Shown here in pieces: positions 1 through 64,000 of a stretch of 64,000 nt of DNA. The stretch's first letter is position 1. Every line of letters begins with the position of its first letter. The notes under the pieces are model-generated. The model saw only the letters and a list, made by a program, of their open reading frames with translations, was not told where the DNA came from and did no database searches. Position numbers and translations under genes: made by a program. This DNA is from Zygnema cylindricum (lineage: Eukaryota > Streptophyta > Zygnematophyceae > Zygnematales > Zygnemataceae): assembly GCA_037447655.1 (NCBI GenBank), contig JBBHKE010003023.1:37290-101289 (forward strand), given 5' to 3'.

Positions 1-399
1 AACGTACACTTTTGCGTCCTTTGACTCTAATTTTTTCATAACTCTAATTTGGGTGTTCACGCGAATAATTATTACGCCATACATATTTCTACCCTAAAAT
101 AGGTACGATCTCCTATTGTACTTTATTCTGAGCGCAGTTCTACATGCGATCGCTATTATTTTAATCCATTTTTTGTACTTTTTTACTTAATAAAGTACTA
201 GCTTGTACAAAAAGACACGTCCGTACATCACACTATTCAATACTATCATAAATTAGAATTATGAAAGAGTTAGTAATTCTCTAGAAAAGTAATTAACATA
301 AAGGAAAATTTAGTATTATTGATTCTATTTCGGGTTTTGGAATCAAAATTTGGGGGCGCCGATATAGAGTTCATAACGCTAATAACGATTCACGGTGTA
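1..399. mobile_element. Right part of a TA-flanked MITE (mariner/Stowaway-type), left end outside the window or lost
   Basis: The segment ends at 391-397 with CACGGTG followed by TA. This is the terminal inverted repeat seen in intact family members elsewhere in the window (for example 6411-6908 and 41831-42331). The interior shares the CTCTAATTTTTTC-type motif and AT-rich composition. No left terminus is visible. No coding capacity is evident. Confidence 0.5.
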
Positions 400-1027
400 G
401 CGATCACCACTTCCTGGCTAGGTGCAGACCAGCCGAGTGAAATGCGCCGTAGGATGAAGCGTTGTGTGGAACGGCACGCGTGGATTGGACAATTAGTTTC
501 GGACGCGGTGGTGGTTAGTTGTCGTGCAGGGGACTCACTGAAACGTAAAAGTCGGTGGAGGTGGGAGTGAGGCACATACGTGCAACAAGACAAATTCATA
601 GTGTGTGTGCAGTGATCGGCGCGCACCAAATTAGCGTGAGTCGTCGTCGGTGGGGAGATTTTCTCTAACAAGGTTGGTCCAACGCACACTAACACGTGTA
701 AAGAATATTGTTACCGCCCTATATTCGTGTCCATAGTTGAACGAAATCCTAAAAGAACAAAACGCATTGCAGAGCAAAGAATCAAAGATAATACGCCAAA
801 GGATGTCAGTGTTGTTTTATAAAATAAGGCTTTGGTCAAATGTCGTTGCGATAAAAATATATGCAACCAAAAAAAGAATCCGTGTAGTAGACAGTAAAAA
901 TGTTAACATAGATCTCGTGATCTACCTTTTTGTTCTTTCCACGACACGCCTCAAAACTTTTAGTGAAAAGAGATAAATGTTTCATAATCGACGATCAGAA
1001 CTGATTCCGAAATGTTAATAGCTCCCA
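400..1027. other. Unassigned intergenic sequence
   Basis: I see no gene, RNA gene or recognisable transposon in this stretch. Short open frames on both strands show no family resemblance. Confidence 0.4.
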
Positions 1028-1032
1028 CCGAT

Positions 1033-2079
1033 TGAAACTCTGAGACCTCCATAAGTCCTCAGAGTGGACAGCTTCCAAGAAGCCTCTAGGATAATCCTGA
1101 CCCCTTTGTGTTTAAGCAAAAATAACTGCCACCCTGGCACACAAAAACTCTGACCACCTTCACCCCTGTGAAGACAAGACTCTCCTGAGACGATAGCAAA
1201 AAGAATCTCTGAATTTGCTTCCCTGAGCAGTAAGTTATGGAGGGTCAAAGTTGACCTTTTGTACACAAGCTCTCTGGGAGAGAAGGTCCTATCTTCTAAT
1301 TTTTCTAAGTCATATCTCCCTCACAGACTCTATCTACTGATGTACGGAACCAATCAGATTACAGTTCCGTACGCAAAAGTACAGCTGCCGGTGTACTTTA
1401 TGTACGGACACTGTACGACATGCCTTAAATGTCGACACGTGGTATGTCCGGATTCGCTCCTTTAATCCTCGGAGATGCCGCGCTCCAATGTAACTTCGCC
1501 ACGTGTCATCCGATGTGGCGATGCCCACAAACCGCCGAATTCTCCTTCCGCGATCTCGGCGCTAATTCCGGCCGTCCGATTAAACTCACATTTGATCGTA
1601 GCCGTAATAAATACATGCGCGGTATTTGTTTCGCTTACGAAATCAATGCGCGGTATTGATTTCTTATCCGTACCGCAATTCGTACTTTTACACTACCATA
1701 TCTATGTATCCCGTTAACAGTTATAGTTAAATGACTTATCCTACGTGTACATGTTTAAATAATTATCGTACTATATACTACGTAACACTACTTCTAGACT
1801 TAACGGCTAAGGCTACCAGCTATCTACTCACTGACGGCCGGCAGGTACCAGGATCAAATCCTGTCGCCGGCACATACCTTTTAGTAATTAATCCCTATAC
1901 TAATATAAATTTCCCGTAAACCTGAGGATAGCCTAGGTAGCCATGGCTCTAGCTTCCTCTCCAATTTCTAAGTGACTGCGACAAGTTTGAGAGTTGGAGA
2001 GAGAAGTTAGAGGTAGACTGCCTCGGCTTCTTTATTTCTATTCAGACCTAGAAAATACTTAAAACCATTAATTTCTACA
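1033..2079 (-). mobile_element. Solo Copia LTR with perfect 5-bp target duplication
   Basis: The stretch starts TGAAACTC and ends TTTCTACA on the plus strand, so in the coding orientation of the family it is a TG...CA LTR on the minus strand. It is flanked on both sides by CCGAT (1028-1032 and 2080-2084), a 5-bp duplication typical of Copia integrase. The sequence matches the LTRs of the element at 15.86-21.84 kb. No internal region is present, so it is a solo LTR left by LTR-LTR recombination. A tRNA-like T-arm lies at 1848-1863. Confidence 0.9.
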
Positions 2080-2189
2080 CCGATCACGCAAATAGATTTG
2101 TAATTCACGTTCCACTCATCTTTCCGATCTCATTTCTCACGTCACGAGTCGAGTCATCTACGTGTCCGAGGCGTGAGAGGAAAGGTAAA

Positions 2190-3857
2190 CATTTTGTCGC
2201 AGACAGGTAAAGTCAGGCGAAGTGCGCGCCTTAGGGGAGCAAATGCAGCCTTTGCTTATTCATCACACACAGAAGAGCCTCTAACGTTAACGGAAAAAAA
2301 TTGGTGTGATGAAAAAGAACCTTGGGTGGAAGCAGTAAATCAAGAAATGAAGTCCATCATGGAGGCCCAAACGTGGGATGTGGTGGAACTTCCCCCGGGG
2401 AGAAAGGCTATTGCGAGTAAATGGGTGTTTAAGTTAAAATTGAACCCTGATAATACCATTGACAGGTATAAGGCTCGTTTGGTTGTTAAGGGATATAATC
2501 AAAAGGAGGGGATAGTTTATGAAGAAACTATCTCACCATTTGTAAGGTTTCCATCAGTGCGCAACTTACTTAAATTAACTGCAATAGACAATTTTGACAT
2601 TCACCAAATGGATGTCAAAACTGCCTTTTTGCATGGTGATTTAGATGAGGTAATTTATTTGAAGTAGCCAGAGGGTCATGATGAAGCAGAAAATTTAATC
2701 TTGTGTGCAGGCTTTTAAAATCTTTGTATGGGTTGAAGCAAGCCCCGCGATAGTGGAACAGAAAATTAGATGAGTTCTTGACAGGATAAGGATTTACTAG
2801 AATAAGCTCTGATCATTCAGTACATGTGATGGGTGGTGATAATCCTAATGAGGTGATATTCATTGTTGTGTATGTTAATGATCTGCTACTAATCAGTAGG
2901 AACAAAGAAGGAATTGCTATATTAAAACAAGCTCTTAATTCACAATTTGAAATGAAATATTTGGGTGAGACAAAATATATCCTTGGAATACAAGTTGAAA
3001 GAGATAGAGAAAATAAAATACTTAGGCTAACTCAGAAAGAAGCAATAGGAAACATGTTGGAAAAATTTGCCTTCGCTAATGCCAAAGGTTGTGCAACTCC
3101 TATGGAGTATAAGCAAAAACTTGAAGGAATAGAGCATGAGTTTGGAGTCATAATAGATGAGGAACTCATTGCAAAAGAGCAAAAATTTATGTCTCAAGTA
3201 CCTTACAGACAAATAGTATGAAGTCTGATTTACTTCATGAATTGTACTATACCCGATATAACTGTAGTTGTTGGTGTATTGAGCTGAAGTTTGGAAATTC
3301 CACCAAAGAGAGACTGGGAGGCAGCAAAAATGGTCTTAAGGTATCTTGTTGGGACTATAATTTTTTCGCTTACTTTGATAGGGGAGAAGAGTAGCATTAA
3401 TACTTGGAGTGATGCCAGCTATGGTGATGTGCCTAGTAGGAAGTTTACAATTGGGTATGTCATTTAGATTGGAAGTGGAACTTGTAGTTGGAGTAGCAAA
3501 CTTCAAAAGGTCACGGCTCAATCTACTATGGAAGCCGAATACATGGCTGCAAGCGCAGCCTTGAAAGAGCTGCTATGGATTGAGGCATTTCTTCAAGAAT
3601 TGGGTTTTGCGCAACACGGGACACAAATAATGTGGTGCGACAATCAGGCAACCATTTCTGTGGCTACAAACCCAAGTCACCATTTTAAATGTAAGCATAT
3701 GGACATTCGGCCACATCTGGTACGACAGAAGGTATTTGCAAAAGTGGTCAAACTTTGTTATTTGCCTGATGAGAAAATGGTTGCGAACATGTTAACAAAA
3801 GCTCTTCCAACTCCTAAGTTAGAGTACTGCAGAAAAACATGTGGTCTAAGTGAATAA
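2190..3857 (+). pseudogene. Decayed Ty1/Copia pol: reverse transcriptase and RNase H
   Basis: Reading through stops gives the Copia RT core (KWVFKLKLNPDNT, RYKARLV, QMDVKTAFLHG, SLYGLKQAPR, YVND in place of YVDD) and then the RNase H part (WSDASYGD, MEAEYMA, WCDNQAT, KHMDIR). Several stops interrupt it. Two fall where glutamine is expected (before PEG, and in PR-stop-WN, both TAG), and others fall where Gly, Arg or Leu is expected, so this is general decay rather than a recoded stop. Integrase and gag are missing. It runs opposite to the solo LTR beside it and belongs to a different, more diverged Copia lineage than the element at 16.8-21.1 kb. Confidence 0.9.
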
Positions 3858-4400
3858 GTATTCTAAAGCTTAAGAGGAGTATTAAAAAGTAAGCTTTAGT
3901 AAGTCTTAGATATTGGAGTATATGACTTATAATATTTTTCGAATACCAACTGTTCAACCTTAACCTAATTTAGTGTGGATTTTTGTAGTATCTACACGAA
4001 TAGTTATTTTTAAATAAATTAGTGTGTTGGGCTGCCAATGAATGTGGACGTGATAAGTATCACTCGATTTTTAGGGTATAGATATTCTTAGTGGATAATT
4101 CTGGTCCAAACACTTAGATTTTTGTCAGTAGATTGTCTAGTGAACCCTATACATACGTTTTAGATATCTTGAAGATCTTTAGAGTATTTAATTCATTCAA
4201 GGGTGATCAATTCGATACAAAATGTACATTCTACATTGAGTTTACAAATATGAGAGCACTAAGTGCACTTTAAGGTGTTTTCTGTTCTATTGTCCTTGAT
4301 TTGGTTGTGGTATATGTTTGTCTGGTTAAGCACCTCTCTCACTTAAAGCTACACATCTTACAACATAAATCTAGTCAAATAGGTATTTCTCTTTGGGTTT
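3858..4400 (+). mobile_element. Possible 3' LTR of the decayed Copia
   Basis: Eight bases after the pol stop a purine-rich tract (TAAGAGGAG, 3871-3879) resembles a polypurine tract, which usually abuts the 3' LTR. The following AT-rich 0.5 kb has no coding signal. The right end and any target duplication were not identified, and no second copy is present in the window to confirm it. Confidence 0.35.
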
Positions 4401-5845
4401 GCTTTTGCTGTCATGACCACTAATGGCTCAGTCCCTGCTGGTGCAAGTGTGGCGCCTAGTGGGAGTGGAACACGGCCAAGTCAGAATAACGTCAAATACC
4501 GTATACGTGGCGATGATGTCCCTATGACATGGCGTGGTAAACTGCTGTCGTTTCTTCTCCGTAAAACTTGGAGCTTCAGCATGCCAAAGCGTTTTTGTAC
4601 CACAAATTAAAAACCTAAAATTGGCGTTGGTCTGGTGATGCGATCATCCAATATACCGATTTACATAAAAGCGCATGCGATATACAGTGGCTGTTAAGCT
4701 GTACCCATAAAAAAAAGGTTTCGATGGACGTACAATTCTATGATTTCAAATCTTACGCCGTTACGTAGCTCGACCAACTGTGCCGTAATCTTGTTTGGTC
4801 CAAGGAACATAGAAAAGCGGCCAAATCATCTGTCGGCCAGCAAAGTGGAAACATAAAGCGACCTGCTAACTTTGGCGTCGAACATATGTGTTGATTTCAA
4901 AATTATAGTGCGCGGTGCAGTACGAACTACGGACCTACGGACTACAAAATTTCTTTCAGGACATCGTAGCAATTCCCTCCCCATAATTAACGCTCAAATT
5001 GGCTCCCAAACGCGATAAAAAACATTGACACTTTCTAAGAAACTGACTTCTTATGATTAATATTGACCGGGTTTCATCCAGGCTGATTTATGCCACCGAA
5101 TCAACAAACAACAAGAGTTTAATCACCATTCTTAGTGTTTTCAACTTGATTGTATATTTAAAAATATAATTATTGAGTCAATATAGACGCAAGACAACCA
5201 CATTGAGGTTGAGAGGTCGAATATTGCCTCACTTTTGTTTTTCATGAGATTCTTCATACTTTCTTGTTTACTCTATTATCCCATCCGCGCAAATTATATA
5301 ACCCTGTATGTAATTTGTAACATTCGGCACAAAGCTAAACAAAACAAAAGAAATAAACGGAAAAAAAAACAAATAGCAATTATAGAGTTGTTAATTTGTT
5401 TGTGTGTTTGTTAAATAACGTCTTCTCTCCCATTCGGCACCCGTCTCGCTCTCCATTTCCCTTCTCCCACCTCGTGGTGAATGTAAATATATTTAAATGG
5501 GTATACATAATAATTACCACACTAAATAAACAGACCATCAATCATCATCAAAACAATGACCAATTTTTTTTTTCAACAATTCGATGTCATCATTGAGAAA
5601 AAAAAAATCGTCCTCTAACAATGAATTGTAACAACCATACCTACTACTAATAGTGCCACCTACTTTAACCTACAGAGGCGTCACAAATGATTGTTCGATC
5701 AAATCACATACTTAACGATCACTATTTCCACTTGGAATGTTTATGAGATGCTTAGAAAGTCCAATAAAACGTTGATTAAACAGTAATAAACATTTTTATT
5801 TGTCAACTCCCGTAGATACTTGTTCTTCTGTAGTAACTAAGATAC
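4401..5845. repeat. Non-coding sequence with a dispersed repeat at about 5090-5640
   Basis: The part from about 5090 to 5640 is a diverged direct copy of about 15100-15530. Shared strings include TCAATCATCATCAAAA and TCGTCCTCTAACAATGAATT. An open frame at 4413-4610 shows no family signature. The superfamily of the repeat is not clear. Confidence 0.5.
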
Positions 5846-5847
5846 TA

Positions 5848-6066
5848 CACCGCTAATCGTTATTAGTGTTGAAGTCTAATTTTTCCTACCTAAAACATTT
5901 TTTTTGCGTGCACATTTTTCCGATAGTCAATCGCAGACAACCAATAAGGAGGCGAAAATCGTCCCTTCCAACAACAACTATCAGATTGTCAATCCGACAA
6001 GTATGCAGAAATAAAAGATGTTTTAAGTGGCGAAAAAAACACTAACACTAATAGCGATTACCGGTG
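5848..6066. mobile_element. MITE, mariner/Stowaway-type (TA target duplication)
   Basis: The termini are inverted repeats: CACCGCTAATCGTTATTAGT on the left and a complement ending in GCGATTACCGGTG on the right. TA flanks at 5846-5847 and 6067-6068. At about 220 bp and without coding capacity it is non-autonomous. Copies of the same size class occur at 10060-10276, 22193-22401 and 54875-55091. Confidence 0.75.
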
Positions 6067-6068
6067 TA

Positions 6069-6410
6069 CCATCTGCTGTTACTGGGACACTACTGGATGG
6101 GACACTACCGGATGCTACAGAATCACCCATTGTATACTTAGCACAAGACCACGAAGAGTACCTTCTTAAGTGGTCAGCTTTGACTCACTAATCTTTTGTA
6201 GCTAACAGCCACTTATGACTGCGAACAAGGCTCTCTTGGAGCATATAGTTAGCTTAACAGTCTGGCAAAGTTCCATCTACAAACTTTAACCAGACACTTC
6301 ACAACATGAACACAAAAGTAGCCATAAAACACTTTTCTTAATAGTTAAATTGTGTAGGAATTGGCTAAAATCCTAATTTATACAAATAGACACTACTTAC
6401 GGACTAAATG
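6069..6410. other. Unassigned sequence between MITEs
   Basis: No coding frame or recognised repeat was found here. Confidence 0.3.
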
Positions 6411-6908
6411 CACCGCGAATCGTAATTATAGTAAATAACGCTAATTCGATCACCCTAAATTTCGACTCTATCACCTTAAATAAAGTAAATGATTCTTAAT
6501 TTTTCATTATCGTATTTAAGGTAAGGTTTAATTAGCGTTTTAATTCAAATATAGGTTCATTTTAAATAGTGTGGAGTACGAATGGCGTCCGACCTTGCAA
6601 AATTGTGCTTTTATAAGTAAATAAGTACAAATATTAATTTAATACAGGTCGTTATCATGTAACTTCGTTTTAAAAAACCGTGTAGTGCAAACGTCATAGT
6701 GACGATAAACTGTACGTTTTGTCAAATTTTGTACGAATACCTTATTTACCATAAAGGATATTACCGCGCCAAATTAAAGTAATTAAATAAATTAGAGTAA
6801 AATTCCTTTTGAAAAAGTTTGATCACACAAATTAGAGTTTATAATTCTATTTTTTTTTTCTCGTTTTTTACTCTAATTTTTTCATTACTCTAATTGCGAT
6901 GCGCGGTG
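6411..6908. mobile_element. About 500-bp MITE, same TIR family
   Basis: It starts CACCGCGAATCG and ends GATGCGCGGTG, followed by TA. The interior shares long strings with the copy at 41831-42331 (CAGGTCGTTATCATGTAA; GATAAACTGTACGTTTTGTC). It is a long, non-coding member of the family. Confidence 0.7.
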
Positions 6909-7387
6909 TACTGTACCAATCTGAACACTATGCGGTACAATATCGTAGTACATATGTGGTACATTTCATCTTAGGTACACCGCCAATCGCTATTAGTGAA
7001 CAGGTTTCTTTAGCGTATATGAAAAATTACAATGATTTACGATAATTAGGAATTTGAAAAAAAAAAAAAAACATACACGCTAATTGTTTAATTATGGTAA
7101 TTTGGATATTTGAAAAAATAAATATCGGTCGCAAACATGCTTACACTAATATAGGTTCTCTTACAAAATCTGACAAATAGTACACAAATCGTATGTTCAC
7201 ACGGTCGAAACGCGGTTGTCGGATGAATATGTTCAAACGAGATTTTTTACGTCTCTGAATTTTATCCTTTTTAGAACTAACATTCTCATGCATCCGCGGT
7301 TACTAAACAAAATAAATTGTATTTTTTCACTTAGTAGGGTACACTTGTGTACAGTATGACACCGACCGTACACCACACTATGTAAAA
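6909..7387. other. AT-rich sequence with partial MITE ends
   Basis: A CACCGCCAATCGCTATTAGT terminus lies near 6979-6998, opening another family member whose right end I cannot place. No gene is visible. Confidence 0.4.
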
Positions 7388-7392
7388 TAAAA

Positions 7393-8283
7393 TGTTGAAA
7401 AGAGGTAATTAATAGTTCACTTCCCTATTTTAGTTTTGTTTTAAAGAAAGAGAGCAAGGATCAAAGGCGCGCCATGGCTGCCGCCATATTTAGAAAGTGG
7501 CAGTTTTTGCAGTTAAGGGTATTTTGGCTAAAATGATGCCTAGTTCTAAATTTGAACCTGCGACCTCTATATTCTAAGTAGCTTATCGCCTTAACCATTA
7601 AAGCGTCACGAAACGATACACGTGACGGGTTTCAAAAATATATAAACATTAACGAAACAACTAATTGACAGCAGACTAACCAAAAGGAGCAATTTCTGCA
7701 TGTACGCGAATCTGAACCGTGTAAAATATGTTTTGTGGGACAGGCCGGCATTATAGCCGCCACGCGAAGTGAGCTTTTTGGCGGCATACGGATATAGCGT
7801 CACGCGGTGCCACGTGGCGCCACATTATTTGATAACGGAGAAGATGGGAGGAGGAACCATGGCTTCCGATATGACATGTGTCACCTTGTAGACCTTGTCG
7901 TACAATGGTCGTACAATAAGTACATCGCCCATTGTACCTTCTTGTACTTTATAGTGTTCCTATTGGACTAGGGTTTAATAGTAGGTAGTCGTGAGTAGGC
8001 ATACCGAAACTTAGTAATATTTAGGTACCTCTCTCTCTAAGAGAGCTTGTAACTATAAAGGTCATCTTTGACCAGCCATAACTTACTGCTCGGGTGAGCA
8101 AATTCAGTGATTATTTTTGCGTTTGACTCTGGGGAGTCTTGTCCTCACAAGGGTGAGAGTGGTCAGAATATTTGTGTGCCTGGGCGGCGCTTATTCAGCG
8201 GGAAATTAGAAGGGGCAAATATTATCCTAGAGGCTTTACATAGGCTGCTCATTCTGTGGGTCAATGGAGACCACAAAATTTCA
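7393..8283 (+). mobile_element. Solo Copia LTR, plus orientation, with 5-bp target duplication
   Basis: The plus strand starts TGTTGAAAAG and ends AAATTTCA, and TAAAA flanks both sides (7388-7392 and 8284-8288). The interior is a diverged reverse complement of the other LTRs (GAGAGAGCTT, the TGACTCTGGGGAGTCTTGTC region, TATCCTAGAGGCTT). This copy is in the opposite orientation to the other two solo LTRs and is older by divergence. Confidence 0.8.
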
Positions 8284-9240
8284 TAAAACATACTTTCATT
8301 TTGTACGGTACTTGAAAATTAACCCTAAATGGCGTAAAGGTAAAAACAGAATAAATTATACTATTTGTGAATAAAAAAAAAAAAGCGGGACAACATTAGC
8401 GTTCATTTGGCTAATAGCGATTGGTGGTGTACACCGTCAATCGTTATTAGAGTAAAGGAATAAATAGCGTAAAGAAAAAAATAGTGTTATTAACACTAAT
8501 CGGGATTTTTTTTTTTTTGAAAAAAAATATATATTCTAATTAATCCCTAACTGTAATTTGGGTTGTTCTGAATAATAAATACCCCCCCTTTCAATGTCTA
8601 CAGTAATATGTGTATCTGTACAAAATCTGACAATTCGTACGCCATCGCGCTGTTCACACGGTCGACGGACGAACATATGAGAACGTGATGTTTTTCGACG
8701 AGTTTGCATCTCTTTCTTCCAGTGCACATTCACATTTGTGCGCAATAATGTTAAGTGTCTTTTTATGCCTTTGAAATTCAAAAAGTACCATTTTGTACGG
8801 CAATATCCTGTCCGTATGCCACACTATTTCCATCGCAGTGTACTTCCCTTATTAACGCTAATTGAAAAAAAACCCTAACTAGAATAATGGAAAAAATATA
8901 ATTATGGATTGTATTTTGGGTTTTTTTTTTTTTAAAAAGGGCACCGAATTGGCGTTATATACTCTAATAGCGATTGAAGGTGTAGTGTACACCGCGAACC
9001 GTTATTAGCGTTATGAACTCTATATCGGCGTCCCAAAATTTTGTCAATAATACCTTAAATATAATAAACTACACTATTTAAGGACGTGGACCATAATCTG
9101 CCACATCTCCTGGCACTAAATTAGAACGAATGACGCTAATTTTTTCTTTACACTAATAATTTCTCAACTAATGATGATTTGCAGTGTAATGCACAACAGA
9201 CAACCCTGTTTTGTCCCAAAACTATTATAAACTAATATGT
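8284..9240. mobile_element. Chain of adjoining TA-MITEs
   Basis: One family member ends at 8429 (GGTGGTG). A shared TA (8430-8431) separates it from the next, which starts CACCGTCAATCG at 8432 and ends GAAGGTG at 8982. Five bases later a third starts (CACCGCGAACC at 8990). Its right end is not certain. No genes are seen. Confidence 0.6.
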
Positions 9241-9937
9241 ACACACTAACCAACTAATTCAGATACGACTGAACGTATCTTGCGGAAATATTCTTACCTT
9301 GCGGAAACATTCCTCCGACCATCTCAATGTTTTTGTCAGTAATTCCTGTACATGTCTACGAAAACACATAATCGGATGGTTGACAATGTCGCTCAAAAGT
9401 TTGGAGAATCTTGACGAATCTCCAGTAATCATATCTTATAAAATCGAAAAAAAAGAGTACGGCTCTGTACAAAAATGTACTTTTTACATTAATGAACCAC
9501 AGTTTTCGACTGATGGAGGTTCATCCTAACTCAACAAGTGGCCCCTTTTTGGTTACCACCAATCAAATAATCGTCCGCCGACATCTGAACGTTTTGCGGT
9601 TCACTCCGGAAATTCCGTGTTGCATGCAGATCGTAAGATGCAGATCTGACGTTTGTGGTGAGCCTTAGCAACATACTTCGACCTTCGATATACGCGTGTA
9701 CTCTTTTACCAGCACTTAATATATGTTACTGTCACACTAACTCTGGTACATATTACATAATATCCCTCCCTCGTCCTTCCCTCTCCAAAGTGTTCGTATC
9801 CATTTTATCAACGGTTAAGATTTAAGCATTAGGGGACCCTCCACCTGGCAAGAATGTTGAGTTGTTTTAAATCATAAAAACCCCAAAATTTTGACGTAGT
9901 AGTAGAAAACCTCACCGCAAACTATTACCTCCCACCT
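9241..9937. repeat. Right end of a Harbinger-type repeat and unassigned sequence
   Basis: At about 9450-9530 the sequence matches the right end of the family seen intact at 50529-53012: GTACGG motifs, then CACAGTTTTCGACTGATGGA. The rest up to the desaturase exon shows no coding family. Confidence 0.4.
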
Positions 9938-10414
9938 TCAAACAAATGTAAAAGAATTAAAATAAACCCGGTATAAAACCCCGCTTAAGAAAAGAAGAGA
10001 AAACAAAAGAGAAGAGAAGAGAATACTCCAAAAGTTAGGATCCTTATGATAGTAAACTACACCGCCAATCGCTATTAGCGTTGTGTACGCTAATCCCGTC
10101 CCGCTTTTTTTTTATTTTATTCTCAAATAGAATTATCCACACTATTTCAAAAAAACCCTAATTCCTAATTAGAGTAATCGATTTCGTCCAAAATTTCCAA
10201 ATTCCCAATTAGCGTACACCACGCTAAATAATAGTATACGCTAATCAAACGTACACGCTAATAGCGATTGGCGGTGTACCTCTCCCTCTTCCGATACATA
10301 ATGGCCTTCGGAGAAAGATTTGACAAGAGGACGGAAGAGATGGAAAGGGAAGGGACCGGAAGACTTTTCGGGTTCACGGTAATTATCTCCCAACACAGGT
10401 TTCACTGCTTCAGT
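9938..10414 (-). pseudogene. Last exon of an omega-3 fatty-acid desaturase, interrupted by a MITE
   Basis: Omega-3 desaturases (FAD3/FAD7/FAD8) are membrane di-iron enzymes of the ER or plastid that turn linoleic into linolenic acyl chains. An acceptor (TTACAG) lies just before 10414. The exon then reads TEAVKPVLGDNYREPEKSSG and ends HYVSEEGEV, the family's C-terminal signature. At 10277 the reading runs into a MITE (10060-10276), which adds 11 foreign residues and a stop. Removing the MITE and one TA joins GEV to VYYHKDP (from 10057), matching the usual GEVVYYQTDP. The frame then stays open to TGA at 9940-9938. The preceding exon is at 14206-14069. Confidence 0.85.
10060..10276. mobile_element. 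MITE (TA-flanked) inside the desaturase last exon
   Basis: The terminal inverted repeats are near-perfect: CACCGCCAATCGCTATTAGC at the left and its complement at the right end. TA duplications lie at 10058-10059 and 10277-10278. The 217-bp element is a reverse-oriented relative of 22193-22401; they share AAATAGAATTATCCACACTA-type interior sequence in opposite orientation. Confidence 0.85.
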
Positions 10415-10740
10415 CTGTAAGAAGAAGAAAAAAAAAAAAAAAAAACAAAAAAACAAAAACATAGCATTAACGGCGATAAAGGCTTTTATGAGCATTAGTA
10501 ACTTCACGTTATAGGAAAATTTCATCCTGTAAGTAAATTTGTAAGTACACAGAGTTGAAACATAATCCATTCATTTAGTGGAGACAATTCAACAACGGAA
10601 AGGAGCAGAAAAAAAAAAAAAAAACTACGACATCAGTGTATAAATTTCAGACTTCCGGTCGCCTTTTTGGAAACCCTTATATAGGTAATGTGTCTGTCTC
10701 GATTTTTTCCTGTCCGTCCGTAGTACGGACCGCCGTACCG

Positions 10741-11228
10741 CTGGCACAATTTAACGGTGCCATGGTTGGCACAATGTTACATCGCCGTGCGTCGGCAGTA
10801 CATACCACGTACCGCAGGCACAATGTTACGTCGCCGTGCGTCGGCAATACATACTGCCGTACCGCAGGCACAATGTTACGTCGCCGTGCGTCGGTAGTAC
10901 ATACTGCCGTACCGCAGGCACAATGTTACGTCGCCGTGCGTCGGCAGTACATACTGCCGTGCCGCAGGCACAATGTTACGTCGCCGTGCGTCGGCAGTAC
11001 ATACTGCCGTACCGCAGGCACAATGTTACGTCGCCGTGCGTCGGCAGTACATACTGCCGTACAACAGGCACAATGTTGCGTCGCCGTGCGTCGGCAGTAC
11101 ATACTGCCGTACCGCATGCACAATGTTACGTCGCCTTGCGTCTGTAGTTCATATTGCCGTACAGTTGGCACAATGTTACGCTGGCGTGCGTCGGTAGTAC
11201 ATACCGCTGTACCGCTGGCACAATGTTA
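10741..11228. repeat. 50-bp minisatellite, about ten units
   Basis: The string CAATGTTACG recurs every 50 bases (10821, 10871, 10921, 10971, 11021, 11121, 11171, with variants at 10771 and 11071). Each full unit holds a short palindrome, GGCAGTACATACTGCC, which can form a 7-bp stem. Since 50 is not a multiple of three, long open frames run through the array in several frames. They are by-products of the repeat, not genes. The array resumes at 12009 after an inserted element. Confidence 0.9.
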
Positions 11229-12008
11229 GGGTGCGTCTCTATGTACTTCAAACTTAGAGATTTTTTTTTGTTTTTTAGCGCAGATCCGGCGGACCCGGAT
11301 TTCGGGTGTCCCTATGTGTACCAAACGAAATTGTCACTTAGGGCGTGACGATTGTATACGTCGACAATGCCCGTGACGGATGTCAACGTCTACAATCTGT
11401 GATGACCCACGTCATTTTTCGTAACTGCTTGTGACGTCGCGTGACTTTTCGTGACATTGTAGACCTACCGCCCTCCAGCTTGTGCCGTTTCACGGTTGAA
11501 GAAGATGCGTTTTGACTTTGCGTCTATTGTCGGCTCAACGTGAAATGGCATCGGAACCTTGAGACCCCTGCAAAAAAAAAAATCCGTACCGGATGGAAAC
11601 GGACAAAACAAAACAAACTGTGTACTTCTCTTTGTCGTATTAGACAAAAACGGACAAAACATAGCGAATCGTGTACACTTCCACGTCGCTTGGATTCGTT
11701 TGAAGTTTTTGAACAAAAAAATACACGTGCGAATACGTGTTCCTATTTGTTTATGGAAAATCCCTAATTTTAAAACACATCGGCCCTGTATTTTAAAGAT
11801 AAGGTTGAAGATGACGTTTTTTGTCGTCGAAGTGGGTCGAAAAACACAAGACGACAACATGTAGTACATTTTAAATTCGATGATGACGCAAAATGTACTT
11901 CTCTTTTTTTCTATTTTACTGTACGGTTGAAACTTACGCGGTACGGCTCTAAGTTTCACAGGAAAACGACAGAAAAAAACCCTTACTTAAGCACACAGAG
12001 ACGCACCC
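11229..12008. mobile_element. PIF/Harbinger-type MITE, copy A, inserted in the minisatellite
   Basis: The ends are GGGTGCGTCTC and GAGACGCACCC, with TTA on both sides (11226-11228 and 12009-12011). A 3-bp TWA duplication with GGG...CCC ends is the mark of PIF/Harbinger. The 780-bp sequence is the reverse complement of copy B at 33428-34206. Minisatellite sequence continues directly on each side. No transposase is encoded. Confidence 0.85.
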
Positions 12009-12100
12009 TTACAATGCCGTGCATCGACAGTATATACCGTTGTATGCTGGCACAGCCTAAAGTTGCCAACAGTCCGCAATACAGACTACGGGTCGTACCG
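12009..12100. repeat. Residual minisatellite unit
   Basis: Sequence after the Harbinger insertion (TTACAATGCCGTGCATCGAC, then a TATACCG...GGCACAG stretch) is a diverged continuation of the 50-bp repeat array. Confidence 0.7.
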
Positions 12101-12239
12101 TACCGACCCCTAAAAAAGCGTCTTTAAAAGTAAGCGCGGCCACACTCAACACGAACCTTACCCGTGTAATGAGCATTTTTTGTTTTGTAGCAACAAAAAG
12201 AGTGAATAATCAAATCAAAAAACTAAAAATGATTACTGA

Positions 12240-13520
12240 AGATTAAAAAAGGGTTTTTGTACCCATGTAGAGTGTAGACAAACAATTTAGATGAAAAGCA
12301 CCCTGAATGATTAATCATAAGATAAGTAAACTAACGAATGTTCTATACTTTGTTCAAGGCAAAAGAACATGTAACAAACAACATCGAACCCGAAAACACA
12401 CGCTAATAATATACTTTGATTAGGACAACAGAAAGCGTGTTGGATCAAGGAACCAAAAAAGAAAAGAAAAAGAATAAAAGGGGTTTTGGTACCCGTGTAG
12501 AGTGTAAACAAACTATTTAGATGAAAAGCATCTTGAAAGATTAATCATACAATACGTAAACTAACGAATGTTCTATACATTTTTTAGGGCAAGAATAAAC
12601 GTGCAACAACCGAAAGTAAAGAGCGAAGAAAGAAACTTCTCAACATTAGAACGCCTACCCAAGTCGAACACAAATCAAGGAGTTCGGTAACCGAAGGAGT
12701 CAACAAGCACACAAAACGAACGAATTGTCAACTCACGGGCAAGAGAAGCAATTGCGTTGATAATGAAATTAACCTAAATTTGTTGTTAACATAAAAAGCG
12801 TAGAAAAATATAGAGAAGTATTGCAACATATAAAATACAACATTGAACCCGAATACACAAGCTGATAATATACTTTGTTTTGGACAACAGAAAACGTGAG
12901 GAAACAAGAAACCAACTTATGGTTGTTGTTAGAATGATTAGCGTAGAGGAATATCGAGAAGTATTGCAACATATAAAATACGACATCGAACCCGAAAACA
13001 CACGCTGATAATATACTTTGTTTAGGACAACAGAAAGCGCGTTGAAACAAAAAACCAGAAACGAAAAAAGAAGATTAAAAAGGGTTTTTGTACCCGTGTA
13101 GAGTGTAGACAAACTATTTAAATGAAAAGCACCTTGAAAGATTCATCATACAATACGAGAACTAACCAATGTTCTATACATTGTTTAGGGCAAAAAAAAA
13201 ACGTGCAACAACCAAAAGTAAAAAGCAAAGAAATAAAAATATCAACATTAGAACGCCTACCCGAATCGAACACGAATTTAGAAAATTAGTCACCGAAGGA
13301 GTCCGCAAGCACACAAAACGAAAGAATTTTCAACTCACGGGTAAGAGATGCATTTGTGTTGCTAATGAAATTACCCTATGGTTGTTGTTATAATGAATAG
13401 CATACTCTTAAATTAATCATTAAAACCTTAAACGTACGATGGTGATACACTTTGTTGTTTAAGGCAAAAAAATAAGTGATAACATGCAAATCGGTCCATA
13501 CCCATGTAACGGGCATTGAT
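12240..13520. repeat. Complex tandem repeat block
   Basis: Three copies of a GTAGAGTGTAGACAAAC module lie near 12270, 12497 and 13098. Three copies of a module containing CGAACCCGAAAACACACGCT or close variants lie near 12385, 12840 and 12990. Two copies of a GAACGCCTACCC...CTCACGGG module lie near 12650 and 13250. Open frames here follow the repeats and have no recognisable family. Confidence 0.7.
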
Positions 13521-14068
13521 TTACTAGTGAAAAAAAACACTGGTTATTGAAGTTTCCAGGTGGATGAAGACGGTAACAAATGTAATCTTTTCTGTGTTCT
13601 CATTATTCTTTTGTTCTAAACGTCTTTTTTTTTTTAATTTCAAATTCAGGATAATTTTTGTATGACAATATACGGAAAAAAAAGAGTTCAGAAAAATCTC
13701 AATCATCGCCTATAGAAACCTTCCAAAATTTACTAATTTATATTTAAATTCTAAGAAAAGGGAAAACACATTGAAAACACTTTTAGACAACTAATTTCTG
13801 ACAAGCTCGAACAACAATGACAAGAAAGTACTGAAAAAATTGTACATCCTGAGTGTTCCAAAACTAGGTTCAAAGAAATAACTGTCTCAGCTAAATAAAC
13901 AACCACAAATTCATTACTTGTACATCTTATGTCCAACTAAATAAACGTCAAGAAGTAGGGAATGAAGTATCGAATAAAGGAAAGAAGTTTTATGGTTAAG
14001 AATGAGAAGGAAAGAAGTAAAGAACTGATAAGGAATTAAGAAGGAAAGAAGTGAGAAATTTTCCTTAC
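13521..14068. other. Probable large-intron sequence of the desaturase remnant
   Basis: This stretch lies downstream of the exon at 14206-14069 on the minus strand and belongs to a roughly 3.65-kb intron (14068-10415) that also holds the minisatellite, copy A and the complex repeat. No exon was recognised within it. Confidence 0.4.
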
Positions 14069-14206
14069 GGCTTCAACCAAGTTGTAGTGTGGAATTTGAG
14101 GGAAGAGATGATGGACCACACGAGTTCCAATATCGTGATGAATGTTATTAAAAATACCATAATCTCTATCAATAGTGGTGAGACCTCCTCTCCTGTAATT
14201 CCACTC
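14069..14206 (-). pseudogene. Penultimate exon of the omega-3 desaturase, third His-box altered
   Basis: The exon encodes [17 protein letters not shown], then [19 protein letters not shown] and LVEA, the most conserved C-terminal block of omega-3 desaturases. It ends at a GTAAGG donor in phase 0. Joined to 10414 it gives LVEA-TEAVKPVLG as in the family. The third iron-binding histidine box, normally HVIHH, reads RVVHH, so a metal ligand is lost. The base pair before the expected exon start (before GAG at 14206) is not AG, so the acceptor also looks mutated. No upstream exon was found between here and 15.8 kb, where a Copia element begins. I conclude it is a dead fragment. Confidence 0.85.
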
Positions 14207-15857
14207 CAACAATCCCATCACAAGAAAAAAAAACCCATTAGGAAAAACCTCCATAAACTCAAAATCCCATAAACAAAAAAGGAATGCGAGGGATTATCTA
14301 ATTCGAACAACTTTGAAGCAATCCTATCGAGTGATTCATCAAAAGTAGAAACTGTTAAAAAAAATACTTAATATAACAAGAAACAAGAACCAGACTTATA
14401 ATGGCATCTGACGGTCAGCTTTTACGCCTACACCCTTGGAAATTTTTCCGTAAAGATGTTTTCCTTGGAAAAAAAAAAAATGATATGGACCTGTACAAAA
14501 CAGTACGGCCCTCAGTAAAAAACCCCACTTTTTCGCTAATGGAAGGCCACCCTCAAGGAATTGGCTGTACAATTACAGAAACGACTGATGGAACCGCACC
14601 CTTAACCTCCTCTCCCTCTCCTTCTCCCTTCTTTCTCCCCTAACTATGCCCTCTCCCGCTCCGTTTCCCTCTCCTTTTTCCTCCCCCCCTTCCTCTCCTT
14701 CTTCTTCTCTCCCTTAAATATCCCACTCTTTCTCTCAAAAATCAATCATCTCACTCTCCCTCTCCAATAAATTGTGCCATATTCCTATCCCTCTCCCTTT
14801 TTTTCTCTTTATCCCCAAAGACGTTTGCAAAGAGTGCAAAGACTACAATAGATGGCTTGGTACGCAAGTACATGGTACACAAATGAATATTCTAAGCTAA
14901 ACTTGGTTGGTGTGAAAAATCTCGGTCGATTTTCATTATCCGATCTTAACTCAACTGGTACCACTCATTGTAGAACACGTGGTACTGGCTCTACGCAACT
15001 TAACATTCTTCAAGATATAACAACCAGTAATGTTGGATGTACAATTACAAAATCTACTGATGGTATTTCACACCAAGAAACCGATTTCTTGTGATTATTA
15101 TTGACAGGCGACCCAATCGAAAAACTAAAGTTTCTTCACCATTCTATGATGTTTACACCTTGATAGTAAATTTGAAAATATATTTGTTAAGTCAATAGAG
15201 ACGCAATACAAGTACATTTTAGGCCAAGAGGTCAAATACTGCCTTGATCGTACTTTTCATGAGATTTTCTAAGAATACATAGCCGTTTGTTTGTTTGTTA
15301 AATGAAGTCTTCTCTCCCCTTCCCCATACCTCTCCCTCCTCCTACCTCGTCATGGTGGATGCAAACATATTCAGACGGTATACATAATAAGTACCGGACT
15401 AAACAGAACAGATCCATCAATCATCATCAAAAAAATGACCAAAAGAATTTCTTCAAGAATTCTATTTCACCATTGAGAAAAATAAATAAATCGTCCTCTA
15501 ACAATGAATTTTAAAATCCATCTACTACTAATAGTGCCGCCGACTTTAACCTACAGAGGCGTCACTAATTATTGTTCCATAAAATCACACACTTAACGAT
15601 CACTATTTCCACCTGAACTGTTTCTGACGTGCGTAGAAAGTCTAACAAAATGTTGATAAAACGTTAATTTAAACATTGATTAGACAGTAATAAACGTTTT
15701 TATCAGTACACTCCTGTAGATACACTCCTACTGTACAAAACAGCTTCAGGCACGATGCTTTTTCTTTCCCCGGTCACAATATTAAAAAAATTTCCAGTCA
15801 AAGTAACAACAGCAGTAGCCACTGCCAAAAAAATGCGGTAAACTTCTTGTCTCACTA
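14207..15857. repeat. Dispersed repeats and CT-rich tract
   Basis: About 14470-14555 carries a Harbinger-type right end (AATGGAAGGCCACCCT). About 14590-14810 is CT-rich low-complexity sequence. About 15100-15530 repeats 5090-5640. Open frames at 14401-14643 and 14852-15094 lie in repeat sequence and show no family. Confidence 0.5.
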
Positions 15858-16781
15858 CTTCACCCCTGTGAAGACAAGACTCCCCTGAGTCGATAGCAAA
15901 AAGAATCTCTGAATTTGCTCCCCTGAGCAGTAAGTTATGGAGGGTCAAAGTTGACCTTTTGTACAGAAGCTCTCTGGGAGAGAGGGTCCTATCTTCTAAT
16001 TTTTCTAAGTCCTATCTCTCTCACAGACTCTATCTACTGATGTACGGAACCAATCAGAATTGAGTTCCGTACGCAAAAGTACAGCTGCCGGTGTACTTTA
16101 TGTACGGATATTGTACGACATGGCCAAAAAGTCGACACATGTCAAATCCGGATTCGGTGCCATAATCTCCGGAGATTCCACAATCCAACGGAATTTCGCC
16201 ACGCGTCATCCGATGTGGCGATGGCCACAAACCGCCGAAATCTTCCTCCGCGATCTCGGCGCTAATCCCGGCCGTCCGATTAAATTCGGCTTTAATCGTA
16301 GCCGTAATAAATACATGCGCGGTATTTGTTTCATTTACGAAACAAATGCGCGGTACTGATTTTTGTCCGTACCGTAAATCGTACATTATATATTACTGGA
16401 TCTATGTATCCCGTAATTCATTTCAGTTAAATGGTTTATCCCTAATATACTTATGTAAATAATTATCAAACTATATGCTATGTAACACTACTGCTAGACT
16501 TAACGGTTAAGGCTACCGGCTATATCCTATCTGCCGGCCGGTAGGTACATGGATCAAATCCTGCCGCCGGCACATACATTTTAATTAAATATATAAACCC
16601 TAATATAAAATTCCCGTAAACCTCAGGATAGCCAAGGTAGCCATGGCTCTAGCTTCCTCTCCAATTTCTCAGTGACTGCGACAAGTTTGAGAGTTGGAGA
16701 GAGAAGTTAGAGATAGACTGCCTCGACTTCTATATTTCTTTTCAGACCTAGAAAATACTAATAAAACCATTAGTTTCTACA
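15858..16781 (-). repeat. 3' LTR of the Copia element (outer end missing)
   Basis: The inner border is set by the polypurine tract (complement of CTCCCCTTATTTTC) and the TGTAGAAAC start on the minus strand. Homology to the other LTRs fades out left of about 15858. A tRNA-like segment lies at about 16501-16573. Confidence 0.85.
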
Positions 16782-16794
16782 CTCCCCTTATTTT

Positions 16795-19700
16795 CTAGTC
16801 AATCTTTAATTTCAGACCACACTTCTCCCTGCAAAAAATTAGCTTAGGGGAAGGCACAGGTTTGGTCATCATATCTGCTACCATCTCACTATCTGGTCTG
16901 TACTCTAAACTGATTATTTTGTTTTCTACTTTCTCTCTAACAAAGCTGAGTCTGATGTCCATGTGTTTGGCTTTAAAATGGTGTTTAGGATTGGCAGAAA
17001 TAGCGATTGCTGCCTGATTATCACAAAATATTTTCTGCACACCACTCTTAAGGTGACCAAGCTCACCAAGCAAAGACTTGACCCACATCAATTCTTTTAC
17101 AGCAGAGCAAGAGGCCATATACTCAGCCTCCATGGTGGACTGAGCAATAACCTTTTGCTGTTTGCTACTCCAACAGCAAGCCCCATCACCCACATATAAT
17201 ACATATCCAGAAGTACATCTCCTCATCGGAGCATCACCATAACTGGCATCACTCCAAGTAGTGATGTCAGTATTCTCCCCACCCAAATGCAACCATAGAT
17301 CTCTAGTTCCTACCAAGTATCTAAGGACTCTCTTAGCTGCCTCCCAATCCTTCTTAGTGGGAGCATTTAGACTTCTACTCAGCACTCCTACAGCTGCAGC
17401 TAAATCCGGCCGGGTACAATTCATAAAATAGATTAGACTTCCCACTACTTGCCTGTAAGGAATAGTCTGCATGAACTTCTGTTCTTCAGGAGATAATTCC
17501 TCGTCTAAGAATATGACTCCTTCTTCCTCACTCCCCTCACTTCCCTTCTTCAATTCCATTGGAGTTGTGCAACTATTAGCTTTATCCATTTGAAATTTTT
17601 CAAGCATGTTTCCTATTGCTTCCTTTTGAGTCAATCTTATAATTTTTCTTTTTCGGTCTCTCTCTACTTGAATTCCCAAAATATATTTTGCTTCCCCCAT
17701 ATCCTTCATTTCAAATCTCCCCTTAAGATCGGTTTTCAGTTTATTAATTTTTTCCATTGATTTACTTAAAACAAGCAAATCATCAACATAAATTGCAATA
17801 AATATAAAACCTTCCTCATCTTCGAAAACATAGATTGAGTGATCTGAGCTGATCCGAATATATCGTAGACCGGTAAGAAACTCATCAAGCTTCTTATTCC
17901 ACTGTCGGGGCGCCTGTTTCAAACCATAAAGAGATTTAATCAGCCGGCATACCTTACTCTCCTCTCCTTCTTCCACAAACCCTTCGGGTTGTCGCATGAA
18001 GATCTCCACTTCTAATTCTCCATGCAAAAAGGCTGTTTTGATGTCCATCTGGTGCACTTCCATGTCTTCCGCCGCTGCTAAACTGAGAAGTATGCGGACG
18101 GAGGGAAATCTGACCACCGGGGCAAAGGTTTCCTCGTAGTCAATTCCTTCCTTTTGTGTAAATCCCTTTGCCACTAATCTGGCCTTGTAGCGCTCGATTG
18201 TGTTATCTGGGTTCAGTTTCAGTTTGAAAACCCACTTACAACCGATTGGTTTTCGGTTAGGTGGACAGTCCACCAGCTCCCAAGTATCGGCTGCCATGAT
18301 TGAAGCCATCTCCTCATTGATGGCTGTCTTCCACCGGTTTCTTTCTGGACAAGTCATCGCCTCTCGATAAGTTTGAGGTTCATCTTGATGAGATAGTTTA
18401 GTTACCTTGTTATTAACCTGTTTTTCTTGCAGTCTTTTGCTACTTCTCCTCCCTCCCTCAAAATCTGAGGCCGGAATAGATGGTTCTCGTGGATTCTTTC
18501 GAACAAACTCGGCTTCTCCCCTATCCCTTGATTCCGAATCAATTTCCACCACGTCTTCCGCTTCGAGTAGAGTTGTCACTGGAGTTTCCATAGCCGAGTC
18601 CTTTTCGGTCTGATTTGTTCCTGCAAGAATGTCATCGTCTCTAAAACCTGGATAGTTAGGAAGCTCAAAGTCATCAGAATTTTCTGACTCAAATCTGATT
18701 TTTACTGACTTTGTATATTTGAAGGGATCCACAGACTTTCCTTCATCCATAACTACTAGATGCTTTACTAAGATTATATCTTCTCTTTTTAGATCATAAA
18801 CTCTATATCCTTTAACATCCTCATCATATCCTAATAAGTATCCCGGTTTTCCTTTAGGATCTAGCTTCCAATTGGACCGATCAGTATCTAGACTGAATAC
18901 TTGACTGCCGAAAACCTTTAAATGAGATAAGTCTGGTTTCCGGCCTGTCCATCTCTCATAAGGTGTTTGATCTTTTATAGCTGAAGTAAGAACTCTATTT
19001 TTGAGGTAATTAGCACAGTTCATTGCTTCTGCCCAAAACCTTTTTCCTATCTTCTTATCCGACAACATACTTCTAGCACTATCACTTAGTGTTCTATTTA
19101 ACCTTTCAGCTACCCCATTCTGTTCAGGATTTTCTGGCACTGTCTTTTGGTGTTGAACCCCATCTTCCCTCAAAAAATCCTCAAACTGGTTAGAAGTATA
19201 CTCTCCACCATTGTCACTCCTTACTCTCTTGATTGGAGTTTCTTGGAGTTTTTCGCTCCATGCTTTATATTGTCTAAAACAGTCCTCAGCTTCTGACTTG
19301 TTTTTCAAAAAATATACTCGGGAATACCGAGACCAATCATCAGTTATAGTCATCATAAATCTCTTCCCCCCCGGTGAGGGCACTCTAGCCGGTCCCCAAA
19401 TATCTGTGTGTACTAGATCTAGAAGTTTTTCTCCCTTGTAGGTGGCTGTTTTTGGAAAGGGTAATCTGTGTGCTTTACCTTGAGCACACCCACTACAATC
19501 ACTTATATCATCACTCTCACTGAACTGAATCCCTTCCACCACTCCCATCTTTTTCATCTCTCTTAACTTATCTAGATTCACATGCCCAAGCCTCTTATGC
19601 CACATCATAATATCATGAACACCAGCATAATAAAGTTTCTTCGTTTCATTACTTAAGATCAGCCTAAACATCCCATGGCTACCTTTCTCAGCAATGAAAT

Positions 19701-21153
19701 AGACATCCTCCTCAAAACTAGCAGTAAAGACTCCTTCCCTAGTGCTAGTGAAAAAACCCTTATCATCTAATAGAGATGTAGAGATAAGGTTTTTGTTCAG
19801 CTCCGGAATAAACAATACATCGGAGAATGTTAATATGGATGTCTTTCCTTCTACTAACTCTTTGAGATCTACCGATCCTACAAGAGTAGTGGTGACTATC
19901 CTCCCATCCCCGTACTCTATCTATACGGTGGGAATCTTTCTTATCTTAGTGAACAGGTGCCTATCCTTACACATGTGCATGGAGGCACCTGAATCTACAA
20001 TCCAGCCTGCTTCACCTTTCAATCCACCGTAAGCACATTTCTGCCTTCGTGGAATTTCGACCTCATTTTTCGCCTCCAACTCCTCATCCAAAAGGAGCTC
20101 ATCGTCCTCGTCCTCGGATTCCGCCTCAAGTACCTGTGTGACAAGGGCCTTTTTCTTTCCTCTCGGGGTACCACCGGTCTGCCCCTCCTTTAACCGAAGC
20201 TCGGTTAGCTTGGTGCACTCTGCCATATAGTGCCCAGGTTTCTTACAAAAATGACATAAACCTTTGGGAGCCCTTGGTTCGAACTCGCCAACCTGTTTTT
20301 TCTGCTCCCTACCCCCATAGTTTACGACCGGTTTTCGGGAATCCTTGTTCCTCCAATCGGTCGCTGTTGCCAAGGCTTGGCCACTCTTTCCTCCCCTTCG
20401 GATCTCAATCGTATTCTCTCGAACGAGAATCATCCCTACCACTGAGCTCCATATCCACCTTGAGTCCGGCAAGTCCTGCACACGGTTGACTATGTTCTCG
20501 AACTCATCAGGTAACTTCATTAGTAAACAGTTAACTTTTTCTTTTTCACTAAAAACTTTACCCGCACTCTCTAGCTCCATGAAGAGTGTAGCAAGCTCAT
20601 TGCAAAAATCCAACATATTTCCCCCTTTGTATACATACTCCTTAACTTTCTGATCAGCCAACTGTTGTTGCTGAATCGTACCACTTCGGTACATCTCTAT
20701 GAGAGCCATCCAAAGATCGGATGCCCTCTCTACCTGCAAATGAGGACATGCAAGTCCTTGAGTGAGATGGCGTAGGATGAAGTGCTTTGCCGCCATATTG
20801 TTGAAGTCCCAGGTTTCAGTATCATTCTCCTCGTTCCTCGGAATAGGTGACATGAATGCTAAACCAGTTGCTATTGGTGTGGTCGCCTCCTTCTCCTTTC
20901 CTTTGTCCACCACCTCTCCTTCCTTTGTTTCCTCCGTTGAAGGTTAATCCTCTTTCCTGGTGAATCTGCTTCCTTTAAACCCTGGAGGAATTCCAAGACT
21001 TGATGGACGCCCCAATCGTCCACTCACTATCCCCCAAAACCTTTTTTCGCATAGAGCTCCTATCATCATACTTTCCCAGTATATGAAGCCAGTTCCATTA
21101 AATATTGGTACCCTAGAGGGTGGGCCCATAACCTGAAACTCTGAGACCTCCAT
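16795..21153 (-). pseudogene. Copia gag-pol polyprotein with two in-frame stops
   Basis: One frame runs from ATG at 21153 (or the second Met, next to the LTR) to TAG at 16795. It is broken only by TAA at 20946-20944 and TAG at 19923-19921; the related copy at 25.7-26.9 kb has sense codons at those places. Domains in order: gag; zinc knuckle CHFCKKPGHYMAEC; protease DSGAS; gag-pre-integrase with WHKRLGH; integrase with the HHCC ending CSGC and the D,D,E residues in HTDIWGP, RSDNGGEY and NGVAERLNR; RT with YVDD; RNase H with DASYGD, MEAEYMA and CDNQAAI. The 1006-codon pol part (19815-16795) is fully open. It acts in virus-like particles to reverse transcribe and integrate the element. Translation of pol now would need readthrough or a downstream start. 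Confidence 0.95.
21119..21133 (-). other. Primer-binding site matching the anticodon arm of initiator tRNA-Met
   Basis: The plus strand reads GGTGGGCCCATAACC directly against the LTR. This equals the anticodon stem-loop of plant initiator tRNA-Met as I recall it (GGGCCC-CAU-AACC region), not the tRNA 3' end. Drosophila copia is primed in the same way by a cleaved 5' half of initiator tRNA-Met. The same 15 bases sit at the same place at 26978-26992 and 45708-45722. Confidence 0.75.
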
Positions 21154-21840
21154 AAGTCCTCAGAGTGGACAGCTTCCAAGAAGCCTCTAGGATAATCCTG
21201 ACCCCTTTGTGTTTAAGCAAAAATAACTGCCACCCTGGCAGACAAAAACTCTGACCAACTTCACCCCTGTGAAGACAAGACTCCCCTGAGTCGATAGCAA
21301 AAAGAATCTCTGAATTTGCTCCCCTGAGCAGTAAGTTATGGAGGGTCAAAGTTGACCTTTTGTACAGAAGCTCTCTGGGAGAGAGGGTCCTATCTTCTAA
21401 TTTTTCTAAGTCCTATCTCTCTCACAGACTCTATCTACTGATGTACGGAACCAATCAGAATTGAGTTCCGTACGCAGAAGTACAGCTGCCGGTGTACTTT
21501 ATGTACGGATATTGTACGACATGGCCAAAAAGTCGACACATGTCAAATCCGGATTCGGTGCCATAATCTCCGGAGATTCCACAATCCAACGGAATTTCGC
21601 CACGCGTCATCCGATGTGGCGATGGCCACAAACCGCCGAAATCTTCCTCCGTGATCTCGGCGCTAATCCCGGCCGTCCGATTAAATTCGGCTTTAATCGT
21701 AGCCGTAATAAATACATGCGCGGTATTTGTTTCATTTACGAAACAAATGCGCGGTACTGATTTTTGTCCGTACCGTAAGTCGTACATTATATATTACTGG
21801 ATCTATGTATCCCGTAATTCATTTCAGTTAAATGGTTTAT
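21134..21840 (-). repeat. 5' LTR of the Copia element (outer end missing)
   Basis: It begins TGAAACTC on the plus strand next to the primer-binding site. It matches the 3' LTR until ATGGTTTAT near 21840 and then joins unrelated MITE sequence. Confidence 0.9.
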
Positions 21841-22192
21841 CTCAAATAACGTGCAAAAACATTTAGCGTACTTTATTCTATTTGAGAATTTGCCCCAAAA
21901 AAAGGGGTACCCCAATTAGCGTCATGTACGCTAATAGCGATTCACGGTGTACCTGCGCGCAGCCATTTAATTTATTTGTGGCTGCCGCAGTTTGGTAACA
22001 GTAAAACTGCACCGGCCGTGTGATTTTTTATTTTCTTTATGACGGTCGACGTTTGCAAGCGCGACATTTTTTTAACCGCCGGTACAATAATCCGCCAGTC
22101 AAAGCTGTTCTACGGATTGACCGTCAGATCTGAAATTATAGGTACGTAGCCTGTACAAAATTGTACTTCAAATGTACAATTTCTGACAACTA
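21841..22192. repeat. MITE right end and a dispersed GTGGTTGCC/CGGCCGTGTGAATT repeat
   Basis: A TA-MITE right terminus ends at 21949 (TTCACGGTG, then TA). It is followed by a dispersed repeat, related copies of which are found at 22430-22590, 40260-40560, 50280-50450 and 53230-53520. Confidence 0.5.
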
Positions 22193-22401
22193 CCGCCAAT
22201 CGCTATTAGCGTAGAAGTTTCTTTAGCGTATACGAATAATTAGCGTGGTTTACGCTAATTGGGAATTTGGAAATTTTCGAAGAAATCGATTACTCTAATT
22301 AGGAATTAGGGTTTTCTTTTAAATAGTGTGGATAATTCTATTTGAGAATAAAAAAAGCGGGACGGGATTAGCGTACACAACGCTAATAGCGATTGGCGGT
22401 G
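22193..22401. mobile_element. MITE (TA-flanked)
   Basis: It runs from CCGCCAATCGCTATTAGCGT (TA at 22191-22192, first two bases lost) to the complementary ATTGGCGGTG (TA at 22402-22403). It is a reverse-oriented relative of the element in the desaturase exon. Confidence 0.75.
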
Positions 22402-22403
22402 TA

Positions 22404-23061
22404 CCTGCGCGCAGCAAAAATCGTCTCTGCGATTAGCAATTCCCTAAAATCAATAATTCACACGGCTGACAAAGGTTTACGCTAACAAAACTGCGGCAAC
22501 CACATGTAAATAAAAGTGTTGCACACGGCCGACAAAGGTTTACGCTAACAAAACTGCGGCAACCACATGTAAATAAAAGTGTTCAAGACCATTGTTCAAA
22601 AGTAGGTGACCGTACGCCCATACAATATGCCTATTGTACGCAAAACATAGAATATGCCCTTAAGACCCATATAATATTGGCCGCAAAATAAAATAAAATA
22701 GGAACAGGGTGGAGTTGCACATCGATCAATAGAGAATTAAATGACATATCTAAATTTTGAAAAAAAATCGGACAAAAAAAAAATATTTTTGTGAGTTTTG
22801 AGGAACTTTTTATTAAACCGTCAGATTTAGTCGATCGGATTGTCGCTGATCAAAATAGGCGATTTAAAATGATCACATGAAAAGCCCATAACACAACTTA
22901 CGAAAGGACAATCTGTCATATTAGTGTTTGCAATTTTGAGGGCCACACTAAATACAGCCTCAAATTGGCTAACCAAGCAGTATGGGACGATAAAAAAAAA
23001 ATACCACACTGCCAAAAAAATTACCAAAACTTACGGACCAACCCCGTTGGTGGCTGCAAAA
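22404..23061. repeat. Dispersed repeat and unassigned sequence
   Basis: About 22440-22590 contains two tandem copies of a string including CACACGGCCGACAAAGGTTT. The rest shows no gene. Confidence 0.4.
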
Positions 23062-23066
23062 CAACT

Positions 23067-24062
23067 TGCAATTCTGTGTCCTCTATATGGACCATGAATG
23101 AGGAAGCCTCTAGGTAGTTTTTGACTAACCCACTTTCACCGAGAGCAACTGCTACCCTAGCAGATAAACAGATAACGTGACTGCACCCCTCTGCAGTCTG
23201 GACTCCCTTGAGTCCACAGCAAAAAGAATCACAGAAAACACCTTCCTAGGTGATTCATTATCAAGTGGCAAAGATGCCAATATTTATACAAGCTTGTTGG
23301 GAGAGAGGCGGCTACCTCCTCAATCCACAAAGTCCCAAACCCTCTCGCAACCCCTATCTACTGAAGTACGAGACCAATCAGAAGACTATATAGTACAGAA
23401 AAGTACCATGGCCGATGTACTTTTTGTACGACCTGTGTACGACAAGGCCATGGAGTGGACGCCTGTCTCCTCCGGACTTGTCCTCACGCTCCCCGGGATT
23501 CCGGCTTCCCAATGACATATTTCCACGTGTGGCTAGGCTATGTTACATCCGCAAACCGCCAAAGCGGTCATTCCATGATCTCGGCGATGATCTGAGCCGG
23601 CGGATCTAAGTCGGCTTCAATTCCCAGCCGTTAAAAACAAATGTCCGGTACATTTGTTTCGTGCGCATTTAATTTCCCAACTAGTTTCTATGTATCCTAT
23701 TGTAATTTCGTTAATCGGATTAGTCGTCTATCTATTGTTTAAATAGCTATCGAACCCTATGTATTCTAACGGACTACTACGACAGACTGGTAAGGGTTGA
23801 CGGCTATGCCTCGCCCTACCGGTCGGAGGTTCGAGTCCTGCCGGACTCAACCTTTTTGGTTGAGAGTGACTTAGATCACTCTTAAGTCCTGCCTATGGAG
23901 CTAAGGCAACCATGGCTCCACCGTCCTCTCTCTCTTTCAATGACTACAACAAGTATGGGGGTCAGAGAGAGAAGGTGGAGGCAAGCTGCCTCTGCTTTTC
24001 TTTTCCTTTTTATTTTAATTAAGACCTAGAAAATACCTCCCCTAAATCTAGTGATTTCAACA
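23067..24062 (-). mobile_element. Solo LTR of a diverged Copia subfamily with 5-bp target duplication
   Basis: It runs from TGCAATTCTG to GATTTCAACA and is flanked by CAACT on both sides (23062-23066 and 24063-24067). It shares the layout of the other LTRs (CCTCTAGG, CCTGAGT, AGACCTAGAAAATAC near the end) but is clearly diverged. A box-B-like string (GGTTCGAGTCC) lies near 23830. Confidence 0.85.
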
Positions 24063-24067
24063 CAACT

Positions 24068-25205
24068 TTCCGAAAAAGCTATGAGCTGTCCGTACTCTCT
24101 CTCGTCGCACTCTCACCGCTCTCCACCGCGCTAATTTTAACTTCATCGCAACTTTTTCACTCCACCGCACGCATTTCAGCCCTCCACGTCTTCTCCATAA
24201 ATTTGTTTCCCTCCCCCGGAGGTTTAGGGTTCATTATATAAAATAGCCATGGTTTATACAACTATTTTGTGTGAAGTGGAAAAGAAAAGGTATGTGTTTG
24301 TAATGTGATGTGTTTTTGCAATGTGGATTTGAAATGTGCATTTGTAATTTGTATTTGTAATGTTCTTTATTTTTAATGCAATGTATTTGTCCTTTGTATT
24401 GTATACTCGCAATGTAGTGTAAGTAAGAAATAGTTGGCTTTTTGCGTTTATCTTCAATAAAGTTGTGTTTCTCCTTGTGTTAGAGTGTTATTTTTTTTCT
24501 ATGTAGTGCATTCAAGTAGCACTAGTCATTTAGTAGTCATATGCGAAAATAGAGAGAAAAGGGGAAAAGCGGATGTGGGAAAGGAAAGAGGGTCAAATAA
24601 GGGAAAGGAAGTTAAGGAAAAGGGGAAAAGAAGGGGAAGAGGAAAAAATAAAGGTAAAGAGATAAAATTTTGCATTTTTAATCTTTGGAAGGCTGATGGA
24701 TTGGTTGCAGAAATTACTACCTTTAGCGACCGTCACGAGGAGTGCGAGAAACTTAACACCAAAAATTTTGGTGTTTCCATGGACAGTGTGGTAAGCTTTC
24801 TCTCCTTGTAGTACACAATGTATCACTATTAGTGTTGATTGTTTTTGCCAAGCACGTTTAAATTTTCATTGCATGCCTGTCCGATTTTTTGTTACGTGTA
24901 TGGAGAATACAGTGTGGTATGTAAGATTTTCTGTTCTTCCACAACCAGCAGGTTTGCCATGACTCCATGAATTCTGATTAAGTACGCAATGTGTACTGTG
25001 AGAAGATGTCTTTTTTTTTCGCCACATGAAGTAAACTTTCTCCCTGCGTATGTAGTTCTTGAGACAACCAATCAAATCTTACCTTTCTATTTCAATAGCC
25101 AGATTATTAATTTTGACGTACATAAAACGTGCAGATCGATACCCAGAATTGTGGTAAAATCCACACTACAACGTATATAAAATTGGACACACCAACATAA
25201 CATCT
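24068..25205. other. Unassigned sequence with a lysine-rich open frame
   Basis: A plus-strand frame at 24485-24811 encodes a Lys/Gly/Arg-rich stretch and ends near a possible donor (GTGGTAAGC at 24787-24795). It could be an exon of an unknown gene, but nothing identifies it. About 24280-24430 is TTTGTAATGT-rich repetitive sequence. Confidence 0.25.
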
Positions 25206-25320
25206 GAGCTGGTGGTACAGTGGTTAGTACATTCACAACTATAGTGAAAGGTCTCACGTACAGTGGTTAGTACATTCACAGCTATAGTGAAAGGTCTCAG
25301 GTTCAAATCCTGGCCAGCTC
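25206..25320 (+). tRNA. tRNA-like sequence with CTA at the anticodon position and an internal 43-bp duplication
   Basis: After removing one copy of a 43-bp tandem duplication, 72 bases fold as a full cloverleaf: acceptor GAGCTGG/CCAGCTC, D stem GTAC/GTAC, anticodon stem TTCAC/GTGAA, T stem TCAGG/CCTGG with loop TTCAAAT. Box A and box B are present. The seven-base anticodon loop is AACTATA in the first copy and AGCTATA in the second, placing CTA at 34-36. U33 is missing, so a working tRNA is doubtful. A SINE head or a tRNA pseudogene is more likely. Confidence 0.45.
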
Positions 25321-25403
25321 ATCAATCCCTTTATTGGGATCGTCCATTCTATCCTCCAATTTTAGGAATCTTAACATGGTTTCTGGCGCTTGCATGCATA
25401 ATC

Positions 25404-25475
25404 GGCCGGGTAGCTCAGTTGGTAGAGCTAGTGTATGTCTAACACAATGTCCCAGGTTCGATCACCGGCCCTGCC
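25404..25475 (+). tRNA. Degenerate tRNA-like sequence (anticodon position GTC)
   Basis: The 72-base layout is canonical: acceptor GGCCGGG/CCCTGCC with one mismatch, a perfect D arm GCTCAGTTGGTAGAGC, an anticodon loop ATGTCTA with U33, and T loop TTCGATC. The T stem has two mismatches and the anticodon stem one, and position 37 is T. It is probably a tRNA pseudogene or SINE head. Confidence 0.4.
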
Positions 25476-25514
25476 ATTTAACCAAAGTTTTCACTTTGGC
25501 GCCCATGCGATATG

Positions 25515-25524
25515 NNNNNNNNNN
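25515..25524. other. Assembly gap (10 N)
   Basis: A run of ten undetermined bases. Its true length is unknown, so linkage of features on either side should be treated with care. Confidence 1.
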
Positions 25525-25733
25525 CTCTATCTCATGCCCCTACCCTCATATCAGTGGTGATGAGAACATCCTATCCATCTAAACTTTCACAATCATCTTC
25601 CTTTCCTAGTAAAAAAACCCTTATCATCTAATACAGATGTAGAGATGAGGTTTTTGTTCAGCTCCGGAATAAACAATACATCGGAGAATGTTACTATAGA
25701 TGTCTTTCCTTCTACTAACACTTTCAAATCTAC

Positions 25734-26989
25734 CTATCCTACAAGAGTAGTGGTGACTATACTCCCATCCCCGTACTCTATCTCTCCGGTGGGAATCTTT
25801 CTTATCATAGTGAACAGGTGCCTATCCTTACACATGTACATGGAGGCACCTGAATCTACAATCCAGCATGCTTCACCTTTCAATCCACCGTAAGCACATT
25901 TCTGCCTGCGTGGAATTTCGACCTCGTTTTTCGCCTCCAACTCCTCATCTAAAAGGAGCTCATCGTCTTCGTCCTCGGATTCCGCCTCATGTACCTGTGT
26001 CACAAGGGCCTTTTTCTCTCCTCTAGGGTACCACCAGTCTGCCCCTTCTTTAACCGAAGCTCGGTTAGCTTAATGCACTCTGCCATATAGTGCCCAAGTT
26101 TCTTACAAAAATGACATAAACCATTGGGAGCCCTTGGTCCGAACTCGTCGGTCTGATTTTTCTGCTCCCTACCCCATAGTTTCCGACCAGTTTCCGGGAA
26201 TCTTTGTTCCTCCAATCCGTCGAAGTTACCAAGGCTTGGCCACTCTTTCCTCCATTTCGGATCTCAATCGTATTCTCCCGAACGAGAATCATCCCTACCA
26301 CTGAGTTCCATATCCACCTTGAGTCCGGCAAGTCCTGCACACGGTTCACTATGTTCTCGAATTCATCGGGTAACTTCATCAGTAAACAGTTAACCTTTTC
26401 TTTTTCACTAAAATCTTTTCCCACACTCTCTAGCTCCATGAAGAGTGTAGCAAACTCATTGCAAAAATCCAACATCTTCCCCCCTTTGTATACATACTCC
26501 TTAACTTTCTGATCAGCCAAATGTTGTTGCTCAATCGTACCACTTCGGTACATCTCTATGAGAGCCAACCAAAGATCGGACGCCCTTTCTACTGGCAAAT
26601 GAGGACATGCAAGTCCTTCAGTGAGATGGCGTAGGATGAAGTGCTTTGCCGCCATATTGTTGAAGTCCCACGTTTCAGTATCATTCTCTTTTTTCCTCAG
26701 AATAGGTGACACGAATGCCGAACCTGTTGCTATTGATGTGGTCGCCACCTTCTCCTTTCTTTTGTCCACCACCTCTCTTTCTTTTGTTTCCTCTGTTGAA
26801 GGTGGATCCTCTTTCCTGGTGAATCATCTTCCTCCAAACCTTGGAAGAATTCCAAGACTTGATGGACGCCCCAACCGTCCACTCACTATCCCCTAAAACC
26901 TTTTTTCGCATAGAGCTCCTATCATCATATTTTCCCAGTATATGAAGCCAGTTCCATTAAATATTGGTACCCTAGAGGGTGGGCCCATA
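25734..26989 (-). pseudogene. Copia gag-protease, frameshifted
   Basis: Three overlapping frames (26772-26065, 26215-26000 and 26003-25734) together match the gag of the element at 16.8-21.1 kb. They include the zinc knuckle region (CHFCKKLGHYMAEC) and the protease core (IVDSGASMYMCKDRHLF). At least two frameshifts break it, near 26170 and 26010. It has sense codons at the two positions that are stops in the fuller copy. Confidence 0.85.
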
Positions 26990-26992
26990 ACC

Positions 26993-28055
26993 TAAAACTC
27001 TGAGACCTCCATAAGTCCTTAGAAAGGACAGCTTCCCAGAAGTCTCTAGGATAACCCTGACCCCTTTGTGTTTCACCAAAAATAACTGCCACCCTGGCAC
27101 ACAATAACTCTGACCAACTTGACTCTTGTGAAGGCAAGACTCCCCTGAGTCGATAGCAAAAAGTATCTCTGAATTTGCTCCCCTGAGCAGTAAGTTATGA
27201 GGGTCAAAGTTGACCTTTTGTAGAGAAGCTCTCTGAGAGAGAGGGTCCTATCTTCTAATTTTTCTAAGTCCTATCTCTCTCACAGACTCTATCTACTGAC
27301 GTACGGAGCCAATCAGATTACACTTCCGTACACAAAAGTACAACTGTCGGTGTCCTTTCTGTTCAGATATTGTACAACATGACCTAAAAGTCGACACATG
27401 TCATATCCAGATTCGGTCCCGTAATTCCCGGAGATGCCGCGATCCAACGCAATGTCGCCACGTGTCATCGAATGTGGTGATAACCACAAACCGCTGAGAT
27501 TCTCTTCTGCTATCTCGGCTTTCTTCCCGGTCGTCCGATTGATTGCATATTTCAATCAGAGCCGTCATCAGTACTTGCGCGATATTTGTTTTGTTTAAAG
27601 AAACAAATGCGCGGTACTTGTTTCTTATCCGTATCGTAATCCGTACTTCTACATAACTGACTCTATGTATTCTGTAAGCAGTTGCCGTTAAATGAAACAT
27701 CTTACGTGGTAATGTGTAAATCTATATTAAACGCGATAGCATGTATCATTAGCTCTAGACCTAACGGATAACGCTACCGTCTACCGCCTGCCTGACGTCC
27801 GACAGGTACCACGATCAAATCCTGGCTGCATCACTAATCCTTTTAGTAAATAAAATACCATTCAATGAATCAACTAATCTATTTCCCATAACCCTCTAGA
27901 TAGCCTAGGTAGCTATGGCTCTAGCTTCTTCTCCACCTCTCAATGACTGCGACAAGTGTGGGAGTTGGAGAGAGAAGTTAGAGATAGACTGCCTCTGCTT
28001 CTTTCTGTATTTCTATTCAGACCTAAAAATATTTAAAAGACCATTAATTTCTACA
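26993..28055 (-). repeat. 5' LTR of the truncated Copia
   Basis: It starts TAAAACTC (TG mutated to TA) beside the GGGCCCATAACC primer site and ends AATTTCTACA. It is full length, 1063 bp. A tRNA-like T-arm lies near 27808-27824. Confidence 0.85.
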
Positions 28056-28393
28056 CAAATTGCCGCATATTTCCGTGTATATAGAGATAGGGCAGATCCC
28101 CTAAGGTATCGCCCAAGTAACGAAAACGCAACCCGTAAATCATAACGGTCTGTATACCGGAATGCGAGATCGCGCATCTCGGTATCGAAAAACATTCGAA
28201 AATGTGACACTGAATTATGCGGAAAAATCAGTTATATTCAGATAATCTCTCCATTGTCAGTGAATTATTTCTATATATGTAATTTGTAATAAAATAAATC
28301 AAGAGGGAGAGAAAGAGAGAGAATGAGAGGGAGGGGGAGAGAGAGAGAGAGGAATAGAGAGATAGAGAGAGAGAGAGAGGGCAGATCGATTAC
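28056..28393. other. Intron or lost 3' region of the G8-domain gene, GA-rich
   Basis: About 28300-28380 is (GA)-rich, hence CT-rich on the sense (minus) strand, and directly follows the last visible donor at 28393. No further G8-family exon is recognised. Confidence 0.4.
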
Positions 28394-31192
28394 CCACTTG
28401 TTTGCTTTGATTGATGGAATTTTTGACGGCGACGGTTTGGGGACTATTACCAATCACATGGAAATGCATACTGTAACGTCCCAATTTTCCTTGTTGACCC
28501 ATTTTGTAAAACTCCACTTCTTCAATAAACTGTGGCGGGTCGGGTGTCCTAAAAATGAAGAAATGTCCACCTACAAATATAAAACATAAACAAACGTAAT
28601 ATTAAAAAAGTGAAAAATCGTGAAATTGGTGGTTCCACTTGCTAAAACAACCGACGATGAGACATGTTACTCATTTTGGTAAGAAACCAACAGAATCATT
28701 TGTTAGATGTCAACGTACACAATTGTTTCCACGTTTCACTAAGCAGACTCCAGGCACATCTTGTTTTCTCGTTCTTTCGGCCCACAAGTTACGAGCATAC
28801 CGAAAGAAACAGTAAGGAGTTCTCATTCATTTTTTTCGGTGGGAGATCTCTTTTATAGGTCATGCTTTAGGTAAAATTCCACAAGGTAGTAGTTATTTGA
28901 AGGCGTTCTCATTCATTTTTTTCAGTGGGAGATCTCTTTTGTAGGTCATGTTTTAGGTAAAATTCCACAAGGTAGTAGTTATTTGTGTCGGTGGGATCAC
29001 TTACTTGGCTTTCTTTCTTAGAAGTTTCTGACAAACTTTAACAAAAATATCGGCTTGTGTGAAAGAAAACATTAGAGGCTTGAAGGAAAACGTCAAAACT
29101 TTCAAACATCAAAACTTCAAAATGTTGAACTTCACTAACCTTCAAGTTTGTATGGCTCCTCCTCGTCTGTTCCCGTAATGACGATATTTCTCGAAATAAG
29201 CGCCACCTCGCCGCGTTGATCAATCCATCCTCCCATTCCATCACTCACTTGAACTCCATTGTGTGAATAGACCAAAGGACTATCGAGTCCAATAACCACA
29301 TGTCCATCCGAAGAAACGGTGACTGAAAAACCAATATTCCCACAGATCTAGGACGAGCACAAGTTAGAAACCTTTAAAAATTTTAAGGGAATTTTCGCCA
29401 AATTGACCAGAAAAGGAAAAAGAGGTAAATGACTTCTTCATACAATGTTTCAAGTTTCCTAGCGGACAGTAGTTATTTGGTGTTTTTAATGTTATGCATG
29501 TTTGAGGTTTTGTATTTTTTGATGTTATTCACGGTTTCTCCTTTATATATGTCTTTATTTTTTATACATAGTGATTAGATGTTGCTAGTTGGCATTTTGT
29601 ATACGTAACTACCTATAGTCATATTCTAATGGTATTTATTTGTATTATGTATGGTTTAAAATCAGGTATGCTTTGCTGTTACAAGTGATGTGGTGGAGTT
29701 ATGCTTCAAAGGAAATTTTCGAGGTATGCTTGATGTTATGTTCTGATGTATCATTTTGATAATATGATCTGATGTAATGTTTTCACAGTTTGAAATGTTA
29801 CCGTTGGTAATTTTGAAGGATTCGGTTTGATTGTAGTTGTAGGCGGTGGTTGCCACGGCCACTTGGCCTCCCACCGGCCAATCGATGGCAAGCTCATTGT
29901 CCACCACTATGTTCAAATCTTGTGCCAGAGCGGTTGCTGCCAGCTGGCACCAAGACGGAGTGGCGCTTTTTTCGGGCATTCCGTGGAGGTCTACCTGACC
30001 GCCCACCTGAAAAAAACCCAATACCACGATACCCGATTACTCAACCATCACAATTACAAACAAGATTGGGGGAAGGCACCATGCGGCGGAGACAGAGACA
30101 GGGAGAGGGAGGGAGAGATGGGGAGAGAGAGGGAAGAGTAAGAAAGGGAGAGAGAAAAAAAGAGGGAGTACCACAGCGAAAGCTTTATGGCCGAGGAATC
30201 GCGGATTTTCTCCATCGGCCGAGGAGAAACTGGTGAACTGGAGTTCATCTCGTTCGGGAGAAGGAGTAAGCTGAATAGTTGCCAGTTGACTAAACTGATT
30301 TCAGAAGTTCCAATTGCAAGTCTTCCTTCGACAAGGACGTGACGAGCCTTCAAGTAAATGTCTCCCAGATCGTGATCGTCTAAAAATTTGTCATTTTAGC
30401 ACAATTCAATATCAAATTGTACTTTGCAAACAGAATGGATTTCAGATTTACATTTGTGGGTTAGGTTTCAAAATGGGCTTCGCTCCAAAAAGGGGCTTTT
30501 GGTAAAAATCGTCGGAGAAAGCCGATGAGTGGATTATTTCCTACACAATAATGCATGCAAAATATTCCTTTTATCTTGTCTGAACTCTCTTTATTTCTAT
30601 CGCACATCAAAGTGACTTTTCGAACATCAAAATGTAGGGATTCACCCCTATAAAACCATCCAACAATTACAAAAATTCGGATGTGTAAATCTAGAAAAGA
30701 AGTTTGAAAGTTGGAGGCTTCAGACATTCTCGGATGGAGAAATTAGAATCAATGAAATTAAAACCTCGCGAAATCATTTTTTAAGAAATGCACATTTTAA
30801 GAAATCCTCACATTTAAGAAATAAATCAAAATTTAAAGGAATCGAGTTTTGAAAAAGTATCCACCGCACCTTAGAAAGCCTTTAACCTGGAGAATTCCGA
30901 CAGTTATATTCGGAAGATCCAACTGTACTGCCACGTCACACGGAATAACTGCATCTATGTCAGTTCCGTCGCCCACACCGAGGACAATTCCGCTTTCCCA
31001 CGTGCTAGGATCACTCCATTTTTTGTAAACTGCAACGGAATCCGTAATTAGAGTGCATGGAGATTTGTAAATTTCATCATCCGTCGGACTTGTGCCTTGG
31101 CATGCGACTTTCGGCGACATCCACAGTGATACCAAAATTCCAAAAATTAAGGTTAGGGTTTTGGAAGACAGTAAGCTCTTCACGTGACCCAT
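28394..31192 (-). pseudogene. G8-domain secreted protein (CEMIP/TMEM2/PKHD1L1-like), 5' exons of a truncated gene
   Basis: Five exons are recognised on the minus strand: 31192-30865 (signal peptide, then KKWSDPSTWESG and VIPCDVAVQLDLPN, the start of the G8 domain), 30379-30172 (LKARHVLVEGRLAIG to GHKAFAV), 30006-29802 (VGGQVDLHGMP, SWCQLAATA, DWPVGGQVAVATT, QTESFKITN), 29322-29140 (LDSPLVYSHNG, RGEVALISRNIVITG) and 28548-28394 (VEFYKMGQQGKLGRYSMHFH). Exons 1-4 join in compatible phases; the donor of exon 1 (GTGGAT) is weak. One more exon is expected between 29139 and 28549. Exon 2 needs one extra base near 30288-30299 to stay in frame. The parallel-beta-helix remainder of the protein is missing, and a Copia LTR lies 340 bp past the last exon. 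In animals the family includes secreted or surface hyaluronan-degrading proteins; the role here is unknown. Confidence 0.75.
28819..28989. repeat. Tandem duplication, 86-bp period
   Basis: GTTCTCATTCATTTTTTTC starts both copies (28819 and 28905), and the shared sequence runs to AGTAGTTATTTG. It lies in an intron region of the G8-domain gene. Confidence 0.85.
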
Positions 31193-31470
31193 TTTGGGGT
31201 CTCTTTCTCTCTCTTCTCTCTCTCCCTCTCAAATTCCATGGTTTTCTCCACTGTGTCTCTAACTTTCCTTCTCGTTCTCTTGTATTTGCTCTCTCTCTCT
31301 CAATATTTTTTTTCTTTTTCTTGTCTCGCAATTGTCTTTTATTTCTCTTTCTTTAATTTTCCAATCTCCTCTCCTTCTCTCTATCTCTCAGCTTCTCCTA
31401 TTTTCTCTTTCTGCAAAAAGATCTGTACTTTGTTTTCTTTCTTGGCTGAAGCTCCCTCTCTTTTATGCGT
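31193..31470. other. CT-rich leader/upstream region of the G8-domain gene
   Basis: The plus strand is CT-rich, so the gene's sense strand is GA-rich just upstream of its ATG. It probably covers the 5' UTR and core promoter. No clear TATA box was assigned. Confidence 0.35.
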
Positions 31471-33424
31471 TGTAACCTTCGGCACCGACATTAGGAGAGA
31501 TGGCACGTGCCAATATTCTTGTTCTGAATCTCGCGCCAGATGGGCTCCGCCGACCACTTTTCAATTCGCGCCGGGTGCTTCCACCGACATTTTCGCTGCA
31601 TTATTCGCATATGTCCGAATGGCCATTCGCCTCGTCGCCGCGAAAACTTAACGCACGCGTCAGCATTTTCCCTCGAGCACAAAACTGTCGACCAATGGAA
31701 TCGCATTGTGCCGTATCGCTATCGTATCGCTGCCGTATCGCTATCGCTACAATTATTTCGTGCAACAAAGAAACCGAAGGGTTCTCCGTACAGCGGACAT
31801 TTGCCGTAAATCGGCTTCGCCCATTGGGCCCAAAAGTGACTCATGTCACAGTCATTTTCACAGCGGGATGGCCGGAGAAATCCATAGATGTTCTTATTGG
31901 TACAGATTTTATGAGTGCCCTTTTCCGTGTCGACGCCGCTCACTTTTCCGCGACGACGCAGGTGTTGTACTCTTTTGTGTTATTTTGTACGAAACAAAAG
32001 CTGTCGGCCTGATGGAGAAATGGCCTAAGGGCACTAAACTTTAGTCTTGCAACTTTGTTTTTAGCGAAGATTCTCCGTACTACTTTCAGAGCATTCGAAT
32101 GTAAAAAAATCAAATCGTTACTTTAGATCGTGACGGATGTAGACGTGGGTGTTATTTGTGATGGTTTGTAGACGACTACAAAACTCGCGACAATTGATGA
32201 CGTTTACAAAATAGCGACGTTTGTAGACGTCTAGCTACTTGTGACATTGTAGATGTTTAAGGTTTGTGACATTTTGACGTCACGCTCACTTATGATAGCG
32301 TCGACATCACTGAATCTAAAACATTCCGCCATGGTTTCCCAATTTTGTTTTATCGTCTGTTCTCACTCTACTTGCCATCAAAATAAACTAAAAGATAGCC
32401 AACAGAAATACTTTTTAGAGATCTTTCATTTGATACCTTTCTTGCATTTTTTCATTGCATGAATTGTGAGATATACACGTTAGTGGGAGAGGGAGAGAGA
32501 GAGAGAGAGAGAGGCGCTTTCACGGAATTCGCTTTTGCGAAATTGCGTCCGTTGGTCGAGACCCCCTCCACGGTTACTATACGGAAAAAAGTGCACTGAA
32601 AAAAGTCTCGCACGGGCTCGAAATGTGCAGTAGGTTTTTTTTTTGGTTCTCCGGGCACAAAAATTGTCAAAAACCTCCGTCGCGTGCGAAATCATATGCA
32701 TATTCGCCCACGTCGTGGAACTTTGTTTAAATCACCTTGCGAGGTGATTTAATATAAAGTTTGAAGATGAGCCGGAAAGACGCAAAAGTTGGTCGAAACG
32801 CGCTTAACGACAAACTGCATTGCGCTAGACAACAAACTATAGTACAGTTAAAGTTTCAAGATAAAGCAACTTGTACGGTGGTAACTTCAATTTTTTGGTA
32901 CGGCTGCGTATTTTCACGTTTTTTCCGAAGTTATAGAGGAAAACTACAGAAAAAAAATGTAACTTTAGCACATGGGAAAGGGCCATTAGGACAAACACAT
33001 TTTATACCTTACAATAAGGTCGGACTTCCATTAGCGAAAAAATGGGGTTGTTTACTAAGTGACTTAACGTTTTTTACAAGTCCGTAATTTTTTATTTTTT
33101 TTAGGAAAAACATCTTTACGGATGAATCAACATCGTTGTAGGCGTAAAATCTGGCCGTCAAGTGCATTAATATTTTTATCCGAGACGCCACGTCGCTAAC
33201 CTATGAGTGTGTGGCGAATGTCTCCAACGAGGACACTTTGCACACACCGTACGTGTAAATTTGGGCCGCATGGATTAGTGATAAATAGTCTACGATGAGC
33301 GCACGATTATGTGCATACACGTCGCATGTGCCATGTGCCTTCCAGGGTGGATGCGATTTAAGGAAATTATCTCGTCACGCTCCCACCATCAAAGTTTGCC
33401 GCCGCCTTTTTTTCGTTGCGTTTC
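31471..33424. other. Intergenic, no gene recognised
   Basis: A CGTATCG/GCTATCG short repeat lies near 31710-31755. Repeated GTAGACG motifs lie at 32130-32260. A (GA)n tract lies at about 32485-32515. Open frames at 31500-32044 and 32761-33087 have no recognisable family. Confidence 0.35.
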
Positions 33425-33427
33425 TAA

Positions 33428-34206
33428 GGGTGCGTCTCCATGTGCCAAAGTAAGGGTTTTTTTCTGTCGTTTTCCTGTAAAACTTAGAGCTGTACCGCGT
33501 AAGTTTCAACCGTACAAAAATATAAAAAAATGAGAAGTACATTTTGCGTCATCATCAAATTTAAGATGTACGACATGTTGTCGTTTTGTGTTCTTCAACC
33601 CAAGGCCATGCCAAAAAACGTCATCTTCGAACTTTTCTTTAAAACACGGGAAGATGTGTTTTAAAACAAAGAATTTTCGAAAAAAAAATAGAAACATGTA
33701 GTCGCACGTGTTAAAAAAAAACAAAAAATTTCAAAAGAATTCAAGCGACGATGAAAAGTGCACGATCCGTTATGTTTTGCCCGTTTGCGTTCAAATACGA
33801 CAAAGAAAATTACACAATTTGTTTGGTTTTGCCTGTTTGCGCCTGGTATGGATTTTATTTTGCCAAGGGTCTCAAGATCTGATGCCATTTCACGTCGAGC
33901 TGACAAGAGACGCAAAGGCAAATTGCATCTTCTTCAACCGTGAATCGGCACAGGATGAATGGTGGTATGTCTACAATGTCACAAAAAGCCATGCGACGTC
34001 ACACGCAGTTACAAAAAATAACGTGCGTCATCACAAATTGTACACTGTCAACAACCGTCATGGGCATTGTCAACGTATACAATTATCACGCCCTTAAGTG
34101 ACAACTTCGTTTGGTACACATAGGGACGTCTGAAATCCGGGTTCGCCGGATTTGCGCTAAAAAACAAAGTTTTTTCGCTAAGTTATAAGTACATGGAGAC
34201 ACACCC
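33428..34206. mobile_element. PIF/Harbinger-type MITE, copy B
   Basis: The ends are GGGTGCGTCTCC and GGAGACACACCC with TAA duplications (33425-33427 and 34207-34209). The 779-bp element is inverted relative to copy A at 11229-12008. Open frames inside are broken and are not a transposase. Confidence 0.85.
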
Positions 34207-34209
34207 TAA

Positions 34210-36699
34210 ATTTTGGGTAGTACATTATAATGCATTCCGTACACGTCATTAATTACCTCCGCTGGTACAGACCTCCGGTGGTACAGATAATACCTCCATT
34301 TCTACGCGTCATTAATTATCTCCGCTGGTCCAAATATTGCCTCCGCTGTTAGAGATAATACCTCCGGTTGTACACGTCGTTAATTACCTCCGGTGGTACA
34401 GATATTACCTCTGGTGGTACAAATATTGCATTCAGACTTTGCCTTCGAAGATTATTTCAACATTTTTAGCATCTAATATTGGGCGATGTGGTACCAACCA
34501 GAATGAACCACGCAAATAAAATGTGGTTTACTGACGCGGAAGACATGGCCATCATGGAAGACACGGCCATCACGGCCATCAGTAAACGTATCCGTACATT
34601 TACTGAAACCGCTAACGGAATTTCGGCTTAACGGTGGCGTTCCGCTGGTAAATTTCGCAAATAGCGTGACTAAAGAGCGTTTCTAGAAATAGCGGGACGA
34701 AAGAGCGTTACGAGATTACTCCTGTATTTTCGTTTGCATTTTGAAAGGTGCATATCATGTGCAAATTTTGGGAATATCGTTGTAGTCCATCGTGACACGT
34801 AGCTTAATCATCTAATGTGTCGCAACAAAAAATTGACGAGGCGGTTTGTCAACAACAATAAAAATTGGAGTGAATGCAACGGGAATGAATACCCGAGAGT
34901 CATTGTTAACTCCCAGCAAAGGTCGCAAAAATCAAAATTTAAAATACACGAAACCGACAAAAAATAAAAATCTGAACACCCGAAACCCGACCGGGTTATG
35001 TCACGCTCCTAAATTGTTACCCGTTAACCAACACGCAATTACGAAAATAAAAGTTAACCAAAACTGGAGTTCTCTGTGACTACCCTAACCCGCCCGTACC
35101 CTAATAAGCACAAAATTACACCGCTCATTGTCATTACCGTTAAAAATTTATTAGTGTTGATGGGAAATTATAATTTGTTAGGATTATTGGGAAAATCGGC
35201 GGAACAACCAAAATCATGTTTTGGTTGGATGTGGAGAATTGGTCGTCCGCGGGTTTATTAATGTTTTGGTTCGCCTAGCGCGATTCGATTTTGAGTATGG
35301 TTTCGCGATTTGAATCGGAGTACCTTTGGTTTGTTCAATGTACGGAGGTTCAGTACCAGTCGATACATAGATTATTTATGTGTGTGATGGTTCAGTTTGG
35401 TTTCGTTTGTTTTGTATAATCTGGAACGGTGACTATGATATTTAGTTCTCTGTACGTGTCTAGTGTGTTTTAGTGCGCGTCACTTTGTTTCGGCGCTAGA
35501 ATGTCTTTTTAGACGCACGTCCACATGTGGACTTCGACGCCCTCGTCTGTTTTGAGTTTGTGGAGTAAGTGGTCATTAGTGGAGTAAGTGGTCACTAATT
35601 GTCGAAGAAGGTATATTAGCGTGTGTTACTATCAGTTTTGTATGCAGTCTGGGGAAATGGATCATGCAGTCTTTTATAGAGATGCATCATGTGTTAAGAA
35701 GTGACACATTAAGATGTAGAGAGAGAAGAAGATTTAAAGAGGGAAAAACTGTGAAGGAGAGAGGTTGTATGAGAAATCTTCGGCTTAATATATTGATATT
35801 TGGCCGATATGTTTTATTGTGAGCCGTGAGTGTTTTATGTGGAATTTGTTTATTTAAGCTTCCGCTGTGAGATTTAATTCATCATGTGTGAGCATATATG
35901 TGAGCACTTGATCGATTCTTAACATAATTAATAATGTTGTTAATATTATGTTATTTTATAATATATTTCATATATTATGTTTATTAATTAATAATGCAAG
36001 GAGATGTGGCAGGTTGTAATCCACGTCTTCAAATAATGTTGTTAACTCGATTTTGTGATTTTTGCCTATAAATAGTTGCTACTTATTAACACTAATAAAT
36101 ATGAGCGTTGTAGTGGTACATCTCCCTTTGCATAAAAACAGTTCGTGTACCTCTTCTTTTTGCTATTTTGTCTTTTTGCAATCGCTCTTTGAAAATAGTT
36201 TCCTTCCTCGACAATCACCTCTCTCAAGAGTTTTTTGTCCTTATTTTACGTGTAACTCTTAGATTAATGTTTATTGTCTCACAAATCTAAATTTTTGGTT
36301 ACATTTTTTGGAGAGTTTTTCTTTCAACTTTAGTAAAATGTTAAAAATCATGATGTACACTTAAAGAAAAAATCTTAGTTTTTCACATGGAAAGTCAATT
36401 AGCAAAAAACACGTTTAAATGGGCAATAAAAAACAAAGTTAGTCAATAATATGAAATATAGCAATAAACAAATCACAACAAAAAAAATCCTCGTCCCATT
36501 TTCGACTATAACATACAATTTTTCAAACTCAAACTTAAAAACTAAAGAAAATCTATAAATCTAAATTTGGTATAATTACTACGCTTTTAAAAATAAGGAA
36601 TCCGGTTTAAGAAAAAAAAAACACTACACTTTTTGAAACACAACAAAAAATTCAAAGAAAAAAATATATGTTATAAAAAATAAAACAAACAAAACAAAA
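34210..36699. repeat. Intergenic; short TACCTCCGGTGGTACAG-like repeats and a Harbinger-type fragment
   Basis: About 34250-34435 holds several imperfect copies of TACCTCCGCTGGTACAGA. About 34650-34920 resembles the interior of the repeat at 41116-41828 (GCGTGAC, GTGACACGTAGCTTAATC). About 35900-36000 is AT-rich with TAATTAATAATG motifs. No gene was recognised. Confidence 0.4.
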
Positions 36700-39101
36700 C
36701 AAAACAAAAAACTTTGCGTTTAAAATATCTTGGCTATATCTAACACACAAAACATCACTAACAATTGATGCCGCCAGTGAGCTCCTCTTTCTTGTGATCG
36801 TGTTCTTGACATCCGAAAAATTGCATTCGGACATAGAGATAGAAGCCAAAAAACTCGCTAGAAGATGAATCCTTCATCTTTCGCACGTACACTTGATTTT
36901 TTTTTCCACCATTCAAGTATGTTAAAGTTCAATCATCCGTCGCTGGTTAATTTTAAAACAAAGTAGCGTTATAATTCATCATTACCGAGCAGTTTCTTGT
37001 CGGTTGTAATAAGTACTTTGTTTTCGTCATTGCTCTCACCTAAAAAAATGTGGAAGCCGCCCATACTTTTCCATGTTTTTTGTTTTTTTGTTTTACGTTA
37101 AGGACTAACAAAGTCAATGTCATCACCTAGGTTGTTTACGAATTCTCAAAGTTTGACCCTCCCGTTTTTGATTTCGGTTTTTGATACCCTACTTATTTCA
37201 AACATATGTTTTTGTCAAGGATTTAAAAGAGCCCCGGCAATATGATACTCGTGAAGACCCCACTTCGGTTGTGCAAATTTCATAAAAAGTTCTTTCAACT
37301 TTTGCAAGTTTGGCAAATGGGCGGGGCATTCTTTTTCACCATCATTATAAGATTTTTTCCTTATTTTATGAATAGACAACCGTTCAAAAAAACCAAATAT
37401 AAAGTTGATTCTTTGAATTTTTCCAACTTTAGGCTCCCTTCTTGAAACCTTTCCAAAAATTGTGTATCTTCGGTAAGATAAGTCTTATCGATACAAGCAA
37501 AAAATGTCAATTTAATTTATGCTTGAGCGATTGATCCTATTGCATCGAATACATCGTAAATACTCTTAAACATTCGGAGAAAAGAACTCCATGTTGTGTT
37601 TTATTGTTTTAAAGAGTTTAAAAGATTTTGTAAATTACTCTATTTCAACAATGTGACCAATGTTTTACAAGAGTCAATTAAATCAATCAATTCAATAACC
37701 TCCACATCGCATTTCTATTTTTTAGAAGCTCAACCCTTGATCAAAATCGAGATCACAATGGCAACAATTTTATAGTCCGTGCAAGGTATCCGAAAAAACA
37801 TACTCGGTAGACTTTCAACCCCACACATGTTAGAGCCACTGTCGCTCACAAAAGGGCAACAATTGTCCAAAACATCAAAATTGGACATTTTAAATTTGGT
37901 CAAGCAATATTTAAAAGCAATTAAAACGTTTTCTGTGGTATGTTTTACCTCAGAAAAATGTTTGACTTCAAGTGTGCGTGCATGAAGTTTAAATAATTTG
38001 TCGATAAAAAGAGCAGTTACTGAAATGAATGAGGTTCTTTTTATTGTCTCAGAAGATCGGTCGTAGATGCGACAAATATGTTGCTATCAATATTCTCTCT
38101 AAGTTCCAGTTTCATCAAACTACGAATATCTTTGGAGGAAGATATATTGTAGTGTTTTACACTATTCACAAAGTAGTTGATCAATGTCAACACATTTGTT
38201 AGACGAAACACCAACATCAAATAATGTTTGACAAAATGTTTTAAAACGTGAAAAAAAAACAATAACAAAATATCGTACAATTACTAACCATGATCAATAA
38301 AGAAGGTTTTTACCAAGGCAAATGATTTATATCGATAGGCAAATCAAAAACAATAACATGAGAAACAAATAATAAAAAAATTAAATAAAAGAAAAGTACG
38401 AATACAAATTACCGATAAGAAAATATCGATGAAGCTAAAATATATAAATTTATTTACAAAGCAATATGTAATATTATACACATTAAAGCCATCCTAAAGA
38501 GAATTAAAAAAAAAAATTACTAAACGGTTGACTATTGAAAATTGTCAAAGGTCCTCGCAACACATCAACGCCACCATTTTTTTATTTTTTATCCTTCGCT
38601 TTCACTTCCGTTGTTGAAAAAAACTTACGAATAAGTCCTCTTAAATTGTCCGTGTCGGCCCAAAGTTGAATATGTGTGACTGTTAATTGTTGAAGTACCG
38701 TTTGTTTACTTGTATTGATAAGTTATGACGCATGTATTACAAGCCACAAAACCTCCCCCCTTTGCCATGTATTTATTTGATGTTTTAACTTCATAGGCAT
38801 GTTCAAATTTTTTCGAACAATTTGAAGTGCCAGTGCTTTCTTTCAATAGGTAACACTGAGCAGTTTCACCGTTTTTTGATTTTTGAAGCTTATTTTGCGT
38901 TTTAGTTTTTAAAGGAAGCGAGGATATTTTTCTCAATTTTGGTGTATGACTGGTTTTGTTTGAATTGTGGTCAAGTTTCTCTAACTTAAATAGTAATTCA
39001 AAATATCGATTTATTGTTTCAAACATGTGAGTAAGCCAACAATTAGGATTTGTCGTGTGGAATTGACATAACAATTTGATTTCCACCAATTTATTAGCCA
39101 A
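36700..39101 (-). pseudogene. hAT-superfamily transposase remnant
   Basis: On the minus strand about 38040-37735 reads TSFISVTALFIDKLFKLHAR, then EVKHTTENVLIAFKYC, VSDSGSNM and FRIPCTDYKIVAIV. This is the hAT catalytic core with the Asp of the (T/S)D(S/N)xSN motif. Near 36840-36700 it reads SECNFSDVKNTITRKRSS and SDVLCVRYS, the C-terminal dimerisation block (usually SSERVFS...KRSSL). Between and upstream of these the frame is broken many times. The region 39101-38706 may be the N-terminal part. Terminal repeats were not identified. Confidence 0.7.
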
Positions 39102-41828
39102 TGTTAGTGTATGTCGCGTAAAATTGACATAATAATTTGATATATTTGTGGAAACACCGTATAAAGTGTATAATTAGCTCTTTGTAACACTGTACGACGT
39201 ATAAGTAAGCCAATAATTACGATATGTCGCATAAAATTGACATGATAATTTGACATATTTGTGGAAACACCATATAAAGTGCATAATTAACACTTTGCAA
39301 TAGAGTACCATTTGCAGCTCTTATCTTCGAATACGATTTGCGAAATGAATACTGTTAGTATTGGGTCAAAGACTTGGTGGTGGGATTTGCGACTCTAATC
39401 TTGATGTCACGTATTGAATATCCTTTAAATTTTTAACACCGACCAATTTAACTTCAAATCTTCACTCGCTTACAATGTACTTGCGTACAAAGTCATCATA
39501 CGACAAAACATGTGTACTTTTTGCAGACGTCATTTTTCTACGCCAACTCATTTTTTAGTGTTTATGATTTTGAATATAAAGAAAGTCTTTTGCCAGAATT
39601 AGTGTGACGACATAATTTTGCCAAAAATAGCGTGACGAAGGAGCGTGTCTAGATTACTTTTTTTTATTTTAGGTTGGATTTTAAAAGGTACATATTATAT
39701 GCAAAATTTTTAAATTTTCATTAATTGTCTATCGTGACACGCAACTTAATTGTCCAGCGTGTTGCGATTCATTTTATTTTTGTACTGACACACCACCTAC
39801 CGATAAGTTGTTAGCTATAGTATTAAATGAAGTGAATGCCTCGCGAATGAATATCCGACGGTTAGTGTTACCTCCTTTACCTTCGGAGAGTATTGGCAAA
39901 ATTCTTTGTAATGTTGTTTTGGGTTAAAAAAAAAAAAAAGCGGTACGGTTTGGTACGGATAGGTGCAGATTTCTGTAAACTACCCCACTTTTTGACTGAT
40001 GGAATGCCACCCGTAGCGGTAAAATTGAAATCTAATCGCTAATCGTAAATATTATTGCTTGATTTGGTCACGCGTGACAAAGCACTTGTTTTTAAATTAG
40101 AGTCATCAATATGTTTATGCAGGTTCATTTTCTTATTGTGAACGAAGATTATTTCGTTTCGTGCGAATTTATTTATCCGTATCACATCGTCCATTAATTT
40201 TGCGTCTGAGTTCAACATTACCCTTCGCGATTAGATTTCAATTTTGCAGCTAAGTTGAAAGCCAACATGTGCTCTCACATTGGAGCTCACGTAAAGTGAG
40301 AAAGTGCCTGCGCGCAACACTTTTATTTACATGTGGTTGACGAAGTTTTGTTACCCGTAAACCTTGGTCGGCCGTGTGAATTGTTGTTTTTTTATGTCAG
40401 TTTAGCTTCGGAAGCGCGACACTTTTTTAACCGGCTGTTACTATATTTCGCAAGTTAAAGTTTTTTGACAGATTGACCGTCTAATCTAAACCGAATGGAA
40501 AGTAAATTGTATTCATTTGTGCTTAAAATGTACAATTTTTGACAAGCTGACTCAACTATCTGCGCAAAAATTGCCACTGCAATAAGCAATTCCCTAAATT
40601 TATTCGCGATAAGGAGTGGGACATCAAATTGAGTCACGCGCAATACTACAAAGGTGATTTTGTAGAAACTTTCCATGTAATAGCGTTAGCGCAAAAGAGT
40701 TATTAGGCGTATTAACCTGGCGTTGCATTATGAAATTATGTAATCGTATGACAAGCTTTACTCTGTGTTATATTTTAGAAGATGTTCCATTGCGTAGAGC
40801 TAGTAAAGTAAGTGTTTTAAATTGAGTTGCACCACATAATATTTACTATTGTATTTTACAAATCTTTAAATCATATTCACACATACCACATTTAACTTCA
40901 AATCTTCATTTGCGTACCAGGTACATGCGTAACCGAGTCATCACACGACCAAAAAATCGTACTTTTTGAAGACGCAGCTCATTTTTTATGGTTCCTGTTT
41001 TTGAACATGACAAAATTTGGAAAGTCTTTTGGCACAAATAGTGTGACGAAGGAGCGATACGGGAATACTCTTTTTATTTTCGGTTGCATTTTGAAAAGTA
41101 CATATCTTTATACAAATTAGGGTAAAGTTGTATTAGTCGTTTCTGTAATCGTATGGCCAACTCTACAGACCGGGTTGATTGAGTCGATGTTCCATCACGA
41201 AGAGTCTGTAAACCACTTGTTATACATTGAGTGGCACCACGTGGGTTTTGACGGGATATTTAAAATCTTTCAAAAATCTTCACAACGACAAATTTCACTT
41301 CAAATATTCACTTGCGTACCATGTACTTGCGTACCAAATTATAATGCGACATAAATTTTATACTTTTTGCAAACGCCAGTCATTTACGCTAGCTTATTTT
41401 TTAGGGTTCGTTTTTTCGAACATGACGAAAATCCTTTGCCGGAAATAGTGTGACGAAAGTGCGTTGCCAGACATAGCGCAACAAACGACCGTTTCGAGAT
41501 TCCTTTTTTAATTTTCACTTGCATTTTGAAAAGTACATTCCATGTGCAAATTTCGTCAATTTTGTTAGTTTTCCATCGAGACACATAGCTTAATCTTCCA
41601 GCGTGTCACGATTACTTTTTTTCTCTATCTGCCAACCCACCTCCTACAGGTACGTTGGCAGATACAAAGAAAAATGAAGCGAACGCCTCGTAGATGAACA
41701 TCCGACGGTTAGTGTTACCTCCTAGACCCTACGGAGAGTATTGGCAATATTTTCTGTAATGTTGTTTCGCGTATAAAAACAAAATAAGCAGTACAGTTTG
41801 GTACGGATAGTCGCAGATTTCTGTAAAC
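39102..41828. repeat. Tandem-like cluster of Harbinger-type non-autonomous repeats
   Basis: Related units of up to about 700 bp occur at about 39300-40012 (ending GACTGATGGAATGCCACCC), about 40700-41110, and 41116-41828 (starting AGGGTAAAG, including AGACCGGGTTGATTGAGTCG). Shared interior strings include GTGTCACGATTA and CGGAGAGTATTGGCAA. About 40260-40560 holds the GTGGTTG/CGGCCGTGTGAATT repeat. No coding sequence was identified. Confidence 0.6.
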
Positions 41829-41830
41829 TA

Positions 41831-42331
41831 CACCGTGAATCATAATTAGAGTAATATACGCTAATTACGTCATCCCAAATTTTGACTCTATCACAATAAA
41901 TAGAGTATATTATTCTAAATTACTCTTCACGTTATTTAATGTATTTTTTGAATGAGCGTTAATAACTCTAATAAAGTGTTGTTTTCAATAGTGTGGCGTA
42001 CGGTTGGTATATGACCGTGCAAAATTGTACTTTATTAAGTAAAAAAGTACAAATAATGATTTAATACAGGTCGTTATCATGTAATTACTTTTTAACAAAC
42101 AGCGTAGTGCAAACGTCATAGTGATGATAAACTGTACGTTTTGTCAAATTTTGTATGAATACCTAATTTACAGTAGAGATACTTAGCGCGTCAAATTAGA
42201 ATACTTAAATAAATTAGAGTAAATTCCTTTTTGAAAAATTTCTATCACATAAATTAGAATTCATAACTCTAATTTTTTTTTTCTTGTTTTTTACTCTAAT
42301 TTTTTCTTTACTCTAATTACGATTAGCGGTG
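41831..42331. mobile_element. About 500-bp TA-flanked MITE
   Basis: It begins CACCGTGAATC (TA at 41829-41830) and ends GATTAGCGGTG (TA at 42332-42333). It is paralogous to 6411-6908 and replaces the right end of the Harbinger-type repeat on its left. Confidence 0.8.
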
Positions 42332-42333
42332 TA

Positions 42334-42682
42334 CCTCACTTTTCGACCAATGGAACTTGGTCCTTACTTAATTCAAATTATAAACCTTTGGTCGTCCGTT
42401 TGAAAACCATTAAATAGGCTGACTTTCTGCTAGTTTGTACCCTTAAACGCTGTGTCCCTCGGTCGACGTCAACAAACGCGTAACGTTGTCCCCCAGCCCA
42501 TGTCAGCGATCAGGTAGCTTTGTCCCTCGGCCAACGTCACTAAACGGTTCAAACGGCTAGCCGTCCGTTTGAATATGTACGATTTGGGTCGCGTCTACAA
42601 ATGTCAATATGGACGTCTAGAATAGTACAATAGTACCTAAACGTTTTGATAAACAGGACACGGTCCATGCGCGTGTAACGGA
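42334..42682. other. Unassigned sequence
   Basis: No gene or recognised element is seen apart from a short CACTTTTCGACCAATGGAAC stretch, which is the end motif of the Harbinger-type family. Confidence 0.3.
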
Positions 42683-43821
42683 TGTAATTTTATGGGGTCC
42701 ATTGCCACACAGAATTCGCAGGTTCAAAGAAGCTAATCTAGATAGTGTGGACTCCAAGTTTATATAAACCCAAATGATTGACCCCTTGAAAATCAAAACC
42801 CCATTACAGCTTCACCCCTGTGAAATAAGACTTTTTGTGTGCGTAGTTCCACCACAAAATGCAAAGTTATAATATAAGTTTTGCATAACATTCCCTAATT
42901 TGATTTTCCCTTAGAAATGCAGCCATCCTGGCAAGCAAACACTCTAATTGACTACACCCCTGTGTAGCCTGGACTCCCGTGAGTCTGCAGCAAAAACAAT
43001 CACTGAAAATGGTCAACTGAGTTAGTTGTTATGGCTAGCCAAAGTAAGCCTTTTATACAAAATGCTTTCTGGGAGAGGCGGCTACCTACCCAAAATATTT
43101 GAAGTCCTAAACCCCTCTCTAAACCCCGTAGTACTAAAATATTGACCAATCACAGGACTGTACTATAGAAGAAAGTACAAGTGCCGGAGTACTTTCTGTA
43201 CGGACTTTGTACGACACAACCATAATGCGACATTTGTCACATCCAAATTTGTTGTCTTCTGTTCCGAAGATTTTGTGAACCCGTATGATGTTGCCACGTG
43301 TCATCCGAAGTGGCGACGTCCGCAAACCGCCAAATTGTCCTTTCCGGGAAGCCGACGCTAACCACGGTCGTCCGATTTATATCGTTATTTAATACGGACC
43401 GTTGAAACAAATTTCCGTACCATTTGTTTCGTCCAGTACTTAAAGTACAACTGTTTATATGCCCTATGAACCCGTAATTCAGTTAAATGGAAATATCCAC
43501 TTGTAACTATTTAAATAATTATCAACCCCATTATACCTTAGCACTAGTCCTAGATTTAACGGACAAAGCTAACGGTTGCGGGTGCCTTAACGGACGGTAG
43601 GTACCAGGATCAATTCCTGGGTCCGTGAAGCACCTTTTTGGTAAATCTACCCTATCTGCTACCTGTCACTCTAGATAGCTTAGGCACCCATGACTCTAGC
43701 TCCCTCTCCAGCCTTCAATGACTACAACCAGTGTGGGGGCTTGGAGAAGGGAGTTAGAGGCAGACTGCCTCTGCCTTTTTCCTATTCTAATTCAGACCTA
43801 GAAAATACACAAATCTCAACA
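42683..43821 (-). repeat. 3' LTR of the deleted Copia
   Basis: It starts TGTAATTTTATGGGG, alignable to TGAAACTCTGAGACC of other copies, and ends CAAATCTCAACA. It contains the T-arm-like CCAGGATCAATTCCTGG at 43604-43620. Confidence 0.7.
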
Positions 43822-43909
43822 CTCCCTTTATTTTCTAGTCTATTTTCTTTTCAACTCCCACACAAAAAAAATCCACCCGCTCCCCCTTTTTCTTTCTTTT
43901 TCTTTTCTG

Positions 43910-45235
43910 TTAATAAAACTTTAAGTAAATACTCTCATGTTTTAAAAGGTCTACTAGATGAGCTGAAATAAACATTCCATCTTGTTGATCACACATTTTA
44001 TTTAGCATCCCACTTTTCATAAATCCGAGCAAAGATTTTATCCACCTCATCTTCTTTCCATCCACACAAAAACCGATTTCCCTCTTGCAGTTCAAACAGC
44101 CAGCCCCATCTCCAATCTGCAACACACACCTAGATGCTATCCTTTTAACATGCACACCTTCATAAATGACATCACTCCCATTAGTGATGTCAAAGCCATT
44201 ACCCCCCAAACTTATTGTTAAATCAAGAGTCCCCACTAAGTTCCTCATAAAATCTACATCTTCCGTGCTCATATTTTTTTCCATGATACTCACCCTATTT
44301 TTTGAACTTTCCTCACTCTCTCCCATGGAATTTTTTCCACTATCACTTTCTGACTTTATTCTCGATAAATATTTCTCCTCCCACAAATCTTTCATTAAAT
44401 ATTTCTCTTCTCCCCTATCCTTTAAAACCCCTTGAAATTTCACTTCTCCCCTTTCCTCGGAATCCGTTGATGTCTCCCTATCCGACAAGTTTTTTGTTTC
44501 CAACATATCTATGAAATTATCCTTATTATTTCTAACTCCCTCAAGTACCTCCCTTCCCTTTACTTCCCTTGTACCTCCAAAAGCACACTGTTGCTTTCGT
44601 AGAATTTCTGTGTACTTTTCTCTCTTCTCCATTCTACCGATGTGAAGAAGTTCCAAAATTTCTTCATCCTTTTTCTCCTCTTCCCTTTGTTCCTCCTCAT
44701 CGACATACAAACTTCTAAGTTCTTCCAAACAATGACACTCCTCCATATAGTGACCTGGTTTCCTACAAGCGAAGCAAACCGCTTTTTTTAAAGCTCCCCT
44801 TTCTTTTCCTCTCCATCTCTTTCCACCAAAGTTCCGATAAGGATTACATTTGTCTTTCTTCCTCTCATCATGCTTCCGCAAGTCACCGTCATTCTTCTCA
44901 TCACGCTTCCGCCTGTCACCAACAACTGTAAATGCATTCACCCTGTTACTTCCCCTACAAAGCTCCAAAGTGCTTTCCCTCACAAGAATTATCCCCATGG
45001 TAATGCTCCAAGTCCATGAGGAGCCATCAATTTCCTGCATACGGTTAATGATGTTTTCGTACTCCTCTGGGAGTTTCATGATTAGTGTGTTAATCTTTCT
45101 CTCCTCATATTCTAAATATCCCGCACTACCAAGCTCAACATATAACGCAGCAATATCATTGCAAAACTCTATCATGCTACCACCTTTATAAACATAGGCC
45201 CCTATTTCCTGTTTTACAAACTGCTACCTCTATAT
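43910..45235 (-). pseudogene. Copia gag fused in frame to an RNase H remnant
   Basis: From Met at 45175 an open frame of 421 codons runs to 43910. It begins in gag (FCNDIAALYVELGSAG, LIMKLPEEYENIINRMQ), has a zinc knuckle CFACRKPGHYMEEC, then an acidic, lysine-rich stretch. It then passes without a stop into sequence alignable with the RNase H end of the full element (NLVGTLDLTISLGGNGFDIT, CVLQIGDGAGC, MRWIKSLLG, CDQQDG). Protease, integrase and RT are deleted. Upstream of 45175 the same frame continues as gag (AYVYKGGSM) after two TAG codons near 45220-45235, where the fuller copy has Gln. RNase H catalytic residues are lost, so enzyme activity is unlikely. Confidence 0.75.
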
Positions 45236-45274
45236 AGTCTCACTCTTATATATCTGTCTTAGTGTTTACCAGAT

Positions 45275-45742
45275 TTATGATGCCTTCGTTAGACATAAAA
45301 GAGTGACAGCTATAGACTTAGACACAATTCTAAGCATAAGATGTTTTGCTATAGTATTCTTATACTCCCAAATTTTATTGTCAGTTTCTTCAGTTTTAGT
45401 TATAACCCCTACAAGTGGGACCGTACCCGAGAGCCTAGCTCCCATCATCATAGTGGTTCGTTTTCCTTTCTCCCCTTTTCCTCCTTCCATGGCAATGATT
45501 TTCCCTTCACCTTCCGTTGCATTTGAAATCTGGTTGGTTTTCTGAGAAGCCCCAGATGAATCTCCATAGTGAGCTCCACCAAAGCCCGGTGGCGGACACC
45601 TCACTTGTCCCGAAACAATTCCCCATAAGTACTTTTCGAAAAGCAATCCCTCCATTGTAAACTTACAATAAGTGAAGTCTATTCCATCAAACATAGGCAC
45701 CCTAGATGGTGGGCCCATAACCTGAAACTCTGAGACCTCCAT
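45275..45742 (-). pseudogene. N-terminal gag of the deleted Copia
   Basis: It starts MEVSEFQVMGPPSRVP as in the fuller element; the second Met overlaps the primer-binding site. It continues with the variable GATEGEGK-like linker and KIWEYKNTIAKHLMLRIVS before a stop at 45275. The downstream gag frame resumes near 45235, so a frameshift and stops separate the two parts. Confidence 0.75.
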
Positions 45743-46848
45743 TGAGGAGAGACCTCCATTGGTCCTCAGAGTAGGCAGCTCTCAAGAAGCTTATCTAGTT
45801 AGTGTCGGCTCTAAGTTGATACAAACCCAAAAGATTGACCATCTGACAATCACAACCCCGATACAACTTCACCTTGTGAAATAAGACTTTATGTGTGCTC
45901 AATTCCACCACAGAATGCAAAGTTAGAATATGAGTTTTGGAAACATTCTCCCACTTTCACATTCCCTTAAAAATGCAGCCACCCTGGCAGGCTAAAACTC
46001 TGACCGACTACACCCCTGTGTAGTGTGGACTCCCCTAAGTCCGCAGCAAAAAGAATTATTGAATTTGGTCAACAAAGTGAATTTTTAATTAAATGGCAAT
46101 GTTTGCCTATTTATACAGATGCTCTCTAGGAGAGAGGCGACTACCTACCAAAATATTCTAAGTCCTATTTCCTCTCTAAAACCCCTTCTATTGAATTACG
46201 ATCCAATCATGGGACTGTAACGTACAAAAAGTACAAGTACATTAGGACTTTATGTACGGTAACGGTACTACATGGACAAAACAGTGACATTTGTCACATT
46301 CGGATATGTTGTCTTACTCTCCGAAAATTCCGAAAACGCGTGCGATGCTGCCATGTGTTATACGGAGTGACGGCTTCCGTAAAACGCCAAAATGCCCTTT
46401 TCGCGATATCGGCTCCTATCACGGCCGTTCGATGAAGTCCAGATTGAATATTTGTCGTTGAAATAAATGTTCACAACCTTTTTTTCGTGCGATACTATAG
46501 TACACAACTTGTTCTATGTTATACCGTACTTGTAAACGTTTTTATAACTATCAAACCCAATATAATTTATCAGTAGCCTAAGACTTAACAGACAAAGCTA
46601 ACGGCTACTAGGTTTGTCAAACCCTAGGTACCAAGATCAAGTCCTGGGTTCGTCATACTAAATTTTGGTAAATCTACCAGTTTCTACCTCACTCTCTCTA
46701 GAATACCTACGCAGCCATGACTCTAACTCCCTATCCAAGCCTTTGGTGACTACCACAAGTGTGGTGGCTGGAGAAGGGAGTTAGAGGCAGACCGCCTAAT
46801 CCTTTTTTTTATTCTAAAATATACCTAGAAAATACACAAATATCAACA
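45723..46848 (-). repeat. 5' LTR of the deleted Copia
   Basis: It runs from TGAAACTCTGAGACC to AATATCAACA. It is about 1.13 kb and clearly diverged from the left LTR, so the insertion is old. Confidence 0.8.
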
Positions 46849-47177
46849 GACAGGTGATTTTGAAAGTGATAGAGGTTTTCAACAAGGGAGTTCTTACAGT
46901 GGAAGGTAAGGATGGTCGAAAAATTAAAGGGAATCAGATCAATGTGGCCCCTTGCCACCTTTGGGGATTGGAGGACGAACCCACTTTCCACTTAATTTAC
47001 TTTGCTGATCCTCATTTGTGTTCATCAGCATGCAGCATGTCCCCTCCGCAGGGCCATTTCTTGATCTGCCATCAGTGCGGTCACTGTTGGCATTCAGCCT
47101 GTCTCCCCTCCTCATGGGAGCCACGCACAATACCCTCCACCACGTGGTTATACGGGAACTGCGAATTGGGCGGGTAA
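46849..47177 (+). pseudogene. Gypsy pol C-terminus with a PHD-finger-like extension
   Basis: The frame from about 46854 reads VIEVFNKGVLTVEGKDGRKI, then KGNQINVAPC, which looks like the end of a Ty3/Gypsy integrase. It continues without a stop into a Cys/His-rich segment: CSSAC, then ICHQC, WHSAC and WLYGNC. The spacing C-x3-C-x(11)-C-x2-C-x4-H-x2-C and the closing W-L-x-x-x-C fit a PHD finger, with the seventh ligand Cys replaced by Tyr. PHD fingers read histone H3 tails. The frame stops at 47175-47177, just before a polypurine tract and LTR. The 5' end of pol is absent, and a Copia LTR abuts it. Confidence 0.55.
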
Positions 47178-47204
47178 TTGTTCTGATGTGTTTATCACAG
47201 TTGA

Positions 47205-48665
47205 CTAAGAGGGGGGGAATTGGGACACCGGCTCAATTTCCAAGAACCGAATCCCATTCCTCGGTCAGGTGGGGAAAAAAAGGAAGGGAGGAAAGATCTT
47301 TCGCCCTCCCATGCACCCATTCCCATTCTGCATGCATGCTATGGGAGGGATGAGGGTAGCAGTGGGCATAATCATTTTTATGGGAAGCATTCGCATTTTG
47401 GGAGTTATCTGGAGGACTCCAATGTCGATTGCTCCGGGTAGGGGGCCCATCTCCCATTTTTCTCATGCACGCTCGACAGCTGTCAAGCTTGTGTGCTTCA
47501 CCAGCACTCCTTTATTTCACCAAGGATTTCCGGGCCCCTTTCCCTCTGTATGGTCATCGGAGTAAAAAGAACGGAGTGTACCCAACCGGATAAGATTCTT
47601 CTATTTTCCAAACTAAGCGGAATGCACTTTGTTTCGCGCCTAACGGAGGCTGAACAACGGAGTTATTTCGTTTCAAATATTACAATTGTGTTACATGCCA
47701 CCAGTTGCCACCTGCCCTTTTTTCGGCCACATTGTGGAACGCCACGTAACATTGGGGATAGTCTAGTAGATTTTGTTGTTGGCTGCCTGGAGAATGTTAG
47801 TTCATGTCCACTAGACTGGTAGAGCATTCATTATTTTGAGTCAAAGTTAGGCGTTTCATGTCCATTCAAAACTTTGTGCGCAATAGTGTATCATAAAATG
47901 ACATTTTGCTTCAAATCTAGCCGGAGCTAGTCACCTAACATTTTGCATTGAGTGTAGTCCAACCTGTTTTGTCTTATGTTCCTACGATAACAATTTGTGG
48001 CCGCTGATTGGCTCCTAGTATTGCTTTGACTTTGGTACTGTCGATAGGACAAACTTTGCTTGTATAAGGCACTTGGGGTTGAAGGAGACAAGTTGTTGTT
48101 TCAGTATTGTCTCCTGAATAAATCCTTAGAAATTCCAGCAAATCTTCTTTTGGAGAACCTTTGTTTGTCATGTGATTGTGACCCTATTGCCATCTTGGTT
48201 TGCCTTTGTCTTTTGTGGAAATTGTAGTTCGGTTGGGTAGTTGGCACTATCTTTTTTTTTTGGGCAGTTTGGGATTTGTGGCTGTTTGATACCGAGAGGG
48301 GTCTTGTCGGTTCTTGGTTGCGAAAACAAAGGAGTTAATGAGTACAATACCTGTTTTAGTGTCTTTGAAAGAGATCTTATCTCCTCTTGTAGACAACTTT
48401 CTTTTTTGGGGTATGTTCAGCTCGCTTGCTATTATTCTTAATCCTATCTCTATCTCTATTTTTCTAGGGCAAATTGATATTGTTAATTCTAAAACAACTT
48501 ATTATTCTTTTATTTATCCTTTATTCTGCGTGGGAGTGTCTTTGTTCTCTCTTTGGTAGTCCTTTTTGGGCTTCGGTAGCATTTCAGCCGGGGTTAATTA
48601 CCAGAATCTTTTGGACCAGAACAGTGGGTTTTGAGGGAAAATTTGTTAGACTTCTAGCGGATCAG
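47205..48665 (+). mobile_element. Putative Gypsy 3' LTR, preceded by a polypurine tract
   Basis: AAGAGGGGGGGA at about 47206-47217 fits a polypurine tract. The following TGGGACACCGG (47219) would be the LTR start. The same start recurs at about 48668, so the LTR would be about 1.45 kb. Several open frames inside show no family. Confidence 0.5.
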
Positions 48666-48930
48666 CAATTGGGACACCGGCTGAATTTCCTAAAACCCAA
48701 TCCCGTTCCCCGGTCAAGTGGGGAAAAGAAGGAAGGGAGGGAAGATCTTTTTGCCCTCCCATGCACCCATTCTCATTCTGCATGCATGTCTATAGGAGGG
48801 ATGAGGGCAGCAGTGGGCATAATCATTTTTATGGGAAACATTCGCATTCTGGGGGTTATTTGCATGACTCCAATGCCAACTGCTTTGGGCAAGGGGCCCT
48901 TCTCCTATTTTTCTCAGGCACGCTCGACAA
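48665..48930 (+). repeat. Second, truncated copy of the Gypsy LTR start
   Basis: It matches 47216-47480 (TGGGACACCGGCT, GCAGTGGGCATAATCATTTT) and stops at CACGCTCGACAACATT, where a Harbinger-type repeat begins. Two LTR starts in direct orientation suggest an LTR-LTR tandem left by recombination. Confidence 0.7.
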
Positions 48931-49532
48931 CATTAAGTGGCACCACTTGGGTTTTGATCGGATATTTAAAATCTTTTTAAAATCTTCACTCCGGCAAATT
49001 GCAGTTCAAATCTTCATTTGCGCATACTAGAACAGAACTTTTGCACTTTCTCCAAACGTTAGTCTTTTACGCCAGCTCATTTTTTAGTGTTCCTGATTTT
49101 GAACATGAGGAAAATCCATTGCCAGAAATAGTGTGACCAAAGAAATTGCGAGATGAAAGACTGTTTCGAGATTACTTTTTTAATTTTCAGTTGCATTTTG
49201 AAAAGTACATACCATGTGTAAATTTCCTCAATTTTTGTTGGTTTTTTATCATGACCCGTAGCTTGTTCGTCCAGCGTGTCATGATTATTTTTTGCCTGTA
49301 TCTGCCAACCCACCTCCTACAGGTACGTTGGCAGTTACAAAGAAAAATGAAGTGAACGCCTTGCGGATGAACATCCAACGATCAATATTTCCTCCAAGAC
49401 CTTCGGAGAGTATTGGCAAGATTATCTGTAATATTGTTTTGGGTAAAAAAACAAAATAAGCGGTACGGTTTGGTACGGGTAGTCGCATAATTTTGTAAAC
49501 TACCCCACTTTTCGACTGATGGAACTTGACCC
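48931..49532. mobile_element. Harbinger-type non-autonomous repeat, left end missing
   Basis: It is homologous to 41220-41828 (AGTGGCACCACTTGGGTTTT; CCACCTCCTACAGGTACGTT). It ends CTGATGGAACTTGACCC at 49532, followed by TTA, the expected 3-bp target. Confidence 0.65.
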
Positions 49533-50528
49533 TTAAAAATAGACGCCGCAAAATTTAACGGACAAAAAAATCCTACTTCCGTGATTTATATAGTTATTTA
49601 TTTGGGGTATGGTTACATCAGGAGGTCTTTGTAATAGTACGGACAACAAAATATATGTATTACAAAGGCCTCGGTTACATCGCGTATTGTCTAAAAAACA
49701 AGTTTTTACATACGTGTTCTGATTTGAGTGGTTCCTTGCAAGTTAACGATCAAATCTTTAAAATCGTCACAGATTTGAAAATCGACCATTTTCGTATGGA
49801 AATCCGTACTTGCGTATTTTGTACGTGTACTTCGCAAGTGTACCGCGTCAATGTACCTCAGAGATATCCTTCACTCTGCTGACTTTCAAGAAAAAATTGT
49901 ATTTCTTTTCGGCAAAGATTTTACGATCACCTTGTCCGAAGGCACTTGACTTTAGAGACCTGTGAAAATTTTCATTTTTTTTTAATGCCTTGATATATCG
50001 ACGATATATTTATCTCGATATTTTGATTTTTGAAATATCAAAGCGATATATCGATATCAGGAACCTTAAATTCGATATTTATCGAATATCAGCAAAAGGT
50101 CCTCGATACCCAACACTACTATTTTGGTTGCGCATAGTCACTTATGTCACCTTGTCAAAGATTGCACGTTTGAAGTACACATTAGTACAAATTACATACC
50201 GTTGAGTTTAAATTTGACGGTCAATTAGTTCAACAACTTTATTGTTAAAAACGGTTAAAATTTTGCTGCGCTTGCTAACGCCGACCGTCATAACAAAATC
50301 AACAATTCACACGGCCGACCAATTATACGGTAACAAAACTGCGGCAACTACATGTAAATAAAAGTGTTGCCCACTGTCACTTTATCACTTTACGTGACCT
50401 CTGTACTGAGAGCACATGTTGGCTTTTAAGTTACCCGCAAAAATGAAATCTAACAGTGAAGCGTTAAGTTGAACTTAAATGCAAATCGAAGAACTACGCA
50501 AAATGAAACCTCTAAAAACTAAAGTATT
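49533..50528. repeat. Unassigned; ATCGATAT-rich segment and a dispersed repeat
   Basis: About 49990-50090 is rich in GATATATCGATAT-type motifs. About 50280-50450 belongs to the CGGCCG/GCGGCAAC dispersed repeat. No gene is seen. Confidence 0.35.
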
Positions 50529-50529
50529 A

Positions 50530-53011
50530 GGGTGAAGTTCCATGATACGTTTTTGTAATTGTACGGCAAATTTTACAGACCGGGTCGATTAAGGGTAACC
50601 TTCCATCAGGCGTTCCTAGTAATCGTACGGTGATATTTACTGGCAGTAATATTTGTAACACCTTTTCATCAGGTTGTGTCAGCAAGGCAAAAATTGATTA
50701 CGTGTTAAATTGCGATTAGTACCACGTAGGATCTTGTTGAGCCGTCTTGGATTAATGAAAGATTAGAAAAGTACAAAATCTCAATCGCGTATTTGAAAAG
50801 ACGGACGTAGATTAAAATAACTAGTAGCGTCACGCTAATGTATAATTTGTACGACTTTGTATTTGGCGTTGTACCAACGGTCACGAAAACCGTTGCAAAT
50901 TGAAAATTCGTACAAATGTCTATGAATGTACCATTTGTACATTCATGTATTATCGCTGAACCAGCCGAGTCATGACTGTATGTCGTACAACCAAGATTTT
51001 GTCGTTGAACAAGGTGGCTTTGATGTTAGAAGGTACATGCCATTTGCCACATGTAAGTTTATAGCTTCACGTGCGTTGTGGATCGACTCTGAAATTTACA
51101 AGTGGAGCAATACACGCGTCCAATAAGCGCAATGTGTCCTCCTGAGGAGAGTCGGAGGAGACTTGCCAGGGTACAGGATAGAAGGGGCGTTTGCTTCGAA
51201 ATTTCAAAATCGGACGGTGGAATTTTTTGTTGGTTTTTGGAAACCTTTAGTCCTCTCTGTATCACATTGCTATGCTGCCATGCTGCGCTCGTTACATCGC
51301 AGCCATAGCAGCGTGTGTGATAAAGATATTTTGCTGCCATGCTGCGCTGGTCACATCGCAGTCATACCAGCTTGCGTACTAGGTACTAAGTTTATTGGAA
51401 CGTACGAAATTGGACTTCAAGTGACGCAAAGAAACATAGACGAAGGTGCGGAATGTGTTGGAGAAATGGACGGCGCATCGCGAAGCGATCCGATGATTAA
51501 TATTTGAAATGATTTAAATTGTACGTCGGCCGTACGAAACATAATGCGGCGGTCAAACATGTGATGAATTAGACGCCACCGGAGCTACGGACGACTGCGC
51601 CGTCAGTTTGGTGAGGGACGTGAAATCGCGTCCATCACATGATATTTATTTTGGACGGTCCTGATTCGTTTGAAAGAATTTGTAAGACTTGTAAATATTT
51701 AACAATGTTTGACAGGGTATTAATTATTACTGTAGCTCTCAGGTACACTCACATTAATAGAGGTAGTTGATTGATTGCGTACGGCTGGTATGCCTCCGTA
51801 CAGTTAGTAGTAAGCTGTAGTGTATATTTGTAGGACTTAGTCATTTCTAGACTTAGGAACTTTTTGGACAGAAACTGTTTCTGCTCTTTTTTGGGAATTT
51901 CATCTGAGAATTGCTCTCAGTTTTATTGGCAGAATTATCTGAAATTTTGCGTGTGTTATCCTCTGTGTGTTGGCAATATTGTGTCAAATTTTCAGACCTA
52001 TTGTGTCTCTGTTTTGCTTGGGGCTTCATTGTGAAGTTGGTCAGATATATCAAAGTTATGGCAGACTGTTTTTCTGCAACTTTGACTGAGTGTTGTGATT
52101 ATTCAGTTCGGTATTATTATATGAAATTTGGTGAGAATACTAAGTGGACTAGGAACTATCTGGTTGTGTAGTTTCAGCTTGGTTTGGTTATTCTGTAGAA
52201 TTCTGAGAGGAATCAAAGGAGGTTGTTTTGGTGTAGTCTGTGGTGCTTCCGAGGGTGCATTCATGGCTGAAAAGGGCTATGAACAACAGTTTTCACCAAA
52301 AAGTCTGGAGAATCTTAACGAATTTTTGGTAAACATCTTTTGTAAAAAAAAAAAAATCAGTACGGGTTAGTACGGAAAGGAACTTTCTCAAGTAAACAAG
52401 CCCATTTTTCGCCTGATAGAAGGTAACCCTGAATCGATGTTCCATCATGTCGAGTTTGTTTGACACGTGTTCTAAAATGACTGGCGCTACGCAAGCTAAG
52501 ATCCGATATTGAATATCTTTTAGATTTTTAGCACTAACAAACTTAGCTTCAAATCTTCACTCTCGTACCATGTACCTGCGTACGAAGTAATCAGTAATCA
52601 TATGACAAAAATTTTATACTTTTTGCAAACGCCAGTCTGTACGCAACTCATTATTTAGGGCTTCTGTATTCAAACATAACGAAAGTCCTTTGAGAGAAAT
52701 AGCGTGACGAAGGAATGTTACGAAATCTCGTTTTTATTTTGGAAAGTGCGTGTCATGTGCAAATCTTAAGATTTTTTGTTGGTTTTCCACCATGACACGT
52801 AGCTTAATCGTCCAGCGTGTCACGAACGAAGCGAACTCCTCGGAGATGAACATCCGATGGCTAGTATTACCTCCAAGACCTTCAAAGAGTATCGGCAAGA
52901 TTCTCTGTAATGTTGTTTTTCGTATAAAAACAAAATAGACGGTACGATTTGGTATGGAAGGTTGCTGATTTCTGTAAACTACGCCACTTTTCGCCTGATG
53001 GAACGTCACCC
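50530..53011. mobile_element. Harbinger-type element (outer) split by a second insertion
   Basis: The ends are GGGTGAAGTTCCATGATACG and its near-complement ending CTGATGGAACGTCACCC, each next to TTA (50527-50529 and 53012-53014). Without the inner insertion it is about 0.65 kb and matches the units at 41116-41828 and 48931-49532. Confidence 0.7.
50593..52429. mobile_element. Harbinger-type element (inner), 1.84 kb, nested
   Basis: The ends are GGGTAACCTTCCATCAGGCG and GCCTGATAGAAGGTAACCC. TAA precedes (50590-50592) and TGA follows (52430-52432). The homologous uninterrupted repeat at about 41168-41193 shows the empty site GATTGAGTCGATG, which confirms the insertion point. Internal open frames (51163-51507, 51911-52171, 52128-52370) show no transposase motifs. 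Confidence 0.75.
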
Positions 53012-53014
53012 TTA

Positions 53015-53755
53015 GAAATATTGTACGGACATATTAAGTCGCACGAAAAGAAAACCCTTAGAAATATTGTACGGACATATTAAGTCGCACGAAACGAAAT
53101 AAACTTTGTACACTATAAAAAAACGGAAAGGCTTAAAAATATCAATTGAAACTAAATGAAAAAAACGCGCGTCGTCACGCGGGACCAAATCAAGCCACAC
53201 TCTCTACGAATCAACATTTTTACATTGACAATTTTGCGGCTAATTTAAAGGCCACCAACACTTTTATTTACATGTGGTTGCCTCAGTTTTGTTACCCGTA
53301 AACCTTGGCCGGCCGTGTGAATTGTTGATTTTATTATGACGGTCAACGTTCCCAAGCGCGGCAAAATTTAACAGTTTGTAACAAGATGCTGAATGTCAAA
53401 ACTGTTTAACTCATTGGCCGTCAAATTTAAACTCAACGGTACGTAACTTGTACCAATGTGTACTTCAAACGTACAATCTTTGACAAAGTGACGTAATTGA
53501 CTGTGCAACCAAAATGGTCACTGCCATGATCAATACCCTATTCAAATTACATACCCTCGCACGATTTAAACCGTGTATCACGGTGTATCACGCGGGAAAT
53601 ACAGTACGAATAAAATACGAGTGTCGTTTCGGGTCAACGCGACTCGCTTTGACAAGATTGCTTTGCCGTTTGGTCGTGGTGGCTCCACTTTTCCCTTTGT
53701 TCAGATTCCTCCGCCCGGGTCATCCTCTCCCGCACTCCACAACGCACATGCCAGC
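53015..53755. repeat. Dispersed repeat upstream of the receptor kinase
   Basis: About 53013-53095 has a short direct duplication (CCTTAGAAATATTGTACGGA twice). About 53230-53520 is the GTGGTTG/CGGCCGTGTGAATT dispersed repeat. No coding sequence is evident. Confidence 0.5.
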
Positions 53756-54065
53756 TACAGGTGGGGCGAGGAGGGAGGAAGGAGGAGAAGAAGGAGGTGG
53801 AGGGAGGAGGAGTGGAGGGAAGAGGATATGGAGGGAGGAGGGAGGGAGGGAGGAGGAAGGAACGAAGGGAGGGGAAGGATAAGGACAAAATGGAATGGAA
53901 GGAGGGAGTGGAGAGGGGGGGAGGGGAGGGAGGAATGGAGGAGGGAGGAATGGAGGGAGGGAATGAGGGAGGGAGGGAGGGAGGGTGGGAGGGAGGAATG
54001 GAGGGAGGGAGTGAGGGATGGAGGGAGGGAGGGTGGGGGGAGGATGAGGAGGAGTTAGAGTGGAG
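53756..54065. repeat. GGGA/GGAGG purine-rich low-complexity tract
   Basis: About 300 bases of (GGGA)n, (GGAGG)n and GGAAT variants end about 200 bases before the ATG of the EXO receptor kinase. It lies on the sense strand in the likely promoter or 5' leader. Open frames through it are low-complexity artefacts. Confidence 0.85.
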
Positions 54066-54261
54066 GGGAGCAGATGAAGCCGTTCGTTTCAGTTGTACTT
54101 TGTCTTTAGTGAAATTATCTCATGTTTGGGACTTCTGCTTTGAATTTACTTTCTGGGTTTCAAATTTTTGACTTTCCCTTCTCCCTCCAGGATAACCTTC
54201 ATAAATTTATTGAAACATTTTTTTTTCAATTTCCGGCGGGCTCTTATCAACGTTCCCTCTG

Positions 54262-57200
54262 ATGGCTTCAGCAAAGAGAAGGAGGAACTTACTGTCTTCA
54301 ATTTATTTCTTATTTTTCTTTCTTCTTTCCGGAAATGCCATGGCTTCCTCTATACGAGGGAGATTCGACGAATCAGGAACCAGGAGACAGCTGGCAGATT
54401 TTAACACTAGCACCTTGAACTGGTGGGGGTATGATCCCATGAATGGGGGAGTCACAATCTATTTAATCTATTTTGGAAATTGGTCAACTTCTAGTCAAAA
54501 CATAATTCAAAGCTTCGTCGAGTCGTTAGGCTCGCAATCAAACACCGCTTTATACCCAAACCTTGGTGATTGGTGGAATATTATGACGGATTATTATGGG
54601 TCAGAATATGATATTAATGATGTTGTTTCTTTTGGAAAAGCTTTTGAGGTTGAGACAGTGGATTATTCGAACACAACATCTAGTTTGTCTTTTTTGGATA
54701 CGACATATACCGTCCAGATTCTCCTTTCGTCTTTAGTGTCTTCCTCGAAAGGAATATTACCGTACAGTTCCAATGCGATCTATGCAATTCTTGTTAGCGA
54801 TAACGTAACGGTGAGAATTTTCACATGGGAAAAGACTATAAATAGTGGTTAAAGCGAACATTGTTGCAATGTTACACCGTGAATCGTTATTAGTGTTAAT
54901 GTTTTTTTCATCTCTTTAAACATATTTTCTCCGTACACACATGTCGGTTTTTAGATCGGACGGTTGCGATTGAAAGGTAAGATTTTCAGCTTCCGATTGG
55001 CGGTCTCAAATTGAAAATCGGACAAGAGTGTACGGAGAAAAGATGTTTTAAGTGGCGAAGAAAATATTAACACTAATAGTGATACAGGGTGTAGTAACGT
55101 TAGGTAGTGAGGGTGACGATGATGATGATGATGATGAGAGAATTGTGGAATGTCTTGTGGTTTTTTGTGGGTTTTTTCATAACTGAGATTTTGATTTTCG
55201 TTTTCTATGATGACAATGATAATGGTAATGATAATGAGGACAGTTTTTGGTTGGAATTGTCTTGTGGATCTTTATAGATTTTGCTAAAAATGGTATTTTG
55301 AGCTTCGTTTTCTATGATGACAATGATAATGGTAATGATAATGAGGACAGTTTTTGGTTGGAATTGTCTTGTGGATCTTTATAGATTTTGCTAAAAATGG
55401 TATTTTGAGCTTCGTTTTCTATGCTTGAAGGATTGTTGAAAAAAGAATAAAAAATGTTACAATGTACCCAAAATTGATTGGAACTTATAATTGGCGTGGA
55501 GAGGATTAAGATAAGTCCTTATACTGGGAACTTTTTATGGCTTATGGTTAGGGTTGCATTTAGAATTCTAAGGCTAAATTAAATTCGGAGTGAGTTTCGG
55601 ATTTGCTTTAGAGTCGCGGTCATATATATCTATTTTTTTAGTTTTGTGATGACCTCCTATCTTTTCAGTCACCGATTCTATTGTTCTCTCCTTCTCCTCT
55701 TTTGCTTTTGGCTTATTCCCTCATATATATCAGTTTATGTCCTTCTTTGAGTTAACGGAAACATCAATTAAGGTGGATTTTGCACCTGATCCGGAAATGT
55801 CACGCCCCAATTTGTGAATGTAACCCAAAAGCAAAATTTTCTACCGGAAAAACCAAAAACATTGCGTTTCTCTCTCTCTTGCCTTCTCTTATTTTTCATA
55901 TTCGAAATAACTCCTGTCTCCTCCTTTCAGGTGGAAGATGCCTGCTCGTATTGCAGCCAAAATTACAATTACACGCATGATTTTACTGGAACTAACCTTA
56001 AGTACATTATGGTCTACGATGGATCGGTAAAATGTCCATATGAATGTCCGTACACATTTAACGAGACACATAAACCGCCGAACGGAGATGCAAGTGCGGA
56101 TCACGTCATTTTTCAATTGAGTAAACAAATTCTTAATACGGTCACAAATCCATTCGGGAGAGGTTGGCATGACATTAACAACGTCAGTATTGGTTATTTT
56201 TGTGAATCGGATAACAGTTTCATTACTGTGGATGCAAGTTCAAGTGAGTAAAACATTGCTCATTGCAAAATTGGTGACACTGAATGATAACATCGTTATT
56301 TGGAACATTGATAACATTGTTACATGAAAAATTGATAAAATTGTTATCCGGAAAATTGATGTTAAAGATTAGGAATTGAAAAACTCTAACAAACTTTGAG
56401 CATTGGACATTTGGATAGAATTTAGAATTCAATAAGCTTAACAAACATTGAACATTGGACATTGGGGCATTTGTAAGTTTACAATCGTAGCAAACATTAA
56501 ACTATGGACCTTGGACACAAGATACTCAAAATTATCTCACACTAAATAAATAGAAGAGCTTAGACATGTATATGAAACAATAGAAATTAACATTTTGCAG
56601 GTTTACGAAGCATTGAAGAGTAGGCATTGGAACATTTTTAGCTTAGAGGATTAACAGATATTACACATTGGTCACTGCAGATGTAATATTATAGTATTAT
56701 TATGTATACTATTATATTATTAGTATTATTATTAGAACACGATCCAACAAGGTTGAAAAGTGCCAGTGATTGAATATTGAACATTTCGCATTAAAAATGA
56801 TAAACAATTTTTGAAGAGTAAACATCAGGATGACAAATTGGATGTTAAATATTTGGAGTTGTACGAAGTTAGAAAATGTTCAGCAGGGAATATTTGAAAT
56901 TCAACAGTGCCTGTTGAACATCCAATATTAAACAAATGGGAATTAGAAATTCGGCATCGAATTTTTTAAGCCAATTATAACGAGGCAAAACAGTATTGAA
57001 CAGGAACATTGATGATTTGATATTGGGTTGCACGTTAGAATTAAAACGAGTATATTTAGAACAGGTATTGAAAAAATGAAAACGCAAACATGTCAAGTTT
57101 TGCATTGCATGGTTCATATTTTGGTTTCTCGAATTGAAGGATTCTTTCCAAATTTTTTGTCCCTCTCATCTCTCACCTCCCCCTTTTCGTTTCCTCCCCC

Positions 57201-58681
57201 TCTCCCTTTCCCTCTCCCTCTCCCTCTCCCACTCCCTCTCCCTCTCCCCATTTTCCTCCCACTGCCTTTCCTCCTCCCCTTCCCCCTTCCCCCTCCCCCC
57301 CTCCCACTTCCCCTCCCCCCTCCCCTCTCCCCCTCTCCCTCCATCTCCCCCCTCCCCCTTCCTTCCTCTTCCCCTCCCTCTTCCATTTCCTACTTTCAGG
57401 TGTTTCCAATATCTATGGAAATGAGAATTCAAGATATTTGGTAGTCCCTGCTTGGAGCAGAACAAACAATACGTGTTCTCTCTCTCTCGACCCCCCTCCT
57501 CCTCCTCCTCCTCCTTCTCCTCCCCTACCTCCTTCTCCTCCCCTACCTCCTCCTCCTCGTTCCCCACCAATTGAAGGTATGACGAGTGTAGAGTAAATAT
57601 GTATATTTGAAAAAAAAAAAACACGAAGTTTCTAGATAATGTTAGGAATCTGAATATTTTCTTTATTATTTTGTTATTGTTATTTTCTTTTTGGTTCTCC
57701 GATTGCAAGTAACGTCACATTAATTAGTATGAATTACAGAAAAAAGGGAAGGGGAGAAAAAATATGTGGAACAAAGTCCTTTTATTTTGGAGTACAATGT
57801 ATTAGTTTAATTAATTCCAGAGTAATTAGGTGTACAATGTAGGTTTAAAATCTGAGGACATTTTCCATTTCTATAATTTTCTAGAGTTTGACCATCGGAA
57901 ACATGAAACATAAAACAAAAGAGATGACTCAAACAATTGAAAAGTGAAGAAATAAGATTCCATTTCTGACATTGAGGTTCAGGATTTTTTGTTCAATAAA
58001 AAATAAACAGAATCAAATGGAAATTTGGGCTCGATTATTGGAGGGGCCATCGGAGGAGCCGCCGGTATAATTGTACTTTTTGTCCTTATTCTCTGTATTT
58101 TCCGAAAGCACCGCAAACATAAATCGAGAAACACCAGTCTTAAATACTTGCCAGGTGAGCAAAAGTCATCCTCTCTGTCTCCCACTTTCTCCCTCTTTCT
58201 TTCGCTCACCCCTCCTTCCTCCCTCCCTCCCTCCCTTCCTCCCTCCCTCCGCCCCTCCTCCCTCCCTCTCCCTCTAAAATCGCAGAGAACAATCATAGTC
58301 GAAAAAAAAAAAACCAATGAAATTCCGAAAAACCCAGAAAAAACTAGAAAAAATTGTAGATTTCCTCCAATTTCCCCTTTTTCCTGTCCTTTAGAGATTA
58401 CATGTAATGTCCCGAATTTTTCTCTAAGCAACTTTCAAATTTCTCAATTTGATTTCAGATCTCCGTGCGCTTCAAATAATTCCGTACTCGAAAATTAAAA
58501 AAGCGACCGATAATTTTAGCAAAGAAAATGAGCTCGGGAGTGGCGGTTTTGGGAGTGTGTACAAAGGGGTTTTACCGGATGGAACTCTTTGGGCGGTGAA
58601 AAGAGCACATAAAAAAAGTGAAACGATGGCGGAATTTTGGAGAGAAGTAAGGCGTTTTACACTTTCCCTGACTCCCTCTCC

Positions 58682-58718
<37 letters not shown>

Positions 58719-61700
58719 CCCCCCTCTCTCTCTCTCCCCCTCTCCCTCTGCCAGTCTCTTGCACACCCCATCATTCTCTTTCTGCTTGTCCCTATCTCCT
58801 CTCCCTCTCCCTCTCCCTCTCGCCGAAATAAACTTTCCTGCATAATCGACTTCGGCCTGAATCGCTTAACATTAATCATCATAACAAAACCGAATATTTT
58901 TTAAATCAAAAAATAAATGAATGAGCTAGATAGCACAAAAACTTGGAATTTTGATATTGTCGCGTCACGCTTGCAGGTAGAACTTTTGTCTCAAATGAGG
59001 CATAGGAATTTGGTGGAGCTTTTGGGGTTTTGTACGGAAAAAGACGAACAGATTTTGGTATACGAATTTGTGGCCAATGGGACGTTGCGGCAACATCTCA
59101 ACGCCGGGAATGGTGCGCAAATTTTATGTTTTATTTTTTTTTGTATATTTCAAGAATTTTTCTGTTAGGAATCAAATTTTCAAGCAATCGATTTGTTAAA
59201 AGTTAAGTTCAAAATTTATAAAAAGCAAGTTTGAAAGCTTTTATGCTAGGATTTATTCTTTATTTTCAAGGATATTACTATAAGGAATCAAATTCTTATT
59301 TTCATTTTGGGCATTTTAATGGTATGTTAACTTTTATAGTTTTATGGTAAGCTGGGGAATTTTAAAGTTAGTAATAAATATTTTATGTTGATTTCAAGAA
59401 TTTAAATGGAGAATTCCTAAGTCAAATGTTAGCAATCAAATTTGTACGTTAAGTTTGGGAATTTTAACGTTAATAGTCGTTTTTTGCGTGAATTTCAGGA
59501 ACTTTAATCTTAGAAATCAAATTTGAATGTTAATGTTTCAAGAAAGTTGAATGTTAGGAATCAGATTTTCACGTCAAATGTCAGCAAGTTTAACATTACC
59601 TTCATTTCAAGATGTTAAATGTTCAAAATCAAAATTGTGTTATTTTCAAGAGTGTGGATGCTATGAATAAAAAGATTTTACGTGAAAATTAGCAAAATAA
59701 AATAAAATTTAATGGTAGGAATCAGGTATTAACGTCAATGGTTAGCACTCAAACTTTACGTTAATTTCCGGAGTTTGATTGTAGGAATCAGACTTAATTT
59801 CAGGAATTTTGATCCCAAAAGTCTCTTCTATAGCGTTTTGAATTCAGAGAGTTTTAAGTGGTCTTTCTCCTAGGGATGTTAAGCCTAGGATTTTTTATTA
59901 CAGGGAATCATACTAAATATGGTGAGAGAGAACATTTGAGAGGAATATCGGGTTTCTTATTACGTAGGTCTCTAGCAAAATTAATGTGGATAAATAATGT
60001 ACTGATAGCTTTGTATTTAAGGGCAGGTTATGAATCCACATTATTTTACGTGTGTTCTTATATGTGAAATATGCTAAATTTTGCCAAAATAAAAAATGAC
60101 TTCCTTTTTCAGCGCCTATAAAGCCCAAAAAAAATTCAAAACTATGATTCTGTCGAATGTCCACAAAATTTTTACATAGACCAAGATTAACTAAACCGAA
60201 ATACACGTCAAAATTTTATTGAAAAACACTGAAATTATTTTTATGTTTGCTTTTTTTATTTCCATTTATGTCGCATTTCTGTCAGAATTTCTTCGAAACA
60301 ATTATTTGGACTTCCCGCAAACACATTGTCTTAAAGCATATGAATCAATTTCCCAAAAACAAAGACGATTGCGCCACAATTTTGCCTAAACAATTTCCGA
60401 AAAAGAAGCAAAAGCGTGTCGATTTTTGGCCAAAAGACTGCCGAAACTTTGCAAAAATTTGCTGAAACTTTTCCAAAAACTTTCTAGTAACTTCTCAAAA
60501 AAATATGTCAAAATATGTCGAAACATTCTCGAAAAATTTGCCGAATATTTTGCCAAATGATTTGCCAAAACTTTGTCGAAAATGTGGAAAAACTGTGATT
60601 TAACGGAGTGGTGTTTCCATGTGTTGCCAGGTGGTGGCAAGCCTCCTCTCACCTTCCTCCAGAGAGTAGAAATTGCGACCGGTACGGCTCGAGCCCTCCA
60701 CTACCTCCACAATTTCGCTAAGGAAACTGTCGTCCATCGAGATATTAAACCGGAAAATATTCTCCTCACTCCCACTATGGAGGTAAAAATTCCTCTCTCA
60801 CTTTTCGCAATCCTCTCTCTTTCCTCAGTCCACTCTCTTTTTCAATCCGGAAAACGTTCTCCTCGCTCCCACTATGGAGGTAAAAATCTTCTCACTTTTC
60901 TCAATCCTCTCTCTTTTCTCAATCTTCGCCCTTTTCTCAATCCCCTTTCTTTTCTTAACCCTTTCTCTTTCTCAATCCGGAACACATTCTCCTCTCTCAC
61001 ACAATGGCGGTATAAATCCCTCTCTCAATTTTTTCAATCCTCGTTCCTCTCTTTCTCAATCGGAAAACTTTCTCCTCGTTTCCACTATGATGGTAAATAT
61101 TTCTTGCTCTCACTTTTCTCGGTCCTCTCTCTTTCGTTTCTCAATTTTCTCTCTTTTTCCTCACTCCCACTGTGATGGTAAAAGTTCCTCGCTCTCACTT
61201 TTCTTAGTCCTCTTTCTCTTTTTTCTATCCTCTCTCGTTCCTCAAGCCTCTTTCTTTTCTTTCTCCTCTATCTTTTCCCAATCCTCTTTTTTTCAAGGGG
61301 AATCGGAATAAGTGTATGTTTTTTGAGCCTCGGTTGAATAGTGGGAAAAATCAAGCGAGGTAAACCTTTCTTAGGGAAACCAGAATTGTTGTGTATCTAT
61401 GACGGAAAACATGGAATTAAACATCCTCCCATTTCTTCTGAAAGGACACCAGCATTAATGGTGTGTGGGTTTTTGAGTTATCTGTTTTAATAGAGGGAAA
61501 AAGCTACGGGGAGGTAAAAGTCTTTTCTTCACAGGAAAACCAAATTTAGTGTGGATTTTTTTACAAGGAAATTGTACATAATGTTTTGGATTTTTGACAT
61601 TCGGTTAACTCAAATAAGTATGGATGTTACGTTTTTTCTTCACATCAACTGTAAAAGAAAATATTTAGACAATATCTCTCTCCCCTCCCCCTCCCCCTCC

Positions 61701-63116
61701 CCCTCCCCCTCCCTCTCCTCCTCCCCCTTCCCCTCTTTTTTGGACACCTGGCAAAATTTTCAGGCAAAATTGGCGGATTTTGGACTTATCCGGAGGCTCC
61801 CCACAGAGGACGAGTTAACGGGAACTAATACGGGAAGAGTGGGAACCTTGGGGTAAGAAAATTATAAATCTATTTTTTTAATTCTATGTACTTTTTTCTT
61901 ATTTATCCGATTTGTACTTCGTCTTGCCACTTTTTTTTTTCTTTTGTTTTGCATTTTTTAATTATGCCAAAAAAAAAATGTGGGAGTGAAAAAAATATAT
62001 ATATCAATTATTTTTTCATGGTACGTTTTTTATTATTTCATTCATTTGATTATTTACTTTTTTTTTGTCGTTTTGCAGGTATATGGACCCCAGAATTAGT
62101 CCGGCAGTGCCCGTAAATGCAAACATGGACGTTTATAGGTGAGCCCATTTATTTCTCCTTTCCCCCTTTTTTTTTGTTTTATTTTTAATACAAACAATAT
62201 GAAAAAGTATAACAAGGGATTAAATGGGCTTCATGGGATTTTTTTGTTTTTGTTTTCCAGTTTTGGAGTGGTAGTGTGGGAATTAATAACGGGAAGGAGA
62301 CCGGTTTTTAAGGACGTTCAAAAGGAACTGGAAATGACAGGCGAGATAGTACATGTGAAGAGATGGGTAAGAATCTCTCTCTCTTCTCTCCCACTCTCCC
62401 TCTCCTTCACTCTCCACTTCCCTCTCCCACTTTCCATTTCCCCCTTTCTCCGTCTGTTCCTCTTCCACCCTCTCCCTCTCTCCCTCTACCTCTCACTCTC
62501 CCCCTCTCCTTGATCTCCCATCTTTCTGCCTGAATTTATCCTGATGATCTTGATAAAGCATGAAGTAAATAAAATAATAACGATTCGAAAGCAAAAACAA
62601 TGAGATCAACCTCCTCGTCTTCCTTTCTCGAAGTCATTCCATTAAATAACAAAAAGAAAAAATACATGTATATATACATAAATAAAAAAAATAACAAAGT
62701 CAAAACGAAGACCGTGTTAATAGCAGAAAGTATTAGAACCAGACATAACCAAAAATTTACATTCTATGGTTATTGCTTTTCCTACTTTTCAGGCCCAACC
62801 CCTTGCAAAATTGGGACAATATGAAGAAATAACCGATCCAAGGATGGATAAAGACTATTCTCTGGAGAATTTAAAAGATTTTATTGAAGTCGCCCAACTT
62901 TGTTCTCGAGATGACCCACAATTGAGGCCTCAAATGGATTATGTGGTACGAAGACTCGAAACAATCTTATTTTCTTTAGGAGGAAATGCTGTAAACATCG
63001 ATATTGAAGAAAATGGAAAGGGAAAAATAGAACGCTTTGATTTTCAAGTTTGTTCGACGGATTCGAATGCCGAAAGTTTTGTTCCTCCGATTTCCCAAGC
63101 GCCTCATTGGAGATAA
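54262..63116 (+). CDS. Receptor-like kinase with an EXORDIUM/PHI-1 ectodomain (11 exons, 745 aa)
   Basis: Exons: 54262-54810, 55931-56243, 57400-57576, 58011-58154, 58459-58646, 58977-59112, 60631-60782, 61764-61852, 62079-62138, 62261-62366, 62793-63116. All introns are GT-AG and the frame holds throughout. Residues 1-29 are a signal peptide. About 50-320 are an EXO/PHI-1 domain: [37 protein letters not shown] shows exon joining, [40 protein letters not shown]. About 322-345 are Pro-rich, and 355-378 span the membrane. Kinase 414-720: [10 protein letters not shown]442 (AVK), E457, HRD D540 with N545, DFG D558. The APE Glu is Arg (MDPR588). EXO proteins are secreted and linked to brassinosteroid and carbon-dependent growth, so the kinase may sense a wall or apoplast cue. 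That role is inferred. Confidence 0.88.
54875..55091. mobile_element. MITE in intron 1 of the EXO receptor kinase
   Basis: It runs from CACCGTGAATCGTTATTAGT to GTGATACAGGGTG with TA on both sides (54873-54874, 55092-55093). The inverted repeats extend about 50 bases at each end. The size class is the same as 5848-6066, with shared ATGTTTTAAGTGGCGAA near the right end. Confidence 0.8.
55200..55413. repeat. Tandem duplication in intron 1, 107-bp period
   Basis: GTTTTCTATGATGACAATGA starts each copy (55200 and 55307), and the copies are almost identical. It is intronic. Confidence 0.85.
57160..57395 (+). repeat. CT-rich tract in intron 2 next to the acceptor
   Basis: CCCTCTCCCT-type repeats run about 230 bases and end at the TTTCAG acceptor before exon 3. 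A related CCTCCT tract continues inside exon 3 and encodes the Pro-rich linker. Confidence 0.85.
58165..58280 (+). repeat. CT-rich tract in intron 4
   Basis: CTCCCTCCCT repeats follow the exon 4 donor. Any open frame here is low complexity. Confidence 0.8.
58660..58830 (+). repeat. CT-rich tract in intron 5
   Basis: (CT)n and CCCTCT repeats start about 15 bases after the exon 5 donor. Confidence 0.8.
60750..61200 (+). repeat. Tandem duplication of the exon 7 3' end and donor within intron 7
   Basis: The exon 7 end (CCACTATGGAG, then GTAAAA at 60783) is repeated downstream with GT at about 60880, 61010, 61093 and 61178. Copy one keeps CCACTATGGAGGTAAAAAT exactly. Later copies diverge (CACAATGGCGGTATAAAT, CCACTATGATGGTAAATAT, CCACTGTGATGGTAAAAG). 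Spacing is 83-130 bases. The repeats supply several potential decoy 5' splice sites. Confidence 0.8.
61675..61740 (+). repeat. CCCCTC tract before the exon 8 acceptor
   Basis: A (CCCCTC)n run lies 25-90 bases upstream of the TTTTCAG acceptor at 61763. Confidence 0.8.
62375..62515 (+). repeat. CT-rich tract in intron 10
   Basis: TCTCCCTCTCC repeats start directly after the exon 10 donor. Confidence 0.8.
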
Positions 63117-64000
63117 TTTTTCTTAAGTAAAGCTTATAATTATTTTTTAGTTTTCTTTTCACTTCAGTCTTTTTTCTTATGATACGTATTCACAATCATT
63201 GAAAATGTCAACACTAGTTGCAGTCAGTTCTGAATGATTGCTTTTTACTAACTCTTGATTACATCAAACATTTCGTTTTGATTCTTATATTGTAATTTGT
63301 GGGTTCTTTTTTTACAAACCCAAAATTTAACATCGTCTTCACATTGCATTCAAATACAACCAAATGGAACATGGAAAATACAAAATGATATTTCACTAAA
63401 AGAAAGAAGAGCTTGAAATTAGTGTGGTCAATTTTTTATGCGTGAAACAATATCAGCGTCCATTGCAAAGTCTGGAAATTGCCCAAATTTCTCCAGTATG
63501 TAATTTCCCAACGCGAGAAATTCCGGTGTGATTTGAAAAAAAATCAAATTAGCCAGCGATTATGAGATAAGCAAGAGAAATAGCAATCCAAACAGTGAAA
63601 GAAAAAACGAACTTCTCGTGGATCCAAATTTGTTGTTTAGGAGTTTAAAATGTTTCAAGTTGACTCGTGGGAAATACTGCATTGAGTTTTGCCGCCATAA
63701 AAGATTCATTTATGGTCGAAAAGTTAGGGAGTACGTTGGAAAGTGAACATGGTATTTATAAAATCTGGTGATTAGATTGAAAAAGTAAAACCCAAAGAAG
63801 TTTTTTACTTCTAGACATACTATTTACACTATACTCGTTCATGGTACAAACAGTTTACATGTGTATGCCATCTTATTTCACTTTCAAATTTGCGATTTTA
63901 AATTCTTTAATATCTCAAAATAGGATATCACGTTGCGCAATTTTACACAAAATTACAAGATTGTTATTGTCATGCTTTTATTAAGTATTCTCCAACTTGT
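63117..64000. other. 3' flank of the EXO receptor kinase, no further gene
   Basis: AT-rich sequence after the TAA stop, presumably the 3' UTR and intergenic DNA. I recognise no gene, RNA or transposon here, and no polyadenylation signal was assigned with confidence. Confidence 0.4.

What the first reader, a model, noticed from the sequence alone, without database searches (positions are those of the whole stretch)
54262..63116. A receptor-like kinase whose extracellular sensor is an EXORDIUM/PHI-1 domain
Eleven exons chosen by GT-AG sites join without a frame break. They give signal peptide, a full EXO domain, Pro-rich linker, one TM helix and a kinase with Lys, Glu, HRD, DFG and Asn in place. 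The exon 1-2 join (SDNVT|VEDAC) and the exon 6-7 join rebuild family motifs across introns, which random assembly would not do. EXO/PHI-1 proteins are known to me as secreted, soluble, kinase-free proteins tied to brassinosteroid and carbon-limited growth. I do not recognise this fusion among the standard plant RLK subfamilies, so it may be a lineage-specific receptor for a wall or apoplast signal.
Basis: partly seen in the sequence, partly recalled or inferred. Interest (0 to 1): 0.93.

Follow-up and report, generated by a model that had tools for sequence, protein, structure and literature searches.

The report
Plant-type receptor kinase with EXORDIUM ectodomain
A gene in this green-lineage genome joins a cell-wall growth protein known elsewhere as a free secreted protein (EXORDIUM) to a membrane span and a receptor-type kinase, giving what looks like a cell-surface receptor with an unfamiliar sensor; it is predicted from DNA only, and its function is untested.

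Summary
Confirmed as a gene model. Eleven exons at 54262-63116 (+) join at GT-AG sites into one 745-aa frame, the only open solution among local splice choices: signal peptide, Phi_1/EXORDIUM domain (E 5e-31), Pro-rich linker, one TM helix, RLK-type kinase (E 2e-46). A second locus, C381, encodes the same order in an open frame (N-terminus unresolved), both domains over Pfam cut-offs, 8 of 10 intron positions shared in phase. A third, C2000, keeps exons 1-8 but is broken; dN/dS against it is 0.36. Two genes are unlikely: no Met lies between residue 210 and catalytic Lys442. In a 10-row tree the receptor-type EXO domains lie on one side of a branch (98/96). The kinase is about 50% identical to that of a malectin-like RLK here. 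The genome fits Zygnema cf. cylindricum (inference). Eight paper searches with capped lists showed no such fusion; RLK catalogues and supplements were not readable, and other plant proteomes could not be searched. Wall/apoplast sensing is inference; no transcript was seen.

The parts
54262..54810 (+). exon 1: signal peptide and first half of EXO/PHI-1 domain (aa 1-183)
   Evidence: unique open GT-AG solution; hydropathy; Phi_1
55931..56243 (+). exon 2: second part of EXO domain (aa 184-287)
   Evidence: 95.8% nt identity to the C2000 paralogue
57400..57576 (+). exon 3: EXO C-terminus and Pro-rich linker (to aa 346)
   Evidence: reading on into intron 3 gives GMTSVE and a stop
58011..58154 (+). 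exon 4: single TM helix (about aa 355-377) and juxtamembrane stretch
   Evidence: hydropathy; in-frame TAA at 58004 just upstream, no Met in the exon
58459..58646 (+). exon 5: Gly-rich loop and catalytic Lys442
58977..59112 (+). exon 6: kinase N-lobe
60631..60782 (+). exon 7: HRD 538-540 catalytic loop
61764..61852 (+). exon 8: DFG 558-560 and start of activation loop
62079..62138 (+). exon 9: P+1 loop; APE-motif Glu replaced by Arg (GYMDPR)
62261..62366 (+). exon 10: kinase C-lobe
62793..63116 (+). exon 11: end of kinase and C-terminal tail (...[13 protein letters not shown]), stop
   Evidence: tail partly shared with C381; 89.5% identical inverted copy about 1.7 kb further along the contig

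Best explanation
The gene encodes a type I plasma-membrane receptor-like kinase: an EXORDIUM/PHI-1 ectodomain outside, an extensin-like Pro-rich stalk, one TM helix and an RLK/Pelle kinase inside. Shown at sequence level: domain order, open frame, relatives with the same exon plan, purifying selection. Inferred: the EXO domain sits in the wall space and binds a wall component, sugar or partner protein; binding changes clustering of the receptor; the kinase then phosphorylates cytoplasmic partners, linking wall or osmotic state to growth. EXO relatives that seem to have a TM but no kinase (C2120, less surely C46) may be co-receptors or decoys (inference). The fusion most likely arose once, by placing an EXO domain before a kinase of the kind that also follows malectin-like ectodomains in this genome (inference).
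For: Unique open splice solution; Phi_1 and Pkinase over Pfam cut-offs in one frame; second locus C381, Phi_1 8.7e-30 and Pkinase 6.9e-47, with 8 of 10 window introns at the same place (within 2 columns) and phase; dN/dS 0.36 against the C2000 copy over 554 codons; receptor-type EXO domains on one side of a branch, 98/96, in a tree of 10 of about 15 EXO loci; kinase nearest in PDB to FERONIA (E 1.6e-60), for C381 to SymRK; about 50% identity to the kinase of a malectin-like RLK. Context from papers: EXL genes and wall-integrity receptor kinases are hubs of one module in Mesotaenium.
Against: No RNA, protein or localisation data. The APE Glu is lost. The closest copy is a pseudogene, so the family is turning over. 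EXO has no solved relative by sequence, so ligand binding is unsupported. C381's N-terminus was not resolved, and its exons were found with the window protein as guide.
Confidence: 0.72

Rival explanations
1. Membrane-anchored EXO protein with a weak or dead kinase: the protein mainly tethers or scaffolds, as a wall-membrane linker.
For: Glu of the APE motif replaced by Arg in the window kinase; EXO relatives with a Pro-rich and TM part but no kinase found in the 18-24 kb searched downstream (C2120; C46: its TM exon model-dependent).
Against: Lys442, HRD and DFG intact; kinase exons 5-8 conserved against C2000; C381 keeps GYMDPE.
Confidence: 0.18
2. A decaying copy: the window gene is still open but is on the way to loss, like the C2000 copy.
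For: C2000 copy has stops in exons 1 and 5, a lost exon 3 donor and a shifted linker frame; the APE Glu is lost; no transcript seen.
Against: 745 codons open; dN/dS 0.36, although part of that selection may predate the decay of the copy.
Confidence: 0.12
3. Two neighbouring genes, a secreted EXO protein with Pro-rich tail and a separate receptor-like kinase, joined by mistake.
For: Read-through of exon 3 gives a stop after six residues, so a soluble form is possible.
Against: No Met from residue 211 to 450, past Lys442; an in-frame stop just upstream of exon 4; same order, and same intron position and phase at the linker, in C381 (at intron 4 same phase, offset by 7 columns).
Confidence: 0.05
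4. Assembly chimera.
For: The contig ends about 2.3 kb past the gene (C2269 ends at 102729) and an inverted last-exon copy lies near that end.
Against: The same architecture at C381 and, broken, at C2000.
Confidence: 0.01

Closest known systems
EXORDIUM / EXORDIUM-LIKE (PHI-1, PF04674) proteins
   Same: Phi_1 domain, nearly full length, over the Pfam cut-off
   Different: At the column pair where 3 of 6 other EXO rows of this genome have His-Glu and 3 have His-Ser, all 4 receptor-type rows have neither His nor Glu (read by eye)
CrRLK1L receptor kinases (FERONIA) and malectin-like RLKs
   Same: Best PDB match of the kinase is FERONIA; a locus with malectin-like segments, C2138, has a kinase about 50% identical over 226 columns
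   Different: No malectin match in the window protein; Phi_1 instead
PERK, proline-rich extensin-like receptor kinases
   Same: Pro-rich extracellular stalk before one TM and an RLK kinase
   Different: PERKs have no folded sensor domain outside (recalled); this one has Phi_1
Lectin_legB receptor kinases of Zygnematophyceae and land plants
   Same: A recombined ectodomain-kinase pair of that lineage (Zci_10218; PMC11096116, passages)
   Different: Other ectodomain; the EXO pair is not named in the passages seen

Membership tests
RLK/Pelle receptor-like kinase | signal peptide, ectodomain, one TM, cytoplasmic kinase in one protein | tested here: met
   (prediction from DNA; signal peptide and TM by hydropathy and eye only)
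RLK/Pelle receptor-like kinase | kinase closest to plant RLKs and IRAK/Pelle | tested here: met
   PDB list (60 of 159 matches shown): FERONIA first, then SymRK, BAK1, CERK1 and other plant kinases, then IRAK1/IRAK4
RLK/Pelle receptor-like kinase | complete catalytic motifs | tested here: inconclusive
   Lys442, HRD, DFG present; APE Glu replaced by Arg
EXORDIUM/PHI-1 | PF04674 over cut-off, near full length | tested here: met
   108.5 bits against 25, model 9-274 of 276
EXORDIUM/PHI-1 | soluble secreted protein without other domains | tested here: not met
   TM and kinase in the same frame
CrRLK1L | malectin-like ectodomain | tested here: not met
   no malectin match at E up to 0.01 in the window protein
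PERK | ectodomain only Pro-rich, no folded domain (recalled) | tested here: not met
   Phi_1 at 60-314
any of these | plasma-membrane location, kinase activity, ligand | not testable with these tools
   needs experiments

The most novel reading that the evidence does not exclude
A new receptor-kinase subfamily, found only in Zygnematophyceae or a part of them, in which a wall growth protein became the sensor; [quoted passage not shown]
Probability: 0.3. Interest if true: 0.78.

Novelty: new variant of a known kind. Interest (0 to 1): 0.62.

Why it matters
How EXORDIUM proteins work is open to my knowledge. A natural fusion to a receptor kinase suggests that the domain binds something that can be sensed, and gives a handle: swap, pull down or image the ectodomain. 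If the genome is Zygnema, it would also show a signalling route of the land-plant sisters that land-plant models may not reveal.

Tried and rejected
Two-gene and assembly-chimera readings were weighed and set aside. The idea that the EXO domain is a degenerate zinc peptidase (a His-Glu pair in 3 of 6 non-receptor EXO rows) found no support: no PDB relative for one sequence (E up to 1) or a 10-row profile (best E 1.1, a fatty-acid-binding protein); besides Phi_1 (10 of 10 rows) Pfam gave three families with one row each, best E 0.039; a paper search on it listed nothing to the point (10 of 637 shown). Intracellular kinase for C2120 and C46: no match in the kinase part (tblastn up to E 10). Assembly figures as a paper search term brought no genome paper that I recognised as this one (33 listed). 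NCBIfam gave 10 kinase families, all far under their cut-offs. Rfam: none at gathering score. Structure prediction was not sent: the spliced protein and genome-fetch loci are not among the sequences its rule names.

Caveats: C381 exons were found with the window protein as guide; for its exon 3-4 junction 14 combinations were open, of which I chose the one with a CAG acceptor before the TM stretch. The C46 TM part appears in the alignment but not in the longer one, which wandered through many tiny exons; the C2120 TM stretch is missing's alignment too, but is seen as an open segment. In one search exon 3 was compared only before the linker, gapped codons were dropped and 2 stop codons skipped. 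Intron identities to C2000 are from partial pieces, 66-97%; exons aligned at 91-96% (exon 3: 85.8% over 162 columns). The EXO tree used 10 rows; C1125, C610, C933 and the two C2000 copies were left out, and three rows (C46, C1221, C2408) are partial. Kinase matches in the genome were scored for 127 of 685 candidates. Paper lists were capped: 25 of 50, 15 of 58, 20 of 883, 20 of 56, 20 of 226, 15 of 86, 15 of 44 and 12 of 375 papers shown.
Full report
1. The gene. Eleven exons join to one frame of 745 aa. Allowing each donor and acceptor to move by up to 4 bases, one combination alone gave a single open frame. Intron lengths are 122-1518 bases. The protein has an N-terminal hydrophobic stretch, Phi_1 at 60-314, a Pro-rich stretch, a TM helix at about 355-377 and a kinase at 415-689. 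Eight potential N-glycosylation sites lie before the TM. Lys442, HRD and DFG are present; the APE Glu is not.

2. It is one gene. No Met lies between residues 210 and 451, so a separate kinase gene would start after its catalytic Lys442 unless an unseen exon exists; an in-frame TAA lies at 58004, seven bases before exon 4; reading exon 3 onward gives GMTSVE and a stop. A soluble form through intron 3 retention remains possible.

3. Relatives in the genome. PF04674 gave 22 matches, which I read as about 15 loci on 14 contigs. C381 has the same order of parts in an open frame, its N-terminus unresolved; Pfam finds both domains. Of the window's 10 introns, 8 have a C381 partner within 2 alignment columns and of the same phase; intron 4 has the same phase but lies 7 columns off in a poorly aligned stretch; intron 8 is missing in C381. 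Identities: EXO 71/240, kinase 143/273, tail 21/53. C2000 holds a copy, exons 1-8 at the same boundaries (the far end of its exon 3 is altered), broken by stops, a lost donor and a shifted linker, and a second fragment in which only EXO exons were found. The window contig ends with an inverted, open last exon 89.5% identical to exon 11; C2000 runs off its own end after exon 8, so the two may be one gene across a gap (inference). C2120 has EXO, Pro-rich and TM parts; C46 has EXO and Pro-rich parts and, in one of two alignments, a TM part (not); no kinase was found in the 18-24 kb searched downstream of either. C2408 and C1221 have EXO followed by long SPPPP stretches. In the 17 stretches (5-10 kb each), matches to the kinase part at E 1e-3 were found only at C2000 and C381; C2408 runs into Ns, so a kinase there is not excluded.

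4. Selection and descent. Window against C2000: 35/558, 26/558 and 53/557 differences at codon positions 1, 2 and 3; dS 0.142, dN 0.052, ratio 0.36 over 554 codons. As one partner is a pseudogene, the ratio is if anything raised. The reported heterozygosity of Zygnema cf. cylindricum is 2.22%, so a copy 4-9% different in exons would hardly be an allele if that is the organism. In a 10-row EXO tree the window, C381, C2120 and C46 fall on one side of a branch with 98/96 support; the root is unknown.

5. The kinase. In PDB the window kinase is nearest to FERONIA (E 1.6e-60), then SymRK, BAK1 and CERK1; the C381 kinase to SymRK. In the genome, outside the EXO loci, a piece at C565 scored with 53% identity (query 16-112) and pieces at C2138 with 62% (68-114) and 44% (121-202). 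Among separate open segments upstream of these kinases, two at C2138 match malectin or malectin-like models over their cut-offs, and one of two at C565 matches LRR_1 just over its cut-off; I did not build these genes in full. Identities to the window kinase: C381 50.5% over 303, C2138 50.4% over 226, C565 47.7% over 153 columns. C2138 and C381 are 54.7% identical to each other over 214 columns, so the kinases alone do not set the EXO receptors apart. The kinase seems to belong to a group that occurs with several ectodomains; the EXO part is the unusual one.

6. Which organism. Unnamed. GRAS genes are present (27 matches), which by my recall points to Zygnematophyceae or land plants. The assembly has 352.8 Mb in 2689 contigs. 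The Zygnema cf. cylindricum SAG 698-1a_XF assembly has 359.8 Mb in 3587 scaffolds, N50 213.9 kb, 73.3% repeats, Copia 29.8%. The difference, 7.0 Mb in 898 scaffolds, is 7.8 kb each, as a filter for short scaffolds would leave. The window itself holds several ORFs that read as Copia-type. This identification is inference; a flagellar-gene check (PF06098) did not complete.

7. Literature. Searches (lists capped) showed no title or abstract start describing an EXO/PHI-1 kinase fusion. Passages were read in PMC11096116, PMC9915684, PMC12820192, PMC11840003, PMC10505561, PMC10868138 and PMC10916322; none of those passages names the pair, and the word exordium does not occur in the main texts of PMC11096116, PMC9915684, PMC10868138 and PMC10916322. 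PMC11096116 reports 209 Pfam domain combinations unique to Zygnematophyceae; the pair may be listed in its supplement, which I could not open. So the fusion may be known as a table row.

8. Function. EXL genes and wall-integrity receptor kinases are hubs of one Mesotaenium module, with 12 EXL homologues there; in a network from three streptophytes EXL genes are linked to chains of BSK, SERK and MKK genes; an EXL protein rises under osmotic stress. From this I infer a receptor for wall or osmotic state. Ligand, partners and output are unknown.

Noticed in passing
C2269 beyond the window, 102059-102382 (-), locus L026: Inverted, open copy of the last exon (89.5% identical to exon 11) near the contig end, tail to tail with the window gene.
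   Followed up: partly
window 2173-2667 (+), 16795-20913 (-), 26065-26772 (-), 43910-45175 (-): ORFs that read as Copia-type retrotransposon pieces (integrase, reverse transcriptase, gag-like), by eye.
   Followed up: no
window 25404-25476 (+): tRNA-Asp (gtc) predicted by ARAGORN.
   Followed up: no
L001 (C2408) and L007 (C1221): EXO domain followed by long SPPPP extensin-like stretches; C2408 then runs into Ns. Both have an HEIAE stretch that the four receptor-type EXO rows lack.
   Followed up: partly
C381, about 4.2 kb beyond the receptor gene's last exons: The last kinase exons recur with the same identities to the query, a recent duplication or an assembly repeat.
   Followed up: no
L028 (C2138): RLK with malectin-like segments upstream and a kinase about as close to the window kinase as that of C381.
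   Followed up: partly
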